From Candidatus Saccharimonadota bacterium (GTDB taxonomy: Bacteria; Patescibacteriota; Saccharimonadia; Saccharimonadales; Saccharimonadaceae), in NCBI GenBank assembly GCA_027492635.1, contig JAPUEH010000007.1, positions 186,001 to 250,000 on the forward strand: a stretch of 64,000 nucleotides of DNA, read 5' to 3'. The translations under genes were made by a program, and so were the position numbers. The notes under the pieces are model-generated. The model had not been told where the DNA came from. It did no database searches and saw only the letters and a list, made by a program, of their open reading frames with translations. This document shows, in pieces, positions 1 to 64,000 of this stretch; positions within the stretch are counted from its first letter, which is position 1, and each line of letters opens with the position of its first letter.

Positions 1-1523
1 TCGATAACATTCTTGACTGCTTGCGCCTGTTCGGGTGCGACACCATTTGCCGTGAGTGCTTCCTCCGCGGCAGCGCCACCAGTTCTCAGTACATCACCTG
101 CATTTACGCGTACATCTTCTTGTCCAAGCTCGCCAGTAGGCGCAAGGGCATTTGCAAATTGATCGGCTTTTTTCGTTACCTTGAAGCCGTGCTGTTCAGC
201 AACGCGGAGGGCTGCGTTTTGAGTGCCGTCGTGGTAGTAGGTGCGGTAGGTCGTACCGTCGACGATGCGGTCAGTGTAGCGCATGCCTGCGGCTGGCGCA
301 CGGTGGCCGTCGCCCGCAAGACCAATTGCCTGGCTGATCATTGTAGATGGTGGACGGTTGCCGGCATTTGCCCAGAAGTCTGTATTCATGGCAATGACTT
401 GGACATTTTTGCCTTTTGGCATTGGACGATCCATCGTGGCGCCATTGGCATCAAAGAGCGGTTTGAGCATTTTTGCTTTAGGGTCGTTGAAGACACCGCT
501 ACCTTCTGTGTTTGGTGATGCAATAATTTTGACAGAGATATTGTCGGGAAGTGTGCCGCCGTTTTCGCGGGCGATGCGATCAAGCGCGTCCTGGACGCCT
601 TGCGTACCTTCGGAATAGCCGACGATTTCGACGGTGCCGTTTTTATTGGCTCGGTATGCGTCATATACTTTTTGTGCAGAAATTGCCGACGACTGGTCAA
701 GCGTATGAGTGTCGCCAGGTGTCGCCCATGTTTTAATCTGAGCAGGATAATCAATACCAATTGTTTTGTCGCCTCGTAGGCCAAGACTATTGGCGATTGG
801 GCGCATCGCATCGCCATCTGGCATACCGCGGCCACCAACGAGAATCTGGGTGTCGGCTGTATTGAGAATCTCGCCGTGTTGAATGAGGGTGTCATGAGTG
901 GTCATTGTGGTGTCGCTTCCAAGTTCGATACCTTTGTAGCGAAGGCCGACGCTCACGCCAGCGGCAAGTGTTGCGAGGGTGCCAGCAGCAAGCATTGTTT
1001 TGTTGCGATTAATAAATTTATTGAAACGTGTGCGGCGCGAATCTCCGTCTTGTGCTGCATGCGCAGCTCGGTGTTCGTCGCTCCTTGCTTTTATAGCGCC
1101 AAGTTTATCGATAGCTGCAGCGTAGGCGAGTGTCGGCGCAGTGCTAAGAAGCATTGAAAAATTGCCAAGCTTACGGACTGCGCTTTTACGGAGCGAACGT
1201 TTCTCTTTCTGCTCCGGTGTGCTATCTTCGTCGGCATCAAGTGTCTCGTCCGAAAGGATCTCGGCAAAGTGTGCCCGAGTTTCGTCATCTGCGATAATCT
1301 CGTCGCCTTTTTTGTCGACATCTGCGAGTGAGTTTTTTGTAATGTCTTCAAACGTTGCGTTGTTTGTAGGCCCAGGGACGTCAACGAGTGTCATGCTGCC
1401 GTCTTCTTCATAATGGACAGCTTTTTTGCCACCAGGCACGAGTGCACCTTCGTGGATTTTAAGGCGACGTGGCGCTGGAGCTTCGTCATTTGTTGGGGTG
1501 GTGGTTCGTTCTAGGGTTTTCAT
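1..1523 (-). CDS. PE-PPE/cutinase-like membrane-anchored serine hydrolase (3' end outside window)
   Basis: One minus-strand frame stays open from an ATG at 1523 to the window edge, about 507 codons, so the gene is truncated by the window. The N-terminal ~170 residues are acidic and polar, then comes one hydrophobic segment (about residues 172-193), then an extracytoplasmic hydrolase domain. That domain contains GYSEG (Ser near residue 302), the GxSxG nucleophile elbow, in a context resembling the actinobacterial PE-PPE domain (a cutinase-like alpha/beta hydrolase): a valine-glycine rich strand before it and an SPNTEGSG stretch after it. PE-PPE enzymes act on acyl esters. An action on host envelope lipids would be inference. 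No strong Shine-Dalgarno precedes the start. Family assignment is by motif reading only. Confidence 0.7.
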   Translation of the reverse strand, partial: MKTLERTTTPTNDEAPAPRRLKIHEGALVPGGKKAVHYEEDGSMTLVDVPGPTNNATFEDITKNSLADVDKKGDEIIADDETRAHFAEILSDETLDADEDSTPEQKEKRSLRKSAVRKLGNFSMLLSTAPTLAYAAAIDKLGAIKARSDEHRAAHAAQDGDSRRTRFNKFINRNKTMLAAGTLATLAAGVSVGLRYKGIELGSDTTMTTHDTLIQHGEILNTADTQILVGGRGMPDGDAMRPIANSLGLRGDKTIGIDYPAQIKTWATPGDTHTLDQSSAISAQKVYDAYRANKNGTVEIVGYSEGTQGVQDALDRIARENGGTLPDNISVKIIASPNTEGSGVFNDPKAKMLKPLFDANGATMDRPMPKGKNVQVIAMNTDFWANAGNRPPSTMISQAIGLAGDGHRAPAAGMRYTDRIVDGTTYRTYYHDGTQNAALRVAEQHGFKVTKKADQFANALAPTGELGQEDVRVNAGDVLRTGGAAAEEALTANGVAPEQAQAVKNVI

Positions 1524-1625
1524 GCTACTTGATTTCCATAAGGTTATGTATTCATACTATCATATATTTTGTTTATTGTCAATAATGTTATGCTTAGTTA
1601 ATGTAAAGGTGGTATACTGGTACAG

Positions 1626-2927
1626 ATGTCTAGAAAAAATCTTACCCCTATAAAAGTAGCGCTCAGTCATATTGTTGGCGGTGGGCAAACGATAGGTACG
1701 CTCGAAACTGGTAAGAAGTGTCTTGTGTGGGGTGGGTTGCCAGGTGAAACAGTTGTTGTGCAGCCGACAAAAAGTAAGTCATCGTATGTCGAGGGTGTCA
1801 CCACGGAAGTGATATCTGAGTCACTAGAAAGGGTGGCGCCACGCGATCCACAGAGCTATCTGAGCACAAGTCCATGGCAGATTATGGATTTTTCAGCCGA
1901 AGCGCATTATAAGTCCGCATTGATTGAAGAAGCGTTCGAGCTGCATGATATTGTGTTGCCGAACGCAATTGAGACATATAGTGACGGGCACGAATATGAG
2001 TACCGCAATAAAGTAGAGTTTAGTTTTTGGTTTGATACGGAGACGGAGCGGTTGAGTTTGGCATTTTTTCGACGTGGAACACACGGCAAGATTGCGGTTG
2101 AGGCGACAAGTCTGGCATCGACGGCAATTACATCGGTGTCGCAGCAAATTGTCAAAGCGCTTAATGAGCTTGGTGTGGGTGGGCGAGTACTCAAGACGCT
2201 ACTCGTCCGCAGCAGTCAAAACGGACAGATTGCCTGGCAACTCTATGTAAAGGATGAGGGCTTTGACACACGAGCGCTCATTCGGCAACTGGACGAAATG
2301 GCGAACTGCGGCGAGATTATCTATTCAAACCCAAAGAGTCCGGCCAGTGTCGTGACGAGGCGACTCTACCAAGGTGAGCAGATTGTGCTTGAAGATTCAA
2401 TTTTGGGCGTGCCATTTCGTTATGCGACTGAAGGCTTTTTTCAGATAAATCTGCCTGTATACGAGCAGGCTCTCGGCGATATGCGGGCGTGGGTGCCAGC
2501 AGACAAGCCAGTTGTCGATATGTATAGCGGTGTGGGCACGATTGGGCTCACGATTGGCGGTGCGGATGTGACACTTGTAGAGGTGAATGAGCATGCTGTA
2601 CGAGAGATGGAGCGAAATATTGCCGAGCTCGGGCGAGTTGGTGGCGTAAAAGCAGTGCTTGCGGCAAGCGAACGTGCGCTAGAATATATCACGAGTGACG
2701 CTACTATTATTGTCGATCCGCCGCGTGCCGGGCTGCACGAGGATGTGGTGCGTAAGCTACTTGAAGCGGCACCAGAGCGTATTATCTATCTGAGCTGTAA
2801 TCCCGTCACGCAGGCTCGCGACGTGGCGCGCCTGGCCGAAGTCTACGGCGTACGTCATCATCAAGGCTACAACTTTTTCCCGCGAACTCCTCATATCGAA
2901 CATTTGGTGATTTTAGATAAAAAATAG
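1626..2927 (+). CDS. 23S rRNA (uracil-C5) methyltransferase, RlmD/TrmA-type
   Basis: This 433-residue protein has the architecture of SAM-dependent uracil-5 methyltransferases: an N-terminal TRAM-like barrel (about residues 1-70), a central RNA-binding region, and a C-terminal Rossmann domain. MYSGVGTIGL (about residue 299) is the SAM-binding loop. IVDPPRAG and then LSCNP carry the catalytic cysteine that attacks uracil C6. Family members make m5U in 23S rRNA or tRNA; which site is modified here cannot be read. TATACT at 1613-1618 lies 7 nt before the ATG, no Shine-Dalgarno is present, and the message is probably leaderless. Confidence 0.88.
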   Translation: MSRKNLTPIKVALSHIVGGGQTIGTLETGKKCLVWGGLPGETVVVQPTKSKSSYVEGVTTEVISESLERVAPRDPQSYLSTSPWQIMDFSAEAHYKSALIEEAFELHDIVLPNAIETYSDGHEYEYRNKVEFSFWFDTETERLSLAFFRRGTHGKIAVEATSLASTAITSVSQQIVKALNELGVGGRVLKTLLVRSSQNGQIAWQLYVKDEGFDTRALIRQLDEMANCGEIIYSNPKSPASVVTRRLYQGEQIVLEDSILGVPFRYATEGFFQINLPVYEQALGDMRAWVPADKPVVDMYSGVGTIGLTIGGADVTLVEVNEHAVREMERNIAELGRVGGVKAVLAASERALEYITSDATIIVDPPRAGLHEDVVRKLLEAAPERIIYLSCNPVTQARDVARLAEVYGVRHHQGYNFFPRTPHIEHLVILDKK

Positions 2928-2996
2928 ACAGATTCGTTACTTCTGTGCTATAAATAAGTTTTAAGTGTCCGTTTCGACTGAAATGAGGTGAGGGAC

Positions 2997-3380
2997 ATGC
3001 AACACATCGATGTGTTTGAAATGCTGGAGAAGCAGAACTGCAATGTGCTGGTGTGCAGTTTCGTGTCTGAAGGTGGTGAAGCTCCTGGACGAGAGGTGAA
3101 GACGCCTTGCGAGATCGCTCGACATGTGCGAGTCCAAGCGGGAGAGGAGGCCTTCTTCCGCCTGGAGTGGCGATACCCGCTGCTACGTTTCGTGACTGCG
3201 CAGTGCCGGCTGGACAAAGTGGAGGTCGACGAGACGCAAATCAGCCTACGGGATGTGATCGTGCAATTCCGTCAGGCCGATGTAGATCACGGCCACGCGT
3301 GTCTCGACGAGCTGAAGCTGTCGGCCGCAGAGCTGCGTCGACCGCTCGCACATGTACACCAGACATCTGCTCCTGCATGA
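2997..3380 (+). CDS. Hypothetical protein with atypical codon use
   Basis: This 127-residue gene has its own signals: TGC-TATAAA at 2946-2954, a strong AGGTGAGGG ribosome site just before the ATG at 2997, and an intrinsic terminator after the stop. A GTG at 2988 is possible but lies inside the ribosome site. The protein is soluble and mixed alpha/beta in look, with four cysteines, and no family was recognised. Codon choice is strongly biased to G/C at the third position (CTG, GTG, GAG, AAG), unlike the flanking genes, which suggests transfer or unusually high expression. The similarly isolated gene at 16486-16896 has the same feel. Confidence 0.6.
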   Translation: MQHIDVFEMLEKQNCNVLVCSFVSEGGEAPGREVKTPCEIARHVRVQAGEEAFFRLEWRYPLLRFVTAQCRLDKVEVDETQISLRDVIVQFRQADVDHGHACLDELKLSAAELRRPLAHVHQTSAPA

Positions 3381-3414
3381 CGAGCACTCATCATCCGCCA
3401 ACTGTTTTTCGGGT

Positions 3415-3466
3415 AAGCAAATTTCTGCCTGCTCTAGAGAAAGGGTTGGCGGAAATTTGCTTTTTA
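3415..3466. terminator. Intrinsic terminator between convergent genes
   Basis: Arms at 3415-3429 and 3448-3462 pair over about 14 bp around an 18-nt loop, and a T5 tract follows on the plus strand. The stem touches the stop codon of the minus-strand gene (3464-3466), so it can serve both directions, though the T tract favours the plus strand. Confidence 0.8.
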
Positions 3467-3952
3467 GGAGGTTTTGATACGCCGATAGGCAAATTTGGCA
3501 ACCGTGCGCCACCCCGTTGATGCGTCGGTGTCAAACTGTTTGATCTCGCCGTTTTTGACTTCGGCAATGACAACGAGGGCTGGGTTGTAGGGGGCGAGAG
3601 TTTTGTAGTAGCGAAGATCATGCTCTCCTGCGGGTTTACGTCCAGGATAGGTGCGAGTGAATTTTTCGGTGGCGATGTCGTCAAAATATCGCGGCTGTCC
3701 TTTTGGCGGGATGTAGAGTTCAGCACGAAGTCCCATACGGGCAACGAGTTTTTGGATGTCGCCGAGCACATAGCTTGATTGCCCGTGGATGTAGGCGTAG
3801 AGTTGTTTTTTCTTTGAGAGGAATACGCTGGCCTCTCCAGTGTGACTAACGGGGATTTCGCGCGCGATCATCTGGCGCACTTCGAGATCTATGCCAAAAC
3901 GGTCTTTGGCAATTTGCTCGATAGCTTCGTCGGCGAGGAGTTGATCGTTCAT
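3464..3952 (-). CDS. Conserved-looking hypothetical protein
   Basis: A 162-residue soluble protein. The start at 3952 was chosen because upstream codons give an unlikely N-terminus and a TATACT -10 box ends 11 nt before this ATG. The N-terminal half is helical with an SKKKQLYAY strand; the C-terminal half ends in a basic tail (FAYRRIKTS). It contains a PPKGQPRYFDDIATEKF stretch and a conserved-looking EVKNGEIKQF strand. No signal peptide or membrane segment is present. It is convergent with the 2997 gene. No function is assigned. Confidence 0.65.
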   Translation of the reverse strand: MNDQLLADEAIEQIAKDRFGIDLEVRQMIAREIPVSHTGEASVFLSKKKQLYAYIHGQSSYVLGDIQKLVARMGLRAELYIPPKGQPRYFDDIATEKFTRTYPGRKPAGEHDLRYYKTLAPYNPALVVIAEVKNGEIKQFDTDASTGWRTVAKFAYRRIKTS

Positions 3953-4041
3953 GTCTATACAACAGTATACCACTTCAGGGACTAGACAAGCATGAGCGCT
4001 AGGTGTATACTTGCCCCACCAGACAAACAAGGAGAAATGGT

Positions 4042-5109
4042 ATGACTGTTCGCATGGAAGATTATCGAAGCTCTGAAACTTTTAACGCTACTGCTATGCC
4101 CCGCGATGAAAGCGGGGATTTTTTGTACAAAGAATTTTATAATCCTGTTGCCGATACAGAGGTGACCTATGAAGACGAGACGTCAAAAGCACGTATTCGC
4201 AAAGAGCGGGTAGTGATGGAAAACGGCGCGTACTATGACGTGACATCAACGCTTGCCAAGGATAGAACAGTTGATGTCGGTATTGTGGCGACGGCGGCAT
4301 GGCTTACTCACGATCAGGGTATCAATAAAGACAGAGCCCTAAGAGCTGCAAATATAGGGATTGATACGGTCTTTATTTCTCCCCAGCAAAATCTGGATCG
4401 GATTGGACATTTTGGCAAAAGTGTCTGTAATATTATCGCTATAGCCGATCATATGCACTTTCGAGATGAGCGTGACCCTGATCATTTGTGGGTTGATGGT
4501 ATTTCAAGGGGTGGCATGCACGCACTTGGTGTAGCGGCTAAAGCACCGTATATCAATGGCAAGCGTGTGATTGCGGGTGACTATACAGTTCCTTGTTTTC
4601 CTGATGGGATTGATCTAGGGAGGGATTTGCCGCAGCTGCCACAGCTTGTAGTGAATGAGTTTGGCGCGTTGACGGCATTTACTCGTCTGCCGCTCGCGGC
4701 GATGCTACATTATCCTAGGACATTTGCTATGGATCCAAAAATGTTATTTCAGCATATGAAAGAAGTGCCAACACTGCTAAGTGGTGCGACTGGGGATGCG
4801 GCGCGTAATATGCCAGACGATACGTTTGGGCATGTGACCAATTATATGGGAGATATTATGGGGCAAGGTCGCCGATGGGAGCCTATTTTTGAAAAATATC
4901 GTAATGTTACGGTAGAAAACTTTGATGGCGGCGGACACCTAAGTCTTGTCGATATGCGGTGCCAAGATAAATGGGAAAAACGGCTTCGAGCGGTACATGA
5001 AATTATCGAAAGTGAGCCGAGGATTGTTGACGCGAGTGGGGATGAGATGTGCGAAGCGGTGCGTAGTCTTGACGATAATGGATTTCGACATCGAGGGGTT
5101 GCAGCCTAA
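4042..5109 (+). CDS. Alpha/beta hydrolase (lipase-type nucleophile elbow)
   Basis: A 355-residue cytoplasmic protein. GISRGG (Ser about 155) fits the GxSxG nucleophile elbow, and a late GGGHLSL offers the catalytic histidine near residue 305, both in the order expected for an alpha/beta hydrolase. The ATG at 4042 is preceded by GGAGA at 4031-4035, which decides the start over upstream codons. The N-terminal ~95 residues before the core are an extension with no recognised domain. Substrate cannot be told. The helicase gene begins 20 bp downstream with its own promoter. Confidence 0.75.
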   Translation: MTVRMEDYRSSETFNATAMPRDESGDFLYKEFYNPVADTEVTYEDETSKARIRKERVVMENGAYYDVTSTLAKDRTVDVGIVATAAWLTHDQGINKDRALRAANIGIDTVFISPQQNLDRIGHFGKSVCNIIAIADHMHFRDERDPDHLWVDGISRGGMHALGVAAKAPYINGKRVIAGDYTVPCFPDGIDLGRDLPQLPQLVVNEFGALTAFTRLPLAAMLHYPRTFAMDPKMLFQHMKEVPTLLSGATGDAARNMPDDTFGHVTNYMGDIMGQGRRWEPIFEKYRNVTVENFDGGGHLSLVDMRCQDKWEKRLRAVHEIIESEPRIVDASGDEMCEAVRSLDDNGFRHRGVAA

Positions 5110-5129
5110 AAAATGCTACACTAGTAGTA

Positions 5130-8100
5130 ATGGACTATACTGCGCGTTACAAAAAACTCAATCAAGCTCAAAAACAAGCCGTCGATTGCATAGAAGGACC
5201 AGTGATGGTGATTGCAGGACCGGGGACGGGAAAGACAGAGCTGCTGAGTATGCGCGCAGCCAATATCTTGCGACAGACAGATGTGCTACCTGAAAATATC
5301 TTGTGCTTGACGTTTACTGAGAGTGGCTCTGTGGCGATGCAAAAACGCTTGCGCGAGATTGTGGGGCGCGATGCGTACGGCGTGTCGATTTATACGTTTC
5401 ATGCGTTTGGTACCGAGATTATGAGTCGGTATCGTGAATATTTTTATCGCGGGGCGCAGTTTCGACCGGCAGACGAATTGTCGGTGCATCGCATCATCAC
5501 CTCAATTCTCGACGGTATGGCATATGATGACCCGTTGCGGAGCAAGATGAATGGCCAGTATACGTCAATCGGCGATATTATCGGCACAATCTCTGATATC
5601 AAGCGTGCAGGTTTTACCGATGCAGAGTTTGTGCGACTACTCGATGTGACCGATGAAGCACTGGCTGTCGTTGGTAGGCTTGTTGCGGAGGTGTTTTCGG
5701 AGCGCATCAGTAAGGCGACGCCAGAGAGAATTGCCGCCATACTGCCCCAGATTATTGCTACTCGCGAGAAAATGCCGCTTGATACATTGCAGCCTTTTTC
5801 TGCGGTGCTGGCACGCAGTCTGCAACATGCTCTCGATGAATCAGCTACCCATCCAAAAGTAACTCCTCCGCTTACAGCATGGAAAAAGGAGTGGCTGACA
5901 CTCGATGCTGAACGCAAACCCATCCTGAAAGCCGACAAATATCAGGCAAAGCTGCGCTCACTCGCGCATATTTATAGTCAATATCTTGCTGTCATGCAGG
6001 AGGCTGAGCTGATAGATTTTGATGACATGATTATGCAAGTGGTGCACGCTATCGAAGTCTATACAGAGCTTCGCTATGAGTTACAAGAAAAGTACCAATA
6101 TATCATGGTCGATGAGTTTCAGGATACCAATTTGGCGCAGATGCGCATCTTGCGCAACCTTACCAATAACCCGATTGTCGAAGGTAAGCCGAATGTTTTG
6201 GTGGTGGGTGACGATGATCAGGCAATTTATGGATTTCAGGGTGCCGAGGTGGGCAATGTCATCGCGTTTAACGAGCTGTATCCAGACACACTTCGTATTA
6301 CGTTGACGGACAATTATCGCAGTGCTGCACCTATCTTGACGAGTGCGCGCGAAGTGATTAAGCAGGCGAGTGGACGACTTGAAGACAGCTATGATGATGT
6401 CGACAAGACACTCGCCCCACACCGTGAATCGACTGCTCCTGTTTCGGAAGTCGTAGAATTTGTGACACCGGATGCAGAGCGAGCATGGGTGGCGCATGAG
6501 ATTCGCGCTCTACTTGATGCGGGTGTGCCGGCAAAAGAAATTGCCGTGATTGCGCGACAGCATAAAGATTTGGTGGCGCTTGTCGGCTATTTGCAGGACG
6601 TCGACGTACCGATGAGCTACGACAGGCGTGATAATGTGCTTGATGATGAGGCGGTGGCGCAGCTTGAAAGCATTGGTCTCGTGATAGTGTCGCTGGCACG
6701 TGGTGATCACGCGGCTGCCAATGCCTTATTGCCAGAGCTACTCAGTCATCCGGCATGGGATATTGCACCGGAGACACTCTGGGACGTGAGCCTCAAGGCA
6801 AGTCAAACGCATCAAAGCTGGCTTGAAACGATGCGGCATCATGATGCACTCAAAGCGTTTTGGGCATGGTTGCAGGCAAGCGCCAAAGAATCGGAATACT
6901 TGCCGTTGGAACGCATGATAGATGTGTTGCTCGGCACAACCAAGCTGGATGGCGACTATGTCTCGCCGCTTCGAGAGTATTTTTTCCCGGCAAATGAACT
7001 TGCAAGCGATCCAGCGCGCTACATTATGCACCTTGAAAACCTGACTGCTATTCGTGCCAAGCTACGCGAACATGAGGTGGATATGACAAAACCGCGCCTT
7101 GCGAATTTTCTCGAATTTATCCAAAGGAATCGTGAGACCAATACGCATATCACAAGCCTGCGGCATGTTGGGCAAGATGGTGACGCAGTGCAATTGCTGA
7201 CTGCGCATGGCTCCAAGGGGCTGGAATTTGATCATGTATTTGTCATGAATGCGACCGAAGCGATGTGGGGTGAAAAGGCTCGTGGTCGGGCGAGGACTAT
7301 CGTATTTCCACCGCACCTTAGACTGGCACGTAATGCAGGTAGTTATGATGAGCGACTCAGGCTTTTTTATGTGGCGATGACGCGTGCACGTGATGCGCTT
7401 CATGTGTCGTATGCGCTTGAGACCGATGCCACAAAAGAGATGCTGCGGGCTGGATTTTTACCTGAAAGTACGAGTACCGTGCGCATGCACAATGATCCCT
7501 ACGAGCATAGCACGCGCCAAAAGGCGGCTGAGCGTGCGTGGTATGCGCCGCTGGTAGCGATTGACAGTGGTGTTATGCGTGAGTATCTTGCTCCGCTACT
7601 ATTTCATTACAAACTGAGTGCGACGCACGTGAATTCGTTTATCGATATTACGCAAGGTGGACCAGAAGCATTTTTGCTGAATAACTTGCTGCGTTTCCCG
7701 TCGCACCCTAGCCCGCACGCCAACTACGGTACGGCGATTCACGTGGCACTCCAGCGAGCGCATGATTATCTGCGCGCCAACAAGTCATTGCAGCCGGAAG
7801 AGGATGTGTTGCATGAGTTTGAGAGGTCACTCGAACGGATGCAGTTTAGCGATGAAGAGCGAGTGATGTACCTGGAAAAGGGCAGTGTAGCATTACGCGC
7901 GTTTTTGGCGGCAAAATACGGTGACTTTTCACCAGAGCAGCGTGCTGAGCTCAATTTTAATCATCAGGACGTATGGCTTGATGATGTACATCTAACGGGA
8001 AAGCTTGATGTTGTAGAGTTTGATAATGATGCTATGACGGCCACGGTGATGGATTATAAAACAGGTGCGGCACTGACGAGCTGGGATAAGGGTGTAGATT

Positions 8101-8414
8101 ACCAGAAGATTAAAGCGCATAAGTATCGTCAGCAGCTGCTTTTTTATAAACTGCTTATTGAGCATTCGCGCGAGTGGAGTCGCTATACGATGACGCGCGG
8201 TGTGTTGCAGTTTGTCGAACCAGATAAAACCGGACGAATCGTCTCACTCGATTTAGAGGATATCACCAAAGAGGAGCTGGAGCGATTCTCTCTGCTTGTA
8301 AAGGTGATTTGGCAGAAAGTTCAGTCATTGGACTTTCCGGATACGTCTAACTACCCTGCGACATTAGAAGGGATACGGCGATTTGAGGAAGATCTGCTGG
8401 CTGAACGAGTGTAG
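5130..8414 (+). CDS. UvrD/PcrA-type SF1 helicase fused to a RecB-like nuclease domain
   Basis: A 1094-residue fusion. Helicase motifs occur in order: Q motif and Walker A GPGTGKT (about residues 30-36), TFTESG, VDEFQDTN, GDDDQAIYGFQGA, TAHGSKGLEF and FYVAMTRAR. The C-terminal ~240 residues carry PD-(D/E)xK nuclease signatures: NYGTAIHVALQ, LTGKLDVVEF, VMDYKTG and QLLFYKLLIE. The layout matches AddA/RecB-type and standalone UvrD-exonuclease proteins that process DNA ends. No AddB or RecC partner is adjacent. TGC-TACACT at 5114-5122 ends 7 nt before the ATG, so it is probably leaderless. Confidence 0.92.
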   Translation: MDYTARYKKLNQAQKQAVDCIEGPVMVIAGPGTGKTELLSMRAANILRQTDVLPENILCLTFTESGSVAMQKRLREIVGRDAYGVSIYTFHAFGTEIMSRYREYFYRGAQFRPADELSVHRIITSILDGMAYDDPLRSKMNGQYTSIGDIIGTISDIKRAGFTDAEFVRLLDVTDEALAVVGRLVAEVFSERISKATPERIAAILPQIIATREKMPLDTLQPFSAVLARSLQHALDESATHPKVTPPLTAWKKEWLTLDAERKPILKADKYQAKLRSLAHIYSQYLAVMQEAELIDFDDMIMQVVHAIEVYTELRYELQEKYQYIMVDEFQDTNLAQMRILRNLTNNPIVEGKPNVLVVGDDDQAIYGFQGAEVGNVIAFNELYPDTLRITLTDNYRSAAPILTSAREVIKQASGRLEDSYDDVDKTLAPHRESTAPVSEVVEFVTPDAERAWVAHEIRALLDAGVPAKEIAVIARQHKDLVALVGYLQDVDVPMSYDRRDNVLDDEAVAQLESIGLVIVSLARGDHAAANALLPELLSHPAWDIAPETLWDVSLKASQTHQSWLETMRHHDALKAFWAWLQASAKESEYLPLERMIDVLLGTTKLDGDYVSPLREYFFPANELASDPARYIMHLENLTAIRAKLREHEVDMTKPRLANFLEFIQRNRETNTHITSLRHVGQDGDAVQLLTAHGSKGLEFDHVFVMNATEAMWGEKARGRARTIVFPPHLRLARNAGSYDERLRLFYVAMTRARDALHVSYALETDATKEMLRAGFLPESTSTVRMHNDPYEHSTRQKAAERAWYAPLVAIDSGVMREYLAPLLFHYKLSATHVNSFIDITQGGPEAFLLNNLLRFPSHPSPHANYGTAIHVALQRAHDYLRANKSLQPEEDVLHEFERSLERMQFSDEERVMYLEKGSVALRAFLAAKYGDFSPEQRAELNFNHQDVWLDDVHLTGKLDVVEFDNDAMTATVMDYKTGAALTSWDKGVDYQKIKAHKYRQQLLFYKLLIEHSREWSRYTMTRGVLQFVEPDKTGRIVSLDLEDITKEELERFSLLVKVIWQKVQSLDFPDTSNYPATLEGIRRFEEDLLAERV

Positions 8415-8432
8415 TTTCATCAGGCGGTGTGA

Positions 8433-8462
8433 TTGCACAGAATGTGCAAAAGATGGTACAAT
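8433..8462 (+). promoter_or_regulatory. uvrA promoter
   Basis: TTGCAC (8433-8438), an 18-nt spacer, and TACAAT (8457-8462) preceded by TGG. The predicted start is 2-3 nt upstream of the uvrA ATG at 8472, giving an almost leaderless message. No SOS-box palindrome was recognised here. Confidence 0.65.
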
Positions 8463-8471
8463 AGGTTAGAT

Positions 8472-11285
8472 ATGCCAGAGGTGATACGGGTAACAGGTGC
8501 CAAAGAGCACAATCTCAAAAATGTGAGCGTGGAGATTCCGCGTGATAAGCTCGTGGTGATTACTGGACTCTCTGGTTCAGGTAAATCCAGCCTAGCATTT
8601 GATACGATTTATGCCGAAGGCCAGCGCCGCTACGTCGAAAGTCTCTCTAGCTATGCACGCCAATTCTTGGGCATTATGGATAAGCCGGATGTCGAAAGTA
8701 TCGATGGCCTGAGTCCTGCTATATCCATCGATCAAAAATCTACCAGTCGTAATCCACGCTCAACCGTCGCAACAGTCACGGAAATTTATGATTATTTGCG
8801 GCTGCTTTTTGCGCGCATTGGTGTCCCCCATGACCCTATCACCGGCAGGGAAGTGACGCGTCGCACAAAAGATGACATTATCGACGAGGTAATGAATATT
8901 GCTGAAGGCACTCGGCTGATGTTGCTTGCACCGATAGCCAAAGATAAAAAAGGTGAATTTGCCCATGTGCCTGAGCAATATACACGTGCCGGGTTTGCGC
9001 GCGCGCGAGTGGATGGCGTGGTATATGCACTTGATGAGTTTCCTACTCTGAAGAAAAACGAACGGCATAGTATCGAGATTGTCGTTGACCGCCTTGTAAC
9101 TGCGCCCGATATGCGCTCACGAGTAGCACAAAGCGTCGAGCAAGCACTTGATGTGGGCGGTGGCGTCTTGGGCGTGTATTATGCCGACCAGGACGAATTG
9201 CAGATGTTGAGTCAACGATATGCATCACTTGATAATCCTGATATCGAGATTCCAGAGTTGGAGCCACGGCTTTTTAGCTACAATACACCACAAGGAGCCT
9301 GCCCTATCTGCACAGGGCTCGGCACAAGGCTTGAGGTTGACCCGGAGCTTGTCTTTAATCCAAATTTGACAATTGCCGAGGGTGCAATTCGCCCCTATAA
9401 TCGTGTCAACCAAGATGCGTGGTGGATGAAACGCCTCAAAGAAGTGGCCGATGCGCATGGATTTAGCTTGCAAGTGCCGGTGCGCGATCTTGCTGATGAC
9501 GCGCTCCAGAAAGTACTGTACGGCACAGGTAACCAAAAGTATCGCGTGCAGTTAGGCAGTGGGCGGCATTATGATTCGACCTATGAGGGTGTGATTCCAA
9601 ATCTTGAGCGCCGCCACAAAGAGACGGATAGCGAGTTTATGCGCAAGGATATCGAACGGTTTATGCGCGAGCGCAAATGTCATGCCTGTAAAGGCGCGCG
9701 ACTTAAGCCTGTGGTGTTAGCGGTGACGGTGCATGGCTACAATATTATGGATATTTGTAATCTTGGTATCGACGATGCATTGGATTTGTTTGAAAACCAC
9801 TTTGATCTCACCGAGCAAGAGCAATTTATCGCTCGTCAAATCATGAAAGAGATTACTTCTCGCCTGAGCTTTATGAGTAATGTAGGCTTAAACTATCTTG
9901 AGCTAGGCAGAGCAGCTAATACATTGAGCGGCGGTGAGGCGCAGCGTATTCGCTTGGCAACGCAAATCGGCTCAGGGCTTCAGGGCGTACTGTATGTGCT
10001 TGACGAGCCGTCTATTGGCCTGCATCAGCGCGACAACGATCGACTAATCGCGACACTCAAGCGTCTGCGTGATCTTGGCAATACTGTACTAGTGGTAGAG
10101 CACGACGAAGATACGATTCGAGAGGCAGACTACTTGCTCGACATCGGCCCTGGCGCGGGTGTCAAAGGCGGCGAAGTAGTGGCAGCTGGTACGCCTGCCG
10201 AAGTGGCAGCAAATCCAGATAGCATTACTGGTCGCTACCTGAGCGGCGCGGAGAAAATTGACGTACCAAAAACGCGCCGCAAAATAGCCAAAGATCGTAT
10301 GCTTGTGGTGCGAGGCGCGCGCGAAAACAACCTAAAGAATGTCGACGTAGAGTTCCCGCTGGGGCTGATGACTGTCGTCAGTGGTGTCAGCGGTAGCGGC
10401 AAATCTACGCTTGTCAACAGCATATTGGCCAAAGAGCTTTCTGCTCGCTTGCACCGCGCGCAGACCGTGCCGGGTGCACACGAAGCGATCGAAGGCATCG
10501 ACCAGCTCGATAAGGCAATCGTCATTGATCAGTCGGCCATCGGTCGCACTCCCCGCTCCAATCCTGCTACCTACACTGGTATTTTTACACCGATTCGCGA
10601 ATTGTATGCGAGCACACCGGAAGCCAATATACGCGGCTATAAAGCTGGACGTTTTAGCTTTAACGTCAAGGGTGGTCGCTGCGAAAACTGCCAGGGCGAC
10701 GGCATGATTAAGATTGAAATGCATTTTTTGCCAGATGTGTATGTGACATGCGATGTTTGCAAGGGCAAGCGGTATAATCAAGAGGCGCTGGAGATTAGGT
10801 ACAAAGACAAGACGATTAGTGATGTGTTAGAAATGACGGTGGATACGGCGGCGGAATTTTTTGCCAATGTGCCAGCTGTGCAGCGCAAACTCGAAACGTT
10901 GGTAGAGGTCGGACTTGGGTACATTCGGCTTGGTCAGCCTGCGACGACCTTTAGCGGCGGTGAAGCACAGCGTATCAAGCTGGCCTCGGAGCTGAGCCGA
11001 CGCAGCACTGGCAAGACGATGTATATTCTCGACGAACCGACAACGGGACTTCATAGCGCGGATGTGAAACGTCTAGTGGGGATTTTGCAGAAGCTTGTTG
11101 AGGGCGGCAATAGTATGGTTATCATCGAGCATAATCTAGACGTAATCAAGACGGCAGATCATCTTATCGATATGGGACCAGAAGGTGGTGCAGGCGGCGG
11201 GCAAGTTGTTGCCATAGGCACGCCTGAACAAATCACCAAAGAGCCAAAGTCGTTTACTGGCAAATACCTTAAGTCATTGTTGTAA
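8472..11285 (+). CDS. uvrA: Excinuclease ABC subunit A
   Basis: This 937-residue protein has the full UvrA plan: two ABC ATPase cassettes with Walker [10 protein letters not shown] and GVSGSGKST, signature LSGGEAQRI and FSGGEAQRI, and Walker [10 protein letters not shown] and ILDEPTTGL. Zinc-binding pairs are CPIC, CHAC, and CENC/CDVC. UvrA scans DNA for lesions with UvrB and hands over to UvrC, whose gene begins at 63868 in this window. The ATG at 8472 is chosen over an upstream in-frame ATG at 8433 because family proteins begin at this point and the -10 box ends 9 nt before it. Confidence 0.96.
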
Positions 11286-11351
11286 TTTTCTATTCACAAG
11301 CTGAGTAAATAGGCGTATACTTACCTCATCGATATAATGTGGAGGTACATT

Positions 11352-12008
11352 GTGAAGAAAATATATATCTATATCATAGTTGCTGCCGTGGTGGTAGTGG
11401 GCGGAGTAGCCGTGTTTTTGATTGGACAGAAGAACAAGTCAAATGACACCATGGCGACACAGACCGAATCTAACCAACCAGACAACCAGACGGCAGCCGC
11501 AAATAACTACAGCGACGCCTGCAAATTATTTACAAAAGAGCAGCTTGCGGCTGCACTGGGTGGTACATACGGCGACGCCGAAGAGCTGCCTGGTGTGAGT
11601 ACGGGTACGCCAGGCACAGACGACTACGATAAGCTACGGAGTTCTGAGTGTAAGTTTACACAAGCAAATGACGGCACGACAGCTGGTATGACGGCTGCGC
11701 TTGATATTTCGCTTGCTATCAACAATTACTCCGATGTGGCTACTGCTAAACAGTTTATGAGCGACCTGCATGATCCGCAGACGGCTGAAGGTCAGGAAGC
11801 GATGGGTAAGCCAACAGATGTGGCGGGTGTGGGTGATCAGGCGTTTTTCCCACGAGTGAAGACGACAGATAGCGTATACGAAAAGACTGAGACGCTCTAT
11901 GTACTAGCTGGCAAGCAAGTGCTTGTACTTACAGCGACACGCCTCGATGGAGTTGATCGAGATACGGTTCGTGCAGGACTCACAAAGCTAGCAAAAGAAC
12001 TGAAATAG
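11352..12008 (+). CDS. Signal-anchored extracytoplasmic protein, possibly DUF3558-like
   Basis: A 218-residue protein with a single N-terminal membrane helix (residues 5-26) and no lipobox cysteine, so it is probably anchored rather than cleaved. A Gln/Asn/Thr-rich linker follows and then a domain starting with CKLFTKEQLAAALGG and a second cysteine in SSECKF. That paired-Cys layout loosely resembles actinobacterial DUF3558 lipoproteins (CALLT...LLG), but the match is weak. The GTG at 11352 is preferred because GGAGG at 11341-11345 has ideal spacing; the ATG at 11337 overlaps the TATAAT box (11333-11338). Confidence 0.65.
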   Translation: MKKIYIYIIVAAVVVVGGVAVFLIGQKNKSNDTMATQTESNQPDNQTAAANNYSDACKLFTKEQLAAALGGTYGDAEELPGVSTGTPGTDDYDKLRSSECKFTQANDGTTAGMTAALDISLAINNYSDVATAKQFMSDLHDPQTAEGQEAMGKPTDVAGVGDQAFFPRVKTTDSVYEKTETLYVLAGKQVLVLTATRLDGVDRDTVRAGLTKLAKELK

Positions 12009-12020
12009 TTGGTTCTGATG

Positions 12021-12054
12021 GCAAAAAGAGCGGGTATCTCTCGCTCTTTTTTGC
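12021..12054. terminator. Bidirectional terminator
   Basis: GCAAAAAGAGCG (12021-12032) pairs with CGCTCTTTTTTGC (12042-12054). A/T runs on both sides let it terminate both the 11352 gene and the convergent dedA-like gene. Confidence 0.85.
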
Positions 12055-12060
12055 TGATAG

Positions 12061-12798
12061 TTATTTTTTGGAATCCGCAAAAAAAGCGTTGAGCTGTTGT
12101 TTGACGCCACGATATATCGCAACGCGATTTTTCTTGTCTTTGAACACATGAATAAATGGTGGCAAGACGGAAATAAGGATGATGCCGATGATGACATACT
12201 CAATATTGATACCTGCTGCGGTGATCCATGAGCCTGCAAAGTAACCAAGGTAGGTGACGCCAACCGCCCATAGGAGCGCACCGATGAGGTTGAACGCAAT
12301 AAAACGTTTGTAATCCATCTGGCTCATGCCGGCAACGATTGGTGCAAATGTACGGATGATGGGCATAAACCTCGCAATAATAATTGCTTTACCGCCATGC
12401 TTCTCGTAGAAGTCTTCTGCGCGTTGGAGATTTTCGCGGTGAAACAAGACGGAGTCCTTGCGTTTGAATAATTTACGACCAACACGCTGTCCAAATGTGT
12501 AGCCAACACTGTCACCAAGTGCTGCTGCAAGAAAGAATATGAGTACAGTGAAGTGGATATCAGCCTGCAAGATGCCTTGATGGATAAGAAAGCCAACAGT
12601 AAAAAGTAGGCTGTCGCCTGGCAAGAAAAATCCAATAAGTAGGCCAGATTCGGCAAAAATGATACCAGCAACTCCCCATAGACTGATGAGCGAAATAAAC
12701 TTTTGGAGCCCGTAATGATCAATTGTGAGGTAGCCGTAGGCTCCAAGTGCAAAGACTACAGCGATAATGATGAGTGGCAGAAAGCGGCGTAATTTCAT
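12061..12798 (-). CDS. DedA/SNARE-associated family membrane protein
   Basis: A 245-residue polytopic membrane protein. It has the DedA hallmarks: an early E-x-G-LLIGFFLPGDSLLF segment, a GDSVGYTFGQRVGR loop, a KHGGKAIIIARFMPIIRTFAPIVAGMS type motif, and four to five hydrophobic helices. DedA proteins are implicated in lipid carrier flipping and envelope homeostasis. The C-terminus is basic. TAAAAT ends 9 nt before the start, so the leader is short. Confidence 0.9.
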   Translation of the reverse strand: MKLRRFLPLIIIAVVFALGAYGYLTIDHYGLQKFISLISLWGVAGIIFAESGLLIGFFLPGDSLLFTVGFLIHQGILQADIHFTVLIFFLAAALGDSVGYTFGQRVGRKLFKRKDSVLFHRENLQRAEDFYEKHGGKAIIIARFMPIIRTFAPIVAGMSQMDYKRFIAFNLIGALLWAVGVTYLGYFAGSWITAAGINIEYVIIGIILISVLPPFIHVFKDKKNRVAIYRGVKQQLNAFFADSKK

Positions 12799-12897
12799 AT
12801 GTGTTTTATTTTACCATGAATTTGAGTCTATGAGTGGATGATGGTACAATGAGGTTACGGTTATTTCCGAACAAGTATCCTAAACGAAAGGAGAGAT

Positions 12898-13611
12898 ATG
12901 GGAAATAAAATCGAACTCAAACTCGATGAGCGTGAGGTTCATGGCAAAAAAGTTGCTGGGCTTCGCAAAGAATCAATTGTGCCAGCGGTAGTATATGGCC
13001 CAGGTATGAAACCGGTGAGTGTACAAGCGCACCACAATGTGCTCGAAAAAGTCATCCGCCAGGCTGGTTCACACTCGCCAGTGCATATCACGATTGGTAG
13101 CAAAAAGCGCATCGCTATGGTCAAGGATGTCGAATATAACGTCGTGAAACACACTATCAATCACGTGTCGTTCCATGCAGTAAAGGCTAATGAGCCTGTG
13201 GTGGCAGAAATCCCGATTCACTTGACAGGTAGCGGCGAAAACGAAGCCGAGCGAGCAGGCCTCATTGTACTTCAGGCACTAGAAAAGATCGAGGTAAAAG
13301 CTTTGCCGATGGACTTGCCAGAAGCACTTGAGGTGGCGACAGAAAGCCTTAAGGAAGCCGGTGATAAGCTCACTGTTGCGGATATTGCAGTGCCAGCAAA
13401 TGTCGAGATCGTTGACAACGACGACGGCCGCGAAGGTACCGAGGACGATGACACGACAATCATGGATCTTACGATTGCGAGTGTCTATGAGCCAAGCGCC
13501 CTCCAGGCTGCCAACGAAGCGGCTGGCGGTGATGCTGAAGACGCGTCCGCAGATGAAGTTGAAGCTGAGAATGGCGGCGAAGAGGCTGTCGGAGAAGCAA
13601 AGTCAGAATAG
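12898..13611 (+). CDS. rplY: 50S ribosomal protein L25 (CTC form)
   Basis: The 237-residue protein has the N-terminal 5S rRNA-binding L25 domain (LDEREVHGKKVAGLRKESIVPAVVYG) and the C-terminal TL5/CTC beta domain. It ends in a long acidic tail, about 40 residues rich in Glu, Asp and Ala. It is encoded by one gene behind TACAAT at 12845-12850 and a ~40-nt leader carrying AAAGGAG, so unlike many neighbours it is translated with a Shine-Dalgarno site. Confidence 0.94.
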   Translation: MGNKIELKLDEREVHGKKVAGLRKESIVPAVVYGPGMKPVSVQAHHNVLEKVIRQAGSHSPVHITIGSKKRIAMVKDVEYNVVKHTINHVSFHAVKANEPVVAEIPIHLTGSGENEAERAGLIVLQALEKIEVKALPMDLPEALEVATESLKEAGDKLTVADIAVPANVEIVDNDDGREGTEDDDTTIMDLTIASVYEPSALQAANEAAGGDAEDASADEVEAENGGEEAVGEAKSE

Positions 13612-13632
13612 CTCCACGCATGATATGCAACC

Positions 13633-13668
13633 AACAAACGGCATCTTGTGAAGATGTCGTTTGTTTTT
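13633..13668 (+). terminator. rplY terminator
   Basis: A 15-bp stem (13633-13647 with 13651-13665, one G-T pair) with a GTG loop and a T tract, right after the L25 stop. Confidence 0.9.
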
Positions 13669-13731
13669 ACAACATATTGCATTTGCCGGTAGTGGTATAG
13701 TGGGTGTAACGGGTGGCAGAAAACGGAGAGT

Positions 13732-16413
13732 ATGAGTCAGTTTCGCTTTGAAAATGCTGTAAGACAGTTTGCAGAAGATGCGCCAAACCAGTGGCCCGAA
13801 CAGGTAGTTTTTCGTGACGAAAGACCACTTTATCTGCCTGCCCCTGCAAATGGTTATAGATTTGGTGATAGTGATCTGCCTATCGCAAGGTATCGGCGTG
13901 CGTATGAGGAGTTGTTGGGAGGGCTAAGCGAAGGCATCTATCCTATAGCATTTATAGAAGGCGAAACAGGTTGCGGCAAGACGACTAATGGTCCACTTGC
14001 TGCGTTGGAGTCTGGGTTATTTGATAAAATCCTTGTCGCACAGCCGTATATATTGCTGGCTCGCGAAACTCGTAAGCGACTTGTTTACCAGCTTTCAAAA
14101 GACATGGGATGCGATGCAAGTGATCTTGTAGGGTATGCTACTGCGGCTGATTCTGAGCTGCATGCGGACAATCGTATTGTGTGCGGTACGCACGGGTATA
14201 TACAAGGTCTTATTGCCCATGCTTCGTCGCATGAGCTTGGCGAGACGTTGCTGATGGTGGATGAATATCATGATCGTGGAGTCGAAGGAGACACTGTCTT
14301 GGAAGTCGGTAAGGCTCGGCAAGTGCCATCGATTGTGATGAGTGCAACAATGAATTCTGCTGAATTGGCTCGGCACCACTGCCAGCATGATGGTACGCCT
14401 GCGCCTATTTTAAAAATGGAAGGCAGAACATTTCCTATTAAGGAAATAGCAATGGACAACTCGACTGCGGCAGCTAGCTGGGCGGTGCAACAGGGATATG
14501 ATACATTGTATATGTTACCGCGCAAAGCTGATGTAGAGCGTGAGATGAGCCGCTTGGCTGTGCGAATTAAGCGACCGCATGTCTTACTTCCACTTCATAG
14601 CGAGATGCCACCGAGTGAACAAGAGCAAGCGCTCAGACGGTATGATCTACCGAGAGCGGTCGTGGCGACAGAAATTGCCGGTACGGGGCTAACGCCAGAT
14701 GTTGATGCGGTAGTCGTAAGTGGCATTGGACGTACAACTTCTCTGCAAAAAGGCGTGTCTGCACTCACTATACAGCACTTACCAGAGGCAAAGGTGCGCC
14801 AACAAATTGGTCGCTGTGGTCGTGACAGGCCGGGCATCGCGATTCGTGCGCCTTACGATAAAACGCCAAAGGATCTACCACCAAATCCTGATATATATGA
14901 TAAGCCGGAGATTATGCGCACTCGCCTGGATAGCTTGCTGCTACGACTTGGCAGTGCAGGTTTACGGATTGGCAATACTGAAATTGGGGGGGGCACTGCC
15001 GCGCAGCGCCTGGACTATTCGGATCTACCTTCGGAAAAAGAAAACCAGTATGCGATTGAGCGTTTGCAAAGGATGGGTGCATTGGCCTTGGATTTAACGC
15101 TGACGGATACTGGCGAAGAGATGGCCACGTTGCCTGTCGACGTACAGTATGCTCGTATGATTGTGAGTGCGAGAGACTATTCGGAGGAGATTCATAAGCT
15201 GATGATTGCTGCGGCATGTGTCGCTCAGTTTAATGGCGTGGTGACATCAAAGGGCGAGGGTAAATGGGAGGCTCTATCGGGTGAATATCAGGCCGACATG
15301 TTGCGTGATCTGGATTTGTATATCAAAGCTACCCAGATGTCGCCAGATGAGTATGCAAACTATTCAATTTTGCCACAACGAATTGAGAAGATTACTCAAC
15401 ACATAGGTGAAATTTATAAACGTGAAGGCTATGAGTCGTATATAGGTGAGATAGATGTGCCAACTACGCATAAACGAAAACAACTTACCAATTGTATCCT
15501 GTCTGGTTCGGAAGAGCTATTTATGCGCCAGAAAGGCTCAAAGGGGTACCGGGATCCAAGAGATAAGCGCATTCGTCGTCAACTGATGAGCGAAAGTGCA
15601 TTACCAGGTACCACTGCTGTTGTAGCGGGCACACCATGGAATCTCGAAACAATTAGCGATAGCGGTCGGCTGGTACGCAAATATTTTATTACAAATGGTG
15701 TGGAAGTTGACTTGTCGCAGTTGGCCGCAGTGTTACCGGAGCGCTGTAAATACATTGAAAACGAATACGAAATTACTGAAACAGGTGATATTGTTGCGCA
15801 CCATGAGTTGTATTTTGATAATCGACCGACAGGTTATAAGGAGCAACGCTCGATTGGAGAGGCTGGCGAGGATATTCGTGATTTTGTCATGGACGGCCTA
15901 TTTAGAGTGAGTCTGGCTGGCGAGGAAAAATTACCGGAAGAGGCGTGGAGATTTAGAAAAGAAATCAATGCGCTACGTGACTTAGAACATAGAGCTTCAT
16001 ATGGGCTGGGCGTCGAAGAGCTACTTGCCGATATTCGTAACGAGTTGCTAGAGAACTTGCCGACAAGCTTTGCGACGCTTGATGATATGTTCTCACTCCT
16101 AGACAGCAATAGTGTGCGTGGTTTTTTAACAAACAGGGAGCGCAAAGAGATACAAGCTATGGCGCCTGATAAGATAGAGGTAAAAGGTGTGAATGGACAA
16201 TCAATTAAGTTGAATGTGACATATTACGACAAGAATGCGTATTTAGACCTTGCGAATCATGAAGTACTACGCAGCTTGCCGGATCTTATTCCTGGGCTTG
16301 ATGGTCGTAAAGTATATGTAAGGATCGGTAATTCTTCAAAATGTGAGGATTATTATACAATGAAGGTAAAATACGCACATACGCGCAGTAATCGTCGTAA
16401 AGCTCAAAAATAA
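13732..16413 (+). CDS. DEAH-type RNA helicase (HrpA/HrpB-like)
   Basis: An 893-residue SF2 helicase. Motifs: GETGCGKTT (Walker A, about residue 80), VDEYHDRG (a DEYH variant of DEAH), SATMNS (motif III), TEIAGTGLTPDVDAVV (motif V) and QQIGRCGRDRPG (motif VI). A winged-helix/HA2-like region follows, then ~350 residues of unassigned C-terminal sequence. The DEYH box in place of DEAH is the notable deviation. Family members remodel RNA or RNP. TATAGT and a ~30-nt leader with GGAGAG precede the ATG at 13732. Confidence 0.85.
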   Translation: MSQFRFENAVRQFAEDAPNQWPEQVVFRDERPLYLPAPANGYRFGDSDLPIARYRRAYEELLGGLSEGIYPIAFIEGETGCGKTTNGPLAALESGLFDKILVAQPYILLARETRKRLVYQLSKDMGCDASDLVGYATAADSELHADNRIVCGTHGYIQGLIAHASSHELGETLLMVDEYHDRGVEGDTVLEVGKARQVPSIVMSATMNSAELARHHCQHDGTPAPILKMEGRTFPIKEIAMDNSTAAASWAVQQGYDTLYMLPRKADVEREMSRLAVRIKRPHVLLPLHSEMPPSEQEQALRRYDLPRAVVATEIAGTGLTPDVDAVVVSGIGRTTSLQKGVSALTIQHLPEAKVRQQIGRCGRDRPGIAIRAPYDKTPKDLPPNPDIYDKPEIMRTRLDSLLLRLGSAGLRIGNTEIGGGTAAQRLDYSDLPSEKENQYAIERLQRMGALALDLTLTDTGEEMATLPVDVQYARMIVSARDYSEEIHKLMIAAACVAQFNGVVTSKGEGKWEALSGEYQADMLRDLDLYIKATQMSPDEYANYSILPQRIEKITQHIGEIYKREGYESYIGEIDVPTTHKRKQLTNCILSGSEELFMRQKGSKGYRDPRDKRIRRQLMSESALPGTTAVVAGTPWNLETISDSGRLVRKYFITNGVEVDLSQLAAVLPERCKYIENEYEITETGDIVAHHELYFDNRPTGYKEQRSIGEAGEDIRDFVMDGLFRVSLAGEEKLPEEAWRFRKEINALRDLEHRASYGLGVEELLADIRNELLENLPTSFATLDDMFSLLDSNSVRGFLTNRERKEIQAMAPDKIEVKGVNGQSIKLNVTYYDKNAYLDLANHEVLRSLPDLIPGLDGRKVYVRIGNSSKCEDYYTMKVKYAHTRSNRRKAQK

Positions 16414-16473
16414 CGTCTTGAAAGAATGCAGGCCAGGGCGTTCCAGACGTTGTTATCTGTACTAGCCCCGGCC
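16412..16473. repeat. Overlapping inverted repeats, probable terminator region
   Basis: Two interleaved stems: AACGTCT (16412-16418) with AGACGTT (16445-16451), and 16431-16439 with 16465-16473 (8 of 9 pairs). They sit between the convergent ends of the DEAH helicase gene and the 16486 gene. The T tract is poor, so this may be a weak terminator or part of the minus-strand 3' end. Confidence 0.45.
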
Positions 16474-16485
16474 TTGGGTGGATGA

Positions 16486-16896
16486 TTAGTGTGCGGCAAT
16501 GAGTTCTCGCCATACCGCATGTGTGCAGCGGGTATTGTGCAGGCTTGCCCAGTCGAACTCCGAATCAAAGCTCTCGACCATTGCGATTTTGCGCGGGCGT
16601 TTGCACTGCGGAATGCCAAGCACGACATCTTCGCCGTCCGCGTAGTGCAGCAGTTGCACCTGCTGAACTAGTGCTTTGAGCGCGTTGCTCACGAGCGTGA
16701 AACGCACGAGCATATCGTCATGCGGTAAGCGCAGACGCGCAGTGATCGACGCCTCTTCTGCCAGCGACCATACAAGCTGATCCCAGCTTTTTGCGCTCAT
16801 GATTTTGAACAGCTTGTTATCGATGTGGTTGTGGTGTTTCCTTTCGCATGCTTTTTGGTAGGACCGCGGATGTCTGATCGTGATCGATTTGCTCAT
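16486..16896 (-). CDS. Hypothetical basic protein with atypical codon use
   Basis: A 136-residue protein with a basic, His-rich N-terminus (HPRSYQKACERKHHNH) and a later DGEDVVLGIPQCKRPRKI region. No known family was recognised. GGAG stands 6 nt before the ATG at 16896. Codon choice is enriched for G/C-ending codons compared with the AT-leaning helicase next door, as also seen in the 2997 gene. It follows a short ORF (16899-16970) on the same ~95-nt leader. The region could be imported. Confidence 0.55.
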   Translation of the reverse strand: MSKSITIRHPRSYQKACERKHHNHIDNKLFKIMSAKSWDQLVWSLAEEASITARLRLPHDDMLVRFTLVSNALKALVQQVQLLHYADGEDVVLGIPQCKRPRKIAMVESFDSEFDWASLHNTRCTHAVWRELIAAH

Positions 16897-16898
16897 CA

Positions 16899-16970
16899 CT
16901 AACTCCTGGTAGGTACTCGCACTTCGCCCAGTTTGTTTTCAGGGCGATTCTTCTTGCGTATCGGACGCAT
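16899..16970 (-). CDS. Possible 23-residue leader peptide
   Basis: An ATG at 16970 opens 23 codons encoding an Arg/Lys-rich peptide (begins MRPIRKKNRP) that stops with TAG three bases before the ATG of the downstream gene. A -10 box (TAAAAT/TATAAA, 16987-16994) lies about 17 nt upstream. The downstream gene's GGAG lies inside this ORF, so translation of the two could be coupled. The leader also holds a CGCCC/GGGCG hairpin near 16925-16945. Whether it is translated is unproven. Confidence 0.35.
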   Translation of the reverse strand: MRPIRKKNRPENKLGEVRVPTRS

Positions 16971-17047
16971 GAAGCTAAGCGTGTCTATTTTATATCACGA
17001 GTCAAATGAATAGACAAGTCAAGCGACTCTGGATATGTGCTATTGCA

Positions 17048-17071
17048 ATACTGTGTACCACACAGTATACT
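17048..17071 (+). promoter_or_regulatory. padR promoter with palindromic operator
   Basis: ATACTGTGT (17048-17056) and ACACAGTAT (17060-17068) form a perfect 9-bp inverted repeat around ACC. Its right arm overlaps the -10 box TATACT (17066-17071), which ends 6 nt before the PadR start codon. PadR regulators usually repress their own operons by binding such a palindrome, so autorepression is the natural reading. Confidence 0.75.
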
Positions 17072-17077
17072 CATGGC

Positions 17078-17419
17078 ATGAGTCACGAAAGCGTATTTGC
17101 CACTCAAATCCTCGAGCTGCGGCGTGGCACGATTGTGTTGGCGATTTTGTCGCAACTTACTACTCCGCGCTATGGCTACGGTTTGTTGCAGCAGCTCGAA
17201 TCTGCCAAAATCCCGATTGACGCTGGCACATTGTACCCGCTGTTGCGCCGCCTCGAAAAGCATGGTGTGCTCGAAAGCTCGTGGGGAGAAGGCGAGACGC
17301 GGCCGCGCAAATATTATCAGCTGAGTGCGGAGGGACAGCAGCTTTACACTGCGCTGCTCGAAGAATGGAGTATCATGAGCGACACAATTACGCAGATGAC
17401 AAAGGAGGACACAAGATGA
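17078..17419 (+). CDS. PadR-family transcriptional regulator
   Basis: A 113-residue winged-helix protein with the PadR pattern: LRRGTIVLAILSQL, YGYGLLQQL, IDAGTLYPLLRRLEKHGVLES and RPRKYYQLSAEG. The ATG at 17078 is chosen from domain length and from the -10 box 6 nt upstream (leaderless). It overlaps the next gene by ATGA. As first gene of an ABC-export operon it probably controls that exporter in response to a drug or membrane stress. Confidence 0.93.
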   Translation: MSHESVFATQILELRRGTIVLAILSQLTTPRYGYGLLQQLESAKIPIDAGTLYPLLRRLEKHGVLESSWGEGETRPRKYYQLSAEGQQLYTALLEEWSIMSDTITQMTKEDTR

Positions 17420-18387
17420 AACTAATCGAACGCTATGTCTACGACGTGGTGCGGCGGTTGCCAAAAAACCAGCGCCACGATGTGTCGCGCGAGTTGCTGG
17501 CTGAGATTCATGACATGGCCGAAAGCAAGGCAAAGGGTAAAAAGCCGACGCAAAAACAAACCTACAGTGTGCTCGTCGAGCTCGGTAGCCACAGCCGCTT
17601 GGCCGACCGCTATCGAGACACACCGCGCTATCTCATCTCGCCAGAATATTATGAATCGTACGTGTCGTTGCTCAAAACGATATTTATGGTGGTGTTGCCG
17701 CTGTTGGCATTTATCATGTGGATGACCGAAATGATGACGATACAACATACCATCGGTTCGCTGCTGCTTAAAATTTGTGGGGCGCTGCTCAAAGTTTCGG
17801 TGCATCTTTTCTTTTGGACAACGCTCTGTTTTTGGGTGGTGCAAAAAGTCGCGGGCAAGGCACGGCTAGACGACGACTGGAAGCCCGAAGATTTGCCCGC
17901 ACTGCCACCCGAACAAGAAATTACCCGCGGTGAGTCGTATTTTGCTATCGCCTGGTCGGTGTTTGCAGTGCTTGCCACGCTGTTTCAGATTCCTGCGATA
18001 TACAATTTTCTCGGTCCTGATAATGTGCCGCAGTTTTTCGCCCCTGACATGTGGCCTGGCTGGACACTGGGACTGCTCGCAATCGCCCTACTTGGCCTGG
18101 TGACGGAGTTTATCAAACTTTTTGTCGGCGGTTGGACCCGTTTCACGGTCGGGTTGATTATCCTTGTCAATCTTATCACAGTGAGTTTCTTTGTGGCCGT
18201 GATTTCGCTGGTCAACCCTATTGCTAATCCCGACATGATGCAACTGGTGTCACAGTCGCTTGACAATCCAAATATGGCTCAGGCTGTCGAGCGCGGTATC
18301 GAAATTTTTGTGATAGTTGTTGTCGTTATCTGTGTCTGGGAAGTTGTCGAGGCGGTGCATAAGTATAAAAAAGGAGGAGCGAAATGA
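17416..18387 (+). CDS. HAAS/DUF1700-type membrane protein of the PadR operon
   Basis: A 323-residue protein. Residues 1-75 (YVYDVVRRLPKNQRHDVSRELLAEIHDM) match the small helical HAAS-type domain found next to PadR regulators. About six hydrophobic helices follow. Strong AAAGGAGG precedes the ATG at 17416, which overlaps the PadR stop. Such proteins are thought to be signalling or accessory membrane components; a direct role here is inferred only from the operon. Confidence 0.75.
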   Translation: MKLIERYVYDVVRRLPKNQRHDVSRELLAEIHDMAESKAKGKKPTQKQTYSVLVELGSHSRLADRYRDTPRYLISPEYYESYVSLLKTIFMVVLPLLAFIMWMTEMMTIQHTIGSLLLKICGALLKVSVHLFFWTTLCFWVVQKVAGKARLDDDWKPEDLPALPPEQEITRGESYFAIAWSVFAVLATLFQIPAIYNFLGPDNVPQFFAPDMWPGWTLGLLAIALLGLVTEFIKLFVGGWTRFTVGLIILVNLITVSFFVAVISLVNPIANPDMMQLVSQSLDNPNMAQAVERGIEIFVIVVVVICVWEVVEAVHKYKKGGAK

Positions 18388-19139
18388 GTAATATAGTAGA
18401 GGTGCGAGACCTCACCAAACGTTACGGCAAAAAAACGACCGTGCACGGCGTGAGTTTTGCGGTCAAAAAAGGCGAGGTGTTTGGTATCTTGGGGCCAAAC
18501 GGCGCGGGCAAAACTACGACGCTCGAGATGATAGAAACACTGCGCTCGATAGATGAAGGTTCGGCGGTAGTCGATGAAATTAACGTGGCGGAAGACCCCA
18601 AAGCTGTGCGCAAAGTCATCGGCGTGCAAACCCAAAGCTCGGCGTTTTACGACAAGGTCAGTTTGCGCGAGCAGCTGCAATTACTCGTGTCGATTTACGG
18701 CACAGATACTGATGTTGACGAGCTGTTGGTGGACGTTGATTTGAATGAAAAATCCAAAGAATATCCAGAGAAGCTGTCGGGTGGGCAAAAGCAGCGCTTT
18801 AGCATCGCGAGCGCGCTGGTCAATCAGCCAAAAGTGCTGTTTCTGGATGAACCAACCACGGGCCTCGACCCGCAGGCGCGCCGCAATATGTGGGATTTGA
18901 TAGAAAAAATCAAAGCTCGCGGTATCACCGTGATTCTCACGACGCACTATATGGAAGAAGCTCAGGTACTCTGCGACCGTGTGGCGATTATGGACAGCGG
19001 CAAAATAATCGCGCTCGACGTACCCAAAAAACTGATTCAAAACCTACTCGACACAGGGTTTAAGAAAAAGCAAGAGGTGATGCTCGCCGATCTCGAAGAC
19101 GTGTTCATCAACTTAACTGGAAAGGCACTGAGGGATTAA
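18384..19139 (+). CDS. ABC exporter ATP-binding protein
   Basis: A 251-residue ATPase of the drug-export/ABC-2 class: Walker A GPNGAGKTT, Q-loop GVQTQSSAF, signature LSGGQKQRF, Walker [13 protein letters not shown], and the H-loop TTHYMEEA. It overlaps the upstream membrane gene by ATGA and is 1 bp from the permease gene, so PadR, HAAS, ATPase and permease form one operon (17078-20235). Confidence 0.95.
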   Translation: MSNIVEVRDLTKRYGKKTTVHGVSFAVKKGEVFGILGPNGAGKTTTLEMIETLRSIDEGSAVVDEINVAEDPKAVRKVIGVQTQSSAFYDKVSLREQLQLLVSIYGTDTDVDELLVDVDLNEKSKEYPEKLSGGQKQRFSIASALVNQPKVLFLDEPTTGLDPQARRNMWDLIEKIKARGITVILTTHYMEEAQVLCDRVAIMDSGKIIALDVPKKLIQNLLDTGFKKKQEVMLADLEDVFINLTGKALRD

Positions 19140-19140
19140 T

Positions 19141-20235
19141 ATGAAAACAACTCTCCACTACGCAAAAATCCAATTCCTGCGCGTGCTGCGCGACCCTGTT
19201 ACGCTCATCGTACTATTCGCGATACCTGTACTTTTACTCGTGCTGTTCGGCGCGTTTATCAATGGCGGCAACGGCGATATCAAGCTCAAAGTCGCGGTGG
19301 TAAACAATTCGAGCGAAGGGTTTGCAAAGGATTTTTTTGGGCAACTCAGCAAGGTTGAGGTGCTCGACATCGACGAATCGATTACCAAGCTTGACGATGC
19401 AGCCACCAAGCTCAAAGAGGGCGAAGTTGATGGCGTGATAGAGCTGCCCACGGGGTTTGGCAAAGTCGAAAACGAGCGGCCAACTGGTACGGTGAAACTT
19501 TCGGCCAACGCCCGTGACCAATCCAGCGCCGAGATTTTGACGAGCGTCATGAACAGCGTTGCCGAGGGCAACAACGCGGCTATCACTGGCTCCACGCCAC
19601 CGATTTCTGTCGAGCGCTCGACTATCGAAGGCACAGCCACCAAACCTGTCGATGTGCTCTATCCGATGTTTACTGCTATGGGCATCATGATGGTTGGTAT
19701 TTTCGGTGTCGGTTCGGTAATTCCGAGCGACAAAAAGACTGGGATTTTGCGCCGTATGCGCGTCACGCCGCTCAAAACCAGCCAGTTTGTTGGCGGCATG
19801 GTGCTCGCCTATATCGGCATTGTACTGATGGTGGTGGCGCTGATGACGGCGATTGCTATGCTTGGATTCAAGATGGAAATGCACGGTGATTGGTTGAGCT
19901 TTGGTGTGCTGATTTTGGTGAGTTCTACGCTGATGATTGCGATTGGTGTCATGATTGGTGGCTGGGCAAAAAACACTACGCAGTCGGATATTTATGGGCA
20001 AATTATCTTCATCGCGTCACTTGCATTTAGTGGTCTGTGGCTCCCCCGTGCTATGATGCCAGAATGGTTGCGCGATATCACGTCGTTCTTGCCACTCACG
20101 CCTATTATTGAAGGTATGGAGCGCATTGTCGTCGAAGGTGTGGCGATTACAAGCCTTGGTTTCCAGCTGGCTGTTATCGCGGGCTGGTTGGCTGTCGTTA
20201 CCCTACTTAGTGTTAAGACGTTTCGCTGGGAATAG
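19141..20235 (+). CDS. ABC-2 type permease
   Basis: A 364-residue permease with the ABC-2 layout: one N-terminal helix, a ~170-residue extracytoplasmic domain, and five C-terminal helices, with GILRRMRVTPL before the membrane core and a LPLTPIIEGM re-entrant style motif near the end. It is the partner of the ATPase at 18384. The substrate is unknown; PadR control suggests a toxic or envelope-active compound. Confidence 0.92.
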   Translation: MKTTLHYAKIQFLRVLRDPVTLIVLFAIPVLLLVLFGAFINGGNGDIKLKVAVVNNSSEGFAKDFFGQLSKVEVLDIDESITKLDDAATKLKEGEVDGVIELPTGFGKVENERPTGTVKLSANARDQSSAEILTSVMNSVAEGNNAAITGSTPPISVERSTIEGTATKPVDVLYPMFTAMGIMMVGIFGVGSVIPSDKKTGILRRMRVTPLKTSQFVGGMVLAYIGIVLMVVALMTAIAMLGFKMEMHGDWLSFGVLILVSSTLMIAIGVMIGGWAKNTTQSDIYGQIIFIASLAFSGLWLPRAMMPEWLRDITSFLPLTPIIEGMERIVVEGVAITSLGFQLAVIAGWLAVVTLLSVKTFRWE

Positions 20236-20239
20236 CAGA

Positions 20240-22027
20240 TTACTCTTCAATAAATCCGCCGCTTTGGTGATTCCAGAGTTTGGCGTAAACACCCTGCTCT
20301 TTGATTAGCTTGCTATGTGTCCCATCTTCGATGATGTAGCCTTTGTCTAGTACGATAATGCGATCGAGTTTTGCAATCGTCGAAAGACGGTGCGCAATGA
20401 CAATCGACGTGCGATTTTTCATCAAGTTTTCGAGCGCAGATTGAATCAATTTTTCGCTTTCAGAATCGAGCGCAGATGTTGCTTCGTCGAGAATCAAAAT
20501 CGGCGCATCTTTCAAAATAGCCCGCGCAATCGCAATGCGCTGCCGCTGTCCGCCGCTGAGTTTTACGCCCCGTTCGCCCACGATAGTAGCAAGCCCTTCG
20601 GGCAGTTTATCGATAAACTCTTTGGCATGCGCTTTTACGATCGCAGCCTCAATCTCTTTCTCACTGGCATCTTCTTTGCCGTAGGTAATATTCTCGCGCA
20701 AACTGCGATGAAACAAATATGGGTCTTGGGGTACATACGCGACCTGTGATCGCAAGCTATTTTGTGTTACTTTGGCGATATCCTGATTATCTATCAAAAT
20801 CTCACCTTTTTGAATATCCATATAGCGCAGGAGCAGCTGTGTCAATGTAGACTTACCACCGCCGCTTTTGCCAACGAGCCCGACACTTTGTTTTGCTGGA
20901 ATCGTCAGCGTCAGATTGGTAAAGATATTTTCGTGGCGTGCGTGTTTGTATGAAAAGGTGACATTTTTTAGCGAGATGGCACCGTCAGAAATTTCAATTT
21001 TTTGAGCATGTGGGGTATCGACTACTTCGATATCGTTTGCGAGTAGTTCGGTGACCTTCGAGGCATCTAGAAATGCTTGTTCGCTTTGTCGGATTACGGC
21101 ATTTATCTGAAACATCGCACTTGTAACACGCATGAGGTAGGCGACCATAAAGACGACAGCCGCAATAGATATCATGTCGTGCGACACGAGGTAGATTGCA
21201 AGCAGCATGATTGCCGCCTGAAAGATAAAGAGACCACCCATTCGTATTTCGGCCGAAGTTTGGAGTGCGTCGATTTCTTGTTGAGCGACGTGTTCGATGG
21301 CGCGCCGCTCCTGGATGACGGTATTGACCTCGTCTGTTTGGCGTGAGAACATGCGCACGAGCGTCTGGTTGCCGAGGATGTCTGCAATCGTACCTGTGAG
21401 TCGCGACTGCATTTCTTTGCGCTGATTGCGATAAACCGACCGTTTATTTAGCGACGTGATCGACTCGATGATAATGAATGCTGTGAGCAAGAATAAAGGT
21501 AGTAATAGAACTGGCGCAATGACCGCAATGACAATAAGGCTAGTGACAAAACTGACGATGATTTGACTACCCATCAGAAAAATCGCATCCATCAGTGATA
21601 GATACGAGCGACTGAAACTATTGACGTCTCCGGCCAGTGATCCGACCTTGTGGTTGCTAAAAAAGAGATGACTGTGTTTCAATAATCCATTCATGGCTCG
21701 CTCGGCAAGTCGTGTCGTCATGATTTCTTCGTGATTAAAAAACGCGATAAAGGCTTTGTGCTGGACGATGACTGACACTGTGGCCGTCACTACAATGCCG
21801 CCAATAAGCCATAACGGCGTGATGATATTGTGCGGATTTTCGATGAGCGATTGCACGATAAAGCTGATAAATAGCGGCAACAGTACCAGGTAGAGAAAAT
21901 GGCTAAACGGAATGAGTGTTGCAAAAAGCCAGACGGTTTTTTTGTACGGCTGTAGCTCCTGCCTGTATATTTCGAGTGTTTTTTTGACGGTACTCGAGTC
22001 AGTTCTAGTAAAAATATTTAGTTTCAT
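20240..22027 (-). CDS. ABC half-exporter, second of a tandem pair
   Basis: A 595-residue fused membrane/ATPase protein with a six-helix exporter domain and a C-terminal nucleotide-binding domain (GKSGGGKST, LSGGQRQRI, ILILDEATSALDS, IAHRLSTI). The start at 22027 overlaps the upstream gene by ATGA, fixing the operon. The ATPase half is nearly identical to that of the upstream paralogue down to the C-terminal HQSGGFIEE, while the membrane halves differ, pointing to a duplication kept as a heterodimeric exporter. Confidence 0.93.
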   Translation of the reverse strand: MKLNIFTRTDSSTVKKTLEIYRQELQPYKKTVWLFATLIPFSHFLYLVLLPLFISFIVQSLIENPHNIITPLWLIGGIVVTATVSVIVQHKAFIAFFNHEEIMTTRLAERAMNGLLKHSHLFFSNHKVGSLAGDVNSFSRSYLSLMDAIFLMGSQIIVSFVTSLIVIAVIAPVLLLPLFLLTAFIIIESITSLNKRSVYRNQRKEMQSRLTGTIADILGNQTLVRMFSRQTDEVNTVIQERRAIEHVAQQEIDALQTSAEIRMGGLFIFQAAIMLLAIYLVSHDMISIAAVVFMVAYLMRVTSAMFQINAVIRQSEQAFLDASKVTELLANDIEVVDTPHAQKIEISDGAISLKNVTFSYKHARHENIFTNLTLTIPAKQSVGLVGKSGGGKSTLTQLLLRYMDIQKGEILIDNQDIAKVTQNSLRSQVAYVPQDPYLFHRSLRENITYGKEDASEKEIEAAIVKAHAKEFIDKLPEGLATIVGERGVKLSGGQRQRIAIARAILKDAPILILDEATSALDSESEKLIQSALENLMKNRTSIVIAHRLSTIAKLDRIIVLDKGYIIEDGTHSKLIKEQGVYAKLWNHQSGGFIEE

Positions 22028-23802
22028 TCTTCGATAAATCCGCCGCTCTGGTGTGACCAAAGCTTGGCGTAGGTTCCTTTCTTTTTGAGTAATTCTTGAT
22101 GTGAGCCATCTTCTATGATCCTGCCCTTGTCGAGCACGATAATGCGGTCGAGTTTGGCGATGGTTGAGAGACGGTGGGCGATGACGATGCTAGTACGGCC
22201 TTTCATAAGTGTTTCGAGTGACTGTTGTATGAGCTTTTCCGATTCGCTATCGAGCGCACTGGTGGCTTCGTCGAGTACGAGTATCGGTGCATCTTTGAGG
22301 ATTGCCCGCGCAATGGCGATGCGCTGGCGCTGCCCGCCACTGAGCTTCACTCCCCGCTCACCTACTGTGGTGTCCAAGCCATCGGGTAGTTGCTCGATAA
22401 AATCCAGCGCATGCGCCTGTTTTGCGGCATGCAAAATATCTTTATCACTAGCATCTGGTTTGCCGTAAGCAATGTTTTCGCGCAAGCTGCGGTGAAAGAG
22501 CATTGGTTCTTGTGGGACATAGGCGATGCTTCGGCGCAAACTTTCTTGGGTGGTATCTGCGATATTCTGCTTGTCGATTGTTATCGTGCCCGACTCAATA
22601 TCATCGAAGCGTAGTAATAGTTTTGTGAGTGTTGTCTTGCCGCTGCCACTATGACCAACAAGCCCAACGCGCTGTCCTGCTGGAATAGCGAGCGAAAAAT
22701 CCTTGAATAGCAGCTGCTTGTCGTCGGCGTGGTGGAACGATACGGCATCGAGCATAATGCTGCCATTGGTCACGACCAGCGGCTCTTGTGATGTATCTTG
22801 TACAGTTGGGCTGAGTGACAGTATTTCTGTCATGTCATACGCATCGCCAATGATGCGATTGTAGTTGCGCATGATGTTGTTCATTTCCCACAGCTGGCGC
22901 GCGACGGTAAAGGTGTAGGTGACCGAAAGGTACACGATGCCAATTGAGGCGATACCGTGATCGGATGCCCAGATAGCTGCAACGATTGCCACGATGTTGA
23001 TCAGTGCCAGAAGCGACGAGTAGATCGTGCTGACACCTAAAAATCCACGCATAGTACTCAGACTTTTGTCACGCCAGTGGCTGGTTTTCAGGCGCATATC
23101 TTTAAGCTCCTGCTGTTCGTTGCCATATGATTTGATCGTCATCACATTGGTAACGACATCTGCGACATGTGCGGTTGCGGCGGTACTGGCTTGTGATTCA
23201 ACAGTGTTGCGCTCAGCCATAAAGCGCGACCCAAAATAAACGCAAATGGCGAACACGATTGCCACAACGAATAAAAAGACCGCATATTGCCAGAATACGA
23301 ACGATAGGATAATGGTGGCAGCAAGAATACTCGCAATCGATGGAACGACTTGAAAAACCATGGTATCCCAAAAACGTTCGAATGCACCAATAAGCTTGGT
23401 CGTTTGCGAAACCAGTGCACCACCAAAACGATCGGCGTGGAATGACAGGCTCTGTGCGGTCAGTTGTGTAAAAATGCGCTCATATAAATCGCGTTGAGCC
23501 GCGGTTTCCATAGTCCAGGTAAGATAGAGGTTAATACGCCAGCCAATCACCTCACCCCAAAGCTGGACGAGGATATAGAGGCTGATGAGCGGGAAGGCTG
23601 AGGCAAGTGTAAGATTGCCAGCTTGCAAGGCCTCGAGCAGTTGGGCAATAATGAATGGTCCGACAAACCCGCCAACAACTGCCGTTGTCCCAGCGCCAAA
23701 TAAGACGCCAATAGTTTTAGCTTTGTAGCGCATTGCACTTTGTACAAATAGACGTATGATGTCTTTTTGGGCATGCGCGCCTACGTTTTTAAATTTTGTC
23801 AT
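22024..23802 (-). CDS. ABC half-exporter, first of a tandem pair
   Basis: A 592-residue ABC transporter: exporter membrane domain (about residues 30-310), then Walker A GHSGSGKTT, LSGGQRQRI, VLDEATSALDS and IAHRLSTI. Probable multidrug or peptide/lipid exporter, acting as a heterodimer with the 20240 gene. An AAGGAG site stands before the ATG, at the end of an approximately 100-nt structured leader (23836-23899) whose motif recurs upstream of the Nudix operon at 37097. Confidence 0.94.
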   Translation of the reverse strand: MTKFKNVGAHAQKDIIRLFVQSAMRYKAKTIGVLFGAGTTAVVGGFVGPFIIAQLLEALQAGNLTLASAFPLISLYILVQLWGEVIGWRINLYLTWTMETAAQRDLYERIFTQLTAQSLSFHADRFGGALVSQTTKLIGAFERFWDTMVFQVVPSIASILAATIILSFVFWQYAVFLFVVAIVFAICVYFGSRFMAERNTVESQASTAATAHVADVVTNVMTIKSYGNEQQELKDMRLKTSHWRDKSLSTMRGFLGVSTIYSSLLALINIVAIVAAIWASDHGIASIGIVYLSVTYTFTVARQLWEMNNIMRNYNRIIGDAYDMTEILSLSPTVQDTSQEPLVVTNGSIMLDAVSFHHADDKQLLFKDFSLAIPAGQRVGLVGHSGSGKTTLTKLLLRFDDIESGTITIDKQNIADTTQESLRRSIAYVPQEPMLFHRSLRENIAYGKPDASDKDILHAAKQAHALDFIEQLPDGLDTTVGERGVKLSGGQRQRIAIARAILKDAPILVLDEATSALDSESEKLIQQSLETLMKGRTSIVIAHRLSTIAKLDRIIVLDKGRIIEDGSHQELLKKKGTYAKLWSHQSGGFIEE

Positions 23803-23835
23803 AATACTCCTTGTTGGTTGTTTTTTAAAGCTGAA

Positions 23836-23899
23836 GAGTTATCGCTATTGATTCGGCTCGTCCGAATGTGTGCGAGTAGAGGAATCAGAGGTGATTCAT
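23836..23899 (-). promoter_or_regulatory. Structured 5' leader with micro-ORF (copy A)
   Basis: Read on the minus strand, TGT-TATAAT (23910-23915) is followed after 10 nt by ATGAATCACCTCTGA, a five-codon ORF (MNHL-stop). Then come a hairpin GAATCA/TGATTC, the single-stranded-looking CTCTACTCG, and the hairpin TTCGGACGAGCCGAA, before a gap leading to AAGGAG and the exporter start. The order and several blocks match copy B at 37097-37170. Function (translational attenuation, ligand sensing) is inference. Confidence 0.55.
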
Positions 23900-24005
23900 A
23901 GTGTTTTTGATTATAACACAGTCTATCTTTTCATTGTAGCATATTTAGGAAATAATTACAAGTTTTTGTCTAGACGCGCAGGAAAATGAAGCGTATACTG
24001 GTGTG

Positions 24006-25304
24006 ATGATGAAAAATTTCTATCAAGTTGTTGCTAACACGTTGATTGCCAATGTCACCACAAGCTACCTATGGTTTGCGCTGGTGTTTTGGGCGTATCT
24101 CGAGACCAAATCGGTGCTCGCGACAGGCATCATCGGCGGGGCGTATATGTTGCTGGTGGCGGTGTGTAGTTTGTGGTTTGGCACGATTGTCGATCAGCAC
24201 AAGAAAAAGAGCGTCATGCTGTTTGCGGCGGTATTTACGCTGGTGGCGTTTGTGGTTGGCGCGAGTATATACGGGCTGGTGCCGTATGAGACGATGTCGT
24301 CGCTGGGGCGGCCGTGGTTTTGGGTGTTTGCGGGTATTATCTTAGCGGGCGCGGTGGTCGAAAACATGCGCAATATCGCTATGGGCACGGTGGTGACGCT
24401 GCTGGTACCAAAGGACAAGCGGGCCAATGCCAATGGCTTGGTGGGGACGGTCGGCGGTATCGGGTTTATTATCACCAGTGTGTTTAGCGGGTTGTCTGTT
24501 GGGTTACTCGGCATGGGCTGGACGTTGGTGGCTGCCTGTGTGTTGACAGCTGTGGCTGCCGCGCACTTATATTTTGTGGATATTCCCGAAAAAGGCGTGG
24601 CGCACGATCCTGAGCTCAAGAACAAAAAAGTCGATTTCAAAGGCAGCATGGCCGCAGTGCACGCGATTCCAGGACTACTGGGGCTGCTGTTTTTCTCGAT
24701 GTATAACAATTTTATTGGCGGATCGTATATGGCGCTGCTTGACCCATATGGCCTGACGATGTTTTCGGTCGAAGTGTGGGGGATTATCTTTGGCGTGGCG
24801 GGGACTGGCTTTGTGATTGGCGGGCTGCTGATTGCGAAATTTGGCATGGGTAAAAATCCGATTCGCACGATGCTCTTGGCGATTATCGCGATGGGGATTA
24901 TCGGCGCGGCGTTTACGATTCGTGAGTGGCCGGTGCTGTTCATCGCAGGGATGTGGCTCTATATGGTGCTGATTCCACTGATTGAAGCGGCCGAGCAAAC
25001 GGTGATACAGCGCGTGGTGCCGTTTGAAAAGCAGGGCAGAGTGTTTGGGTTTGCTCAGATGATGGAGGCTGCGGCCGCGCCAGTGACGGCGTTTATCGTG
25101 GCGCCAATTGCTGAGTTTTGGGTGATTCCGTGGGTGCAGTCCGACGCTGGCGCACGTCAGACTGAGTGGCTGCTGAGTACGGGTGACGCGCGGGGTATCG
25201 CGCTGGTATTTCTGGTATCAGGACTTTTGCTGGCGCTGTCTGGTGTGCTAGCGTTTATGACGCGGACGTATCGGATTTTGTCGAGCTTTTATGCGAAGTC
25301 GTAG
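24006..25304 (+). CDS. Major facilitator superfamily transporter
   Basis: A ~432-residue protein with about 12 hydrophobic helices and the MFS loop between helices 2 and 3 (FGTIVDQHKKKSVM, a variant of GxxxDrxgrr). A second cytoplasmic loop lies around residues 195-215. Probable drug/proton antiporter. TATACT (23994-23999) ends 6 nt before ATG 24006; GTG 24003 and ATG 24009 are alternative starts. Codons are strongly G/C-ended with in-frame repetition typical of membrane genes. Confidence 0.88.
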   Translation: MMKNFYQVVANTLIANVTTSYLWFALVFWAYLETKSVLATGIIGGAYMLLVAVCSLWFGTIVDQHKKKSVMLFAAVFTLVAFVVGASIYGLVPYETMSSLGRPWFWVFAGIILAGAVVENMRNIAMGTVVTLLVPKDKRANANGLVGTVGGIGFIITSVFSGLSVGLLGMGWTLVAACVLTAVAAAHLYFVDIPEKGVAHDPELKNKKVDFKGSMAAVHAIPGLLGLLFFSMYNNFIGGSYMALLDPYGLTMFSVEVWGIIFGVAGTGFVIGGLLIAKFGMGKNPIRTMLLAIIAMGIIGAAFTIREWPVLFIAGMWLYMVLIPLIEAAEQTVIQRVVPFEKQGRVFGFAQMMEAAAAPVTAFIVAPIAEFWVIPWVQSDAGARQTEWLLSTGDARGIALVFLVSGLLLALSGVLAFMTRTYRILSSFYAKS

Positions 25305-25317
25305 CACTTGTCATTCT

Positions 25318-25511
25318 CTGACTTGATTAGGGAATCCAGGACAGGTTAGTTTTTAGTATAAACCATTGGACCCTGAATCAAGTTCAGGGTGACAGAATAG
25401 AAAAAACTTGCTTGGAATTGTCATTCTGGCATAGCCTAGAAATCATCTACAGGCTTGCTTGTAAGATGATGAGAGGTGGAGGAGCGAAGCGATACTTGAT
25501 TCAGAATCCAA
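25318..25511. repeat. REP-like palindromes left of the GIY-YIG gene
   Basis: The 226 bp between the MFS and GIY-YIG genes holds no gene. It contains a hairpin CCCTGAA/TTCAGGG near 25372-25390, repeated TGTCATTCT units (25309, 25420), and ends in TTGATTCAGAATCCAA (25496-25511), whose exact inverted copy lies at 25825-25840 beyond most of the GIY-YIG gene. Confidence 0.6.
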
Positions 25512-25530
25512 TCAAATTACAATCAATATT

Positions 25531-25875
25531 ATGAAAGCTTACTATGTCTATATTCTTGCGAGTGGCTTCAACGGTACCCTCTATGTGGGCGTCACTAATA
25601 ATTTAGAGCGTAGAATCTATGAACATAAAAACAATCTTGTAAAAGGCTTCAGCAAAAAATACCATGTTCATATACTTGTATATTATGAGCAAACATTGTC
25701 GATCGAGGCGGCCATTGCGAGAGAAAAGCAACTCAAAAACTGGCGGCGCAATTGGAAGACTGATTTGATAAATGACACAAATCCTACGTGGCGAGATTTA
25801 GCTATGAATCTTGATGATTTATCATTGGATTCTGAATCAATACCGGATCGGGGTCCGGCACAGGGCTCAGAATGA
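25531..25875 (+). CDS. Small GIY-YIG endonuclease (UPF0213-like) in a repeat-flanked cassette
   Basis: A 114-residue protein beginning YYVYILASGFNGTLYVGVTNNLERRIYEH, the GIY-YIG core with the variant YVY...YVG and the catalytic Arg region, followed by YYEQTLSIEAAIAREKQLKNW, typical of UPF0213/YhbQ-like single-domain nucleases. TACAAT (25518-25523) ends 7 nt before the ATG. The gene's 3' end lies within the repeat block: the C-terminal ~17 codons cover the inverted repeat and the CCGGA/TCCGG hairpin, suggesting the repeat inserted into or extended the gene. Confidence 0.85.
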   Translation: MKAYYVYILASGFNGTLYVGVTNNLERRIYEHKNNLVKGFSKKYHVHILVYYEQTLSIEAAIAREKQLKNWRRNWKTDLINDTNPTWRDLAMNLDDLSLDSESIPDRGPAQGSE

Positions 25876-25878
25876 TAA
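25825..25878. repeat. REP-like palindromes right of the GIY-YIG gene
   Basis: TTGGATTCTGAATCAA (25825-25840) is the perfect 16-bp inverted copy of 25496-25511. CCGGA/TCCGG (25843-25858) forms a second hairpin, and CAGAATGAT mirrors the ATTCTG units on the left. These repeats overlap the end of the coding sequence. Confidence 0.6.
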
Positions 25879-25889
25879 TTATCACAGTA

Positions 25890-25918
25890 TTGACATATAC
25901 GCAAAAAATTATTAAAAT
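25890..25918 (+). promoter_or_regulatory. Consensus promoter of the lipoprotein gene
   Basis: TTGACA (25890-25895), 17 nt, TAAAAT (25913-25918). It drives the gene at 25954 with a ~30-nt leader carrying AAAGGAG. Confidence 0.75.
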
Positions 25919-25953
25919 ACAAACACTCTTCTCGGATCTATCAAAGGAGAATC

Positions 25954-26244
25954 ATGAAGAGACGATGGAAAGTAATGATGGTTGCGCCGGTGGCTGGCCT
26001 GTTGCTGGCGGGGTGTTCGTCGGAGTCCGATGAAAAGACTCCGCCGCGGCCTGACAGTAAGCCTGTGGAGGTTGCTGACAGTGGGTGGGTGCAAGTCTGG
26101 GAGGATACTGACTGGATACTTAAGCGCTGTGACGGTACCACGTTGATGTATAGGAGTACATCATATGGCTCACTCGCAGCTATCCCCAACAGCCCCGAAT
26201 GCACCAAGCCCGCAACGTCATCATCTACCGCCCCCGCCCCGTAA
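25954..26244 (+). CDS. Small lipoprotein
   Basis: A 96-residue protein with a signal peptide (basic start, hydrophobic run) ending in the lipobox LLAGC (Cys 21), then a charged Pro-rich linker and a short domain with two further cysteines (KRCDG, SPECTK) that may pair outside the cell. AAAGGAG lies 6 nt before the ATG. The C-terminus is Thr/Ser/Pro-rich. Function unknown; exported and lipid-anchored by inference from the lipobox. Confidence 0.75.
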   Translation: MKRRWKVMMVAPVAGLLLAGCSSESDEKTPPRPDSKPVEVADSGWVQVWEDTDWILKRCDGTTLMYRSTSYGSLAAIPNSPECTKPATSSSTAPAP

Positions 26245-26290
26245 CCACGAGATGGCTATCGCCCCGTGGTTGCGGGGCTTTAGTCTTTTG
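26236..26290 (+). terminator. Lipoprotein-gene terminator
   Basis: 14-bp stem, 26236-26249 with 26265-26278 (one mismatch), followed by a T-rich run. It begins inside the last codons of the lipoprotein gene. Confidence 0.8.
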
Positions 26291-26333
26291 CTACTAATGA
26301 CAACAGGGGTGAAATGTGGTACAATGAAGGCAT

Positions 26334-27251
26334 ATGCAAAAGATTCTGCTCTACTACAAATTCACACCCATCAAAGACCCAGAAGCGGTGAAGCTATGGC
26401 AAAAGACATTGTGCGATAGCCTCAATTTGCGTGGGCGGATACTCGTGAGTACGCAGGGGCTCAACGGCACTGTGGGCGGCGAGATGGAAGATCTCAAAAA
26501 GTACATCAAAGCAACCAAGCAGTTTGCCGGCTTCAAAAACACTGTGTTCAAATGGAGCGATGGCGGACGCGAGGATTTCCCGCGTATGAGTGTGAAGCAC
26601 CGCCGAGAGCTGGTCGGCTTTCAAAACAGCGATGATGAAATCGAAGTCGACGAAAACGGTGTAGTTGGTGGCGGCAAACACATCAAGCCAGCGCAGGTGC
26701 ACGAGCTGGTTGAAAAATACGGTGACGACGTAGTGTTTTTTGATGGCCGCAATGCGCACGAAGCCAAGATTGGCAAATTCAAAAATGCCGTGGTGCCAAA
26801 TACCAACACCTCGCGCGACTTCATCGCCGAGCTAGAGAGCGATAAATATGACGATATCAAAGACAAAAAAGTCATCACCTATTGCACCGGCGGCATCCGC
26901 TGCGAAGCCATCAGCGCCATGATGAAAAAGCGCGGGTTTACGGACGTCTACCAAATCGACGGCGGTATCGTCAAATACGGCGAAGCCTATGGTGACGATG
27001 GGCTATGGGAAGGTAGCTTGCGTGTGTTTGACAATCGCATGACGGTCGACTTTAGCGATCATACCAAAACAATTGGCGAATGCACGCACTGCGGCGGCCC
27101 GACCAATAATTTCGAGAACTGCGCGCATATGGAATGCAATGACCTGGTACTTATTTGCCTGCACTGCAAGCAAAATCCGAACCTACTTTTCCATACAGAA
27201 GAATGTAGGCAAAAGCACGAAGCGAAACTTGGAGCAACGGCGAGCGCGTAA
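26334..27251 (+). CDS. trhO: tRNA uridine(34) hydroxylase, rhodanese family
   Basis: A 305-residue TrhO/YceA-type protein: N-terminal acylphosphatase-like domain (about 1-90), central rhodanese domain with the active-site loop CTGGIRCE (about residues 183-190), the family signature GGIVKYGEAYGDDGLWEGS, and a C-terminal cysteine cluster (CTHCGG, CAHMEC, CLHC) that probably binds zinc. TrhO hydroxylates U34 of tRNA using oxygen. TGG-TACAAT (26320-26325) ends 8 nt before the ATG, so the message is near-leaderless. Confidence 0.93.
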   Translation: MQKILLYYKFTPIKDPEAVKLWQKTLCDSLNLRGRILVSTQGLNGTVGGEMEDLKKYIKATKQFAGFKNTVFKWSDGGREDFPRMSVKHRRELVGFQNSDDEIEVDENGVVGGGKHIKPAQVHELVEKYGDDVVFFDGRNAHEAKIGKFKNAVVPNTNTSRDFIAELESDKYDDIKDKKVITYCTGGIRCEAISAMMKKRGFTDVYQIDGGIVKYGEAYGDDGLWEGSLRVFDNRMTVDFSDHTKTIGECTHCGGPTNNFENCAHMECNDLVLICLHCKQNPNLLFHTEECRQKHEAKLGATASA

Positions 27252-27300
27252 AGTTGTCTCCAAAGTCTAAAGCGTGGAATTGATAAAGATCTAGAGTACT

Positions 27301-27678
27301 ATGCAATTAGATGAACTAACGAGAGCCCTAAGAGATGCATGGAGTGCTGAAACAAGCTATGGCGGAATGGCAACGACGGAGAATCCCGCACGCGGCCAGT
27401 GCGTTGTTTCGTCATTGGTTGTGCAGGATTTTTTGTGCGGTGAGTTACAACGGGTACGGGTGACGGGTGATAATATTGACGAAAAGCACTACTTCAACGT
27501 ATTGCCCGACGGTACGATTGTAGACACGACCGGTATGCAGTACGGCATGATGCGGGTGAGTTTTTTCTCGGCGCCAATTGACATGGAAGGATACTCTTCG
27601 ATTCGCGAAAAAGTACTCGACACTGACACAAAGCAGCGGTATGAACTACTAAGTGATCGTGTCAGAAGAGGCCTATAG
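27301..27678 (+). CDS. YunG-like protein
   Basis: A 125-residue protein with ARGQCVVSSLVVQDFLCGEL, HYFNVLPDGTIVDTTGMQYG and a C-terminal R-Y-x-LLSDRV, a layout like the Bacillus YunG family (a putative papain/transglutaminase-like fold with Cys and His). The Cys in GQC and His in KHYF are the candidate catalytic residues. Function is unknown. It lies 50 bp after trhO on the same strand with no clear promoter. Confidence 0.65.
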   Translation: MQLDELTRALRDAWSAETSYGGMATTENPARGQCVVSSLVVQDFLCGELQRVRVTGDNIDEKHYFNVLPDGTIVDTTGMQYGMMRVSFFSAPIDMEGYSSIREKVLDTDTKQRYELLSDRVRRGL

Positions 27679-27719
27679 TCTAGTACGGCAAGTAGCAATA
27701 TTTGTTATACTATAGGTAG

Positions 27720-28490
27720 ATGATTATGCGACGTATCCTTGGCTATCGTATCTTTCTCTGGGCGCTTTTTGCGGCGTTACTGGTGTTACCGGTTAAATTT
27801 GTTATGCATCATTTTGGTCTGGAGTTTATTGCGCAGACATCACTGCATAATAGCGTGATATCAAGTGTGATATTTGTGCTCGGTTTTGTGCTATCGGCGA
27901 CGATTGCTGACTACAAGGAAAGTGAGCGAATTCCGGCAGAATTTGCCGCCAATATCGAGGATATGTACAACGATGCCAAGCAGACGCACGTGGCGTATCC
28001 GAAGTTTGATCTAGAGCGATTTCGATTGAGCCTTATCGATGTGCTCAAGACATTTCGCGAAGGTACGCGTGTCAATCGCAAAGGAGCACGGCGCGAAATT
28101 GCCGAGCTACAGGAATGCTTTGCTGATATGGAGCGGGCTGGTGTGCCGCCGAATTTTGTCACCAAGCTCAAAACACAAGAAACACAGCTGATGCGCAATA
28201 TGTTTCGAGTGAATTATATTCAGAAGATTCAGTTTATTCCATCAGCGTTTCGACTCATCAAAACGATTTCGATTATGGCGGTTGGTTTGTTGTTGTGTAC
28301 CGACATCGATCCTTTTTACGGAGGGTTATTTATAGTAGGGGCAATCACTTTTATTTTTGTCTACATGATCATCCTGATACATCATATAGCGACGCCATTT
28401 CATAGTGAAGGCAAATCGAAAGACGATGTGAGTTTGTTTTTGCTACGGGAAACTCGTTTGTATTTGGAGTCCGAGATTCAATCTAAATAG
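27720..28490 (+). CDS. Integral membrane protein
   Basis: A 256-residue protein with two N-terminal hydrophobic helices (about 10-27, 43-62), a ~120-residue charged helical cytoplasmic region (KESERIPAEFAANIEDM...), and two C-terminal helices near 185-225. The 2+2 helix layout with a conserved-looking cytoplasmic region recalls bestrophin/DUF4239-like proteins, but I cannot confirm it. TGT-TATACT (27706-27711) ends 8 nt before the ATG; ATG 27726 is an alternative start. Confidence 0.65.
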   Translation: MIMRRILGYRIFLWALFAALLVLPVKFVMHHFGLEFIAQTSLHNSVISSVIFVLGFVLSATIADYKESERIPAEFAANIEDMYNDAKQTHVAYPKFDLERFRLSLIDVLKTFREGTRVNRKGARREIAELQECFADMERAGVPPNFVTKLKTQETQLMRNMFRVNYIQKIQFIPSAFRLIKTISIMAVGLLLCTDIDPFYGGLFIVGAITFIFVYMIILIHHIATPFHSEGKSKDDVSLFLLRETRLYLESEIQSK

Positions 28491-28550
28491 GTTGCTGTAT
28501 TCAAGGTTACTTGCAGGGAGTATAATAGAAATATAACCTGGAGGTGCCAG

Positions 28551-29024
28551 ATGGAGATAGCAAAAAGAATCGGTCAGTTAATTGTGAGTATTGGCGTGTC
28601 ATTTGCTGCGGGTGCACTGGGGTCGCTGGCAACGGTGCAAAACATCCCGACCTGGTATGCAGGGCTCGACAAGCCACCGCTGCTGCCGCCAAACGAAGTC
28701 TTTGGACCTGTCTGGAGTGTGCTGTACCTGATGATGGGTGTGGCGCTTTTTCTGGTGTGGACCTCTGATAGCAAGCATAAAACCAAAGCATATACGGCGT
28801 TTTTTGCGCAGCTAGTGCTTAATACGCTGTGGAGTTTGGTGTTCTTTGGCTTGCATCTGCCATGGCTGGGATTTGTGGTGATCCTGTTGCTCATCGGCAC
28901 TATCATTTGGACGATGTATGAATTTCGCAAGATATCTCAGTCTGCGATGTGGTTGTTTGTACCGTATTTGGCGTGGGTGTCGTTTGCGACGTATCTTACT
29001 ATTGGCGTGGCGATATTGAACTAG
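28551..29024 (+). CDS. tspO: TspO/MBR family protein
   Basis: A 157-residue five-helix membrane protein. It carries the TspO signature WYAGLDKPPLLPPNEVFGPVWSVLYLMMG and the later NTLWSLVFFGLH and PYLAWVSFATYL motifs. TspO proteins bind tetrapyrroles and are linked to stress and oxygen responses. It has a longer leader from TATAAT near 28520 and a GGAGG site, so translation is Shine-Dalgarno-led. Confidence 0.93.
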   Translation: MEIAKRIGQLIVSIGVSFAAGALGSLATVQNIPTWYAGLDKPPLLPPNEVFGPVWSVLYLMMGVALFLVWTSDSKHKTKAYTAFFAQLVLNTLWSLVFFGLHLPWLGFVVILLLIGTIIWTMYEFRKISQSAMWLFVPYLAWVSFATYLTIGVAILN

Positions 29025-29071
29025 CTTTGGTTCGTGGCGTGAGATGATAGTAAAAATGGTACAATGAATTC

Positions 29072-29422
29072 ATGGAAATATCGAACGAACTACTGACCGT
29101 GATCGCAGGTGTGATTCCAATGCTGATTATCGCTTCATTTCTTGACGGTGATGCTCAGCGGCAGTTGAGAACCTATCCGCACAAAATTCAAAATTACTGG
29201 ATTAGCATGATCGCGCTCGTACTTTTCGGTGAATTACTGGCGCTTGTGGCAATTGGCCAGGGCGGCGCTACGTGGTGGCAAGGTGTCGTGATATGGGCGG
29301 CGGTCGTATCTGTCATGATATATGTATTGATGATTGCACTGTGGCGTATACGCGGTACGAGTCTTGCTGCCTATAGTGGACTTGAGCCTCGCAAGAAAAA
29401 AGCCCCGCCGGCCAAGAAATAA
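29072..29422 (+). CDS. Small integral membrane protein
   Basis: A 116-residue protein with three to four hydrophobic helices and a basic C-terminal tail (PRKKKAPPAKK). TGG-TACAAT (29060-29065) ends 6 nt before the ATG with no ribosome site, a clean leaderless case. No family recognised. It begins a run of closely spaced genes (29072-30576). Confidence 0.65.
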   Translation: MEISNELLTVIAGVIPMLIIASFLDGDAQRQLRTYPHKIQNYWISMIALVLFGELLALVAIGQGGATWWQGVVIWAAVVSVMIYVLMIALWRIRGTSLAAYSGLEPRKKKAPPAKK

Positions 29423-29438
29423 GAAAACGAGGAAACAT

Positions 29439-29780
29439 ATGAGCGATACGGTCGAGAGTTATATTGATCAATTCGATGGTGAGATAAAGGCGCGATTACT
29501 GCAACTGCGCGAGATTGTACGAGCCGAAGCACCGGACGCTATCGAAAGCTTGAGCTATGGATTGGTGGGGTATAAACTCAACAAAAAACCACTGGTGTAT
29601 TTTGGTGGATTTGCACATCATGTAGGATTTTACGCCACGCCAAACGGGCACGAAGCTTTTCGTGATGAGTTTGCCAAATATAAGCAAGGCAAGGGTTCGG
29701 TGCAGTTTCCAAACGACCAGCCACTCCCTGTCGAGCTTATCAAAAAGGTCGTGCAGTATCTCAAGGGGCAAGTGACGTAA
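29439..29780 (+). CDS. DUF1801/YdhG-like protein
   Basis: A 113-residue protein with the YdhG/DUF1801 pattern: an N-terminal helix ending in ESLSYGLVGYKL, then PLVYFGGFAHHVGFYATP, a QGKGSVQFPNDQPLP strand and a closing LIKKVVQYL helix. Function of the family is unknown (frataxin-like fold, possible metal handling). GAGGAAAC precedes the ATG at 29439. The stop overlaps the next start (TAATG). Confidence 0.85.
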   Translation: MSDTVESYIDQFDGEIKARLLQLREIVRAEAPDAIESLSYGLVGYKLNKKPLVYFGGFAHHVGFYATPNGHEAFRDEFAKYKQGKGSVQFPNDQPLPVELIKKVVQYLKGQVT

Positions 29781-30283
29781 TGGCTACGTCGCCCGACACA
29801 ATCAATGCACTGCTTGGACAGCTTGACGGTCTAGCAGTGCGTGCGCGCAAAATGTTTGGTGAGTATGGGTTGTATTGCGGCGAAAAGATTGTTGGGCTGG
29901 TCTGTCGGGATCAGCTTTTTGTCAAAATCACTGATGCTGGCCTGGCGCTCATTGAAGAGCCGACCTACGCGCCGGCGTATCCTGGGTCGAAAGACTTTTT
30001 GCTAATCGATCAAGATGCGTGGTACGAGGGTGATTGGCTCAAGCAATTGATTGTCGCAACGGCCGACCAGTTGCCTGCGCCAAAACCAAAGAAACACAAA
30101 ACACTCGGCGACCTGCCATATATTGGCGCACCGGCTGCGAATGCTTTGGCGGCGATCGGCGTCACGAGCGTCAGTCAGTTGCAAGAGTTCACCGAAAAGG
30201 ACTTACTGGCGATACATGGTATCGGGCCGAAGGCGGTTCGGATACTGCGCGAGACGGGTGCGAAGCTGAAGGATGATAGGTAG
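29780..30283 (+). CDS. TfoX/Sxy-like protein with helix-hairpin-helix tail
   Basis: A 167-residue protein. Residues 1-100 follow the TfoX N-terminal domain (VRARKMFGEYGLYCGEKIVGLVCRDQLFVKI). Residues 110-165 look like the TfoX C-terminal/HhH domain (LGDLPYIGAPAANALAAIGV...LLAIHGIGPKAVRILRE). TfoX promotes competence genes in Gammaproteobacteria; here a DNA-binding or competence role is only a suggestion, though CPR bacteria do carry DNA-uptake genes. Start and stop overlap both neighbours. Confidence 0.85.
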   Translation: MATSPDTINALLGQLDGLAVRARKMFGEYGLYCGEKIVGLVCRDQLFVKITDAGLALIEEPTYAPAYPGSKDFLLIDQDAWYEGDWLKQLIVATADQLPAPKPKKHKTLGDLPYIGAPAANALAAIGVTSVSQLQEFTEKDLLAIHGIGPKAVRILRETGAKLKDDR

Positions 30284-30576
30284 TGAAGTCAATTTTACTC
30301 CGACACCGATTGTATGTCGGTAGTGTGATGGCGGTCATCGCTATTGCGGTAGCGGTAGTGTATATGTTTGTGTTACCGGCAGAAGCGGAGGGTGTGCATC
30401 CACTTGTGCAGAGTATTTTGCGCTACGGACACTCGCTGTGCTGGGTGCTGCTTGCAGTTGCAGCGGGGCTATTTGCAACAAAAGCTCCACTGCGAGCTGT
30501 AATGTGGTGCGCCTACGCTGCCCTTTTTGCTTACGGTGTGTTTATCGTGACGTATTTGTTTGTGAAAATAATATAG
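30283..30576 (+). CDS. Small membrane protein
   Basis: A 97-residue protein with three hydrophobic helices (about 8-30, 45-65, 72-95). It starts with GTG overlapping the upstream TAG, so it depends on coupled translation. No family recognised. Confidence 0.65.
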   Translation: MKSILLRHRLYVGSVMAVIAIAVAVVYMFVLPAEAEGVHPLVQSILRYGHSLCWVLLAVAAGLFATKAPLRAVMWCAYAALFAYGVFIVTYLFVKII

Positions 30577-30588
30577 AAGGAGAGTGAT

Positions 30589-31485
30589 ATGCAAAAAATA
30601 ACCCCAAATCTATGGTTCAACGGTAATGCGCTTGAAGCGGCTGAGTTTTATGCGGCGGCGTTTCCGAATAGCAAGATTATGAGTACCGAGAATTATCCGG
30701 AGACAACCGAAGAGGGTCTAGCGGACTTCCAACTAGACCTTGCTGGCAAAGTATTGACGGTTGAGTTTGAGTTAGGCGGCATGCATTTTACTGGTATCAA
30801 TGCCGACGCGACGTTTGCGCCAAATCCGTCGATCTCGTTTTTTGTGAATTTTGATCCGTCGCGGGGTGAAACGAAAGAACAGCTAGATGAATTGTGGGTA
30901 AAACTCGCGGATGGCGGGCAGGTGCTGATGCCACTCGATACCTACGACTGGAGCCCGCACTATGGCTGGGTGCAGGATAAATATGGTGTCAGTTGGCAGT
31001 TGATGCTGAGTAACGCCGAGGGCGATCCGCGGCCGTTCATCGTGCCGTCGTTGCAATTTGGCGGCGCAGCGCAAAACCGCGCAGCGGAGGCGATCGAGTA
31101 CTATACGTCGGTATTTCCAAATGCCACCAAAGCCAGCGCCTGGCCGTATGGCGAAGCGACCGGCCCAGCCACTGCCGAGAGTCTGATGTATGCTGATTTT
31201 CAGATTGATGGCCAATGGATTGCTTCCAACGATTCTGGTGTAGAGCAGGACTTTACGTTTAATGAAGGGGTTTCGCTATCGGTGGTATGTAAAGATCAGG
31301 CCGAAATTGACTATCTATGGGAGCGGCTTTCGGCTGTTTCCGAAGCCGAGCAGTGTGGCTGGTGTAAAGATAAGTTTGGTCTGAGTTGGCAAATCGTGCC
31401 AGAGAATATGAACGAGCTGATGAAAAAGCCCGACGCGTTTAAAACGATGATGAATCAACACAAGATTGTAGTAGCAGAATACTAG
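30589..31485 (+). CDS. Two-domain PhnB/VOC-like protein
   Basis: A 298-residue protein built of two related ~145-residue PhnB-type (3-demethylubiquinone methyltransferase-like) vicinal oxygen chelate domains. Each starts with an N-x-A-x-E-AxxFYxxxFPN motif (N-terminal: NALEAAEFYAAAFPNSKI; second: RAAEAIEYYTSVFPNA) and ends in a DKYG/KFGLSWQ strand. The catalytic activity of this family is usually not known despite the name. AAGGAGAG precedes the ATG. Confidence 0.88.
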   Translation: MQKITPNLWFNGNALEAAEFYAAAFPNSKIMSTENYPETTEEGLADFQLDLAGKVLTVEFELGGMHFTGINADATFAPNPSISFFVNFDPSRGETKEQLDELWVKLADGGQVLMPLDTYDWSPHYGWVQDKYGVSWQLMLSNAEGDPRPFIVPSLQFGGAAQNRAAEAIEYYTSVFPNATKASAWPYGEATGPATAESLMYADFQIDGQWIASNDSGVEQDFTFNEGVSLSVVCKDQAEIDYLWERLSAVSEAEQCGWCKDKFGLSWQIVPENMNELMKKPDAFKTMMNQHKIVVAEY

Positions 31486-31517
31486 AGCTACATATACAGA
31501 AAGGCAGATAAACTACT

Positions 31518-32063
31518 ATGAGATATGTTGTTCTCCTGCGCGGCGTCAATGTCGGTGGCAATCATCGAGTGCCAAAGACTGAGTTTCAGCAGGTGCTCGA
31601 AAGCCTCGGGTTTCGCGACGTCGTCATCTATATCAATTCGGGCAATGCGGTGTTTACGAGCGACGGCGAGGTGAGTACAAGAAATGTGCAGGCTGCGCTA
31701 GAAAAGCATTTTGGATTCGACATTCCGACGCTTGTTTTGTCTGGTGAAAAGATTCGCGCAATCACTGCAGCTATTCCGCCAGACTGGACAAATGATGCTC
31801 CAAAACCAGACAAAACTGGCCAGAAGTCTGATGTACTGTATCTTTTTGACGAAGCCAATACACCGGATGTGCTTGAAAAGCTTGGCTATAAGCCAGAAAT
31901 AGAAGAGATGCTCTATATGGATGGTGCGGTACTTGCAAATATTACGCGCAAAAACCAATCAAGAGGCAGTTTGCAGAAATTGATCGGTACCCAGATGTAT
32001 AAGTATGTGACAGTACGCAATATTACAACAGCTAAGAAGTTGGCTGAGCTGGTCGATCGGTAA
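31518..32063 (+). CDS. DUF1697 family protein
   Basis: A 181-residue protein opening with RYVVLLRGVNVGGNHRVP and YINSGNAVF, the strongest DUF1697 signatures, and closing with the conserved RNITTAKKLAEL helix. Two ferredoxin-like repeats are expected for this family, whose function is unknown. An AAAGG lies upstream of the ATG at longer than usual spacing. Confidence 0.9.
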   Translation: MRYVVLLRGVNVGGNHRVPKTEFQQVLESLGFRDVVIYINSGNAVFTSDGEVSTRNVQAALEKHFGFDIPTLVLSGEKIRAITAAIPPDWTNDAPKPDKTGQKSDVLYLFDEANTPDVLEKLGYKPEIEEMLYMDGAVLANITRKNQSRGSLQKLIGTQMYKYVTVRNITTAKKLAELVDR

Positions 32064-32074
32064 AAATTTAGTTT

Positions 32075-32923
32075 TTAGCCGAGTATTGTGAGTTTTTTGG
32101 GATGAAGTGTATATTGTAGCGGTGTAGAGAGTCTTGAAAATTCGCCATCATGCGAGACGGAGATCATAGATTTATTGGCCTGGATTGTAATGGAGCTAGG
32201 ATGATATTCACTAAACTCGTCGAGTTGCTTGGTGCGACCAATGAGCGCAAAAAGCGCAATCTTGAGCAAAACAAGGCGTGACTGAGTTTTGGCTATATAG
32301 ACGGTAAGGATACCATCGTCGAGCCGTGTGCGCTCAGTGCCACCAGGTTGGCTGAGCGTATATCGATTGTTGCCGACAAAGATAAACGGCGTGTGAAACG
32401 TGGTGGCATCGATAGTGATGCGATACGTTTTGAAGCGGATGAGCGTGCGCCATGATGCGGCTACTGCGGCAGGCCATTTACCGATTTTTGATTCAATTTC
32501 TTGGCGGCTTCTGAGTGAGGCAGGATAGAGACCGATGCTAGAGTTGTTGATGAAGTGTGTACCGTTGACACTGGCGATATCAATGGTGCGCGGCTTGAGT
32601 GTCGATAGTCTTGCGAGAGCCTCGTCTATATCTTGTGGTATGCCGAGGTCGCGAGTAAAGTGATTGAGCGTACCACCAGGTAGCGGGATGAGTGTCGCTT
32701 TGGTACTAGTAGTGTAGCCTGCAACGGTGCTAATTGTACCGTCGCCGCCGAGTACTGCGATGAATTTACCTCGAGCGATATATGTTGCGAGTTTTTTCTC
32801 GAACCCATCGCCGATGGCAATGAACGCCTCGATATGTATATTTGCAGTTTGGCATTTTTTACGGAGCTCACGCTTCTCGAGTGCTGAGCCTGATTTGGGG
32901 TTGTAGACAAAAATTACTTTCAT
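32075..32923 (-). CDS. Diacylglycerol/lipid kinase family protein
   Basis: A 282-residue kinase of the DagK/YegS/BmrU type: YNPKSGS at the start, the nucleotide-binding GGDGTISTV (about residues 62-70), the P-loop-like PLPGGTLNHFTRDLG, and a C-terminal beta domain with DGILTVYI. The start at 32923 overlaps the PAP2 gene's stop by ATGA and matches the family's N-terminus. Together with the PAP2 phosphatase it suggests a membrane-lipid phosphorylation/dephosphorylation pair. Confidence 0.9.
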   Translation of the reverse strand: MKVIFVYNPKSGSALEKRELRKKCQTANIHIEAFIAIGDGFEKKLATYIARGKFIAVLGGDGTISTVAGYTTSTKATLIPLPGGTLNHFTRDLGIPQDIDEALARLSTLKPRTIDIASVNGTHFINNSSIGLYPASLRSRQEIESKIGKWPAAVAASWRTLIRFKTYRITIDATTFHTPFIFVGNNRYTLSQPGGTERTRLDDGILTVYIAKTQSRLVLLKIALFALIGRTKQLDEFSEYHPSSITIQANKSMISVSHDGEFSRLSTPLQYTLHPKKLTILG

Positions 32924-33450
32924 ATTCGTGACCGTATCGCTAGTATACCAAAAAACAACACAACTGCCCCTAAGAGCCATCCTGCCATTACATCGCTTGG
33001 AAAATGGGCACCAAGATAAATACGCGAGACGCCGACTAGTATCCCTGTGCATACTAGTAGCGTAGAAACTACATATCGCCACGGATGTGGCAGCTGCCAT
33101 GCAAAGTATGCTAGTAGTCCATACGCAACCGTCGCGCCAACAGTATGACCGCTAGGAAAGCTGCTACTTTGTAGCTGTACTGCGTAGTCAGTGACAGGAC
33201 GTGTACGATCGACAATAAGCTTGATTATCGAGCTGAGAAGGAGAGCGATCCATATAAGTGTACCACTCACACAAACCATCGATCGCCTGTAGAAGTAGCC
33301 TATCGCAACCATCAGAGCGCCTATACTAATTGTGGCTGATGGGCTACCTAGCGTGGTTATACAGACAAAGAACGGCTCGCTCCACGCGGGTAAACTTGTA
33401 ACAAAGTAGGTGAGTGTAGTGTCAAATTCGTGCAAAAACATGTGCATCAT
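32920..33450 (-). CDS. PAP2-family membrane phosphatase
   Basis: A 176-residue six-helix membrane enzyme with all three PAP2 motifs: KLIVDRTRP, SFPSGHT and SRIYLGAHFPSD. The family dephosphorylates lipid phosphates such as phosphatidate or undecaprenyl pyrophosphate. TATAAT ends 5 nt before the first ATG (8 nt before the next, 33447), so the two-gene message is leaderless. Confidence 0.93.
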   Translation of the reverse strand: MMHMFLHEFDTTLTYFVTSLPAWSEPFFVCITTLGSPSATISIGALMVAIGYFYRRSMVCVSGTLIWIALLLSSIIKLIVDRTRPVTDYAVQLQSSSFPSGHTVGATVAYGLLAYFAWQLPHPWRYVVSTLLVCTGILVGVSRIYLGAHFPSDVMAGWLLGAVVLFFGILAIRSRI

Positions 33451-33571
33451 CTTCTATTATAGATGAGTTTACGGCGATCTAAAGAGGCTGCTCATATATG
33501 ATGACCTATCTCTGGGGATCTGGAGTTTATTTAGTGGAACGCATCCGTTAGCGTATACTTGTAGTTAGAGT

Positions 33572-34144
33572 ATGAAAATGAATGAGTTTACCTGGCTTGA
33601 CATACCGGCTGAAGCGGCAGCACGCCGATTACTTGGTTGTGAACTTGTGTGTGAGGTGGAGGAGCGAGAAGTTCGTGTGAGGATTGTAGAGACGGAAGCG
33701 TATGATCAGACCGACGAAGCAAGCCACACGTTCAATGGCCGCACGGCGCGTAATGATGCGATGTTCAAAAGTGCTGGGCATATGTATGTGTATTTTACCT
33801 ATGGTATGCATTATTGTCTGAATGTTGTATGTGGGTCAGAAGGGTTTGGCTCGGGTGTGCTGATACGGGCGGTCGAGCCGATTGATGGACTATCTGTCAT
33901 CGAGGCACGGCGCGGCATGACGGGAGTGAATACTACCAACGGGCCAGCCAAATTAGCACAAGCACTTGGTGTGGATACGTCACTAAGTGGCCATGATTTG
34001 TCTGAGCCACCAGTGCGACTTGTCAAAAAACCAGCACTGGCGGATGGCAAAATTACTGTCGGCACGCGCATAGGGATTTCAAAAGCAGTCCACGAGCTGC
34101 GACGATTCTACATCACCGACAATCAGTACGTGTCCAAAAAGTAG
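33572..34144 (+). CDS. 3-methyladenine DNA glycosylase (AAG/MPG family)
   Basis: A 190-residue enzyme with the AAG signatures RRLLGCELVC, RIVETEAYDQTDEASHTFNGRT, the catalytic-region MYVYFTYGMHYCLNVV, VLIRAVEP and TNGPAKLAQALG. It excises alkylated purines in base-excision repair. TATACT (33554-33559) precedes the ATGs at 33572 and 33578 by 12 or 18 nt. It joins the UvrA, UvrA-like, UvrD and UvrC genes as the window's DNA repair set. Confidence 0.94.
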   Translation: MKMNEFTWLDIPAEAAARRLLGCELVCEVEEREVRVRIVETEAYDQTDEASHTFNGRTARNDAMFKSAGHMYVYFTYGMHYCLNVVCGSEGFGSGVLIRAVEPIDGLSVIEARRGMTGVNTTNGPAKLAQALGVDTSLSGHDLSEPPVRLVKKPALADGKITVGTRIGISKAVHELRRFYITDNQYVSKK

Positions 34145-34159
34145 GAGTATACTGTAACT

Positions 34160-34507
34160 ATGACACAGTTTGTAGCCAAGCGAATCTACGATCCAGCCAG
34201 CCCCGATGATGGCTACCGCGTGCTCGTCGACAGGCTTTGGCCGCGCGGTGTCAGCAAAGAGCGAGCCGCGCTTGACGAATGGGCAAAGGATATTGCGCCG
34301 AGCACCGAGCTACGAAAATGGTTTGCGCACGACCCTGCAAAATATGCAGAGTTTATCGCAAAGTATATTGATGAAATAAAGCAAAATCACGAAGCGACAG
34401 CCATGATAAAGAACTGGCGCACGCACGACAAAGTGACATTGCTGTATGGTGCGCGCGATGAAGCGCATAATGAAGCGGCTGTACTTCAGCAGTACCTCGC
34501 AAAATAA
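34160..34507 (+). CDS. DUF488 family protein
   Basis: A 115-residue protein matching DUF488: RVLVDRLWPRGVSKE, LDEWAKDIAPSTELRKWFAHDP and LLYGARDEAHNEA. Function unknown. TATACT (34148-34153) ends exactly 6 nt before the ATG, no ribosome site. Confidence 0.92.
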   Translation: MTQFVAKRIYDPASPDDGYRVLVDRLWPRGVSKERAALDEWAKDIAPSTELRKWFAHDPAKYAEFIAKYIDEIKQNHEATAMIKNWRTHDKVTLLYGARDEAHNEAAVLQQYLAK

Positions 34508-34516
34508 TCACAAAAC

Positions 34517-34544
34517 AAAACGCCCGAGACATATCGGGCGTTTT
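34517..34544 (+). terminator. Intrinsic terminator
   Basis: AAAACGCCCGA (34517-34527) pairs with TCGGGCGTTTT (34534-34544). It closes the DUF488 gene and, with its A run, can also act on the minus-strand gene ending at 34549. Confidence 0.9.
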
Positions 34545-34548
34545 GTTG

Positions 34549-34716
34549 CTAGAAAATCTGTGCGATAATCCAAGCGGCAGCGGCTATTTCTACGAAAAAT
34601 AGGCCAAGACCGACGGGTGATCCCCAGCTAAACCAGCTGCCCCATGCACGCCAGTTTTTGTGTGATCGCTCGTACCAATCGAGCTGCTCTTCTTTTGTCA
34701 TTTTTACATGATTCAT
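34549..34716 (-). CDS. 55-residue small membrane protein
   Basis: ATG at 34716 with GGAG 6 nt before it opens a 55-codon gene: a polar N-terminus (TKEEQLDWYERSHKNWRAW) and one hydrophobic helix (FSWGSPVGLGLFFVEIAAAAWIIAQIF, positions ~29-55). TATACT at 34821-34826 gives a ~100-nt leader with a GCGAG/CTCGC hairpin and a GGGATTA/TAACCC hairpin over the approach to the start, so expression may be regulated. No family recognised. Confidence 0.65.
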   Translation of the reverse strand: MNHVKMTKEEQLDWYERSHKNWRAWGSWFSWGSPVGLGLFFVEIAAAAWIIAQIF

Positions 34717-34836
34717 GAGAGACTCCTGTAAGGGTTACTATAATCCCTCTGTGGCAGTGCCGGAAGCGAGTTGTCCTTTGGGGTCGGGCTCGCGGGAGTA
34801 CGGACTTATGTGCTAGCTGTAGTATAGCATATTGTG

Positions 34837-37071
34837 CTAGATATACTGCGCAGTGAGCGAGTTCTTTGCCTGCTTCAGCTCGGCGGGCGTACCGGTAAAT
34901 AGTACTTGTCCACCCTTGTGTCCGCCTTCGGGACCCATGTCGATAATCCAGTCGCTGGCACGAATTACGTCGAGATTGTGCTCGATGACGATGACGGTAT
35001 TGCCACTGTCGACCAGGCGGTTCATGATATCCAGCAGGTGTTGTATGTCCGACATGTGTAGTCCTGTCGTTGGCTCGTCCATCACATATACGCTGCCTTT
35101 CTTATGCAGTTCGCCCGCCAATTTGATGCGCTGGCACTCACCGCCACTGAGTGTACTGAGCGGCTGGCCAAGCGTCAAGTAGCCAATACCGACGTCAGTC
35201 ATAGCTTGGAGGGTGCGGGTGATATCTTTTTGGTCAAAGAATTCGAGTGCTTGATCGATGGTCATTTCGAGCACGTCGCTGATTGATTTGTCACCAAGTT
35301 TCATGTCGAGCACTTCGGCTTTGAAGCGCTTGCCTTCGCAGACTTCGCACGGAGTTTGCACGCCGTCGAGAAACGCCAGGTCGGTATAGATAACGCCAGC
35401 ACCTTGGCAGTTTTCGCACGCACCTTTGGAGTTGAAGCTAAATAGTCCGGGCGCAGCGCCAGTGGCTTTGGCAAAGGCTTTGCGAATACCGTCCATGATA
35501 CCTGTGTAGGTGGCAGGGTTCGACCGGCGGTTGGCCGCGACGGCTGATTGGTCGATCACGACTGCGTTGGGATATTGCTGCAAAAATACTTGGTTGATGA
35601 GCGAGCTTTTGCCCGAGCCGGCCACGCCAGTGACGGCTGTCATGATGCCTGTTGGTATGTCGACGCTGACATTTTTGAGGTTGTTGCGCGTCGCGCCCAC
35701 GATACTAAGTGCACCTGTGGCCGAGCGAAACGAGCTTTTTATCGGCAGTTGCTGCTGCAAGTGACGGCCAGTCAGTGTGTCGGACTGTAGCAGATCTGCG
35801 TACGTGCCTTCAAACATAATCTCGCCACCATGCCGACCAGCACGCGGGCCAACGTCGACAATATGGTCGGCGATTTTGATCACGTCTGGGTCGTGCTCGA
35901 CGACGAGTACTGTGTTGCCTTTGTCGCGAAGTTTTTGTAGCAATTCGTTGAGCCTGTGGACGTCGCGCGGGTGGAGGCCAATGCTTGGCTCGTCGAATAT
36001 ATACGTTACATCGACCAGGCTACTCGACAGATGCTTTACCATCTTGATACGCTGCGATTCGCCACCACTGAGTGTGTCGGTTTCGCGATTCAGACTCAGG
36101 TAGCCTAGGCCAATGTCGACCATGTGTTGCAGGCGTTCGGTGAGTGTAGCGACGACGCTCGCAGCAGTTGGGTCGGTGATTTTTTGTAGCTCGGGTATCA
36201 TGGCCTCAACTTCCATAGCAGTCATGTCGGCAATGTTCAGACCATTGATCTTTGCACCGAGCGCAGCTTGGTTGAGCCGCGCGCCATGACACAGCGGACA
36301 TTCGGCTTCATGCAAATATGGTGCAACGGCTTTTTGCGTGCGTTCCGACAGTGATTTGATGTCGCGTTTGATATAGCTTTGGGTGATTTTTTCTAGCACG
36401 CCGAGGTAGGTGATGTTCATGCTATTGCCGCCCATGTTCATCTTGAACTTGCGGTTTTTGCCCCATAGCAGCAGATCAAGCTCTTCGGTGGTGTAGTCGC
36501 TGAGTTTTTTGTCGATATCAAAATAGCCTGATGCTAGGTAGCTATTCATCTCCCACGTGGCGAAAAACGGCACATGTATCGCACCGCCCGCTAATGATTT
36601 GCTCATATCGATAAGTTTGTCTTGGTCGATGGTTAGTTTGGTGCCTGAGCCGCTACATTCCATGCACATACCGTTCGGGTCGTTGAACGAAAAGTAGTAT
36701 GACGCGCCAACATACGGCTGTGCCGCGCGTGAATACAGCAGGCGAAGCACCGCGTAGATATCGGTGATAGTGCCGACGGTTGAGTGTGCGCCGCCGCCCA
36801 AACGCTTCTGGTCGACGATGACTGCCATGCTGAGGTTGCTAATTGCATCGGCATCTGGCTGCGGATACTTCGGCAAAAATCCGCGCACAAACGCACTGAA
36901 GTTCTCGTACAGTTGGCGCTGCGCTTCGGATGCAATCGTGTCAAATACAATCGAGCTTTTGCCAGACCCTGATACACCAGTAAAAATCGTGATTTTGCGC
37001 TTGGGAATCCGCAAACTGACATTTTTCAGATTATTCTCGCGCGCACCTTGGATCTCGATGTATTCTTGCAT
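34837..37071 (-). CDS. UvrA-like ABC ATPase (UvrA2 class)
   Basis: A 744-residue paralogue of UvrA: two cassettes with GVSGSGKSS and GVAGSGKSS, LSGGESQRI and LSGGECQRI, DEPSIGL and DEPTTGL, and zinc pairs CMEC, CPLC, CENC and CEVC. It is ~190 residues shorter than UvrA, lacking the UvrB-binding insertion, as in UvrA2 proteins of Deinococcus and antibiotic producers. A role in drug resistance or damage tolerance is family knowledge, not shown here. The ATG at 37071 is chosen: TATCAT ends 6 nt upstream. Confidence 0.9.
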   Translation of the reverse strand: MQEYIEIQGARENNLKNVSLRIPKRKITIFTGVSGSGKSSIVFDTIASEAQRQLYENFSAFVRGFLPKYPQPDADAISNLSMAVIVDQKRLGGGAHSTVGTITDIYAVLRLLYSRAAQPYVGASYYFSFNDPNGMCMECSGSGTKLTIDQDKLIDMSKSLAGGAIHVPFFATWEMNSYLASGYFDIDKKLSDYTTEELDLLLWGKNRKFKMNMGGNSMNITYLGVLEKITQSYIKRDIKSLSERTQKAVAPYLHEAECPLCHGARLNQAALGAKINGLNIADMTAMEVEAMIPELQKITDPTAASVVATLTERLQHMVDIGLGYLSLNRETDTLSGGESQRIKMVKHLSSSLVDVTYIFDEPSIGLHPRDVHRLNELLQKLRDKGNTVLVVEHDPDVIKIADHIVDVGPRAGRHGGEIMFEGTYADLLQSDTLTGRHLQQQLPIKSSFRSATGALSIVGATRNNLKNVSVDIPTGIMTAVTGVAGSGKSSLINQVFLQQYPNAVVIDQSAVAANRRSNPATYTGIMDGIRKAFAKATGAAPGLFSFNSKGACENCQGAGVIYTDLAFLDGVQTPCEVCEGKRFKAEVLDMKLGDKSISDVLEMTIDQALEFFDQKDITRTLQAMTDVGIGYLTLGQPLSTLSGGECQRIKLAGELHKKGSVYVMDEPTTGLHMSDIQHLLDIMNRLVDSGNTVIVIEHNLDVIRASDWIIDMGPEGGHKGGQVLFTGTPAELKQAKNSLTAQYI

Positions 37072-37077
37072 ATACTT

Positions 37078-37087
37078 ATGATACAAT
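37078..37087. promoter_or_regulatory. Overlapping divergent -10 boxes
   Basis: The minus-strand TATCAT (37078-37083) of the UvrA-like gene overlaps by two bases the plus-strand TACAAT (37082-37087) of the Nudix leader. RNA polymerase cannot occupy both at once, so the two operons should compete. Confidence 0.6.
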
Positions 37088-37096
37088 AAAAATACT

Positions 37097-37170
37097 ATGA
37101 TTCCCTGCTGGTGATTCAAAGGAATCCTCTACACGTGCACGTTCGGACGAGCCGAACCGCTAGCGTTATC
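37097..37170 (+). promoter_or_regulatory. Structured 5' leader with micro-ORF (copy B)
   Basis: TACAAT (37082-37087) is followed after 9 nt by a six-codon ORF (MIPCW-stop, 37097-37114). GATTCC (37099-37104) pairs with GGAATC (37121-37126), then CTCTAC (37127-37132), then the hairpin TTCGGACGAGCCGAA (37142-37156), then TAGCGTTATCG. GAGGAG precedes the Nudix ATG at 37196. Block order and several exact blocks match copy A (23836-23899). No known riboswitch class fits. Confidence 0.55.
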
Positions 37171-37195
37171 GAACTAACTATACGAGGAGATAACA

Positions 37196-37666
37196 ATGGA
37201 CAAACGACGTATCAACGTGCGAGCTATTATTTGGTGCGAGGGGAAATTATTTGCGGTCAAGCATAAATCAAAAGATGGCGGCGAGGCGGATTATTGGTGC
37301 TTGCCAGGTGGTGGGCTGGATCCATTTGAGTCACTCGCAGATGGCGTGCGGCGCGAGCTGCTGGAGGAGACGGGTGTCGCGGCGCAAGTGGGGCGTATGC
37401 TTTTTGGGCAGCAGCTGCGTTCGACTCGGCCGGGGCGCGACGAAGAGTTGGAATTTTTCTACCACATTACGAATCCAGAAGATTTTATGGATATCGATTT
37501 GGTAAAGACGTCACATGGTGCAGAAGAGTTGGCGAGATATGATTTTATCGATCCAGCTACTGAGGATTTGTTGCCAGAATTTTTGCAGACAATTGATATC
37601 GAAAAGTATGTCGAGACTGTGTTGCCAGTGCAGATTGTTGATAATTTTAACGAGGAACTACGATGA
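37196..37666 (+). CDS. Nudix hydrolase
   Basis: A 156-residue Nudix enzyme with the complete box GGGLDPFESLADGVRRELLEETGV (GX5EX7REUXEEXGU). The family removes oxidised or other nucleoside diphosphate derivatives. GAGGAG lies 8 nt before the ATG and a structured leader precedes. It overlaps the next gene by ATGA, starting a nucleotide-sanitation operon. Confidence 0.93.
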   Translation: MDKRRINVRAIIWCEGKLFAVKHKSKDGGEADYWCLPGGGLDPFESLADGVRRELLEETGVAAQVGRMLFGQQLRSTRPGRDEELEFFYHITNPEDFMDIDLVKTSHGAEELARYDFIDPATEDLLPEFLQTIDIEKYVETVLPVQIVDNFNEELR

Positions 37667-38256
37667 AAGCGGAAATAGAAGCGAAATTCCTTGCTATAAA
37701 CTTTGAGGATATTCGTGCAAAGTTACGTGCGCTTGGCGGTGTGTGCGAACAGCCAATGCGTTCAATGCGGCGCGTCACGATTGATAATGATTTTATGAAG
37801 ACAGGCAAGGACGCGTTTTTGCGTGTGCGCGACGAGGGCGATAAGGTCACGATGACGTACAAACAGTTCGATAGCCTGTCGGTTGATGGTGCCAAAGAAA
37901 TTGAAGTCGAGGTGAGCAGCTATGACCAGACCATTGCGTTACTCGCACAGGCAGGCTTGCAGGTGACATCAGAACAGCACACCAAGCGTGAGAACTGGCG
38001 GCTGGGCGCAGTCGAAATTATGCTTGATGAGTGGCCGTGGCTCAAGCCGTATATCGAAATCGAAGGTGAGTCTGAGGCAGCGATACAGCACGTTGCTGAC
38101 CAACTTGGATTGGACTGGGGCGACGCAGTGTTTGGCGATGTGATGGCGGCATACCGCGTGGAATATCCGCACTTGGGGCTGCACGACTCACTCAAAATTG
38201 TCCGCGAAGTGAGGTTTGGCGATCCATTGCCCGAGCTACTCAAACGAATAATATAG
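37663..38256 (+). CDS. CYTH-domain protein (class IV adenylate cyclase / thiamine triphosphatase-like)
   Basis: A 197-residue CYTH fold protein: EIEAKF at the start, RVRDEGDKVTMTYK, KEIEVEVSSYD and ENWRLGAVEIMLDEWPWLKPYIEIEGES, all the alternating Glu/Lys/Arg strands that bind triphosphate and metal. Substrate (tripolyphosphate, thiamine triphosphate, ATP) is not readable. It overlaps the first Nudix gene by ATGA. Confidence 0.9.
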   Translation: MKAEIEAKFLAINFEDIRAKLRALGGVCEQPMRSMRRVTIDNDFMKTGKDAFLRVRDEGDKVTMTYKQFDSLSVDGAKEIEVEVSSYDQTIALLAQAGLQVTSEQHTKRENWRLGAVEIMLDEWPWLKPYIEIEGESEAAIQHVADQLGLDWGDAVFGDVMAAYRVEYPHLGLHDSLKIVREVRFGDPLPELLKRII

Positions 38257-38272
38257 AAAGGAAGATAAAGCT

Positions 38273-38692
38273 ATGAAAAAAGTTGCTAAGCTTGTCATGA
38301 TTGATGACAAAGATAACTATCTCCTCATGTATCGGAGTGATCATCCGGCGTTTGGTATAGATCCAGATTTGCCAGGTGGCACGCTCGAAGACGGGGAATC
38401 TACCCTTGAGACAATGATTCGTGAGGTTGAGGAAGAAGCTGGTGTTATCATCGCGCCCGAAGACGCCGAAGAAATTTATGCAGGTTCGGAGTATTCGCTC
38501 CATAATACATACAACGCCTTGTATCGTGTAAAATTTTCCAAACGACCAGAGATCACGATGAGCTGGGAGCACTCAAAATACGAATGGATTCCGCGTGAAG
38601 AGTTTATCGAAAAATCACGCGGCGCTGTCGACACTTATATGCATATGGTGGCGGATGTGGTAGAGAAGGCTTGGGCGGATAAAAATCTATGA
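38273..38692 (+). CDS. Nudix hydrolase
   Basis: A 139-residue protein with Nudix box GGTLEDGESTLETMIREVEEEAGV (positions ~42-65). AAAGGAAG precedes the ATG and it overlaps the next gene by ATGA. Second Nudix member of the operon. Confidence 0.92.
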   Translation: MKKVAKLVMIDDKDNYLLMYRSDHPAFGIDPDLPGGTLEDGESTLETMIREVEEEAGVIIAPEDAEEIYAGSEYSLHNTYNALYRVKFSKRPEITMSWEHSKYEWIPREEFIEKSRGAVDTYMHMVADVVEKAWADKNL

Positions 38693-39252
38693 AAATAAAT
38701 TATTTGACGACAAATACATTGAAATTCAAAATTGCTAAGAACTATTTCGACGCAATTGACGGTGTTGATCTTGTGCAGCATGCGTTTGACGTACCAGAAA
38801 TCCAGAGTGAATCTTGCGAAGAAATTGCCCGTTATTCGGCGACGTATGCAGCGAGAGCGCTTGGCGAGCCCTGTGTGAAAGCAGACGCCGGCTTCTTTAT
38901 TCAGGCGCTCGGTGGCTTTCCTGGTCCGTTTGTGAAGTATGTCAATGAGTGGTTGTCGGAAGAAAAATATCTAACTTTGCTCGATAGTGAAGCTGACCGG
39001 AGCGCTTATTTCGTAGATGCGACAGCGATTGGATTTCCAGATGGAACGTCAAAAATATTTACAAAAAAGTATCATGGTACAATTGCACAGCCGGGGCAGT
39101 ATCGACCTTCTGGCTGGCCTGCGAACTCTCTTTTTATTCCGGATGGCTACAGTGAGCCGCTTGGTATGATGAGCGATGAGGCGCAAGAAAAATATTGGCA
39201 AAGTGGAGTGTGGCCAGAGGTGGTTGAATATTTGCGAGGGCAGAATGACTAG
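38689..39252 (+). CDS. Non-canonical purine NTP pyrophosphatase, Ham1/RdgB-like
   Basis: A 187-residue protein: TTNTLKFKIAKNYF at the start (the SxNxxK-type motif), KADAGFFIQALGGFPGPFVKYVNEWL (the E/D-D-S-G-L-x-V-x-A-L-x-G-x-P-G-x-Y-x segment, here with ADAGFF), and RPSGWPANSLFIPDGYS (the GWGYDPIF segment). Ham1 enzymes hydrolyse ITP, XTP and dITP. The deviation of the second motif from the consensus means substrate may differ. Confidence 0.85.
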   Translation: MKINYLTTNTLKFKIAKNYFDAIDGVDLVQHAFDVPEIQSESCEEIARYSATYAARALGEPCVKADAGFFIQALGGFPGPFVKYVNEWLSEEKYLTLLDSEADRSAYFVDATAIGFPDGTSKIFTKKYHGTIAQPGQYRPSGWPANSLFIPDGYSEPLGMMSDEAQEKYWQSGVWPEVVEYLRGQND

Positions 39253-39388
39253 GCTGATTATTCTGCGCGGCAATTCTGGTGGTGGCAAAACGACGGTTGC
39301 CAAGCGTCTTCAGCGAGAGCTAGGGTACGAGACAATGCTCGTGCAGCAAGATGTTGTCCGGCACGAGATACTTCGTATTGCTTCTTAA
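39245..39388 (+). pseudogene. P-loop kinase, 3'-truncated
   Basis: A 47-codon frame, starting with ATG inside the end of the Ham1 gene, encodes the P-loop GNSGGGKTT and VQQDVVRHEILRI, the N-terminal quarter of a small AAA/kinase-type (zeta-toxin/chloramphenicol phosphotransferase-like) protein. It stops abruptly with TAA at 39386-39388, where a third Nudix reading frame takes over. Best read as the left half of a deletion. Confidence 0.7.
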
Positions 39389-39770
39389 CGAAGGTTTGCT
39401 TCCGGGCGGTGGTGTGGAGTCTGGCGAGTCTGAGAATGACGCGATTGTTCGGGAACTTCAGGAAGAGCTTGGTGTGAGCGTGAAAGATATAGAAGCGGTT
39501 GGCACCGTTGTTCAATATCGAAGTTTTTTAGGCAAAAAGTATGTGATTCATGGGTATACTGCGCTTTTTGATACTGAAGACGGTATGACTAATCCTCAGG
39601 ATGTGGGCGAGGCTCGGTTTGTCAAGAAGTGGCTTGCGGTGAGTGACGCTTTGACACTGGTGAAGAGGTCGATTAAAGCTGCTGAATCAAAGGCAATGGA
39701 CAGTGATACAAATCAGGGAAAGGTATTTAATCTGATGACAACGCGTGAGTTACTGGAGATATTGCGATAA
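39351..39770 (+). pseudogene. Nudix hydrolase, 5'-truncated
   Basis: Past the junction near 39375 the frame encodes LLPGGGVESGESENDAIVRELQEELGV, a full Nudix box, and a normal C-terminal half ending at 39770. Its N-terminal strand is missing or made up of the kinase DNA read in another frame. The in-frame ATG at 39351 lies within the kinase fragment, so an active chimeric protein is possible, though the normal start was lost. Confidence 0.65.
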
Positions 39771-39914
39771 TAATGCAACAGAGCTAGTCGGTGCACGCAT
39801 CGTCTATAGAGTGTACCGCTAGAGCCATTACTGGGACTGCGGCAAATCGACGTACTTGGTCCCTATGATGCATAAGTGCGGTATAATTTGTCTAAGGATA
39901 ACTATAATACACGT
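39771..39914 (+). other. Intergenic region with hairpins
   Basis: No gene seen. Several GC-rich self-complementary stretches precede TATAAT at 39903-39908, the -10 box of the next gene. A second TATAAT-like box (GTATAAT at 39880) sits 22 nt further up. Confidence 0.4.
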
Positions 39915-42900
39915 ATGACAAAAGCGCCTTCCATTAGTCAACTAGCCAAGTACGGACTTGATTATGTAAGTCTTATTTCGAGTAGCGGCTCAAGAAGCCG
40001 ACCGGTTAAGACTGATCTCATTGATACTGCAAAGCTGCCAGCAGAGAAGCTCGTTTTTGGAGATGATGTTGACAGTGTTTCGCTCAAGTTGGTGACAGCG
40101 CTTGATAGCCAATACGATATGGAGACTCCCGAAGAAGAAAAGAGTGATGAACAAAAGCAGGCAGAACAGCGAGTTCAGCACGATAGAGAGCTTCTGAATA
40201 AACTACAGGAGATCGACACGAAGATCAAAACCGATGAATACACAAAGCGAGTAGTGATTCAAACGGGCTTTGTCTCATTTGAAGCGAAACGATACCTTGA
40301 TGCGGAGTATAGCGATGACTACGAGAAGTACGATGCGCCTTTGTTTCAGATTCCTGTTGCTTCTTTGTACTTTAGGTTCACCTCTGACGGTGTAGATGTC
40401 ACGATTAATATCGCCGATAATTATATCGAAGTAGCGAGTGGTGCACTGAAAAATTATCTGCCGCAACAATATTATGACACAATATTTACATTTATCACTG
40501 ACGCAGAAGCAGACGATAAGACAACTCGTCCTATCGCGAGAGAGTTCGCAGATGACCTCTGGTCGACAATTCGTGTCCAGCTTGAGCGTGTGAACGCTCG
40601 GAACATCTCAGAGGCTCCTCGCTACACGGGAAGTTGCGTTGCGCTTGCTGCTAAAACAAATCACTTCTTGGCAGAAGACCTAAAAGAGATAGCGGCACTT
40701 GAGGACGAGGCGCTTCTTGAAACATCACTCGGTAGCTGGGTGTCTGACGAAGACATGGCGATTGAGCAGACCGTGTCTGATGATGGGAGCACTGAGATAT
40801 TCTTTCCCTTTGATTACGACAAGTATCAATTAAAAGTCTTGGGCATTACTGGCAACAAAGCGGTTATTGTCGAAGGCCCGCCAGGGACTGGTAAATCCCA
40901 GACAATTTCAAACCTTCTTGTCCACTTGGCGGCAACTGGCAAACGTGTCTTGTTTGCAAGCCAAAAAGACCAGGCAATACGCGGCGTAAAAGACAAACTA
41001 AAAACGCTCGACATTCCTTTTCTCTATGGGTATATCCCTGACAAAACATCAAAGCTATATACGGAAGAAGATGAGAAGGATAGCGCTGCCAATACGCTCC
41101 TTGCGCTCAATCGAGAGTTTCAAAAAAGAAAAGTGGGAGATCTGAGACAGCCGCTAGCTTTGCTTTCTCGGTCTGCGAATACTTTTGTGGAAAGCCTCAA
41201 CAATGAGCGCTCTGTGTATACACTGTACGAGGAACGGCGAAGTCTTGGGTATCTGGATGCTATATACCCCTATGAAATTGATAGCGAGTGGTATAGCCAA
41301 GCATGTGCCGTCGAGGATACGATCGCCAGCCTGAAGGCAAGTGTCGCTGAGTATGAGGCTACACACGAAAAACTCATTGAAGCGGCGAGCAAAAAGTTTG
41401 GACATCTCGAGCTTGATTATCCGAGTACGATTGATGCCCTCATAAATATTCAAGACTACTTCAAAGCGAATATGCCCGAAAGGTCGGGATGGATAGGCGG
41501 CAAAGTAAACGAGGTCAAGCTTCGCAGTGCACTAAAAGACTATGGACGTAACTTGCTGCAAGAAATATATGTCGAAGTTGAGAAGGTGCTTTTCTCTGAT
41601 AGCACAAAGTCGGCTCGCTTGCAGCTGCTCGGCAGTCTGTCCGATTACTTTGTGTATGATAGCGAAAGACGGTCGGTTGCGGAGCAACAAGCTATCCTCG
41701 GCGATGTGCTGAAAAGTGTAGAAATGCCCGCGATCACGTATGATCTTTTGAAAGAGATTGTTTTGGGGCATGGAAAAGACAAAGTCTTTCAAGACCTCAT
41801 TCGTTATAACGATATCTCCGAGCAGATAGAAGAAATATCACTCTATTCCGCGAACGAATTTAATCGCGAAATAAAAGATATTCGAAAATTTTATAGAACG
41901 AATGTAGCAAATTATGTGCGTAATCGCATTTTAACGAGGGTGAGCGAGGCAAATGATAGCAAGGGCGTGAGGGCGACACTTGCTCAAGTTGCGCGCAGTC
42001 TCACAAAAAGCAAAAAAGCCAATAAAACATTCGACCGTCTCAAACACAATAGCGAGAACTTTGGTGCAATGTCGAAGGTGCTGCCAATTTGGATGATGAG
42101 TCTCGACGATGTAAGCCGAATTGTGCCGTTGGAGATGAATGCGTTTGATTACGTTATTATCGACGAGGCCTCTCAGTGTAATTTTGCGTATGCGTTTCCT
42201 GCGATGTTTCGTGCCAAACACACCATTTTCTTTGGTGATACCTTGCAGATGCGAGATGACAATATAATGTTCAAGTCCAACGATCAACTAAGTGCCATCG
42301 CCAAGAAACATAAGATTCCGGATGTTTATCAAATCAAGGCAGAGGAAGATACGGTAAAGTCTGTCATGGATATCGCTACTCTGAACGGTTTTAAGACTGC
42401 AACGCTGAAATATCATTATCGCTCTCCCAGAGAATTGATTGGATTTTCGAACGAGTCCTTTTATGAGCCTATTGGTCGAAAATTAGAGGCGGTTAACGAC
42501 AATATCGTTCCATATAAAGATACTGGTCGAGTGCTTTTGACACACATTGTTAAGACGAATAGTGATGAAGAATTATCCGATAAAACAAACCTTGCGGAAA
42601 TACGGAAGATTCAAGAACTGATCACTGAAATAAAAGATGACCCTGTGTTACACAGTAAATCTATCGCTGTGCTGACATTCTTCAACGAACAAGCAGAACT
42701 TCTGCGCGATACGATCAAAGATGAGGATATCAAAGTTTCTATTATTGATGGTATCCAGGGTGACGAGCGTGATATTATCATTTACTCGTTTGTCATAAAA
42801 GACCCGACCGACAAGAGGCGATATATCGCGCTGACGGGCGAAGGTGGCGAGATTCGTAAGGACATTGCGGCGGGGCGTGTTAATGTTGCTTTTAGCCGCG

Positions 42901-43781
42901 CGAAGTTGCAGGTCCATGCAGTTACTTCTCTTGCCCCTGAATTGTGGCCTGAAGGTATTTGGATTAAAAGGTATCTTGAGTATGTTGAGAACAATGGCAC
43001 AGTGATACGTCGTCATGGCAAAGACGAGCAGCAGTTTGACTCATACTTTGAAGAGGAAGTATTTGCTCATCTTGCACAGACGTTGGATGCGAGCGACTAT
43101 ACGCTTACGACGCAGGTCGAGTCTCTTGGCTTCAAGATTGATCTTGTCGTATATCGTAATGGTAAGAAGCTTGCGCTTGAGATGGATGGTCCATCACACT
43201 TTGAGGGTGGTGACGGACAGGTATATGTGAAGGATGATTGGGATAGGCAGTGTGCTTTGGAGACGGCAGGCTGGGACTTTTATCGTGTCTCATATTTTGA
43301 TTGGGTCAATGATCGGGCTGCTGAGCAAAAAGCCCTTGTTGAATATATACATCACTATTTCTCGGACACTAGGCCTAGAAGTAAGTCAGATGTCTTAAAA
43401 GAACTCGAGGGCGAAATGGTCACGCCCGAGGAAGCTCCAAAGGAGATGTATGTTACAGATTTTTCCGCGGAGCATGTTGACCATGTTACGGTAGTGGGGA
43501 CTGCTCCATCGGCACCTGTCTCGAAAACTATCGCTTCGGTAAAGAAGACGTTTAGTGTCGGTAGCCGCGAAGTCAACCAGGATGAATTTAATATCTATCT
43601 TGCATCGCATGTAGGCAGCGCGGTAACCGTGAGGTATCAAACGCCGCGAGCAAATAGTGCTAAGCATTGGCGTACAATTAATTTGGTGAAGTATGATGCA
43701 ACCTATCTTTATACGCATGCGCCGGATGGGCGTGATTATCTGGTAAAGTACCGTCGTGATCGTGTCGTTGAGTTTAAGTAG
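39915..43781 (+). CDS. Large SF1 (DNA2/NAM7-type) helicase with C-terminal PD-(D/E)xK nuclease and tail barrel
   Basis: A 1288-residue protein. Helicase motifs: Walker A GPPGTGKSQT (about residue 320), VIIDEASQ (about 748), GDTLQM, KYHYRSP, GIQGDERDIIIYS and VNVAFSRAK. Residues ~1035-1140 hold a DUF559/Vsr-like nuclease core: YFEEEV, KIDLVVY, ALEMDGPSHF and DWDRQCALETAGWDFYRV. Residues ~1215-1288 form a small beta domain (VTVRYQTPRAN...YRRDRVVEF) resembling a WYL/Sm-like barrel. TATAAT ends 6 nt before the ATG. The combination beside other defence genes suggests phage defence. Confidence 0.85.
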   Translation: MTKAPSISQLAKYGLDYVSLISSSGSRSRPVKTDLIDTAKLPAEKLVFGDDVDSVSLKLVTALDSQYDMETPEEEKSDEQKQAEQRVQHDRELLNKLQEIDTKIKTDEYTKRVVIQTGFVSFEAKRYLDAEYSDDYEKYDAPLFQIPVASLYFRFTSDGVDVTINIADNYIEVASGALKNYLPQQYYDTIFTFITDAEADDKTTRPIAREFADDLWSTIRVQLERVNARNISEAPRYTGSCVALAAKTNHFLAEDLKEIAALEDEALLETSLGSWVSDEDMAIEQTVSDDGSTEIFFPFDYDKYQLKVLGITGNKAVIVEGPPGTGKSQTISNLLVHLAATGKRVLFASQKDQAIRGVKDKLKTLDIPFLYGYIPDKTSKLYTEEDEKDSAANTLLALNREFQKRKVGDLRQPLALLSRSANTFVESLNNERSVYTLYEERRSLGYLDAIYPYEIDSEWYSQACAVEDTIASLKASVAEYEATHEKLIEAASKKFGHLELDYPSTIDALINIQDYFKANMPERSGWIGGKVNEVKLRSALKDYGRNLLQEIYVEVEKVLFSDSTKSARLQLLGSLSDYFVYDSERRSVAEQQAILGDVLKSVEMPAITYDLLKEIVLGHGKDKVFQDLIRYNDISEQIEEISLYSANEFNREIKDIRKFYRTNVANYVRNRILTRVSEANDSKGVRATLAQVARSLTKSKKANKTFDRLKHNSENFGAMSKVLPIWMMSLDDVSRIVPLEMNAFDYVIIDEASQCNFAYAFPAMFRAKHTIFFGDTLQMRDDNIMFKSNDQLSAIAKKHKIPDVYQIKAEEDTVKSVMDIATLNGFKTATLKYHYRSPRELIGFSNESFYEPIGRKLEAVNDNIVPYKDTGRVLLTHIVKTNSDEELSDKTNLAEIRKIQELITEIKDDPVLHSKSIAVLTFFNEQAELLRDTIKDEDIKVSIIDGIQGDERDIIIYSFVIKDPTDKRRYIALTGEGGEIRKDIAAGRVNVAFSRAKLQVHAVTSLAPELWPEGIWIKRYLEYVENNGTVIRRHGKDEQQFDSYFEEEVFAHLAQTLDASDYTLTTQVESLGFKIDLVVYRNGKKLALEMDGPSHFEGGDGQVYVKDDWDRQCALETAGWDFYRVSYFDWVNDRAAEQKALVEYIHHYFSDTRPRSKSDVLKELEGEMVTPEEAPKEMYVTDFSAEHVDHVTVVGTAPSAPVSKTIASVKKTFSVGSREVNQDEFNIYLASHVGSAVTVRYQTPRANSAKHWRTINLVKYDATYLYTHAPDGRDYLVKYRRDRVVEFK

Positions 43782-43803
43782 TTGTTTCAATCAGCAATGC
43801 GAC

Positions 43804-43834
43804 TTGACAATGTTACTTTACCTTGATAAAGTAA
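43804..43834 (+). promoter_or_regulatory. Promoter and palindromic operator of the TrpR-family gene
   Basis: TTGACA (43804-43809), 17-nt spacer, TAAAGT (43827-43832), 6 nt, ATG. TTACTTTA (43813-43820) and TAAAGTAA (43827-43834) form a perfect 8-bp inverted repeat with a 6-nt centre whose right arm is the -10 box. This is an almost textbook autoregulatory operator. Confidence 0.85.
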
Positions 43835-43838
43835 ATGC

Positions 43839-44168
43839 ATGACTAAAAACGCATCGAAAAATCTGAATATAGATATGACGCAACAGTTTATCGAAACATT
43901 GTGTCTTATTGATGATGCAAAAACGATGCAAAAATTTCTCCGCGATGTCATGACGGAGAAAGAAATTATCGAAATCAGCGCACGGCTGGAAGCGGCAAAA
44001 ATGCTCCGCGCTGGTGCGAAATATACCGATATTGTGGCGGCGACGAAACTCAGTTCGCGCACCGTCGCACGGATTAGCGATTGGCTCAAAAACGGTACGG
44101 GCGGCTACGACGCTGCACTGCAAGCAATCGACGCTCATCATGCCCATCTTCCGCCAGCTCGTGCCTAG
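43839..44168 (+). CDS. TrpR/YerC/YecD-family transcriptional regulator
   Basis: A 109-residue all-helical protein: LRDVMTEKEIIEISARLEAAKMLRAGAKYTDIVAATKLSSRTVARISDWLKNGTGGY matches the YerC/YecD branch of Trp repressor homologues, with the helix-turn-helix in its last third (YTDIVAATKLSSRTVARI). The ligand of this branch is generally unknown. The message is leaderless and the operator at 43813-43834 sits over its promoter. Confidence 0.92.
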   Translation: MTKNASKNLNIDMTQQFIETLCLIDDAKTMQKFLRDVMTEKEIIEISARLEAAKMLRAGAKYTDIVAATKLSSRTVARISDWLKNGTGGYDAALQAIDAHHAHLPPARA

Positions 44169-44186
44169 GGTTTTCGCTATATAAAT

Positions 44187-44213
44187 AAAACGCCAGCACG
44201 ACGCTGGCGTTTT
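44187..44213 (+). terminator. Intrinsic terminator
   Basis: AAAACGCCAGC (44187-44197) pairs with GCTGGCGTTTT (44203-44213). It separates the regulator from the HisG-like gene, which has its own TATAAT at 44215-44220. Confidence 0.88.
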
Positions 44214-44246
44214 GTATAATCATTAATTTTATATATGGAGAGAACA

Positions 44247-44814
44247 ATGGCAGAGCAAAATTATATTGCAAAAGGCAACAAAGAGCAGGTGGCAAACATA
44301 CTTGGGATTGACGCCGAGACGGCATTTCCGGGGAGGTGTCTTCACTTACGAGCAAGGTGGTCAAGCATATTCATTACGCCGCAGCAATAGGGCAATACAG
44401 CTAGCACTCGAAGGTGGAGAATCAAGCCTAGCGATCATCGGGGAAGATGCAGCGATAGAGGCTGGAGTTGAAGGAGAGACGCTAGAGCCAATTAAGAAAG
44501 ACGGACAGCCACTCAGATTTGCATTGCTTGGGCGCGTGGGTGTGAATCTCGCATCGCTACAATCTCAAGAACTGATAATTGCAACTTCATATCCAGTTAT
44601 GGCGCGTCGACTCATGACAGAATTGGCCCTGAGCGGTACATTGCTAAAGGTTGACGGCTGTGTAGAGGCTGAACTTACAGGCGACACTCCTGCGGCAGAT
44701 GTAGCTATTGAGCTTGTGCAATCTGGTGCTTCGGTTCGAGAAAATAATTTGGCTGTGCTCGCAGATGATTTATATTTACTTAATTTAGTCAAAATAGGAG
44801 AGGGAAGAATATGA
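44247..44814 (+). pseudogene. HisG-like (ATP phosphoribosyltransferase-type) protein, frameshifted
   Basis: ATG 44247 with GGAGAG upstream opens a frame (MAEQNYIAKGNKEQVANILG...) that runs into a +1 frame at a GGGG run near 44335. With one G removed the frames join as ...AETAFPG-GVFTYEQGG... and give a ~188-residue protein. It holds HisG-type segments: LAIIGEDAAIEAG (D-x-G-I-x-G-x-D), LIIATSYP (the phosphoribosyl-binding IATxYP strand), VDGCVEAE (GsvE), and ADVAIELVQSGASVRENNL (the ADxIVDxVxTGxTLxxN segment). No other histidine genes are here. Either a sequencing error, a decayed gene, or programmed shifting. Confidence 0.65.
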
Positions 44815-45353
44815 GAAAATTTCAAATCGGCGTCATGGGTTCGGCTGCAGACCTCAACTATGCCAAAGAAGTAGAAAATGCAGCGTATGAGATCGGTAAG
44901 CTAGTAGCAGAAAACAGTGGCATCTTGCTTTTCGGTGCAGAAAAAGACAGTGATTCGCTTTCGACTGCTGCATGTCGCGGCGCCAAAGACGCTGGCGGAC
45001 TGACGGTCGGTATTACCTATGGCAAGGGCAAAGATGTCTGGCAGGAAGATGCCGACATTATCATCCCGTGCGGACTAGAGCGTGGAGGGGGTCGCGAAAC
45101 CGTACTTGTCACGGGCTGTGACGCGGTCATTGCTATTAGCGGCGGCTCTGGCACTCTGACTGAGCTTGCTATTGCCTACCAGGCGGACATCCCAACGATA
45201 GCACTAAAAGGCTACGGCGGATGGGCTGACAGGTTGGCCGATGAATATATCGATGTGCGTGAGCGCCGACTGACTCGGGGCGCGAGCACACCGAGAGAGG
45301 CGATAGAGCTGGCATTTCGTGAAGCAGCTACATACAGGGAAAAATATGCGTAG
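44811..45353 (+). CDS. SLOG-domain protein, TIGR00725 family
   Basis: A 180-residue Rossmann-like protein: GVMGSA at the start, LLFGAEKDSDSLSTAACRGAKDAGG, and AVIAISGGSGTLTELAIAYQADIPTIAL, the SLOG/LOG-type nucleotide pocket (GGGSGTLxE). Related LOG enzymes cleave nucleotide monophosphates; TIGR00725 members are uncharacterised. It overlaps the HisG-like gene by ATGA, so translation of the HisG-like frame to its end is needed for coupling. Confidence 0.88.
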   Translation: MRKFQIGVMGSAADLNYAKEVENAAYEIGKLVAENSGILLFGAEKDSDSLSTAACRGAKDAGGLTVGITYGKGKDVWQEDADIIIPCGLERGGGRETVLVTGCDAVIAISGGSGTLTELAIAYQADIPTIALKGYGGWADRLADEYIDVRERRLTRGASTPREAIELAFREAATYREKYA

Positions 45354-45491
45354 CGTCATCACTGTTGTCTCGACGTGCGCCACAGATATTGTGCGTCGCC
45401 CGAGTGTTGTTGAGTGGCGAGTGGGTGGGATAGCTGGTATGCCCTAGTAGAAGCTTGTGCGCCATTTGAGAGCTACGAGGGCGAGACGAGG

Positions 45492-45704
45492 CTATTTTCG
45501 ATATTCGAGTATGTCGCTTGGCTGGCAATCAAGCGCCTCGCAAATAGCCTCGAGCGCCGATAGGCGCACAGCCTTGGCTTTGCCGTTTTTGAGGATTGAG
45601 AGATTTGCCATGGTGATGCCGACACGCTCGGACAGTTTGGTGACGCTCATTTTTCGTTTGGCGAGCATGACGTCGATGTTGATAGGAGATGTTTTCTTGG
45701 GCAT
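45492..45704 (-). CDS. Small HTH (XRE/Cro-type) regulator
   Basis: A 70-residue helix-turn-helix protein: MLAKRKMSVTKLSERVGITMANLSILKNGKAKAVRLSALEAICEALDCQPSDIL, the YozG/HTH_26-type domain. It lies downstream of the nuclease/methyltransferase pair on the same strand with a palindrome (45714-45754) just before it. It resembles restriction-system controller proteins in size and position, which is inference. Confidence 0.9.
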   Translation of the reverse strand: MPKKTSPINIDVMLAKRKMSVTKLSERVGITMANLSILKNGKAKAVRLSALEAICEALDCQPSDILEYRK

Positions 45705-45713
45705 GGGTCTATC

Positions 45714-45754
45714 ATCGAGATATATTTATCGTTTTAAAATAAATATATCTCGAT
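45714..45754. repeat. 16-bp perfect inverted repeat (operator and/or terminator)
   Basis: ATCGAGATATATTTAT (45714-45729) and ATAAATATATCTCGAT (45739-45754) with a 9-nt centre. It begins 10 bp upstream of the HTH start and 12 bp beyond the DUF262-HNH stop. As DNA it suits an operator of the HTH protein; as RNA it forms an AT-rich hairpin without a good T tract. Confidence 0.8.
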
Positions 45755-45765
45755 AAACATATATT

Positions 45766-46848
45766 TTAACCTTTACCCTTCCTCCGATTATCCTCTCGGC
45801 ATAACATCTGGCAATTCTCAGCTGTCGTATGCCCACCCTCAACCCACGGTGTAATATGATCCGCTTCCATCTCGCGTAGCTCGAAATGCTTCCCGCACGC
45901 CACGCACACACCAGCCTGTCGCTCATACGCCTCGCGCTTCATATTGTCGGTAAAGGTGCGGATCGATAGGTATTTCTCCTCGCGCGTCAGCACGTATTCG
46001 TAGATGCCGGGCTTTTTCGTCACATCCTCGTCCATCATCAGGCGCACGATCTCATCCTCTAGCGCATCAGTATCAAAAGACCCATCTTTGTACGCGTTAT
46101 ACAACTTGCCCCAGTCCACGCCCTTCATCTCGCGGCGATACTGCGGAAACGTCAGCGTCACCCAGTTGATCACGCTCTGAAAATACATCCACAGCTCATT
46201 GGCATTCTGCGCGTGCTGATTCTCCGACATATACTGCTCGATATTACCGCCCGAAATCCATTTGATCGCCGTCTCTAGATAGTCTTGGCGGATTGGTGAA
46301 CCATTCACATAGTCTTTCGCCAAGTTGTACGCCGCGCCGTTACTGTGAGAGAAATATCGCTTCGCATCCGTCAGCCACGTGCCGGTATAAATCGCATTGC
46401 GCAGTTCTTGGTCGGTTAGCTTTTCACCGGCGATGTTGATCGTCTTGAACCATTCCAGCTTCTCGCGGTCGTCGCCCTCGCAGAAATACACCATCAGTTT
46501 GTAGTCGAGAATCTGCTCTTGCTCCTCGTGCATCAGGTTGTGAAAATACTGATACTCCACGCTAAAATCACCCGCCACATACTGGCACAAACTGATCGTC
46601 CGCTGCTGCCCGTCGAGTACTTCGTATGTGTCGTCTTCGTTCACCGCCCAGTACATCACGTTCAGCGGAAAATCCTTTCGCACTGTATCGATTACCGCGT
46701 CGCGCTGCGCATCTTTGTAGATAAACTCACGCTGATATTTCGGGCGGATGTTCAGCTTGCCATCATAGCCAATCACGCCTTCTTCTTCGTTGTTCACAAA
46801 ATTCTGCGCCACGTCGCGAACAGGGATTTCTTTGAGTTGGATTTTCAT
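45766..46848 (-). CDS. DUF262-HNH endonuclease
   Basis: A 360-residue protein. The N-terminal part is DUF262 (IRPKYQREFIYKDAQRDAVIDTV, then YEVLDGQQRTISLCQY, the DGQQR motif). The C-terminus is an HNH nuclease (CVACGKHFELREMEADHITPWVEGGHTTAENCQMLC) with the Cys pairs and DHITPW. DUF262-HNH proteins act as restriction or phage-DNA nucleases (GmrSD-like). It starts in an ATGA overlap with the EcoRI-family methyltransferase gene, so the two are one restriction-modification-like unit. Confidence 0.9.
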   Translation of the reverse strand: MKIQLKEIPVRDVAQNFVNNEEEGVIGYDGKLNIRPKYQREFIYKDAQRDAVIDTVRKDFPLNVMYWAVNEDDTYEVLDGQQRTISLCQYVAGDFSVEYQYFHNLMHEEQEQILDYKLMVYFCEGDDREKLEWFKTINIAGEKLTDQELRNAIYTGTWLTDAKRYFSHSNGAAYNLAKDYVNGSPIRQDYLETAIKWISGGNIEQYMSENQHAQNANELWMYFQSVINWVTLTFPQYRREMKGVDWGKLYNAYKDGSFDTDALEDEIVRLMMDEDVTKKPGIYEYVLTREEKYLSIRTFTDNMKREAYERQAGVCVACGKHFELREMEADHITPWVEGGHTTAENCQMLCREDNRRKGKG

Positions 46849-47777
46849 GATTGCTGCCTCCTTTTGATAAATATTCTGCTATACATCCTTTTGCCGTTAA
46901 TGTAGCCACGACCTTTTTCAATATTCAAATCGTACTCATTGCCAAGAATTTCGAATTGCTCAGGATTGTAGCTATCTAAAAAGGTAATAGGGACACCCAT
47001 TGTGCCATCGTAATCAACTGGAATATTGGCAACTTTTGAAACTTCGATTGCGTCGTAATTGTCATACTTCGGATATTCATCAGGATTGTATTGTTTGAAT
47101 AATGTCAGTTCTTCGTGGCGTTTCGATGTATCAAGATTTGTAAACCAAGAGATATTTCGGAACTTCACTAGTCCCGTCTTTTCGTCGTAGACGCCACTCG
47201 CAAATTCTTTAATGTGCGGAGTTTTGAAATATGCATTACCACCAGCAAATCCGTAACCAAGCCAGAGCGTATTTTGTTTGATTAGTTGAAAAATCTCTTT
47301 ATAGGTTGCGGCATTTTTACTGCCAATAATCAAAAACTTTTTGTCGTGCTCCATGAGCTGCGCCACGTATTCACGAAACAGCGAAAACGGAGGATTCGTC
47401 ACCACGACATCTGCTTCTTTCAAAATCTCGATACATTCATCACTACGAAAATCACCATTCTGCTTCAGTGGCGTCTTGACGATGTCATCGTCATTCACTG
47501 TGCCGTCTTCGTTCATATCACCAGTCAGTTCCAGCTTGTATGTCGATTTCTCACGATCGAAATGTGTGGCGACAAGCTTCTTTAGCCCGAGGCGCGTGAA
47601 GTTCAACGCAAAATACCGCCAAAAGTTACTCTCCACTGGATCATCACAATTCAGGAAAATAACTTTGCCTTTAAACTGCTCCCGATACCGCGAACACTCC
47701 CGCTCGATATCCCCAATCTGCGTATAAAATTCGTCTAGTTTCTGCTGTTTTGCTACGTGTAAGTTCTTTTGAGCCAT
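46845..47777 (-). CDS. EcoRI-family adenine-specific DNA methyltransferase
   Basis: A 310-residue N6-adenine methyltransferase: KLDEFYTQ (the EFYT motif), VIFLNCDDPVESNFW (SAM-related), and VTNPPFSLFREYV (NPPF, residues ~128-131), with the downstream GGNAYFKTP and ISWFTNLD segments of the EcoRI methylase family. The ATG at 47777 is chosen by family N-terminus; an in-frame GTG at 47807 is the longer alternative. It presumably protects host DNA from the coupled DUF262-HNH protein. Confidence 0.9.
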   Translation of the reverse strand: MAQKNLHVAKQQKLDEFYTQIGDIERECSRYREQFKGKVIFLNCDDPVESNFWRYFALNFTRLGLKKLVATHFDREKSTYKLELTGDMNEDGTVNDDDIVKTPLKQNGDFRSDECIEILKEADVVVTNPPFSLFREYVAQLMEHDKKFLIIGSKNAATYKEIFQLIKQNTLWLGYGFAGGNAYFKTPHIKEFASGVYDEKTGLVKFRNISWFTNLDTSKRHEELTLFKQYNPDEYPKYDNYDAIEVSKVANIPVDYDGTMGVPITFLDSYNPEQFEILGNEYDLNIEKGRGYINGKRMYSRIFIKRRQQS

Positions 47778-47823
47778 ATGACTTTGCGATGCGTCAATAA
47801 TATTCACGCAGTAATCACGGCAT

Positions 47824-47950
47824 CAAAAAAGGCGACCACGTGCGTCGCCAAACTTAAACAATTCAGGTCGCAAGACTCAAATTGTAACACATGGTCACCT
47901 TTTTTCGTCTTGAAACCTAAATTGTTTCCGAATTGTTTAAGTTTGGCTCT
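47824..47950 (-). ncRNA. Candidate structured RNA or attenuator with interleaved inverted repeats
   Basis: Minus-strand TACAAT (revcomp of 47954-47959) would start a transcript near 47947. It opens with GCCAAACTTAAACAATTC (47930-47947), whose perfect 18-nt complement is 47847-47864. Inside, 47907-47918 pairs with 47865-47876 (10 of 12). The segment 47888-47905 is complementary, with two G-T pairs, to 47825-47842, which also forms a 6-bp hairpin followed by T6 (47824-47849). The stems are interleaved, so alternative folds (terminator versus antiterminator, or a pseudoknot) are possible. The methyltransferase starts 47 nt downstream. Confidence 0.55.
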
Positions 47951-48027
47951 TTTATTGTACAGTAGTCCACAGTTTATTGTTAGATGAACGTGGTTAAATT
48001 AGAATGATACTACTCTACGGGATGGTG

Positions 48028-50256
48028 CTATAGATACTCCTCTGTTAGAGATAGTTCAAACGGAGATAGTATAATCGTAAGCTCTGAAACCACAGATGGA
48101 TATTTGTCATGCAGCTGGTCGAATGTTTCACACCCTATAAATAGGTGCCTAATTTTCTTGATAATATCACTAGGGAGTCCGGCATCCTTTAACGCTACTT
48201 CGTGAACATCGTCAGCACCATATTCAAGCCTCATTAGTAGATAGTCGATATTAATTTCTGGATTGCTGGTCTCAAGAGCTACATAATTGTAGATGTTTCC
48301 AAATGCCTTTAAATATTTCGGCCACGCAAATTCTAGAAAGTGTGACGTGAACGTGAAAACATTTCTAATTCGTGTATTAATATTCTTCGATTGAGATATG
48401 ATGTTGTAGTTAATCAGCGAGGGTATATTTGGTTTTTGGCCTACCCAATACTTGGTAGCTGCGATAACTTGTCCTTCTGTCCATTTCTTCGATTGTTTAT
48501 CAGTCTCACTAAATAAGAACTGGTAAGTAAGTGACAAAATCCTTGAGAGGGTTTCATTATCGGGAATCAGACTGCTGAAATAACAGTCACTAATACTAGT
48601 ATTAAAACGTAGATAATTCAGTAATCTTATTTGCCCTTGAACGTCAATATAGCGGTTCATTCTAATAAGGGTTTCGGGAATATTCTCCTCTTGTAGCTTA
48701 TCCAGAAGTTCAGTCTTCTTTTTCTTGTCATCATCTCTGAGGTCACTATGCTCAACCTGTATTAACGACTCGAGGCTGATAGACTCTCCTTCCCAGTATT
48801 CAAGGTCGATTTTGTAGTCGTCTTCTTTGTCTTCGCTAAATTCATCGAGATATACAACATTGCCCGTAAAGTGAGTCTTAAAACGACCAGAACGGCCCTC
48901 GATATTTTTCCGTTCAAAAGGTTTCAATGGTCGAGACTTTCGACCGAGGTAGCTATCAAGAAGAAAAACACTTTTTGCTGAAGTATTTACTCCTTCAGTT
49001 AAGGAAGTGGTGCATACGATTTGCTCTATCTCGCCTTTTTCAAATGATTGCACTATCGCCTCTTGGATATGTCTAGGGATACCGCCGTGATGGAATCCTA
49101 CACCTTTCTTTAGGCAGTCAATTAAGCACCAATTCGGAGATACGGTATCGGAAATATATTGTAAAAGGTCTTGATTGTAATCAACGTCTTCTCGTTTGCC
49201 GTTTGCTAAATGGATTGCTGTTTTTTCGGCTGCATCTTTTCGATACCTGTACACAAGGCTACGCTTATCTTTGATATTCTCAATTGAGCGTGCGAGGGTT
49301 TTGTTCCCATCTTGAACAACACGAATTGGCATTCCAGAAAATCGACCAGAAGTTAAATCGGGTTTTCGGAAATAGTCTTTTTGTACGATCTCTGAATCAA
49401 AACGCATAAACCTTGCATCAAAGCGACTACAGAATCCGCCACTAAAGTCTGTAAAGAAGGGGCCGATTAGGTAAAAATTTCTACATGCCTTAGATAGCCT
49501 ATACAGACAGTAGGTGAAGACTTTGAATCGCTCATCTTCTGATTCAACATCTGTTTTGTAAATTTCATCCATTGCGAAGAAGTTGGGCTCAAAATCCGGA
49601 TGGTCATCTAGGAATGAGATTAATCGTTCGGGCGTAAGAACTAAAATATTCTTTCCATCTTTTGAGGGGTTCGTACGAGATGATTTCGAAATAGTATACT
49701 CTTTTCCGAGAGGCGACTTTTTCAATTTGTTATATTGTTCCGAGAGTAGGGCTACTGTCGGGAATATCAGTACGACATCCTTATAGCGATATTCTAGCAA
49801 TATCTCTTCGATTATTTTTGTTTTGCCAAAAGATGTGGGCGCGCTAACTACAACACGCGGATGTTCCCTGTAGGCATCGAGAATTGTTTTCTGGTCTCTG
49901 GTAAAAACGGTCGAACTAAATCTACTCGTGTAAAAGTCCTTCGCGAAATCTGAGAATAAGTCTAGCCTAGGGTTTCTATTGGTATCACCGCTTGCAAGCA
50001 TATCGCTGTAGAGAAAAATTCGTGACTTAGTTATACATTCGTTTAGCAACTCTCCTACATGGGACGATTTATTTTCTATTTCTGCAACGTGGCATATGGA
50101 TGAGAGCGCTAGATTGTAGTCTTCGGATTCGGCAGAGTTAAGAAGAAAGAAAGTGTTTCGTAGTAGCGTGGCAATATCTTCGTCCGGTAGGGATTTACCG
50201 TTCTTCAGAGCAGATACCTGATATTTAACCAGAACTCGTTCGTTATCGAAGAGCAT
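48028..50256 (-). CDS. hamB: Hachiman defence protein HamB (SF2 helicase)
   Basis: A 742-residue helicase. Motifs: SAPTSFGKT (Walker A, residues 138-146), MDEIYK (motif II, DEIY, about 230), TSLTEGVN (motif V) and IEGRSGRF (motif VI), preceded by a ~120-residue N-terminal region and followed by a long C-terminal domain. HamB senses or unwinds damaged/phage DNA and releases HamA in the Hachiman system. Its start overlaps HamA's end by 14 bp. Assignment rests on motif order and on the DUF1837 neighbour. Confidence 0.85.
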   Translation of the reverse strand: MLFDNERVLVKYQVSALKNGKSLPDEDIATLLRNTFFLLNSAESEDYNLALSSICHVAEIENKSSHVGELLNECITKSRIFLYSDMLASGDTNRNPRLDLFSDFAKDFYTSRFSSTVFTRDQKTILDAYREHPRVVVSAPTSFGKTKIIEEILLEYRYKDVVLIFPTVALLSEQYNKLKKSPLGKEYTISKSSRTNPSKDGKNILVLTPERLISFLDDHPDFEPNFFAMDEIYKTDVESEDERFKVFTYCLYRLSKACRNFYLIGPFFTDFSGGFCSRFDARFMRFDSEIVQKDYFRKPDLTSGRFSGMPIRVVQDGNKTLARSIENIKDKRSLVYRYRKDAAEKTAIHLANGKREDVDYNQDLLQYISDTVSPNWCLIDCLKKGVGFHHGGIPRHIQEAIVQSFEKGEIEQIVCTTSLTEGVNTSAKSVFLLDSYLGRKSRPLKPFERKNIEGRSGRFKTHFTGNVVYLDEFSEDKEDDYKIDLEYWEGESISLESLIQVEHSDLRDDDKKKKTELLDKLQEENIPETLIRMNRYIDVQGQIRLLNYLRFNTSISDCYFSSLIPDNETLSRILSLTYQFLFSETDKQSKKWTEGQVIAATKYWVGQKPNIPSLINYNIISQSKNINTRIRNVFTFTSHFLEFAWPKYLKAFGNIYNYVALETSNPEINIDYLLMRLEYGADDVHEVALKDAGLPSDIIKKIRHLFIGCETFDQLHDKYPSVVSELTIILSPFELSLTEEYL

Positions 50257-51127
50257 CTTCTATAACCTTGAGACTTTGTTTGATAGTTGCTACTGACTTA
50301 AGGGGGAACACGTAGAAAATAATATTTGTAGATAGGTGAGATGGCCACGTTTTACCCTTCAGGTAAGTGGTCGAGATATTTTGTAATTCAGCATCTATCC
50401 ACTGTTTAAATTCCTCAGATGTATGAGAGGTTGCCTTGCCTATGGCAGAGCTGTCGTAAGTCAGCAGAACTGGAATATTGATAGTGACATCATCAAGTGA
50501 GCGAGTTTTTCTTAGATATGGCATAAGAACATCATAATAATGCTGGTTAATTTTTGAATTCCGCTCAACGTTGTCGTAAAGCAGGTCAAGCTCGTTTCGT
50601 ATATAAGTGTCTTGGGTGTGTGCGCTGATGGACTTTATCGCATCTGCAACTCCACTACTAATGGTTTGGTGAAATTTCGCCTCACCTAGCCAAAGAATAA
50701 CTTCGTCATTATCTCCCACTGTAAAGTGTGCACAGTCGTAGCCCTTGATTTGTTCGCCTTTGCTGCTTCGTAGCTTTACTTTGGTGACGAATTTAGGTGC
50801 ATTTTCAAAAGCTTCTAGTATTAAGAATAGCAACAATTCACCGTAATCGCCCTTTGCGTTCTTATGAGCGTTTGATATGCGGTTTATTGCAGTAGAATTC
50901 GCTTCGGAGATGGCCATCTCTTTCATATATTGCTCATACTCATCGTGTGTAAGAGCGAAGCTCGGGATGGCGTCTCTAATGAGCTTTACTAACTCATCTT
51001 CTCTATATCGACCACTCTCATAATTTAGATGAAAGCAATTTGTGTCATTGTCGAGAATGCCATTATAACGAAACACGATATCTTGTGTTTTTATAGGTAT
51101 AGATGGGTCGAGTGTGGAGCCTTCCAA
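50243..51127 (-). CDS. hamA: Hachiman defence protein HamA (DUF1837 nuclease)
   Basis: A 294-residue protein with the DUF1837 core: KGDYGELLLFLILEAF, KVKLRSSKGEQIKGYDCAHF and EVILWLGEAKFHQ, where GEL, D and E-x-K make the PD-(D/E)xK catalytic set. HamA degrades DNA once HamB recognises its trigger. The only in-frame start found is TTG at 51127; the ATG at 51141 is out of frame, so the start (or a frameshift) is uncertain. TATAAT near 51160 lies upstream. Confidence 0.85.
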   Translation of the reverse strand: MEGSTLDPSIPIKTQDIVFRYNGILDNDTNCFHLNYESGRYREDELVKLIRDAIPSFALTHDEYEQYMKEMAISEANSTAINRISNAHKNAKGDYGELLLFLILEAFENAPKFVTKVKLRSSKGEQIKGYDCAHFTVGDNDEVILWLGEAKFHQTISSGVADAIKSISAHTQDTYIRNELDLLYDNVERNSKINQHYYDVLMPYLRKTRSLDDVTINIPVLLTYDSSAIGKATSHTSEEFKQWIDAELQNISTTYLKGKTWPSHLSTNIIFYVFPLKSVATIKQSLKVIEDALR

Positions 51128-51282
51128 ATTATTTCTTTCATTTTACTGAGGTGAGACTTTCTATATTATATCATATTCCATGTGCTACATGGGGAGTGAT
51201 CGCGATGTAAAGTGGTCCGGCTAACGAGAGCGTGTGTCCTCTGGACTGACTCGAAAATAAAGGATGGTTGTATAATAACCCC

Positions 51283-51324
51283 ATGAAACTCCTCGGTCTT
51301 CGCACGCTCATCTATCCATCCTAG
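51283..51324 (+). pseudogene. VOC (glyoxalase-like) gene remnant with intact promoter
   Basis: TATAAT (51271-51276) ends 6 nt before an ATG that opens MKLLGLRTLIYPS and then stops. The sequence matches the beginning of VOC-family proteins, so the rest of the gene has been lost. The leaderless promoter survives. Confidence 0.5.
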
Positions 51325-51351
51325 AACCTATCGAGTATCTTGCCATTCAGG

Positions 51352-51537
51352 CTAAAAATCACCTGGCTTCCGGTCAAAAACCGCCTGAGACTTCGCAAGA
51401 TAGGCATAGCTATCTTTTGTCGTCTCGAACAATTTTTGCCTCGAAATCAGACAATTGCGCCGATATGGAAGATGCTCTGGCAGGTTCTGCAATCTGGAGG
51501 CGGATAAAGCCTGGTGGTCGGACGTGCTCGGCGGGCG
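51352..51537 (-). pseudogene. Possible remnant reading frame, no start
   Basis: A 61-codon open frame with protein-like composition (ends SYAYLAKSQAVFDRKPGDF-stop) but no ATG. It overlaps a 43-codon frame on the same strand that starts with ATG at 51540. This looks like a decayed gene brought into contact with the VOC remnant. Family not recognised. Confidence 0.3.
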
Positions 51538-51545
51538 TCATATTA

Positions 51546-51622
51546 TTGACAAAACGCGAGGTATTTGCTAGTATTTAGGTACAGCACCTCGCTTGGATCC
51601 GTCCTTGCGAGGTCTTTGTTTT
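51546..51622 (+). ncRNA. Strong promoter with a terminator-like hairpin; candidate short RNA
   Basis: TTGACA (51546-51551), exactly 17 nt, TAGTAT (51569-51574), start expected near 51581. ACCTCGC (51586-51592) pairs with GCGAGGT (51607-51613), followed by CTTTGTTTT. A second GCGAGGT lies inside the promoter spacer (51556-51562). The predicted product is about 40 nt, ending just before the -10 box of the NYN gene (51625-51630). Confidence 0.45.
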
Positions 51623-51636
51623 GGTATACTGAGAGT

Positions 51637-52224
51637 ATGAAGCGTATAGTACTTATCGATGGAGAAAATCTCGTATATGGATTGCGCCATCTGCTCGGTA
51701 CTGACGAACAAAAAGCCGACCGTTCGGAAATAAACGGATTTGATTTTCGTGGTTTGCTTGAAGAGGTGTTACAAGATAATCTCCCCTCGGAAATATTGTG
51801 GTTTGGTGCGCGACTGAGGATCTATGATCAGAATGAAGAAATAAAGCTCAAGTCTGAAGGAGCTGTGCGGCAGCAATCATATTTTGTAAATGATATTCAA
51901 AAGCAGCGGATTACCTTTATCAAAGTCGGGTATTTACGCGCCCGCGAAGTAGAGTGCGAGCAAGGTCATACAAGTTGGAAACTTACCGAAAAGGGTGTAG
52001 ATGTCGGGTTGGCAGTGCGAATTGTTGCCGAAGCAAATCCAGATACTGAAATTGTCGTCGTGAGTGCCGATACTGATTTGTTGCCTGCGTTCAAAGCTGC
52101 GACAAAACTCGGTGCAAAACTGATTCATATAGGATATGAATATCGTCCGATCGCCTCATTGTCGCGGGCGGCGAATGCGACCCGTACCATTACTATTCCA
52201 CTCGCAAGGAAATACAAGAAGTAA
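51637..52224 (+). CDS. NYN-domain (LabA/DUF88-like) RNase-fold protein
   Basis: A 195-residue protein: IVLIDGENLVYGL (first metal-binding Asp), KVGYLRAREVECEQGHTSWKLTEKGVDVGLAVRIV and EIVVVSADTDLLPAFKAA (D-T-D-L), the conserved acidic residues of the NYN/PIN-like nuclease fold. Probably a metal-dependent RNase. TGG-TATACT (51625-51630) ends 6 nt before the ATG, a clean leaderless start that makes the upstream ATG at 51565 unlikely. Confidence 0.9.
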   Translation: MKRIVLIDGENLVYGLRHLLGTDEQKADRSEINGFDFRGLLEEVLQDNLPSEILWFGARLRIYDQNEEIKLKSEGAVRQQSYFVNDIQKQRITFIKVGYLRAREVECEQGHTSWKLTEKGVDVGLAVRIVAEANPDTEIVVVSADTDLLPAFKAATKLGAKLIHIGYEYRPIASLSRAANATRTITIPLARKYKK

Positions 52225-52321
52225 ATGAAACTTCTCGATCTGATCTACGCCCCGCATTTTCAAGCGAAATGACGACACGAACCCCCGAGGAGTATAATAG
52301 ATATATAACCAAGGAGGATAT

Positions 52322-52726
52322 ATGGCCAAGCAAGTCTTCATCAATCTACCAGTCACGGATCTCGAAAAGTCGAAGGAATTTTACGAAAAACTGGGATTTA
52401 CCAACAATCCTACGTTTACCGACGAAAATGGTGCAGCTATGATGTGGTCGGATGAGATTATCGTGATGTTGCTGACACGTGATTTTTATCAGAAGTTTAT
52501 TGGTAGTAAAACGGTTGCTTTTCCAAAAACGCAGTTGGGGGTACTACTGGCGCTTTCGATGGACTCGCGCGAGGCGGTGCAGCAATTCGCCGACACTGCC
52601 AAGGCAAATGGTGGCGATTACTATCAGGTGGATATGGGCGTGCCCGAAGACCAAATGTTTGGCCTGGAAGTGACTGATCCAGACGGCAATCACTGGGAAC
52701 CTGTGTGGATGAATTTTGGCTCGTGA
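52322..52726 (+). CDS. VOC family protein (glyoxalase-like)
   Basis: A 134-residue protein with VFINLPVTDLEKSKEFYEKLGF at the start and GLEVTDPDGNHWEPVWM at the end, the paired beta-alpha-beta units of the VOC fold. Role in glyoxal or antibiotic handling unknown. AAGGAGG precedes the ATG at ideal spacing; a leader begins at TATAAT near 52295. Confidence 0.92.
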   Translation: MAKQVFINLPVTDLEKSKEFYEKLGFTNNPTFTDENGAAMMWSDEIIVMLLTRDFYQKFIGSKTVAFPKTQLGVLLALSMDSREAVQQFADTAKANGGDYYQVDMGVPEDQMFGLEVTDPDGNHWEPVWMNFGS

Positions 52727-52729
52727 GAA

Positions 52730-52975
52730 ATGGCATTTAACCACTACGCAAAGCTAAAACGGATTCTGGCAGACGAGCCGGACGGCTGGTATATTCGGCG
52801 CATTGACCAGCCGACAACGGCCAAGAATTTTCGCGGCGAAGTGGTGCAATATGATTACTACTATCGGCTGTATGCGGCAAACGGCACAATGATTAAATAC
52901 GGTAAGTTTCAAAAGATCGACGCACTTGCGCAGATTCTTGATATGCCGGTCGAAAGTTTACCTGTGGTTGACTAA
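52730..52975 (+). CDS. Small hypothetical protein
   Basis: An 81-residue protein with WYIRRIDQPTTAKNFRGEVVQYDYYYRLY and LDMPVESLPVV. It starts 4 bp after the VOC stop and ends 4 bp before the next start, so it is co-transcribed with both. No family recognised. Confidence 0.6.
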   Translation: MAFNHYAKLKRILADEPDGWYIRRIDQPTTAKNFRGEVVQYDYYYRLYAANGTMIKYGKFQKIDALAQILDMPVESLPVVD

Positions 52976-52979
52976 AAGC

Positions 52980-53570
52980 ATGACGCATTATATTTATATT
53001 CCTGGATTTGGTGGTCATTTTGACATCTTGCGGCGCGCGGCCTTGCGTCGATGGGAAAAAGACGGCGCAAAAGCAACACTTGTACCGATGCACTGGTCTG
53101 ACAAAACGGAAACATATGAGCAGAAGTGCGAGCGGGTCGAACAGGTGATGGATGAATCGGGCGATGACGAGGTGGTCTTGGTGGGCGAGAGCGCGGGAGG
53201 GGCAATGGCATTGTATGTGTATGCGCTGCATCATGCGCGTATCAAGCATGTCGTCACAGTATGTGGGTATAATCATGGGGCAGAGGATGTAATACAGTTT
53301 CAGCGCCGTCGCCACCCTGCATTTTATCCGTTGCTTGTCGAGCTGGATAAGAAACTACCAACGCTATCTCCAGACATGCGGCAGCGTATCACGACAATGT
53401 ACTCACGTCGCGATCGTGTTGTCGAGGTAAAACATAGCTATATCAAAGGTGCGCATGCGATCGAACTACCGACACCAGGTCATTTTTTGAGTATTGGTTA
53501 TGTGCTTACGAAGCGAATTCAGCCAATACTCAGTTCTACGCGCTATACTAAGAATACAAACAACCAGTAA
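52980..53570 (+). CDS. Small alpha/beta hydrolase (YdeN-like)
   Basis: A 196-residue protein: IYIPGFGGHFD at the start (oxyanion strand), VGESAGG (Ser 71) and PTPGHF near the end (His). Nucleophile and histidine sit in the order expected for small alpha/beta hydrolases. The ATG at 52980 lies 4 bp after the previous gene. Confidence 0.85.
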   Translation: MTHYIYIPGFGGHFDILRRAALRRWEKDGAKATLVPMHWSDKTETYEQKCERVEQVMDESGDDEVVLVGESAGGAMALYVYALHHARIKHVVTVCGYNHGAEDVIQFQRRRHPAFYPLLVELDKKLPTLSPDMRQRITTMYSRRDRVVEVKHSYIKGAHAIELPTPGHFLSIGYVLTKRIQPILSSTRYTKNTNNQ

Positions 53571-53585
53571 CGAAAGGAATAATCC

Positions 53586-53795
53586 ATGAGTGGACTAGGT
53601 GACAAGCTAAAGGGTACTGCCGAAGAAATGGCAGGCAAAGTAACGGGCGATCAAGAGCTCGAAGCGAAAGGCAAGGCGCAGCAGATTGCTGGCAATGTGA
53701 AAGATCATATCGAAAACGCTAAGCAGGAGATCGGCGCAAAAGTCAATGAAGCGCTCGATACAGTAAAGGATAAGACCGAAGGTGACAAAAAGTAG
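53586..53795 (+). CDS. CsbD-like protein
   Basis: A 69-residue highly charged helical protein: GDKLKGTAEEMAGKVTGDQELEAKGKAQQIAGNVKDHIENAK, the CsbD pattern of stress-induced soluble proteins. AAAGGAA precedes the ATG. It heads the msrA/msrB pair, fitting an oxidative-stress cluster. Confidence 0.95.
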   Translation: MSGLGDKLKGTAEEMAGKVTGDQELEAKGKAQQIAGNVKDHIENAKQEIGAKVNEALDTVKDKTEGDKK

Positions 53796-53810
53796 CCGAT
53801 TGGTGAGCGC

Positions 53811-54350
53811 ATGACAACGTATACGCTTGCGGGCGGTTGTTTTTGGTGCCTCGACGCAGTATTTCGGCGGCTGCGAGGTGTCGAGTCGGTGATGTCTGGC
53901 TATGTGGGCGGCGCGGCGAGTGATGCGAAATATTATACCGTCGCGACTGGCAAGACGGGTCATGCCGAAGCGGTGCAGGTGACGTTCGACGATACAGCGA
54001 TCCCATCCGCGACAATTCTCGATATATTCTTTTTGATTCATGATCCGACAACAAAAAACCGCCAGGGCACCGATGTGGGTTCGCAGTATCGCAGTGCGAT
54101 GTTTTATGCCGACGATACGCAAAAACACGAGTTTGAGGCGGCTATAGAACGAGCGCAGGCGCATTGGGATAATCCTATTGTGACAGAGCTCATGCCGCTC
54201 GAAGCGTTTTATGAAGCTGAGGCGGAGCATCAAGATTATTTTGCCAACAACCCCGGCAATGGCTATTGTAGCGTTGTGATTGAGCCAAAGATCGTAAAAG
54301 CGCGCCAGGCGTATAGCAAGTGGTTTCAGGAAGATGTGAACGATGAATAA
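53811..54350 (+). CDS. msrA: Peptide methionine-S-sulfoxide reductase
   Basis: A 179-residue Msr[12 protein letters not shown] holds the catalytic Cys (residue 10), followed by [28 protein letters not shown] and a conserved [10 protein letters not shown] near the end. It reduces Met-S-sulfoxide using thioredoxin. It overlaps msrB by 8 bp. Confidence 0.95.
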
Positions 54351-54696
54351 ACTCACTGCCGAAGAAAAGCGCGTCATTATCGACAAAGGTACAGAGTTGC
54401 CTTATAGCGGTGCGCTGCTTGATGAAAACCGAAATGGCACGTTTGTCTGTCGGCAATGTGATGCACCGCTCTATCGTTCGGGCGACAAATTTGATTCGCA
54501 TTGTGGCTGGCCGAGTTTTGATGACGAGATCGAAAGCGCAGTCAATCGTACGGTCGATGCTGATGGCGCACGAACAGAAATCACCTGTGCCAACTGCGGT
54601 GGGCACCTTGGCCATGTGTTTGAGGGCGAATATCTGACACCAAAAAACGTGCGGCACTGTGTGAATTCTGTGTCGCTGAAGTTCGTCGCGCAATAG
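54343..54696 (+). CDS. msrB: Peptide methionine-R-sulfoxide reductase
   Basis: A 117-residue MsrB: CRQC and CANC bind zinc, [12 protein letters not shown], and [11 protein letters not shown] carries the catalytic cysteine. With MsrA it repairs both methionine sulfoxide epimers. The thioredoxin-like protein at 59830 could be the reductant. Confidence 0.95.
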
Positions 54697-54702
54697 GTGC
54701 GA

Positions 54703-55104
54703 TTATTTTTCAATCTTAGGTACGAGTTCGCGAGGAATTTTGCGCACGGTGACGGTTTGCTTGCCCGCATCGACAGATTTCATTAGGCGATGTAAACCAT
54801 CAAGGATGAGCCAGCGGCCTTTGTTGAACATGATATCAATCGGGTAGCTTGTGTCTGATTGCATAGTGCGTGCATATTCTTCGGGGTGATGATTCTGGTG
54901 TGTCATGACATCGGTCGGTTTTAGGTCGAATCTTCCGTTTGGGGTGTGTAGCCATGGTATATCAAAATGCCAGATAAGCTCATCGACATTCATTTTCTCG
55001 GTAGGTACTTCAAGCTGCCACAATAGCTCGTTGCTCCAGCGGAAGTCAAACGCGTAGAGCGCGATATGTACAGGAAGAGGTTGTAAAGAGGGTGTCTGCT
55101 TCAT
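54703..55104 (-). CDS. ParB-like small hypothetical protein
   Basis: A 133-residue protein ending PIDIMFNKGRWLILDGLHRLMKSVDAGKQTVTVRKIP, which looks like the ParB/Srx-type DGxHR motif fold, with a unique N-terminal part. TATCAT ends 6 nt before the ATG at 55104 (leaderless). It is divergent from the DUF1801 gene, whose ATG lies 41 bp away. Confidence 0.7.
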   Translation of the reverse strand: MKQTPSLQPLPVHIALYAFDFRWSNELLWQLEVPTEKMNVDELIWHFDIPWLHTPNGRFDLKPTDVMTHQNHHPEEYARTMQSDTSYPIDIMFNKGRWLILDGLHRLMKSVDAGKQTVTVRKIPRELVPKIEK

Positions 55105-55144
55105 GGTTTTATGATAGATATTGTAGCATAGGCTATAATAAGTA

Positions 55145-55594
55145 ATGATTATGACGAGCAATAAGACGGTTCCTACTCCAGCGGATGTCGAAGCCTTTAT
55201 CGACAGTCTTGATGACGCACAGCAAGCTAGTGATAGTCATGAGCTGGTGGCGATGATGGCTGAGATTTCTGGCCAGCCGCCAGTGATGTGGGGGAGTGCG
55301 ATTATTGGCTTTGGCTCGTATCACTACAAATACGCCAGCGGTCGTGAGGGCGATTGGGCGCAGATTGGGTTTAGTCCGCGAAAAGGCAAGATTTCGCTGT
55401 ATGTGACGTTTGATGCGGCAGGGCTGACGAGTGATTTTCCAGAGCTTGGCACGTACAAAATCAGCAAAGGTTGCATTTACATCAAGCGGCTGGCTGATGT
55501 AGATATGAGCGAGCTGAAAAAACTAATTACCAAGGCGTATGTCGATGATTTCGAGTATCCAGAGTGCACCCACGGCAAGGAGCAGCCAGCATGA
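55145..55594 (+). CDS. DUF1801 family protein
   Basis: A 149-residue protein: [39 protein letters not shown] and [12 protein letters not shown], the classic DUF1801 pattern. Function unknown. TATAAT (55134-55139) ends 5 nt before the ATG (leaderless). It overlaps the next gene by ATGA. Confidence 0.92.
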
Positions 55595-55956
55595 CAAAAC
55601 ATCGCATCTACACCATGTCGCTTGCGAGCGTCTATCCGCACTACATCACCAAGGCGGAGAAAAAAGAGCGGACGAAAAGCGAAGTAGATGAGATTATTCG
55701 TTGGCTGACAGGATATAGCCAAGTAGAGTTGCAGGCCGCGCTGGTTAGTGAGGTGAACCTCGAAGATTTTTGGGCACATGCACCAAAGCTGAATCCAAAT
55801 CGCACGCAGATTACTGGTGTGATTTGTGGCGTGCGGATTGAAGAGATAGAAGACCCGTTGATGCGTGAAGTGCGCTATCTAGACAAGCTGATTGACGAGC
55901 TTGCAAAGGGGAGGCCGACGGTGAAAATTTTGCGAAGTGGGGGAACTGATGAGTGA
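55591..55956 (+). CDS. DUF2200 family protein
   Basis: A 121-residue protein opening [40 protein letters not shown], the DUF2200 signature, and ending with [13 protein letters not shown]. Function unknown. Coupled to the DUF1801 gene by ATGA. Confidence 0.92.
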
Positions 55957-56380
55957 TACGAAAAAGCAGTCAAATAACACTACGATGCAATACTTTGTTG
56001 GTGCGCTTGGTGTAGTAGCGTTGATACTGGCAGGAGCTGTGGTGATACTACTACTAAGACCAGTTGTCGTGGTAACGAACTTTGAGCAGTGCAAGGAAGT
56101 TAGCGGCTCATTGCTCGAAAGCTATCCAGAACAATGCCTGGTGAATGGTACAACTTTTACTAATAGTGCACAGGTATCGAGCGATAATGACTATGTAGGA
56201 CTTAGCGAAGCGGCGGCGCTTGCAAAAGCTAAGCAGTCAAACACACCGGCACGTGTCGTTGAGCGAGACGGGCAGCCGCTGCCTGCTACCATGGACTTTC
56301 GCGAAGGGCGACTGAATTTAACGGTGACTGATGGCAAAGTGACGAAAGTTAACATAGAAGGACAGTCAGCCGCCGAATAG
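55949..56380 (+). CDS. Membrane-anchored protein with I78-inhibitor-like domain
   Basis: A 143-residue protein: one N-terminal membrane helix (about residues 20-41), then a small domain with a Cys pair (CKEVSG, QCLVNG), then [47 protein letters not shown], which resembles the potato-inhibitor-like I78 domain. Family members inhibit serine proteases; that activity is not shown here. GGGGG precedes the ATG at 55949, which overlaps the previous stop. Confidence 0.7.
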
Positions 56381-56403
56381 TGCTTGTGGTATCATAGGGG
56401 TAT

Positions 56404-57123
56404 ATGTCCGAGCAGCCCAAAGAAATCATCTCGATACAAAAAATGACCAAGACGTTTGGCTCGTCGCGCGTCCTTGATGACTTTGATTTGTCGGTGCGGG
56501 CAGGCGAAGTCCATGGATTTCTCGGGCCGAATGGTGCGGGTAAATCAACAACGATTCGTGTACTACTAGGCTTGCTCAAAAAGACGAGTGGTGAGGCAAA
56601 GCTGTTTGGCGATGATCCATGGAAACATGCAGTAAAATTACACAAACGACTGGCGTATGTGCCGGGCGATGTCAACTTTTGGCCGAATCTGACGGGTGGT
56701 GAAATCATCGACGTATTGGGCAGCTTGCGCGGTGGCCTGAGCGAAGAGCGGCGAGCGCAGTTGCTTGAGCGTTTTGAGCTCGATCCAACCAAAAAATTTC
56801 GCACCTATAGCAAAGGCAATCGCCAAAAAGTCGCGCTCGTGGCGGCCCTCAGCAGCGACGTAGATCTCTACATTCTCGACGAGCCAACCAGTGGCCTCGA
56901 CCCACTCATGGAGCAAGTGTTTCAAGCAGAAATTCGCGCGCTCAAACAACAAAGCAAGACAGTGCTACTTTCGAGCCATATTCTCAGCGAAGTAGAAGCA
57001 CTTTGCGATCGCGTAACGATTATCCGCGAGGGTAAAACCGCGTCTGTCTATACGCTCGCCGAGCTCAAAAAAGAACATGCTAATCTCGAAACGCTGTTTT
57101 TGAGCAAGTACGGAGATGAATAA
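56404..57123 (+). CDS. ABC exporter ATP-binding protein
   Basis: A 239-residue ATPase: GPNGAGKST (Walker A), [12 protein letters not shown] (signature variant), [11 protein letters not shown] and SSHILSEVE. The signature motif YSKGNRQKV is the form seen in polyketide/daunorubicin-type exporters. TGG-TATCAT (56390-56395) ends 8 nt before the ATG. Partner is the next gene (8-bp overlap). Confidence 0.94.
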
Positions 57124-58747
57124 TATGGCAGGCCTTGGGACGCTGATTCGGCTGATTCTCCGCCGCGACCGCGTGAAGCTGCCTGTGTGGATTATTGCGA
57201 TTGTGTCGTCGCTGCTGGCGATGGTGCCGCTGCTGCGCGATACCTACGGTGCGGGTGACGAACTGGCGACGATATATCAGACGTTTGGTGCTAATCCTGC
57301 GGGTTTGTTTTTGACGGGGCCGATGGATTCGCCGACACTAGCGGCGTTTATGACGATTGAAACGCTATTATGGTGGGGGTTGGCAATCGCGTTTATGAAT
57401 GTGTTGCTAGTCGTGCGGCACACACGCCAAAACGAAGAGATGGGCGCGCAGGAATTACTACTTTCTGGGCAAGTGCATCGCACGACAAATCTGGCGGCGG
57501 TGTTGCTCGTCGCGGCCGCGACAAATGCTATTTTGGCGATTGGTATTGGCGCAGGTATGGTGGCAATTGCAGATGGTGAATGGAGTACAGAGAGTGCGTG
57601 GCTGTATGGTGCGGCGTTTGGTATGTTTGGCTTTGTGTGGGCAGCCATAGCCGCTTTTGCGGCGCAGTTGTTTGAAAACACGCGTTCGGTGACGGGTATG
57701 GTGGCGAGCTTGATTGGCGCGAGTTTTGTGGTGCGCGGCATCGGTGACTTCATGGGTACAAAAAATGCCGAGGGGCTGCTTGAGCCGACATGGGTGAGTA
57801 GCCTGAGTCCGTTTGGCTGGCTGCAAGCCACGCGTGGTTTGACTGTACCAGATTGGTGGCCGCTACTTGTGCCGATGTTATGTTCGGTAGGGTTGATTGC
57901 ACTGGCAGCTGCGGTGCAGGCGAGGCGAGATGTGGGCGAGGGTCTACTCCCCTCTCGGCGGGGGAGGGCACGTGCGGCAAGCTTTTTACGAACGCCACTT
58001 GGGCTTACGTGGTATTTGCAAAAAAATGTCTTCATCGGTTGGCTCTGCGCTGTTATTGCGATGGTGGCGACGATTGGTGTGTTGGTGCCAGAAATGAGCC
58101 ATGTCTACGAAAGTTCGGAGTCACTCAAGCAGATGATAGAAGCGATGGGCGGCAGCGGCGAGATGATTCCAGTATTCCTCTCGGCAATGCTGTCTATTAT
58201 TGTACTCATGGTCGCTGCGTATGTGTTGCATGGCCTAGGGCGTTTGCGGAGCGAAGAATCGAGCGGGCATCTTGAAAACTTGCTGGCGTTGCGGCTATCT
58301 AGAGGTAGCTGGCTACTACTCCATGCGGCGGTCGTGCTTTTCGGCGGACTAGTGATGCTTGTCGCGACAGGCTGGCTGCTGGCCCTTAGTGTCAATATGG
58401 CGGCTGATTTTACCGTCGATACATGGAGCTATATTGCAGCTGCGATGTCGTATTGGCCAATGCTACTATTCTTCGCGGGTATCTATGTCTGTTTGTTTGG
58501 CATGTTGCCACGCGCGGCGGGTCTGGTGGTGTGGGTGTATTATGGAGTCGTATTGTTTCTTTCGTGGTTGGCGCCACTTCTCCAGCTTGATAAATGGATG
58601 ATGAATCTCTCGCCGCTTGAGTATATTGCGGCCGCACCAGCCGAAGATATCGAGGTATTGCCACTTGTCTATATCTGTGGGCTGGCATTGCTACTCGTAG
58701 CTATTGGTTTTACTACCTGGCAAAAGCGTAATCTGCTCGAACGCTAG
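57116..58747 (+). CDS. ABC-2 type exporter permease (polyketide-antibiotic exporter-like)
   Basis: A 543-residue permease with about 12 hydrophobic helices in two halves joined by a [29 protein letters not shown] loop, the layout of the COG3559 exporters of polyketide antibiotics. The first start (ATG 57116) overlaps the ATPase stop. Substrate unknown. Confidence 0.88.
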
Positions 58748-58795
58748 CCGTAGCGTAACAGTGCTATATATTGTCATATCGCTATATCTAGCGTG

Positions 58796-59101
58796 CTATT
58801 TCTTGGCCTTCTTCTCGAGGATTCCGCGAACAGACGGCGCGATTTCTTTGTCGGTGCGGTGAATGCACCCCATCCAGCAGCAGGGACGGCGTTTGCCTTC
58901 GGCGAGTTCGGCTTGCGTGCGGGTAATGCGTCGCGCACGAGTTTCATTGAGCTTGGCATTTTCTACCCAGCAGAGCCATTCGTTGCGGGCAAGTGGCGTA
59001 AGACTTTGCCACGCTTCGAGCAACACGTCGTCTGCTTGCAAGACTTTTGCGAAATCCGAGGGGACTTTGTCGTGAATTGTGCCAGCAGGAAGGTTTGTCA
59101 T
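58796..59101 (-). CDS. YdeI/OmpD-associated family protein
   Basis: A 101-residue protein: PSDFAKVLQADDVLLEAWQSLTPLARNEWLCWVENAKLNETRARRI and HRTDKEIAPSVRGILEKKAKK, a close match to the C-terminal OmdA/YdeI domain linked to bacteriocin tolerance. The function here is unproven. Confidence 0.85.
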   Translation of the reverse strand: MTNLPAGTIHDKVPSDFAKVLQADDVLLEAWQSLTPLARNEWLCWVENAKLNETRARRITRTQAELAEGKRRPCCWMGCIHRTDKEIAPSVRGILEKKAKK

Positions 59102-59110
59102 GTTGCTATT

Positions 59111-59833
59111 TTACTGCAAAAACGTTTCGAGTTGAACCTGCCAGTCAAATACTCCATGTTCAACTAGCCATGCAAGCAATAGCTTGTCGAGACCTGTAAG
59201 AAGCATGATACCGATAAAAATCAATATAACGCCCATGATCCTATGAAACAAGCTATGCGGATTGATGCCCCATTTGAGTTTGGCGAGGAGCCTGCGTCCC
59301 GCGAGTACAATAGCCCATGTGACGGCCGCAAGCCCGACAAGATAGGTGATGAGATATATGATACCATGGAGCGGTTCGGCGGGTAAAATCGTCGCAACAA
59401 TCAGCAAGTAGGTGGGGCTACAGGCGCTAAAAACTGGTCCAAGGCTCGCTCCCAATAGCAAATCACCTAGTCCTCCTTTTTTGCTGCTAGATTTTGCCAT
59501 GAGCTGCTGTGATTTGGTGGCTAGGCCGAGCTTGAGTGTGAATGCTTCCCAGAGGGATGGCCATAGCATGAACACGCCAAACCCAATGACGATGCTACCG
59601 CTCACACTTTTCCAGACAGCATCTGGTACATCAATGAGTAGCGTCGTACTTTTGAGCAAGATACTAAATGCAAAGATTGACCCAGCGAGCCCACAGATGA
59701 CCCATAGTGGGCTGCGTACACGTTTGCCATTAGCGCCGCGCGCCATGAGTACGGGTAGCATGCCAACCACACATGGTGCGAGCACAGACAGCATGCCAGC
59801 GATAAGTGAAACGAAGAGGAGGCTTGTGCTCAT
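59111..59833 (-). CDS. CcdA/DsbD-like membrane thiol transporter
   Basis: A 240-residue, six-helix membrane protein: LSVLAPCVVGMLPVL (first Cys with the cis-Pro CVVGMLP) and LGPVFSACSPTYLLIV (second Cys), the two conserved cysteines that pass electrons from cytoplasmic thioredoxin to the outside. It overlaps the thioredoxin-like gene by ATGA, so the two form a thiol relay. Confidence 0.93.
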   Translation of the reverse strand: MSTSLLFVSLIAGMLSVLAPCVVGMLPVLMARGANGKRVRSPLWVICGLAGSIFAFSILLKSTTLLIDVPDAVWKSVSGSIVIGFGVFMLWPSLWEAFTLKLGLATKSQQLMAKSSSKKGGLGDLLLGASLGPVFSACSPTYLLIVATILPAEPLHGIIYLITYLVGLAAVTWAIVLAGRRLLAKLKWGINPHSLFHRIMGVILIFIGIMLLTGLDKLLLAWLVEHGVFDWQVQLETFLQ

Positions 59834-60342
59834 CTGGTATTCTCGATAATAGCGGCGATTGATTTATCTTTGCCATAACCAACCCATTTTGCCTGCTGCG
59901 CACCCGAATTATCGACGCGCACAAAGGTCGTTTGCGTGGTGACACCGTGTTGTTTGCGCAGCTCTTTGGCAGAGTCGTAATCTACCTTGAGGAGTTGCAC
60001 ACCATCTGGGATAGCGCTATCCTGAATCGCTGTTTCAAATGCGCGACATTCTGGGCACCAGGGGGCATGGAAAAAGAGAATATGTATGGTGTAGCCGGTA
60101 TCACTCAGTTTTGCGGCATCGTATTCCGTGTATCGGCCGGGATGGTTGACGGGTGGATTTTCTGCAACAACTGGCCTCTTCTCGGTAGGTTCAGGAGACG
60201 CTTGAGGTGGGGATGTCGCCGCCGGTTGTCGTGATGTGTCGGTACTGGGCATACCCTCAGGGCTTTGAGTGAATCGCCAAATTATAAATCCGACGCCGAT
60301 AATCATTACAAGAGTGATTATTATCCACGTGTACTTGTTCAT
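59830..60342 (-). CDS. Membrane-anchored thioredoxin-like protein
   Basis: A 170-residue protein: one N-terminal helix (about 5-23), a Pro/Ser-rich linker, then a thioredoxin fold with FFHAPWCPECRAFETA (CPEC active site) and TTQTTFVRVD with the cis-loop region. The CPEC motif and anchor suggest an extracytoplasmic disulfide reductant fed by the CcdA-like protein, perhaps serving MsrA/MsrB. Confidence 0.93.
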   Translation of the reverse strand: MNKYTWIIITLVMIIGVGFIIWRFTQSPEGMPSTDTSRQPAATSPPQASPEPTEKRPVVAENPPVNHPGRYTEYDAAKLSDTGYTIHILFFHAPWCPECRAFETAIQDSAIPDGVQLLKVDYDSAKELRKQHGVTTQTTFVRVDNSGAQQAKWVGYGKDKSIAAIIENTR

Positions 60343-60363
60343 GCTTATGATTATAGCAGATTG

Positions 60364-61080
60364 CTATCGGGCATGAGGTGTGTGACTGCCAAAAAGCGCG
60401 ACCCACTCATCTGCCCGAAGTTCGCTTGGGCGTTTGGTCTGACTGAGTCCCGCGAAGTATTTTTGACGTGAGAAACATTGCTCGATAAATTCGCGATATG
60501 CAGGCATTTTGGCCGGTGTGATAAGCGGCTTGTCCCGTAGCTTGATTTCTAGAAGTACCGTATCGACAGCGGGCGGTGGCGAAAAGTCGGTACGCTGGAG
60601 TTTGTAGCGAATACGAGTCGAGAAGAGCGGGGTGATTGCAGCACCGATTTGCCCTGTGAAACTTGTCGTGTCCATGAGCAGTTTTTGAGCAAATTGTTTT
60701 TGGACAATGAGATAGATCGCTTTTGGCGGATTGTTACTCTCGGTGAGTGCGCGCACAATGGGTGAACTAAGGTGAAACGGGATGTTGGCAAAGATTTTGT
60801 AGGGAGTGGTAGGGAAATGATAGGTGAGTGCATCGCTTTGCAGGACTGTTACGTTGTCGTAACGATTCAGATTGTCGCGTAGCGTAGCGATCAGCCGAGT
60901 GTCATGCTCGATAGCGATCACCTGTTTGCAGCGCGCCGCGAGTGCTGCTGATATGATACCAGTCCCCGCCCCAATGTCGTACACCGTGTCGGACTTTTTG
61001 ATGTTTGAATGGCCAATTAGTGTGTGAACAAGCTTCGGACTGCGCAGGAAGTTTTGAGATTTGGTGTGGAGGCGTTTCAT
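60364..61080 (-). CDS. Erm-type 23S rRNA adenine dimethyltransferase
   Basis: A 238-residue KsgA/Erm-superfamily enzyme: QNFLRSPKLVHTL at the start, DIGAGTGIISAAL (SAM), NIPFHLSSPIVRAL (N-I-P-F, the Erm form of NLPY) and FSPPPAVDTVLL. The NIPF motif favours Erm (23S A2058, macrolide resistance) over KsgA (16S). TACTAT ends 6 nt before the ATG, so it is leaderless, unlike classic inducible erm genes with leader peptides. Confidence 0.88.
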   Translation of the reverse strand: MKRLHTKSQNFLRSPKLVHTLIGHSNIKKSDTVYDIGAGTGIISAALAARCKQVIAIEHDTRLIATLRDNLNRYDNVTVLQSDALTYHFPTTPYKIFANIPFHLSSPIVRALTESNNPPKAIYLIVQKQFAQKLLMDTTSFTGQIGAAITPLFSTRIRYKLQRTDFSPPPAVDTVLLEIKLRDKPLITPAKMPAYREFIEQCFSRQKYFAGLSQTKRPSELRADEWVALFGSHTPHAR

Positions 61081-61086
61081 CTTCCT

Positions 61087-61116
61087 ATAGTATACACTGT
61101 GGCAAAGGTGTACTAT
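61087..61116. promoter_or_regulatory. Mirror-image divergent leaderless promoters
   Basis: Minus-strand TACTAT (61087-61092) and plus-strand TACTAT (61111-61116) each end 6 nt before their ATG (61080 and 61123). Their flanks form an imperfect palindrome. The two genes share the 42-bp intergenic region and probably regulatory factors. Confidence 0.7.
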
Positions 61117-61122
61117 AAGTTT

Positions 61123-61797
61123 ATGAAACCATCCTTTACACGAATCGCAACAGGAATTATCATCGCAGCACTTGGTCTTGGTATGTTGGCTGCAAATTTG
61201 GGCGTGCTTGATATGAGCTTGCAAGAACTTTGGTTTAAGTGGTGGCCTTTGGTGGTGATTGTTGGTGGTGTGTTGATATTTATCAATGATATCAAAAGTT
61301 ATTTGTGGGCACTCGTTGTGGTGACGATGGGCGTCTTGTGGCAACTGCAAAACCTCGATATTCTCACGGTCAATCCTTGGCAGTTGTTTTGGCCATTGGT
61401 GATTGTGGCTGTAGGCCTGTCTATTGTGCTACGTCCCAATAGTCGTGCGAAATATGAAGTGAGCAAGAAAGATCAAGACGATGTAACGGCGGTGCTTGGT
61501 GGCAGCGACAAAAAGTATACGTCGGACAACTACCTTGGCACGACAACGACGGTCATCATGGGCGGCAATAAGCTGGATCTTCGCAAGGTAACAATCAAAA
61601 AACAAGCCGTAATATCTGCAACCGTCATCATGGGTGGGCTCGAGATTATCGTCCCCCGCAATGTGACGGTGCGCAACGAGACCAACGCGGTACTTGGCGG
61701 CGTGGAAGACAAAAGTGACCAAGAGGCGGGTAAGGGCGCTCCTGTATTAGTGATTTCTGGTGATGTCATTATGGGTGGTATCGAAATTAAAAACTAG
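61123..61797 (+). CDS. LiaF-like membrane protein
   Basis: A 224-residue protein with four hydrophobic helices (TGIIIAALGLGMLAANL and the LiaI/LiaF-type TM region), then a C-terminal beta domain with repeated VTAVLGG, TTTVIMGG, ATVIMGG, NAVLGG and DVIMGG units, the LiaF/DUF5668 pattern. LiaF-type proteins repress cell-envelope stress kinases. Here it may sense envelope stress. Confidence 0.88.
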   Translation: MKPSFTRIATGIIIAALGLGMLAANLGVLDMSLQELWFKWWPLVVIVGGVLIFINDIKSYLWALVVVTMGVLWQLQNLDILTVNPWQLFWPLVIVAVGLSIVLRPNSRAKYEVSKKDQDDVTAVLGGSDKKYTSDNYLGTTTTVIMGGNKLDLRKVTIKKQAVISATVIMGGLEIIVPRNVTVRNETNAVLGGVEDKSDQEAGKGAPVLVISGDVIMGGIEIKN

Positions 61798-61847
61798 CAA
61801 ACTTGCGTCAGTTGCTTGAAGTTTGTATACTAATGTAAAGGATACCT

Positions 61848-62510
61848 ATGAAGTTAGTAACCGAACAAAATGATACTCAGATTGTTGACTACCTAGCTTC
61901 TACTCTTGTGTCTCATCTTGAGGCGGACGAATCAGTGTTGTGGCTGGTGCCCGGTGGTTCGGCCATGAAGGTCGCCACGCAGGTGCTGGAGCGACTTGAA
62001 GATGTCGACACGTCAAGGCTCTGTGTAACATTGACAGATGAGCGCTATGGCCGCCCTGGTCACCCAGACGAAAACTGGTCGCAGCTGGAGCAGATGGGGT
62101 TTGTCGTAAACTCTATCAATGCCTACCGTGTGCTACGCGGCGAAGATATAGAGACGACCGCACAAGATTTTAGTGACAAGCTTGCCCAGTTGTTTGCAAC
62201 CTATGAATACAAAATCGGGCTGTTTGGTGTGGGTGCTGATGGTCACACTGCGGGTATCAAGCCGCACACAGAGGCAGTAACGAGTGACGACTATGCATCG
62301 CAGTTCGAGGGTGAGGATTTTGCGCGTGTGACTATGACGCCAAAGGCGATTGCCGAGCTCGACGAAGTAGTGGTATATGCGCATGGAGCTGACAAATACC
62401 CTGTGCTGGCAGATTTGCTAGGTGATGAGGAGGTAGACTTGGCACGCCAGCCTGCGCAGGCACTCAAATCTGCGGGGTACGCCACATTATTTAGCGATTA
62501 TACGCGCTGA
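61848..62510 (+). CDS. pgl: 6-phosphogluconolactonase
   Basis: A 220-residue enzyme of the Pgl/DevB family: VLWLVPGGSAMKVA (GGS), VTLTDERYG, and GLFGVGADGHTAGI (active-site GxGxDGHTAS-type). It hydrolyses 6-phosphogluconolactone in the oxidative pentose phosphate path, right before the 6-phosphogluconate dehydrogenase gene. AAAGGA lies before the ATG. Confidence 0.93.
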   Translation: MKLVTEQNDTQIVDYLASTLVSHLEADESVLWLVPGGSAMKVATQVLERLEDVDTSRLCVTLTDERYGRPGHPDENWSQLEQMGFVVNSINAYRVLRGEDIETTAQDFSDKLAQLFATYEYKIGLFGVGADGHTAGIKPHTEAVTSDDYASQFEGEDFARVTMTPKAIAELDEVVVYAHGADKYPVLADLLGDEEVDLARQPAQALKSAGYATLFSDYTR

Positions 62511-62538
62511 TTTTACCGATAAACAAAGGAGGGATTAT

Positions 62539-63447
62539 ATGAAGATTATTATTGATGGCCTCGGCCGCATGGGCGGACAAATTGCCGAGAAGCTACTTGC
62601 TGGCGGACATGAAGTAGTCGCACACAATCGCAGCCCAGAGCCGATAGACGCGATGGTGGAAAAAGGTGCAATCCCCGCCTACACCAAAGAAGAGGCGGTC
62701 GCAGCATTTGGCGGCGAGCCGATACTCGTGTGGGTGATGATTCCTGCAAGTGCGATTGACGCAGCTGTTGACGAGTGGGCTGCACTTGCTCCAGAAGGCA
62801 GCAATATTATTGATGGCGGCAACAGCGATTATCGTGGCGACGCGGCTCGTGCTGCTCGCGTCAAAGAAGCGGGCGGTAATTTGCTTGACATCGGGACGAG
62901 TGGTGGCGTGCACGGTATGAAGCGTGGTTTTTGTATGATGGTGGGTGGCAATCGCTCGATTTATGAGTATATTTCACCTCTGCTTGATACACTGGCCGCA
63001 CCATCCGGTGCGCATAGCCACTTCGGCGAAAACGGCGCGGGACATTATGTCAAAATGGTGCACAATGCGATCGAATACGGCATGATGCAGAGCCTGGCCG
63101 AAGGGTATCGAATGCTTCGCGAAGGTCCTATCGCTGATATCGACCTGGCGCGTGCGGGCGATGTGTGGCAACACAGTAGTGTCATCACTTCTTGGCTCAA
63201 CGAGCTGTGCGAAGAGTCGCTGCGTGAGTCGCCAAACCTCGACACAATCGAAGGTGTCGTGGCTGAAAGCGGCGAAGCACGCTGGACGCTCGAAACTGCC
63301 AAAGACCTAGGTATTCCACTGCCGGCTATTCAGGCTGCGTTTGACGTACGCCTCGCTTCGCAGCAGGGTGAAGTCGACTTCTCTACCAAGCTGCTTGCGG
63401 CGATGCGCAACAAGTTTGGCGGGCATGATATCAACGGTAAGCAGTAG
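62539..63447 (+). CDS. gnd: 6-phosphogluconate dehydrogenase (short form)
   Basis: A 302-residue enzyme: IIDGLGRMGGQIAEKL (Rossmann), HNRS, DGGNSDYRGDAAR, LDIGTSGGVHGMKRGFCMMVGG (catalytic/substrate loop) and GAGHYVKMVHNAIEYGMMQSLAEGY. The length and GLGRMG pattern match the short GntZ/YqeC class. It makes ribulose 5-phosphate and NAD(P)H. AAAGGAGG precedes the ATG. Confidence 0.94.
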   Translation: MKIIIDGLGRMGGQIAEKLLAGGHEVVAHNRSPEPIDAMVEKGAIPAYTKEEAVAAFGGEPILVWVMIPASAIDAAVDEWAALAPEGSNIIDGGNSDYRGDAARAARVKEAGGNLLDIGTSGGVHGMKRGFCMMVGGNRSIYEYISPLLDTLAAPSGAHSHFGENGAGHYVKMVHNAIEYGMMQSLAEGYRMLREGPIADIDLARAGDVWQHSSVITSWLNELCEESLRESPNLDTIEGVVAESGEARWTLETAKDLGIPLPAIQAAFDVRLASQQGEVDFSTKLLAAMRNKFGGHDINGKQ

Positions 63448-63462
63448 GTCATTGTAGTTGGT

Positions 63463-63491
63463 AAATACGCCTCATTCTTGGGGCGTATTTT
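63463..63491 (+). terminator. pgl-gnd terminator
   Basis: AAATACGCC (63463-63471) pairs with GGCGTATTTT (63482-63491). It closes the two-gene unit. Confidence 0.85.
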
Positions 63492-63608
63492 GATAGTAGG
63501 GCTAGTTGAGCGGCATAAAAGTAAATTGTACAAATGTAGCACTTTATCATCTCGGAAATAATTACATAGCAATCATTTCACCCGGCCTCCTCGTGCTATA
63601 ATAGAGAT

Positions 63609-63857
63609 ATGAAGGACGATGAATTCGCCAAACTATTCAAATATATAGTTGACATGGATAAGCGCATGGAGACGGGGTTTGAAAATACTGCGAAAAAAGA
63701 TGACTTAGAGCACCTTCGAAACACGATGGATGATTTTATTCGTCGTATTACCGATAGCGAGACAGAACAAGCTGCCCGTGATGCTCAGTTTAGCCGTTTG
63801 GTAGAATGGGCGCGCGAAGTGTCGAAAAAAACGGGTATACCACTCCCGAATCTATAG
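63609..63857 (+). CDS. Small coiled-coil protein
   Basis: An 82-residue charged helical protein with heptad-like spacing ([32 protein letters not shown]). TGC-TATAAT (63597-63602) ends 6 nt before the ATG. No family recognised. It lies directly before uvrC. Confidence 0.65.
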
Positions 63858-63867
63858 AGCTTGTATT

Positions 63868-64000
63868 GTGAACGAGCAGCTCGAAGCCAAACTCAAAACC
63901 CTTCCTCGCTCCCCTGGTGTGTATTTTCACAAAGACGCGAGCGGCGAAGTGATTTACGTGGGCAAAGCAGCGGTGCTGAAGAATCGTGTGCGACAGTATT
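63868..64000 (+). CDS. uvrC: Excinuclease ABC subunit C, start only
   Basis: 44 codons are visible from GTG 63868: [40 protein letters not shown], the UvrC GIY-YIG start (PGVYF...IYVGKA...RV). The gene continues beyond the window. It completes the repair set begun by uvrA. Confidence 0.93.

Follow-up and report, generated by a model that had tools for sequence, protein, structure and literature searches.

The locus described here raises the question of how a hisG gene that is split over two reading frames could be expressed, and for what purpose its product is kept. HisG is the first enzyme of histidine synthesis. We analyzed a stretch of 64,000 nucleotides (the window), which is part of contig C7 in a genome of 1.01 Mb with 96% completeness, taken here as Saccharibacteria. 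A first-pass annotation of this DNA had described an autoregulated TrpR-family regulator, a HisG-like gene and a SLOG gene. Profile searches indeed matched the three genes to PF01371, PF01634 and PF18306, respectively, and confirmed that they are real. The features considered below all lie on the forward (+) strand:

43804..43832, + strand: predicted sigma-70-like promoter of hisR/yerC (TTGACA-17-TAAAGT, from the consensus match alone)
43813..43834, + strand: predicted HisR operator TTACTTTAccttgaTAAAGTAA, overlapping the TAAAGT -10 box
43839..44168, + strand: hisR (yerC/TrpR family) repressor gene, from profile matches; its last codons (...AHHAHLPPARA, then stop) would double as a histidine leader peptide
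44134..44213, + strand: predicted transcription attenuator, with His codons CAT CAT GCC CAT, anti-terminator copy CGCCAGC and terminator ACGCCAGCACGACGCTGGCGTTTT
44247..44390, + strand: 0-frame hisG ORF, N-terminal part (MAEQNYIAKGNKEQVANILGIDAETAFPGRCL); unshifted, it yields a 47-aa dead-end peptide with the TAG stop at 44388-44390
44330..44345, + strand: +1 frameshift site, predicted to be programmed (GGGGAGG-TGT-CTT-CAC)
44344..44814, + strand: +1-frame HisG body with the ATP phosphoribosyltransferase domain, read from ACT 44344 onward
44811..45353, + strand: SLOG gene (LDcluster4, TIGR00725-like), ATGA-coupled to hisG

The two-frame hisG gene

The HisG domain annotated at first is sound, as the gene scored 50 bits against PF01634 (cut-off 25.5), but the gene does not lie in a single frame: its N-terminus is encoded in the 0 frame and its body in the +1 frame, a split that the first-pass annotation overlooked. 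The 0-frame ORF has a ribosome-binding site and an ATG at 44247 (GGAGAGAACAATG) and encodes a HisG-like N-terminus (...IAKGNKEQVANILG...), and the body stands in its own frame without a proper start codon. At the junction, a Shine-Dalgarno (SD)-like GGGGAGG (44330-44336) is followed by a TGT spacer, the P-site codon CTT (44340-44342) and the A-site His codon CAC (44343-44345). From this layout, we infer that ribosomes shift by +1 at the junction. The window HisG is short and divergent, with a branch length of 2.0 in the tree, and the TIGR00070 cut-off of 75.75 was missed both by the HisG-like gene (42.7 bits) and by the trans-frame product (42.5 bits), whose match begins past the junction. On these profile matches, the product is classed as a HisG homologue to which the equivalog model TIGR00070 does not grant enzyme function. 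The downstream SLOG gene overlaps hisG by ATGA at 44811-44814, the coupling proposed before; it passed PF18306 (103.2 bits, cut-off 26.3) and scored below the cut-off of TIGR00725 (83 against 106.9 bits).

Such a break could also reflect an assembly error or a pseudogene, that is, a random 1-base indel in hisG within an operon that decays along with the other histidine genes. Indeed, HisA/HisF and HisD were not found in a search of the 1.01-Mb genome, and the shortness and divergence of the window HisG likewise agree with decay. We gathered hisG genes across the class and order, and 11 of them were frameshifted, namely those of G000 (the window), G051, G416, G049, G040, G240, G390, G322, G154, G162 and G374. 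The break is identical in all 11, which belong to seven families of one order and have bodies 19-29% identical to that of the window, and this recurrence of the same place and site in 11 genomes speaks against a random indel. Both frames are open, and the dN/dS values are well under 1: 0.21, 0.28 and 0.46 for the 0-frame part in three pairs, and 0.20 and 0.22 for the +1 body in two pairs, the third pair being saturated (pN/pS 0.29). Both hisG parts are under purifying selection, and the conserved HisG columns are retained in the frameshifted genes. We therefore consider a pseudogene or an assembly error very improbable, and some broken-looking hisG genes in Saccharibacteria would not be broken.

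The junction is conserved in 11 of 11 frameshifted genes as an SD-like sequence followed by NNN-(C/G)TT-CA(C/T), in which the A-site codon encodes histidine. Five genes carry AGG TGT CTT CAC and two carry AAG GAG TGT CTT CAC, while AGG TGT CTT CAT, AGA TCA CTT CAT, AGG TCG GTT CAT and AGG TCA GTT CAT occur in one gene each. The SD-like sequence ends 2 or 3 bases 5' of the slip codon in 10 of the 11; the gene of G154 has a weak SD (GGA, with a 6-nt spacer), and two of the 11 use GTT, a poorer slip codon than CTT. In each gene, the overlap of both open frames contains exactly one His codon, which is at the site. The exchange of CAC and CAT leaves the 0 frame as His, and is thus silent there, and replaces Thr with Ile in the +1 frame. 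A C after NTT aids the slip on its own, so that only the second and third letters of the A-site codon argue for histidine. In G322 (L040), the cassette (RRCLHLG, then stop) is found in a leader ahead of the HisG N-terminus and not inside it, as if moved.

When a single +1 step was placed at CTT or GTT, the trans-frame products of most members were gapless at the junction against in-frame homologues, and trans-frame proteins aligned through it with the Thermus HisG 1ve4. Furthermore, P0002, P0003 and P0004 gave single TIGR00070 matches that cross the junction, from profile position 3-5 to 171-180. These alignments bear on internal initiation, by which the SD-like sequence would start a separate +1-frame HisG body and the 0-frame ORF would be a leader peptide. 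GGAGG would serve well as a ribosome-binding site; however, no shared ATG, GTG or TTG was found just downstream of it in the +1 frame among the frameshifted hisG genes, and the 0-frame part is the beginning of HisG, is under purifying selection and aligns to HisG profiles. Since a shared start codon after the SD is missing, internal initiation is, in our judgement, extremely unlikely.

The pattern AGGTGTCTTCAY was found once in the 1.01-Mb genome, at hisG. Additional matches to it in G051, G240 and G322 were rejected as chance, as no fitting two-frame gene is present there. A pattern scan of about 85,000 genomes gave 18 matches, four of them in Saccharibacteria hisG, and the remaining matches, in unrelated organisms, are estimated to be at chance level. 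We also checked 29 other in-frame hisG genes, of which 26 came from a sample of the whole phylum and three from new relatives, and none has an in-phase SD with NTT-CAY. Among 16 in-frame Saccharibacteria hisG genes, three have an in-phase NTT-CAY, and one of these has an SD-like triplet, downstream of the homologous position. Comparison of the G051 and G416 DNA revealed 29 of 30 identical bases directly before the slip, and 5-11 of 15 in other 15-base blocks. The tree, whose branches are long, places the 11 genes in one clade or two, so that they do not represent 11 separate inventions; by this phylogeny, the frameshift is best described as an old trait kept through deep divergence.

Predicted histidine-type control upstream of hisG

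We then considered the regulator, which scored 53 bits against PF01371 and 51.9 bits against TIGR02531 (YerC/YecD), above the curated cut-off of 42.2. Its closest PDB match is 3g1c, an E. eligens protein named HisR in PMC9413887. HisR/YerC is a TrpR-family histidine repressor of Gram-positive bacteria, which is autoregulated and controls his genes through the operator consensus cacTTTAnnnnnnTAAAgtg (PMC9413887). In the window, the perfect palindrome TTACTTTA-N6-TAAAGTAA at 43813-43834 overlaps the TAAAGT -10 box, and a window scan allowing up to three mismatches gave one match against 0.21 expected. The 20-bp palindrome tacTTTAccttgaTAAAgta inside it, upstream of hisR, fits the published consensus, and comparable operator-like sites lie 5' of yerC in L071 (CCACTTTAgtttggTAAAGTGG) and L007 (CACTTTActttgaTAAAGTA). 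The first-pass annotation was thus right that a perfect operator covers the -10 box of the regulator's own promoter and that the TrpR-family gene is autoregulated. It had left the ligand open and knew no described system; the regulator instead corresponds to the described repressor HisR/YerC, with matching operator consensus (PMC9413887). As the YerC/YecD model is passed and the site TTACTTTAccttgaTAAAGTAA fits the HisR consensus, the ligand is probably histidine. The locus shares the TrpR-family regulator, operator consensus, autoregulation and his genes with the described HisR regulon (PMC9413887), in which Saccharibacteria do not appear, but differs in that the hisR tail would double as an attenuator leader and the pathway is truncated. 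Within 43804-43841, the predicted start of transcription falls approximately at the hisR ATG, so that hisR may be transcribed as a leaderless mRNA.

Between the regulator and hisG lies a terminator-like hairpin, which was also overlooked at first. The window holds a His-rich leader ORF, a predicted terminator and a predicted competing anti-terminator: the anti-terminator copy CGCCAGC starts 4 nt past the last His codon and, in the folding of segment 44128-44220, can pair with the 3' arm and replace the terminator. The HHAH tail of HisR and the terminator would thus form a histidine attenuator before hisG. Most of the 18 loci examined have a similar layout 5' of hisG or hisI. Short leaders precede frameshifted and in-frame hisG alike (e.g. 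MNYVRTNQHHLHLLPELIG, MIYLTNQHHIHILPELIG and MCVITNLHHLHILPERLG, each ending at a stop), with a terminator-like hairpin after each. At loci with hisR upstream, the HisR C-terminus appears to act as the leader, ending before the stop in AHHAHLPPARA in the window, NAHHAHIPPDLSR in G444, HAHHGHIPPDRAGQ in G239 and HHSHLSPARAE in G081. In this survey, the leader of G240 was interrupted by the contig end, and G040 had no leader in the DNA stretch examined.

As in known his leader-peptide attenuation, a leader rich in His codons stands ahead of a terminator; the present layout differs in being compact, as the copy of the terminator 5' arm begins some 4 nt past the final His codon in most leaders, and in that several loci have the end of hisR as their leader. 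Contig C23 of the same genome carries a second hisG, preceded by a T-box-like leader whose short stem-I loop contains CAC. The Rfam T-box scores, all under the gathering threshold, were weak (E 0.02 for the C23 hisG, and 7.5e-5 and 0.014 for two relatives), and a T-box there is our inference. Taken together, the leaders, attenuators, HisR and the T-box-like leader point to histidine as the signal. In several genomes (L003, L004, L006, L069 and others), the hisG leader is directly preceded by a tRNA gene; an rsmD-like gene is found farther upstream in some genomes and hisS after hisG in others, making up a syntenic histidine locus.

A candidate histidine-starvation switch

We consider it likely that hisR-hisG-SLOG is an operon that responds to histidine starvation and in which three histidine sensors are stacked, including a hungry-codon +1 frameshift switch; this judgement covers the regulation and excludes the use of the HisG and SLOG products. 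In the first sensor, histidine-bound HisR would occupy the -10 box and block transcription. In the second, the His codons in the hisR tail and the terminator would end transcription before hisG unless a ribosome stalls for want of His-tRNA. In the third, the ribosome would stand at CTT with the His codon CAC in the A site, while the internal SD-like sequence upstream strains the mRNA. With plentiful His-tRNA, CAC would be decoded and translation would stop 15 codons later; with scarce His-tRNA, the peptidyl-tRNA would slip from CUU to UUC (+1) to yield full HisG, and translation of full HisG would lead into that of SLOG via the ATGA overlap. The ribosomes would thus probably make the HisG enzyme only when histidine is short.

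This scheme resembles the RF2 (prfB) cassette, in which an internal SD and a P-site CUU that slips by +1 follow each other in a short 0-frame ORF, and a slow A-site step acts as the sensor (PMC5009743). As in prfB, the hisG cassette has the internal SD just before CUU, the gene body in the +1 frame and the short 0-frame ORF (PMC5009743). It differs, however, in that the A site holds CAC/CAU (His) in 11 of 11 genes, not UGA, and the product is HisG, not RF2; the sensed quantity would be His-tRNA instead of RF2, and GUU variants exist. By analogy, the hisG cassette would work like the RF2 frameshift, and it falls outside the RF2 family since the defining stop codon is absent. RF2-type sites are themselves rare in the relatives, occurring in 3 of 61 as pattern matches alone, so that no internal control of the mechanism is at hand. 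With the Ty1 CUU_AGG_C shift and laboratory hungry-codon frameshifting, the cassette shares a slipping P-site CUU and a sense codon awaiting a scarce tRNA (PMC5009743), but here the gene is chromosomal and the codon is that of the pathway's own end product.

A shift that does not respond to histidine would likewise conserve both frames and the site: a fixed fraction of ribosomes would then set a low level of HisG, CTT-C with the SD being slippery by itself, and the His codon would be incidental or merely slow. Nevertheless, a complete His codon is kept in 11 of 11 genes although the slip needs only its first C, and histidine-type control by HisR and the attenuator lies upstream of the same genes. 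Such a constitutive frameshift is improbable in our assessment, and on the same evidence the dependence of the slip on His-tRNA is the reading that we prefer.

With somewhat less assurance, we favor the view that the junction is a natural amino-acid-sensing programmed frameshift, in which an RF2-like cassette in the first gene of the pathway holds the end-product codon at its A site. It would have been retained by seven families of a single order, in genomes that have lost most of the pathway, and its product would have a role in histidine starvation other than making histidine. Laboratory work on frameshifting induced by starvation goes back decades. A 2016 review, on starvation-specific trans-frame proteins in nature, stated that 'no examples are known' (PMC5009743), and the available text of later open-licence papers reported none. 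Within the open-licence literature, no paper joined Saccharibacteria, frameshifting and hisG, and hisG with ribosomal frameshifting led only to papers unrelated by title. If true, this would be a natural case of such a protein with a clear sensor codon; the minimal cassette would be transferable to laboratory E. coli, and the pattern offers a search template for the same cassette with other codons.

Histidine genes and the role of the HisG product

Finally, we examined the other histidine genes. A complete pathway elsewhere in the genome, which the first-pass annotation had named as refuting its view, was not found, although contig C23 carries a second, long in-frame HisG, HisE and HisI. As HisA/HisF and HisD were not found, the suggestion that the module does not serve ordinary histidine synthesis survives. 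In the other frameshift genomes tested, HisI, HisD and, over the family cut-off, HisA/F were not found (for G416, the test covered HisD alone). Fuller sets occur in some in-frame relatives, such as G150 and G221 with HisA/F, and G444 with hisR-hisIE-hisG-hisD-hisS. Reduced Saccharibacteria genomes would retain a HisG under heavy histidine regulation without the rest of the pathway. At L015 (C23, 12737-17140), a second SLOG gene is divergent from hisI, after which come the long hisG, then hisE and a gene for an M15 peptidase; this locus is another partial histidine module of the window's genome and lacks HisA/F. An M15-type peptidase follows both the C23 hisG-hisE and the frameshift hisG of G322, with 42% identity.

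The pairing of HisG-type and SLOG genes, previously suggested, was borne out by co-occurrence: the window SLOG shares 82% identity with the gene that follows hisG-hisE in G377 and 72% with the one that follows hisI in G161. Since SLOG genes this similar stand beside his genes in both genomes, we regard the link between SLOG and the histidine pathway as real within the family, judged by neighborhood. No paper joining SLOG and HisG was found in the open-licence literature. We think that HisG would make phosphoribosyl-ATP as part of a pathway truncated to HisG, HisE and HisI, with no HisA/F, and we propose that HisG made under histidine starvation would yield phosphoribosyl-ATP with a fate other than histidine. 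Only tentatively do we suggest that the SLOG protein acts on or senses a nucleotide product.

A related alternative on the purpose, which is compatible with the frameshift switch, is that HisG, HisE, HisI and SLOG form a nucleotide signalling or modifying system instead of a biosynthetic remnant. Phosphoribosyl-ATP or -AMP would then be the signal of histidine starvation, possibly read or cleaved by SLOG as a sensor or phosphoribohydrolase. The presence of SLOG beside hisG, hisE or hisI in three genomes (72-82% identical), the lack of HisI (except in G000), HisA/F and HisD in the tested frameshift genomes, and the relationship of SLOG with the structures of LOG phosphoribohydrolase and MoCo carrier proteins favor this idea, whereas what comes after most frameshift hisG genes is hisS, a fused HisE domain or an M15 peptidase, and not SLOG. 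On balance, we hold such a system to be possible but rather doubtful.

As to the surroundings, the MDR-NUDIX RNA of Rfam (RF02918) was matched over the gathering score at two places in the window, 23842-23902 (-) and 37094-37166 (+). From their translations alone, the neighbors at 39876-43781 and 45492-47807 resemble a defence/restriction island, and include a large helicase-nuclease-like gene, a small HTH gene, a DUF262/HNH-like gene and a methyltransferase-like gene.

Follow-up and report, generated by a model that had tools for sequence, protein, structure and literature searches.

The window analysed here, a stretch of 64,000 nucleotides from the 1.0-Mb genome of a Saccharimonadota bacterium, carries on its minus strand the Hachiman genes HamA and HamB and, downstream of them, a restriction-like pair made up of an M.EcoRI-type adenine methyltransferase and a nuclease with GmrSD_N and HNH domains. 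Between HamB and the methyltransferase, just where the original prediction had placed a candidate regulatory RNA, lies a segment rich in inverted repeats (Table 1). The methyltransferase likely starts at the ATG at 47777, 47 nt past the T-run of this segment. Farther along the window, a 1301-aa ORF (39876–43781, plus strand) matches the PADLOC candidate defence models PDC-S37, Mko and Hhe, so that a larger defence island may surround the element.

Table 1. Features of the element and of its neighbouring genes, in window coordinates
Feature	Position	Strand	Basis or remark
HamA, upstream	50243–51127	−	
HamB, upstream	48028–50256	−	
Possible −35 hexamer CTAACA	47978–47983	−	18 nt from −10; consensus scan only
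−10 box TACAAT	47954–47959	−	consensus scan; same position kept in nearly all homologues
P1 5' strand GCCAAACTTAAACAATTC, arm B'	47930–47947	−	18/18 complementary to 47847–47864; P1 covaries
P2 5' strand CAAGAC	47907–47912	−	97.2% of cells paired; 6/6 pairs with changes on both sides
Six A's, extending the A' match to the U-run	47900–47905	−	
Apical arm A' GGTGACCATGTG, inside hairpin P3	47888–47899	−	complementary to arm A in 65/65 distinct copies, covarying
Apical hairpin P3 GTGAC-CATGT-GTTAC, holding A'	47884–47898	−	fold; 81.6% of cells paired, weakest helix
P2 3' strand GTCTTG	47871–47876	−	covariation analysis of homologues
P1 3' strand GAATTGTTTAAGTTTGGC, arm B	47847–47864	−	complementarity, fold, covariation
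Terminator hairpin GGCGAC-GCACGTG-GTCGCC	47831–47849	−	terminator scan; 93.6% of cells paired in homologues
Contested strand A (terminator loop and 3' half)	47831–47842	−	three-strand covariation
U-run T6	47825–47830	−	sequence; expected 3' end of a terminated leader of ~125 nt
M.EcoRI-type adenine methyltransferase, downstream gene	46845–47777	−	Pfam EcoRI_methylase, 410.6 bits
GmrSD_N + HNH nuclease, second cassette gene	45766–46848	−	Pfam; PADLOC REase_II

All four inverted-repeat arms that had been predicted, in the order A B A' B', are present, with a perfect match between B and B' (18/18), a 16/18 match on the plus strand between 47825–47842 and 47888–47905, and the expected third nested stem (47856–47881 with 47902–47927, 81%). 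The two mismatches between A and A' are A·C on the plus strand and G·U on the minus strand, so that all 18 positions can pair in minus-strand RNA. The sole terminator-like site of the region is the predicted hairpin with its T6, which lies on the minus strand (GGCGAC-GCACGTG-GTCGCC-TTTTTT, 47849–47825), and the minus strand has a folding energy of −50.4 kcal/mol (z −5.46; 0/200 shuffles as stable) as compared with a z of −4.18 for the plus strand. Because the direction of the terminator, the stronger fold and the G·U character of the imperfect A/A' positions all point the same way, the minus strand is likely to be the sense strand. Read in this direction, the element (47947–47825) consists of a long hairpin formed by P1, P2 and P3, with an asymmetric bulge between P1 and P2, followed by an intrinsic terminator. 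The last three bases of the P1 3' strand (GGC, 47849–47847) are common to P1 and the terminator stem, and strand A has two alternative partners, the terminator 5' half and A'. The base of P1, near 47947, is the expected site of transcription start; the TACAAT announced for the expected start is found at 47959–47954, and the −35 region is weakly conserved among the homologues.

A plain DNA search of 100 related genomes returned one copy, 70% identical and from another genus, which is flanked by unrelated genes and whose helices differ from those of the window copy by compensatory changes. A covariance model built from these two copies (R1), whose seed was made gap-free by adding one loop base and removing some others, found 8 copies in 151 genomes. 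R2, a second model built from those eight real sequences, detected 66 copies in 47 of the 394 genomes of the window's family, at 1–4 per genome, and 3 further copies in two additional families of the order, giving a total of 69 copies, all within Saccharimonadota. When a 380-genome sample of the phylum was searched with R2, no match appeared outside the window's family, indicating that the false-positive rate of the model is very low. The same model found no copy in three genomes of the window's own genus, and the distribution is thus patchy. Viral contigs gave 34 exact pattern matches, none of them with the structure, and therefore no sign of carriage by phages. No family of Rfam 15 matches the element at either gathering or relaxed thresholds; the model of the MicA sRNA (RF00078) reached 26.9 bits against a gathering score of 41 bits, and the likeness is confined to the terminator hairpin, the rest of the structure being unmatched.

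In the subfamily comprising L097, L118, L131, L132, L158 and L162 the element reads GTCTAAACC...GGTTTAGAC with the terminator GACACC/GGTGTC; L097 and L158, which come from different families, have the same 164-aa membrane protein downstream, and L118 and L131 have related membrane proteins. L151–L154, all from one genus (g12), have a longer apical domain with the apical arm GCGGCCCNGC and a methyltransferase-like gene downstream.

Covariation was evaluated over 65 distinct copies. In the nested helices, 92.4% of the cells are paired as compared with 64.3% in shuffles, and 578 cells carry double changes as compared with 184; sliding the partners by 1–3 columns leaves no more than 40% of the nested cells paired. 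Covariation is seen in P1, in P2, in the terminator and in the A'-A helix, and P3 has moderate support only. Part of the nested covariation leans towards the structure, because the alignment was fitted to the model. The A'-A helix is not in the model and so offers a more independent test, although each of its arms was found through the complementarity itself. Its median length is 13 contiguous pairs. When whole arms were re-dealt among the copies, the paired fraction of its cells went from 94.2% to 79.0% (82.1% at the maximum of 1000 shuffles) and its double changes from 139 to 37 (maximum 61), and shifting the register reduced pairing in the variable part from 95% to 13–53%. Counted on the minus-strand sense, G·U far outnumbers A·C in P1 (90:3), P2 (23:4) and the A'-A helix (89:6), which indicates selection on the RNA of the element's strand; P3 as modelled shows no such excess (25:31), probably because its register is poorly aligned. 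Since the homologues carry compensatory changes in every helix, a chance origin is ruled out. Covarying copies, whose absence from relatives the original prediction had named as its refuter, were thus found by the covariance search.

The covariation extends to all three strands that share the terminator sequence. Changes in the stem are matched as GCGRC/GCGAC/GTCGC in most copies, GGCAC/GACAC/GTGTC in four and GCACC/GCACC/GGTGC in one, and because the three strands change together, one strand is kept complementary to two partners, which is the signature of a switch. The A' base opposite the terminator-stem U is A in 31 of the 65 copies, G in 33 and a pyrimidine in a single one, in which the partner has changed too; pairing at this base is not required for P3 or for a loop-loop contact. 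As judged from these substitutions, the terminator and the anti-terminator pairings are both maintained in evolution. The capacity of the arm at 47888–47899 to pair with the terminator's 3' half, on which the predicted switch turned, covaries across the 65 copies, and at the level of sequence the idea of a regulatory leader with mutually exclusive stems, whose terminator could be disrupted by an upstream arm, is strongly supported.

The surroundings of the copies are also constant in several respects. In nearly all of them the element is immediately preceded by a −10 box (consensus TGnTATAAT), and in 61 of the 66 evaluable copies a same-strand ORF starts 13–67 nt past the T-run, usually with a Shine-Dalgarno sequence; random orientation would place about half on the same strand, and the genes upstream of the element are found on either strand. 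A hairpin followed by a U-run, as predicted for an intrinsic terminator, is present in the window copy and in the homologues. The aligned copies themselves thus show the structure and its strand, where the −10 box lies, which gene follows and that both pairings have been kept up in evolution. With a co-oriented leader (61/66), a predicted intrinsic terminator and a conserved pairing that excludes it, the element has three features that characterize attenuators, and we consider it probable that this member of a Saccharimonadota RNA family is a leader that controls transcription in cis by attenuation. Both RNA shapes would then probably be used to control the downstream genes.

A different view is that the RNA is a stand-alone small RNA acting in trans, whose loops dimerise or pair with other copies or with mRNAs while the downstream gene is served by its own promoter. 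The element does have its own −10 box and terminator and exposes complementary apical and terminator loops, and a consensus scan found a weak promoter-like site between the terminator and the methyltransferase (47826–47797). However, promoter-like sites of such quality often arise by chance (12 found against 7.4 expected), and the location of 61 of the 66 copies just before the start of a same-strand ORF would be unexpected for a free RNA. The two arms are also more complementary inside one copy than across the copies that share a genome, with A' fitting its own A at 6.81 of 7 positions and the A of the other copies in the same genome at 5.81 of 7, and this better fit favours action in cis. 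We therefore regard a trans-acting RNA as unlikely.

As a cis-acting attenuator, the element would be transcribed from the base of P1 on the minus strand, and the nascent RNA would fold into the long P1/P2/P3 hairpin and then into the terminator hairpin with its U-run; by default, a large share of the transcripts would end at about 47825. A' would compete with the terminator 5' half for the 3' strand A, and if A' captured A, either as a pseudoknot or with partial opening of P1/P2, the terminator would not form and transcription would read through into the methyltransferase-nuclease pair. P1 and P2 would set when and whether A' is available. In this scheme we infer that the terminator is functional, that pairing of A' with A means read-through and that the balance between the two states is regulated, and the direction of ON and OFF would presumably be as given here. 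A nested energy model puts the terminator state lower in 62 of 64 copies (mean −46.8 vs −38.4), and a pseudoknot in which P1/P2 are kept and A' is freed is estimated at −55.5, with the pseudoknot penalty and sterics left out; by these estimates the terminator and pseudoknot states would be close in energy. A stiff P1/P2 rod may hold A' away from A in cis. If the tip folds back in cis, the lengths of P1 and P2 should compensate each other; they are indeed anticorrelated, but the hinge definition used largely forces this anticorrelation, and the result was set aside.

Conservation is concentrated in the paired arms, and the variability of the unpaired bases argues against a metabolite pocket. 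Our best guess for the trigger is a protein or a folding-rate condition that acts on the P2/P3 arm, rather than a small molecule. A LoaP/RfaH-type NusG paralogue was considered as the antiterminator and rejected: 12 genomes, some carrying the RNA and some not, gave one NusG-domain match each, and a single NusG per genome argues against such a factor. A leader peptide was rejected as well, the AUG in the apical loop not being conserved (CAUGU, CAUAU, CAUUU).

In 26 of 64 copies, an additional complement of strand A that is significantly good (p ≤ 0.05, at which about 3 copies are expected) lies between the terminator and the start codon, mostly as GCGACC just before GAAAGG; the window copy is without it. 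This complement may form a read-through hairpin or add a translational layer. The extra GCGACC before GAAAGG-type ribosome-binding sites occurs in L107, L112, L116, L119, L121, L128, L139–L141, L143, L145, L149 and others, and some of these copies have GUCGCU directly before the AUG; the GCGACC could form a hairpin of its own or pair with the terminator's 3' half. The leader might accordingly act mainly on translation or mRNA stability, with the hairpin protecting the 5' end, the GCGACC/GGUCGC strands gating the ribosome-binding site and the terminator only a partial filter, and the complements beside the Shine-Dalgarno sequence and right before some start codons point in this direction. They are absent, however, from the window copy and most others, and the terminator, retained with its U-run in every copy, covaries with A', so that we find this account quite improbable as compared with control by attenuation.

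The downstream genes have no function in common. They comprise EcoRI-type methyltransferases (3), N6/N4 methyltransferases (3), another methyltransferase-like family (4), the GIY-YIG family (6), an SRA-domain protein (1), a protein with weak similarity to T4SS pilins, enzymes of sugar modification and of other kinds, and numerous small membrane or secreted proteins that match no Pfam family, the members of each gene cluster being assigned from one scanned representative. About 17 of the 64 are DNA methyltransferases, GIY-YIG or SRA proteins, and the majority of copies stand before genes for membrane, secreted, pilin-like or metabolic proteins. Among the EcoRI-type methyltransferase loci examined in the lineage, the RNA is present at 3 of 12 and absent from 9, and a fixed link between the two was rejected; the nine loci in related genomes that are without the RNA include the second such gene of the window's genome (G000:C19:7059–8177; L217, L223). 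Locus L103 (genome G162, of the window's family) shows no difference, across its full 3138 bases, from Candidatus Saccharibacteria bacterium UBA6209 of the phylum Saccharimonadota, where the cassette of RNA, methyltransferase and nuclease sits between pyrG-like and ribonucleotide-reductase-like genes (gene names from our own reading of the sequences), with no Hachiman.

These observations bear on the part of the original prediction that is not supported, in which Hachiman and the restriction pair would be served by a toxic RNA or a phage-responsive attenuator. The site between HamB and the methyltransferase and the share of DNA methyltransferases, GIY-YIG and SRA proteins downstream are in keeping with it, but dozens of unrelated accessory genes follow the RNA, the cassette exists without Hachiman and most related EcoRI-type methyltransferases have no RNA. 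We conclude that the RNA is not, as such, a device of Hachiman or of phage defence, and that a defence-specific role is very improbable.

Integron attC core sites are RYYYAAC / GTTRRRY and have DNA-level structure. That the element acts as DNA, as an attC-like site, a miniature transposon or a mere bidirectional terminator, is suggested by its patchy distribution at 1–4 copies per genome and by the long palindrome with GCTAAAC...GTTTAGC ends in most copies, but is extremely improbable, because the excess of G·U over A·C shows one RNA strand to be selected, promoter, terminator and gene start are at fixed positions, GCTAAAC/GTTTAGC does not fit the attC core, and covariation of A' with A would serve no purpose in elements of this type.

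As a kind, attenuators of transcription are familiar, but neither this RNA family nor the three-strand arrangement with an arm at the tip of a long hairpin is described in Rfam 15 or in the open-licence literature searched. The family places 69 leader RNAs with unusually clear three-strand covariation before surface and DNA-modification genes of ultrasmall Saccharibacteria. It is conceivable, although rather doubtful, that this class of multi-strand switches provides shared regulon control of horizontally moving accessory genes in episymbiotic Saccharibacteria in response to one common signal, with the GCGACC/GGUCGC code reaching the ribosome-binding sites. Restriction-modification systems, nucleases, surface proteins and pilins would be the accessory genes, and host attachment or the free-swimming state could be the signal. 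In Patescibacteria, the mechanisms of differentiation between life states have been called completely unknown (PMC11665869). The proposed mechanism requires nothing beyond a polymerase and the folding of RNA and is therefore already open to testing in vitro, and the element would be a native RNA part for lineages that have no inducible expression tools.

Two riboswitches resemble the proposed attenuator most in logic. In the ZTP/ZMP (pfl) riboswitch, a loop-mediated pseudoknot is the antiterminator and competes with an intrinsic terminator for the same strand (PMC7337938). The element shares this competition of pseudoknot and terminator for one strand, but it has no Rfam match and no conserved ligand pocket, its long-range partner is the tip of the long hairpin, which takes the terminator's 3' half, and it would use 11–14 pairs where ZTP has about four. 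In the fluoride (crcB) riboswitch, one tract belongs to both the pseudoknot and the terminator, which are likewise mutually exclusive (PMC11077080); there the overlap is six base pairs at the terminator base and the aptamer is small and highly conserved, whereas the unpaired positions of our element are variable and its downstream genes are not related to fluoride. With classical attenuators the element has in common its own promoter, a leader, an intrinsic terminator, a downstream gene and an alternative upstream pairing. It differs from them in that no leader peptide or tRNA-binding element was seen, in that the one family would control many unrelated accessory genes and in that all three strands covary. 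The MDR-NUDIX RNA (RF02918) is likewise a structured leader that precedes gene starts in this organism, although its sequence and structure differ from those of the element. Two of these RNAs lie in the window, at 23842–23902 (minus strand, 71.4 bits) and 37094–37166 (plus strand, 68.4 bits), each just 5' of an ORF start with a Shine-Dalgarno sequence and both behind TACAAT/TATAAT-like boxes.
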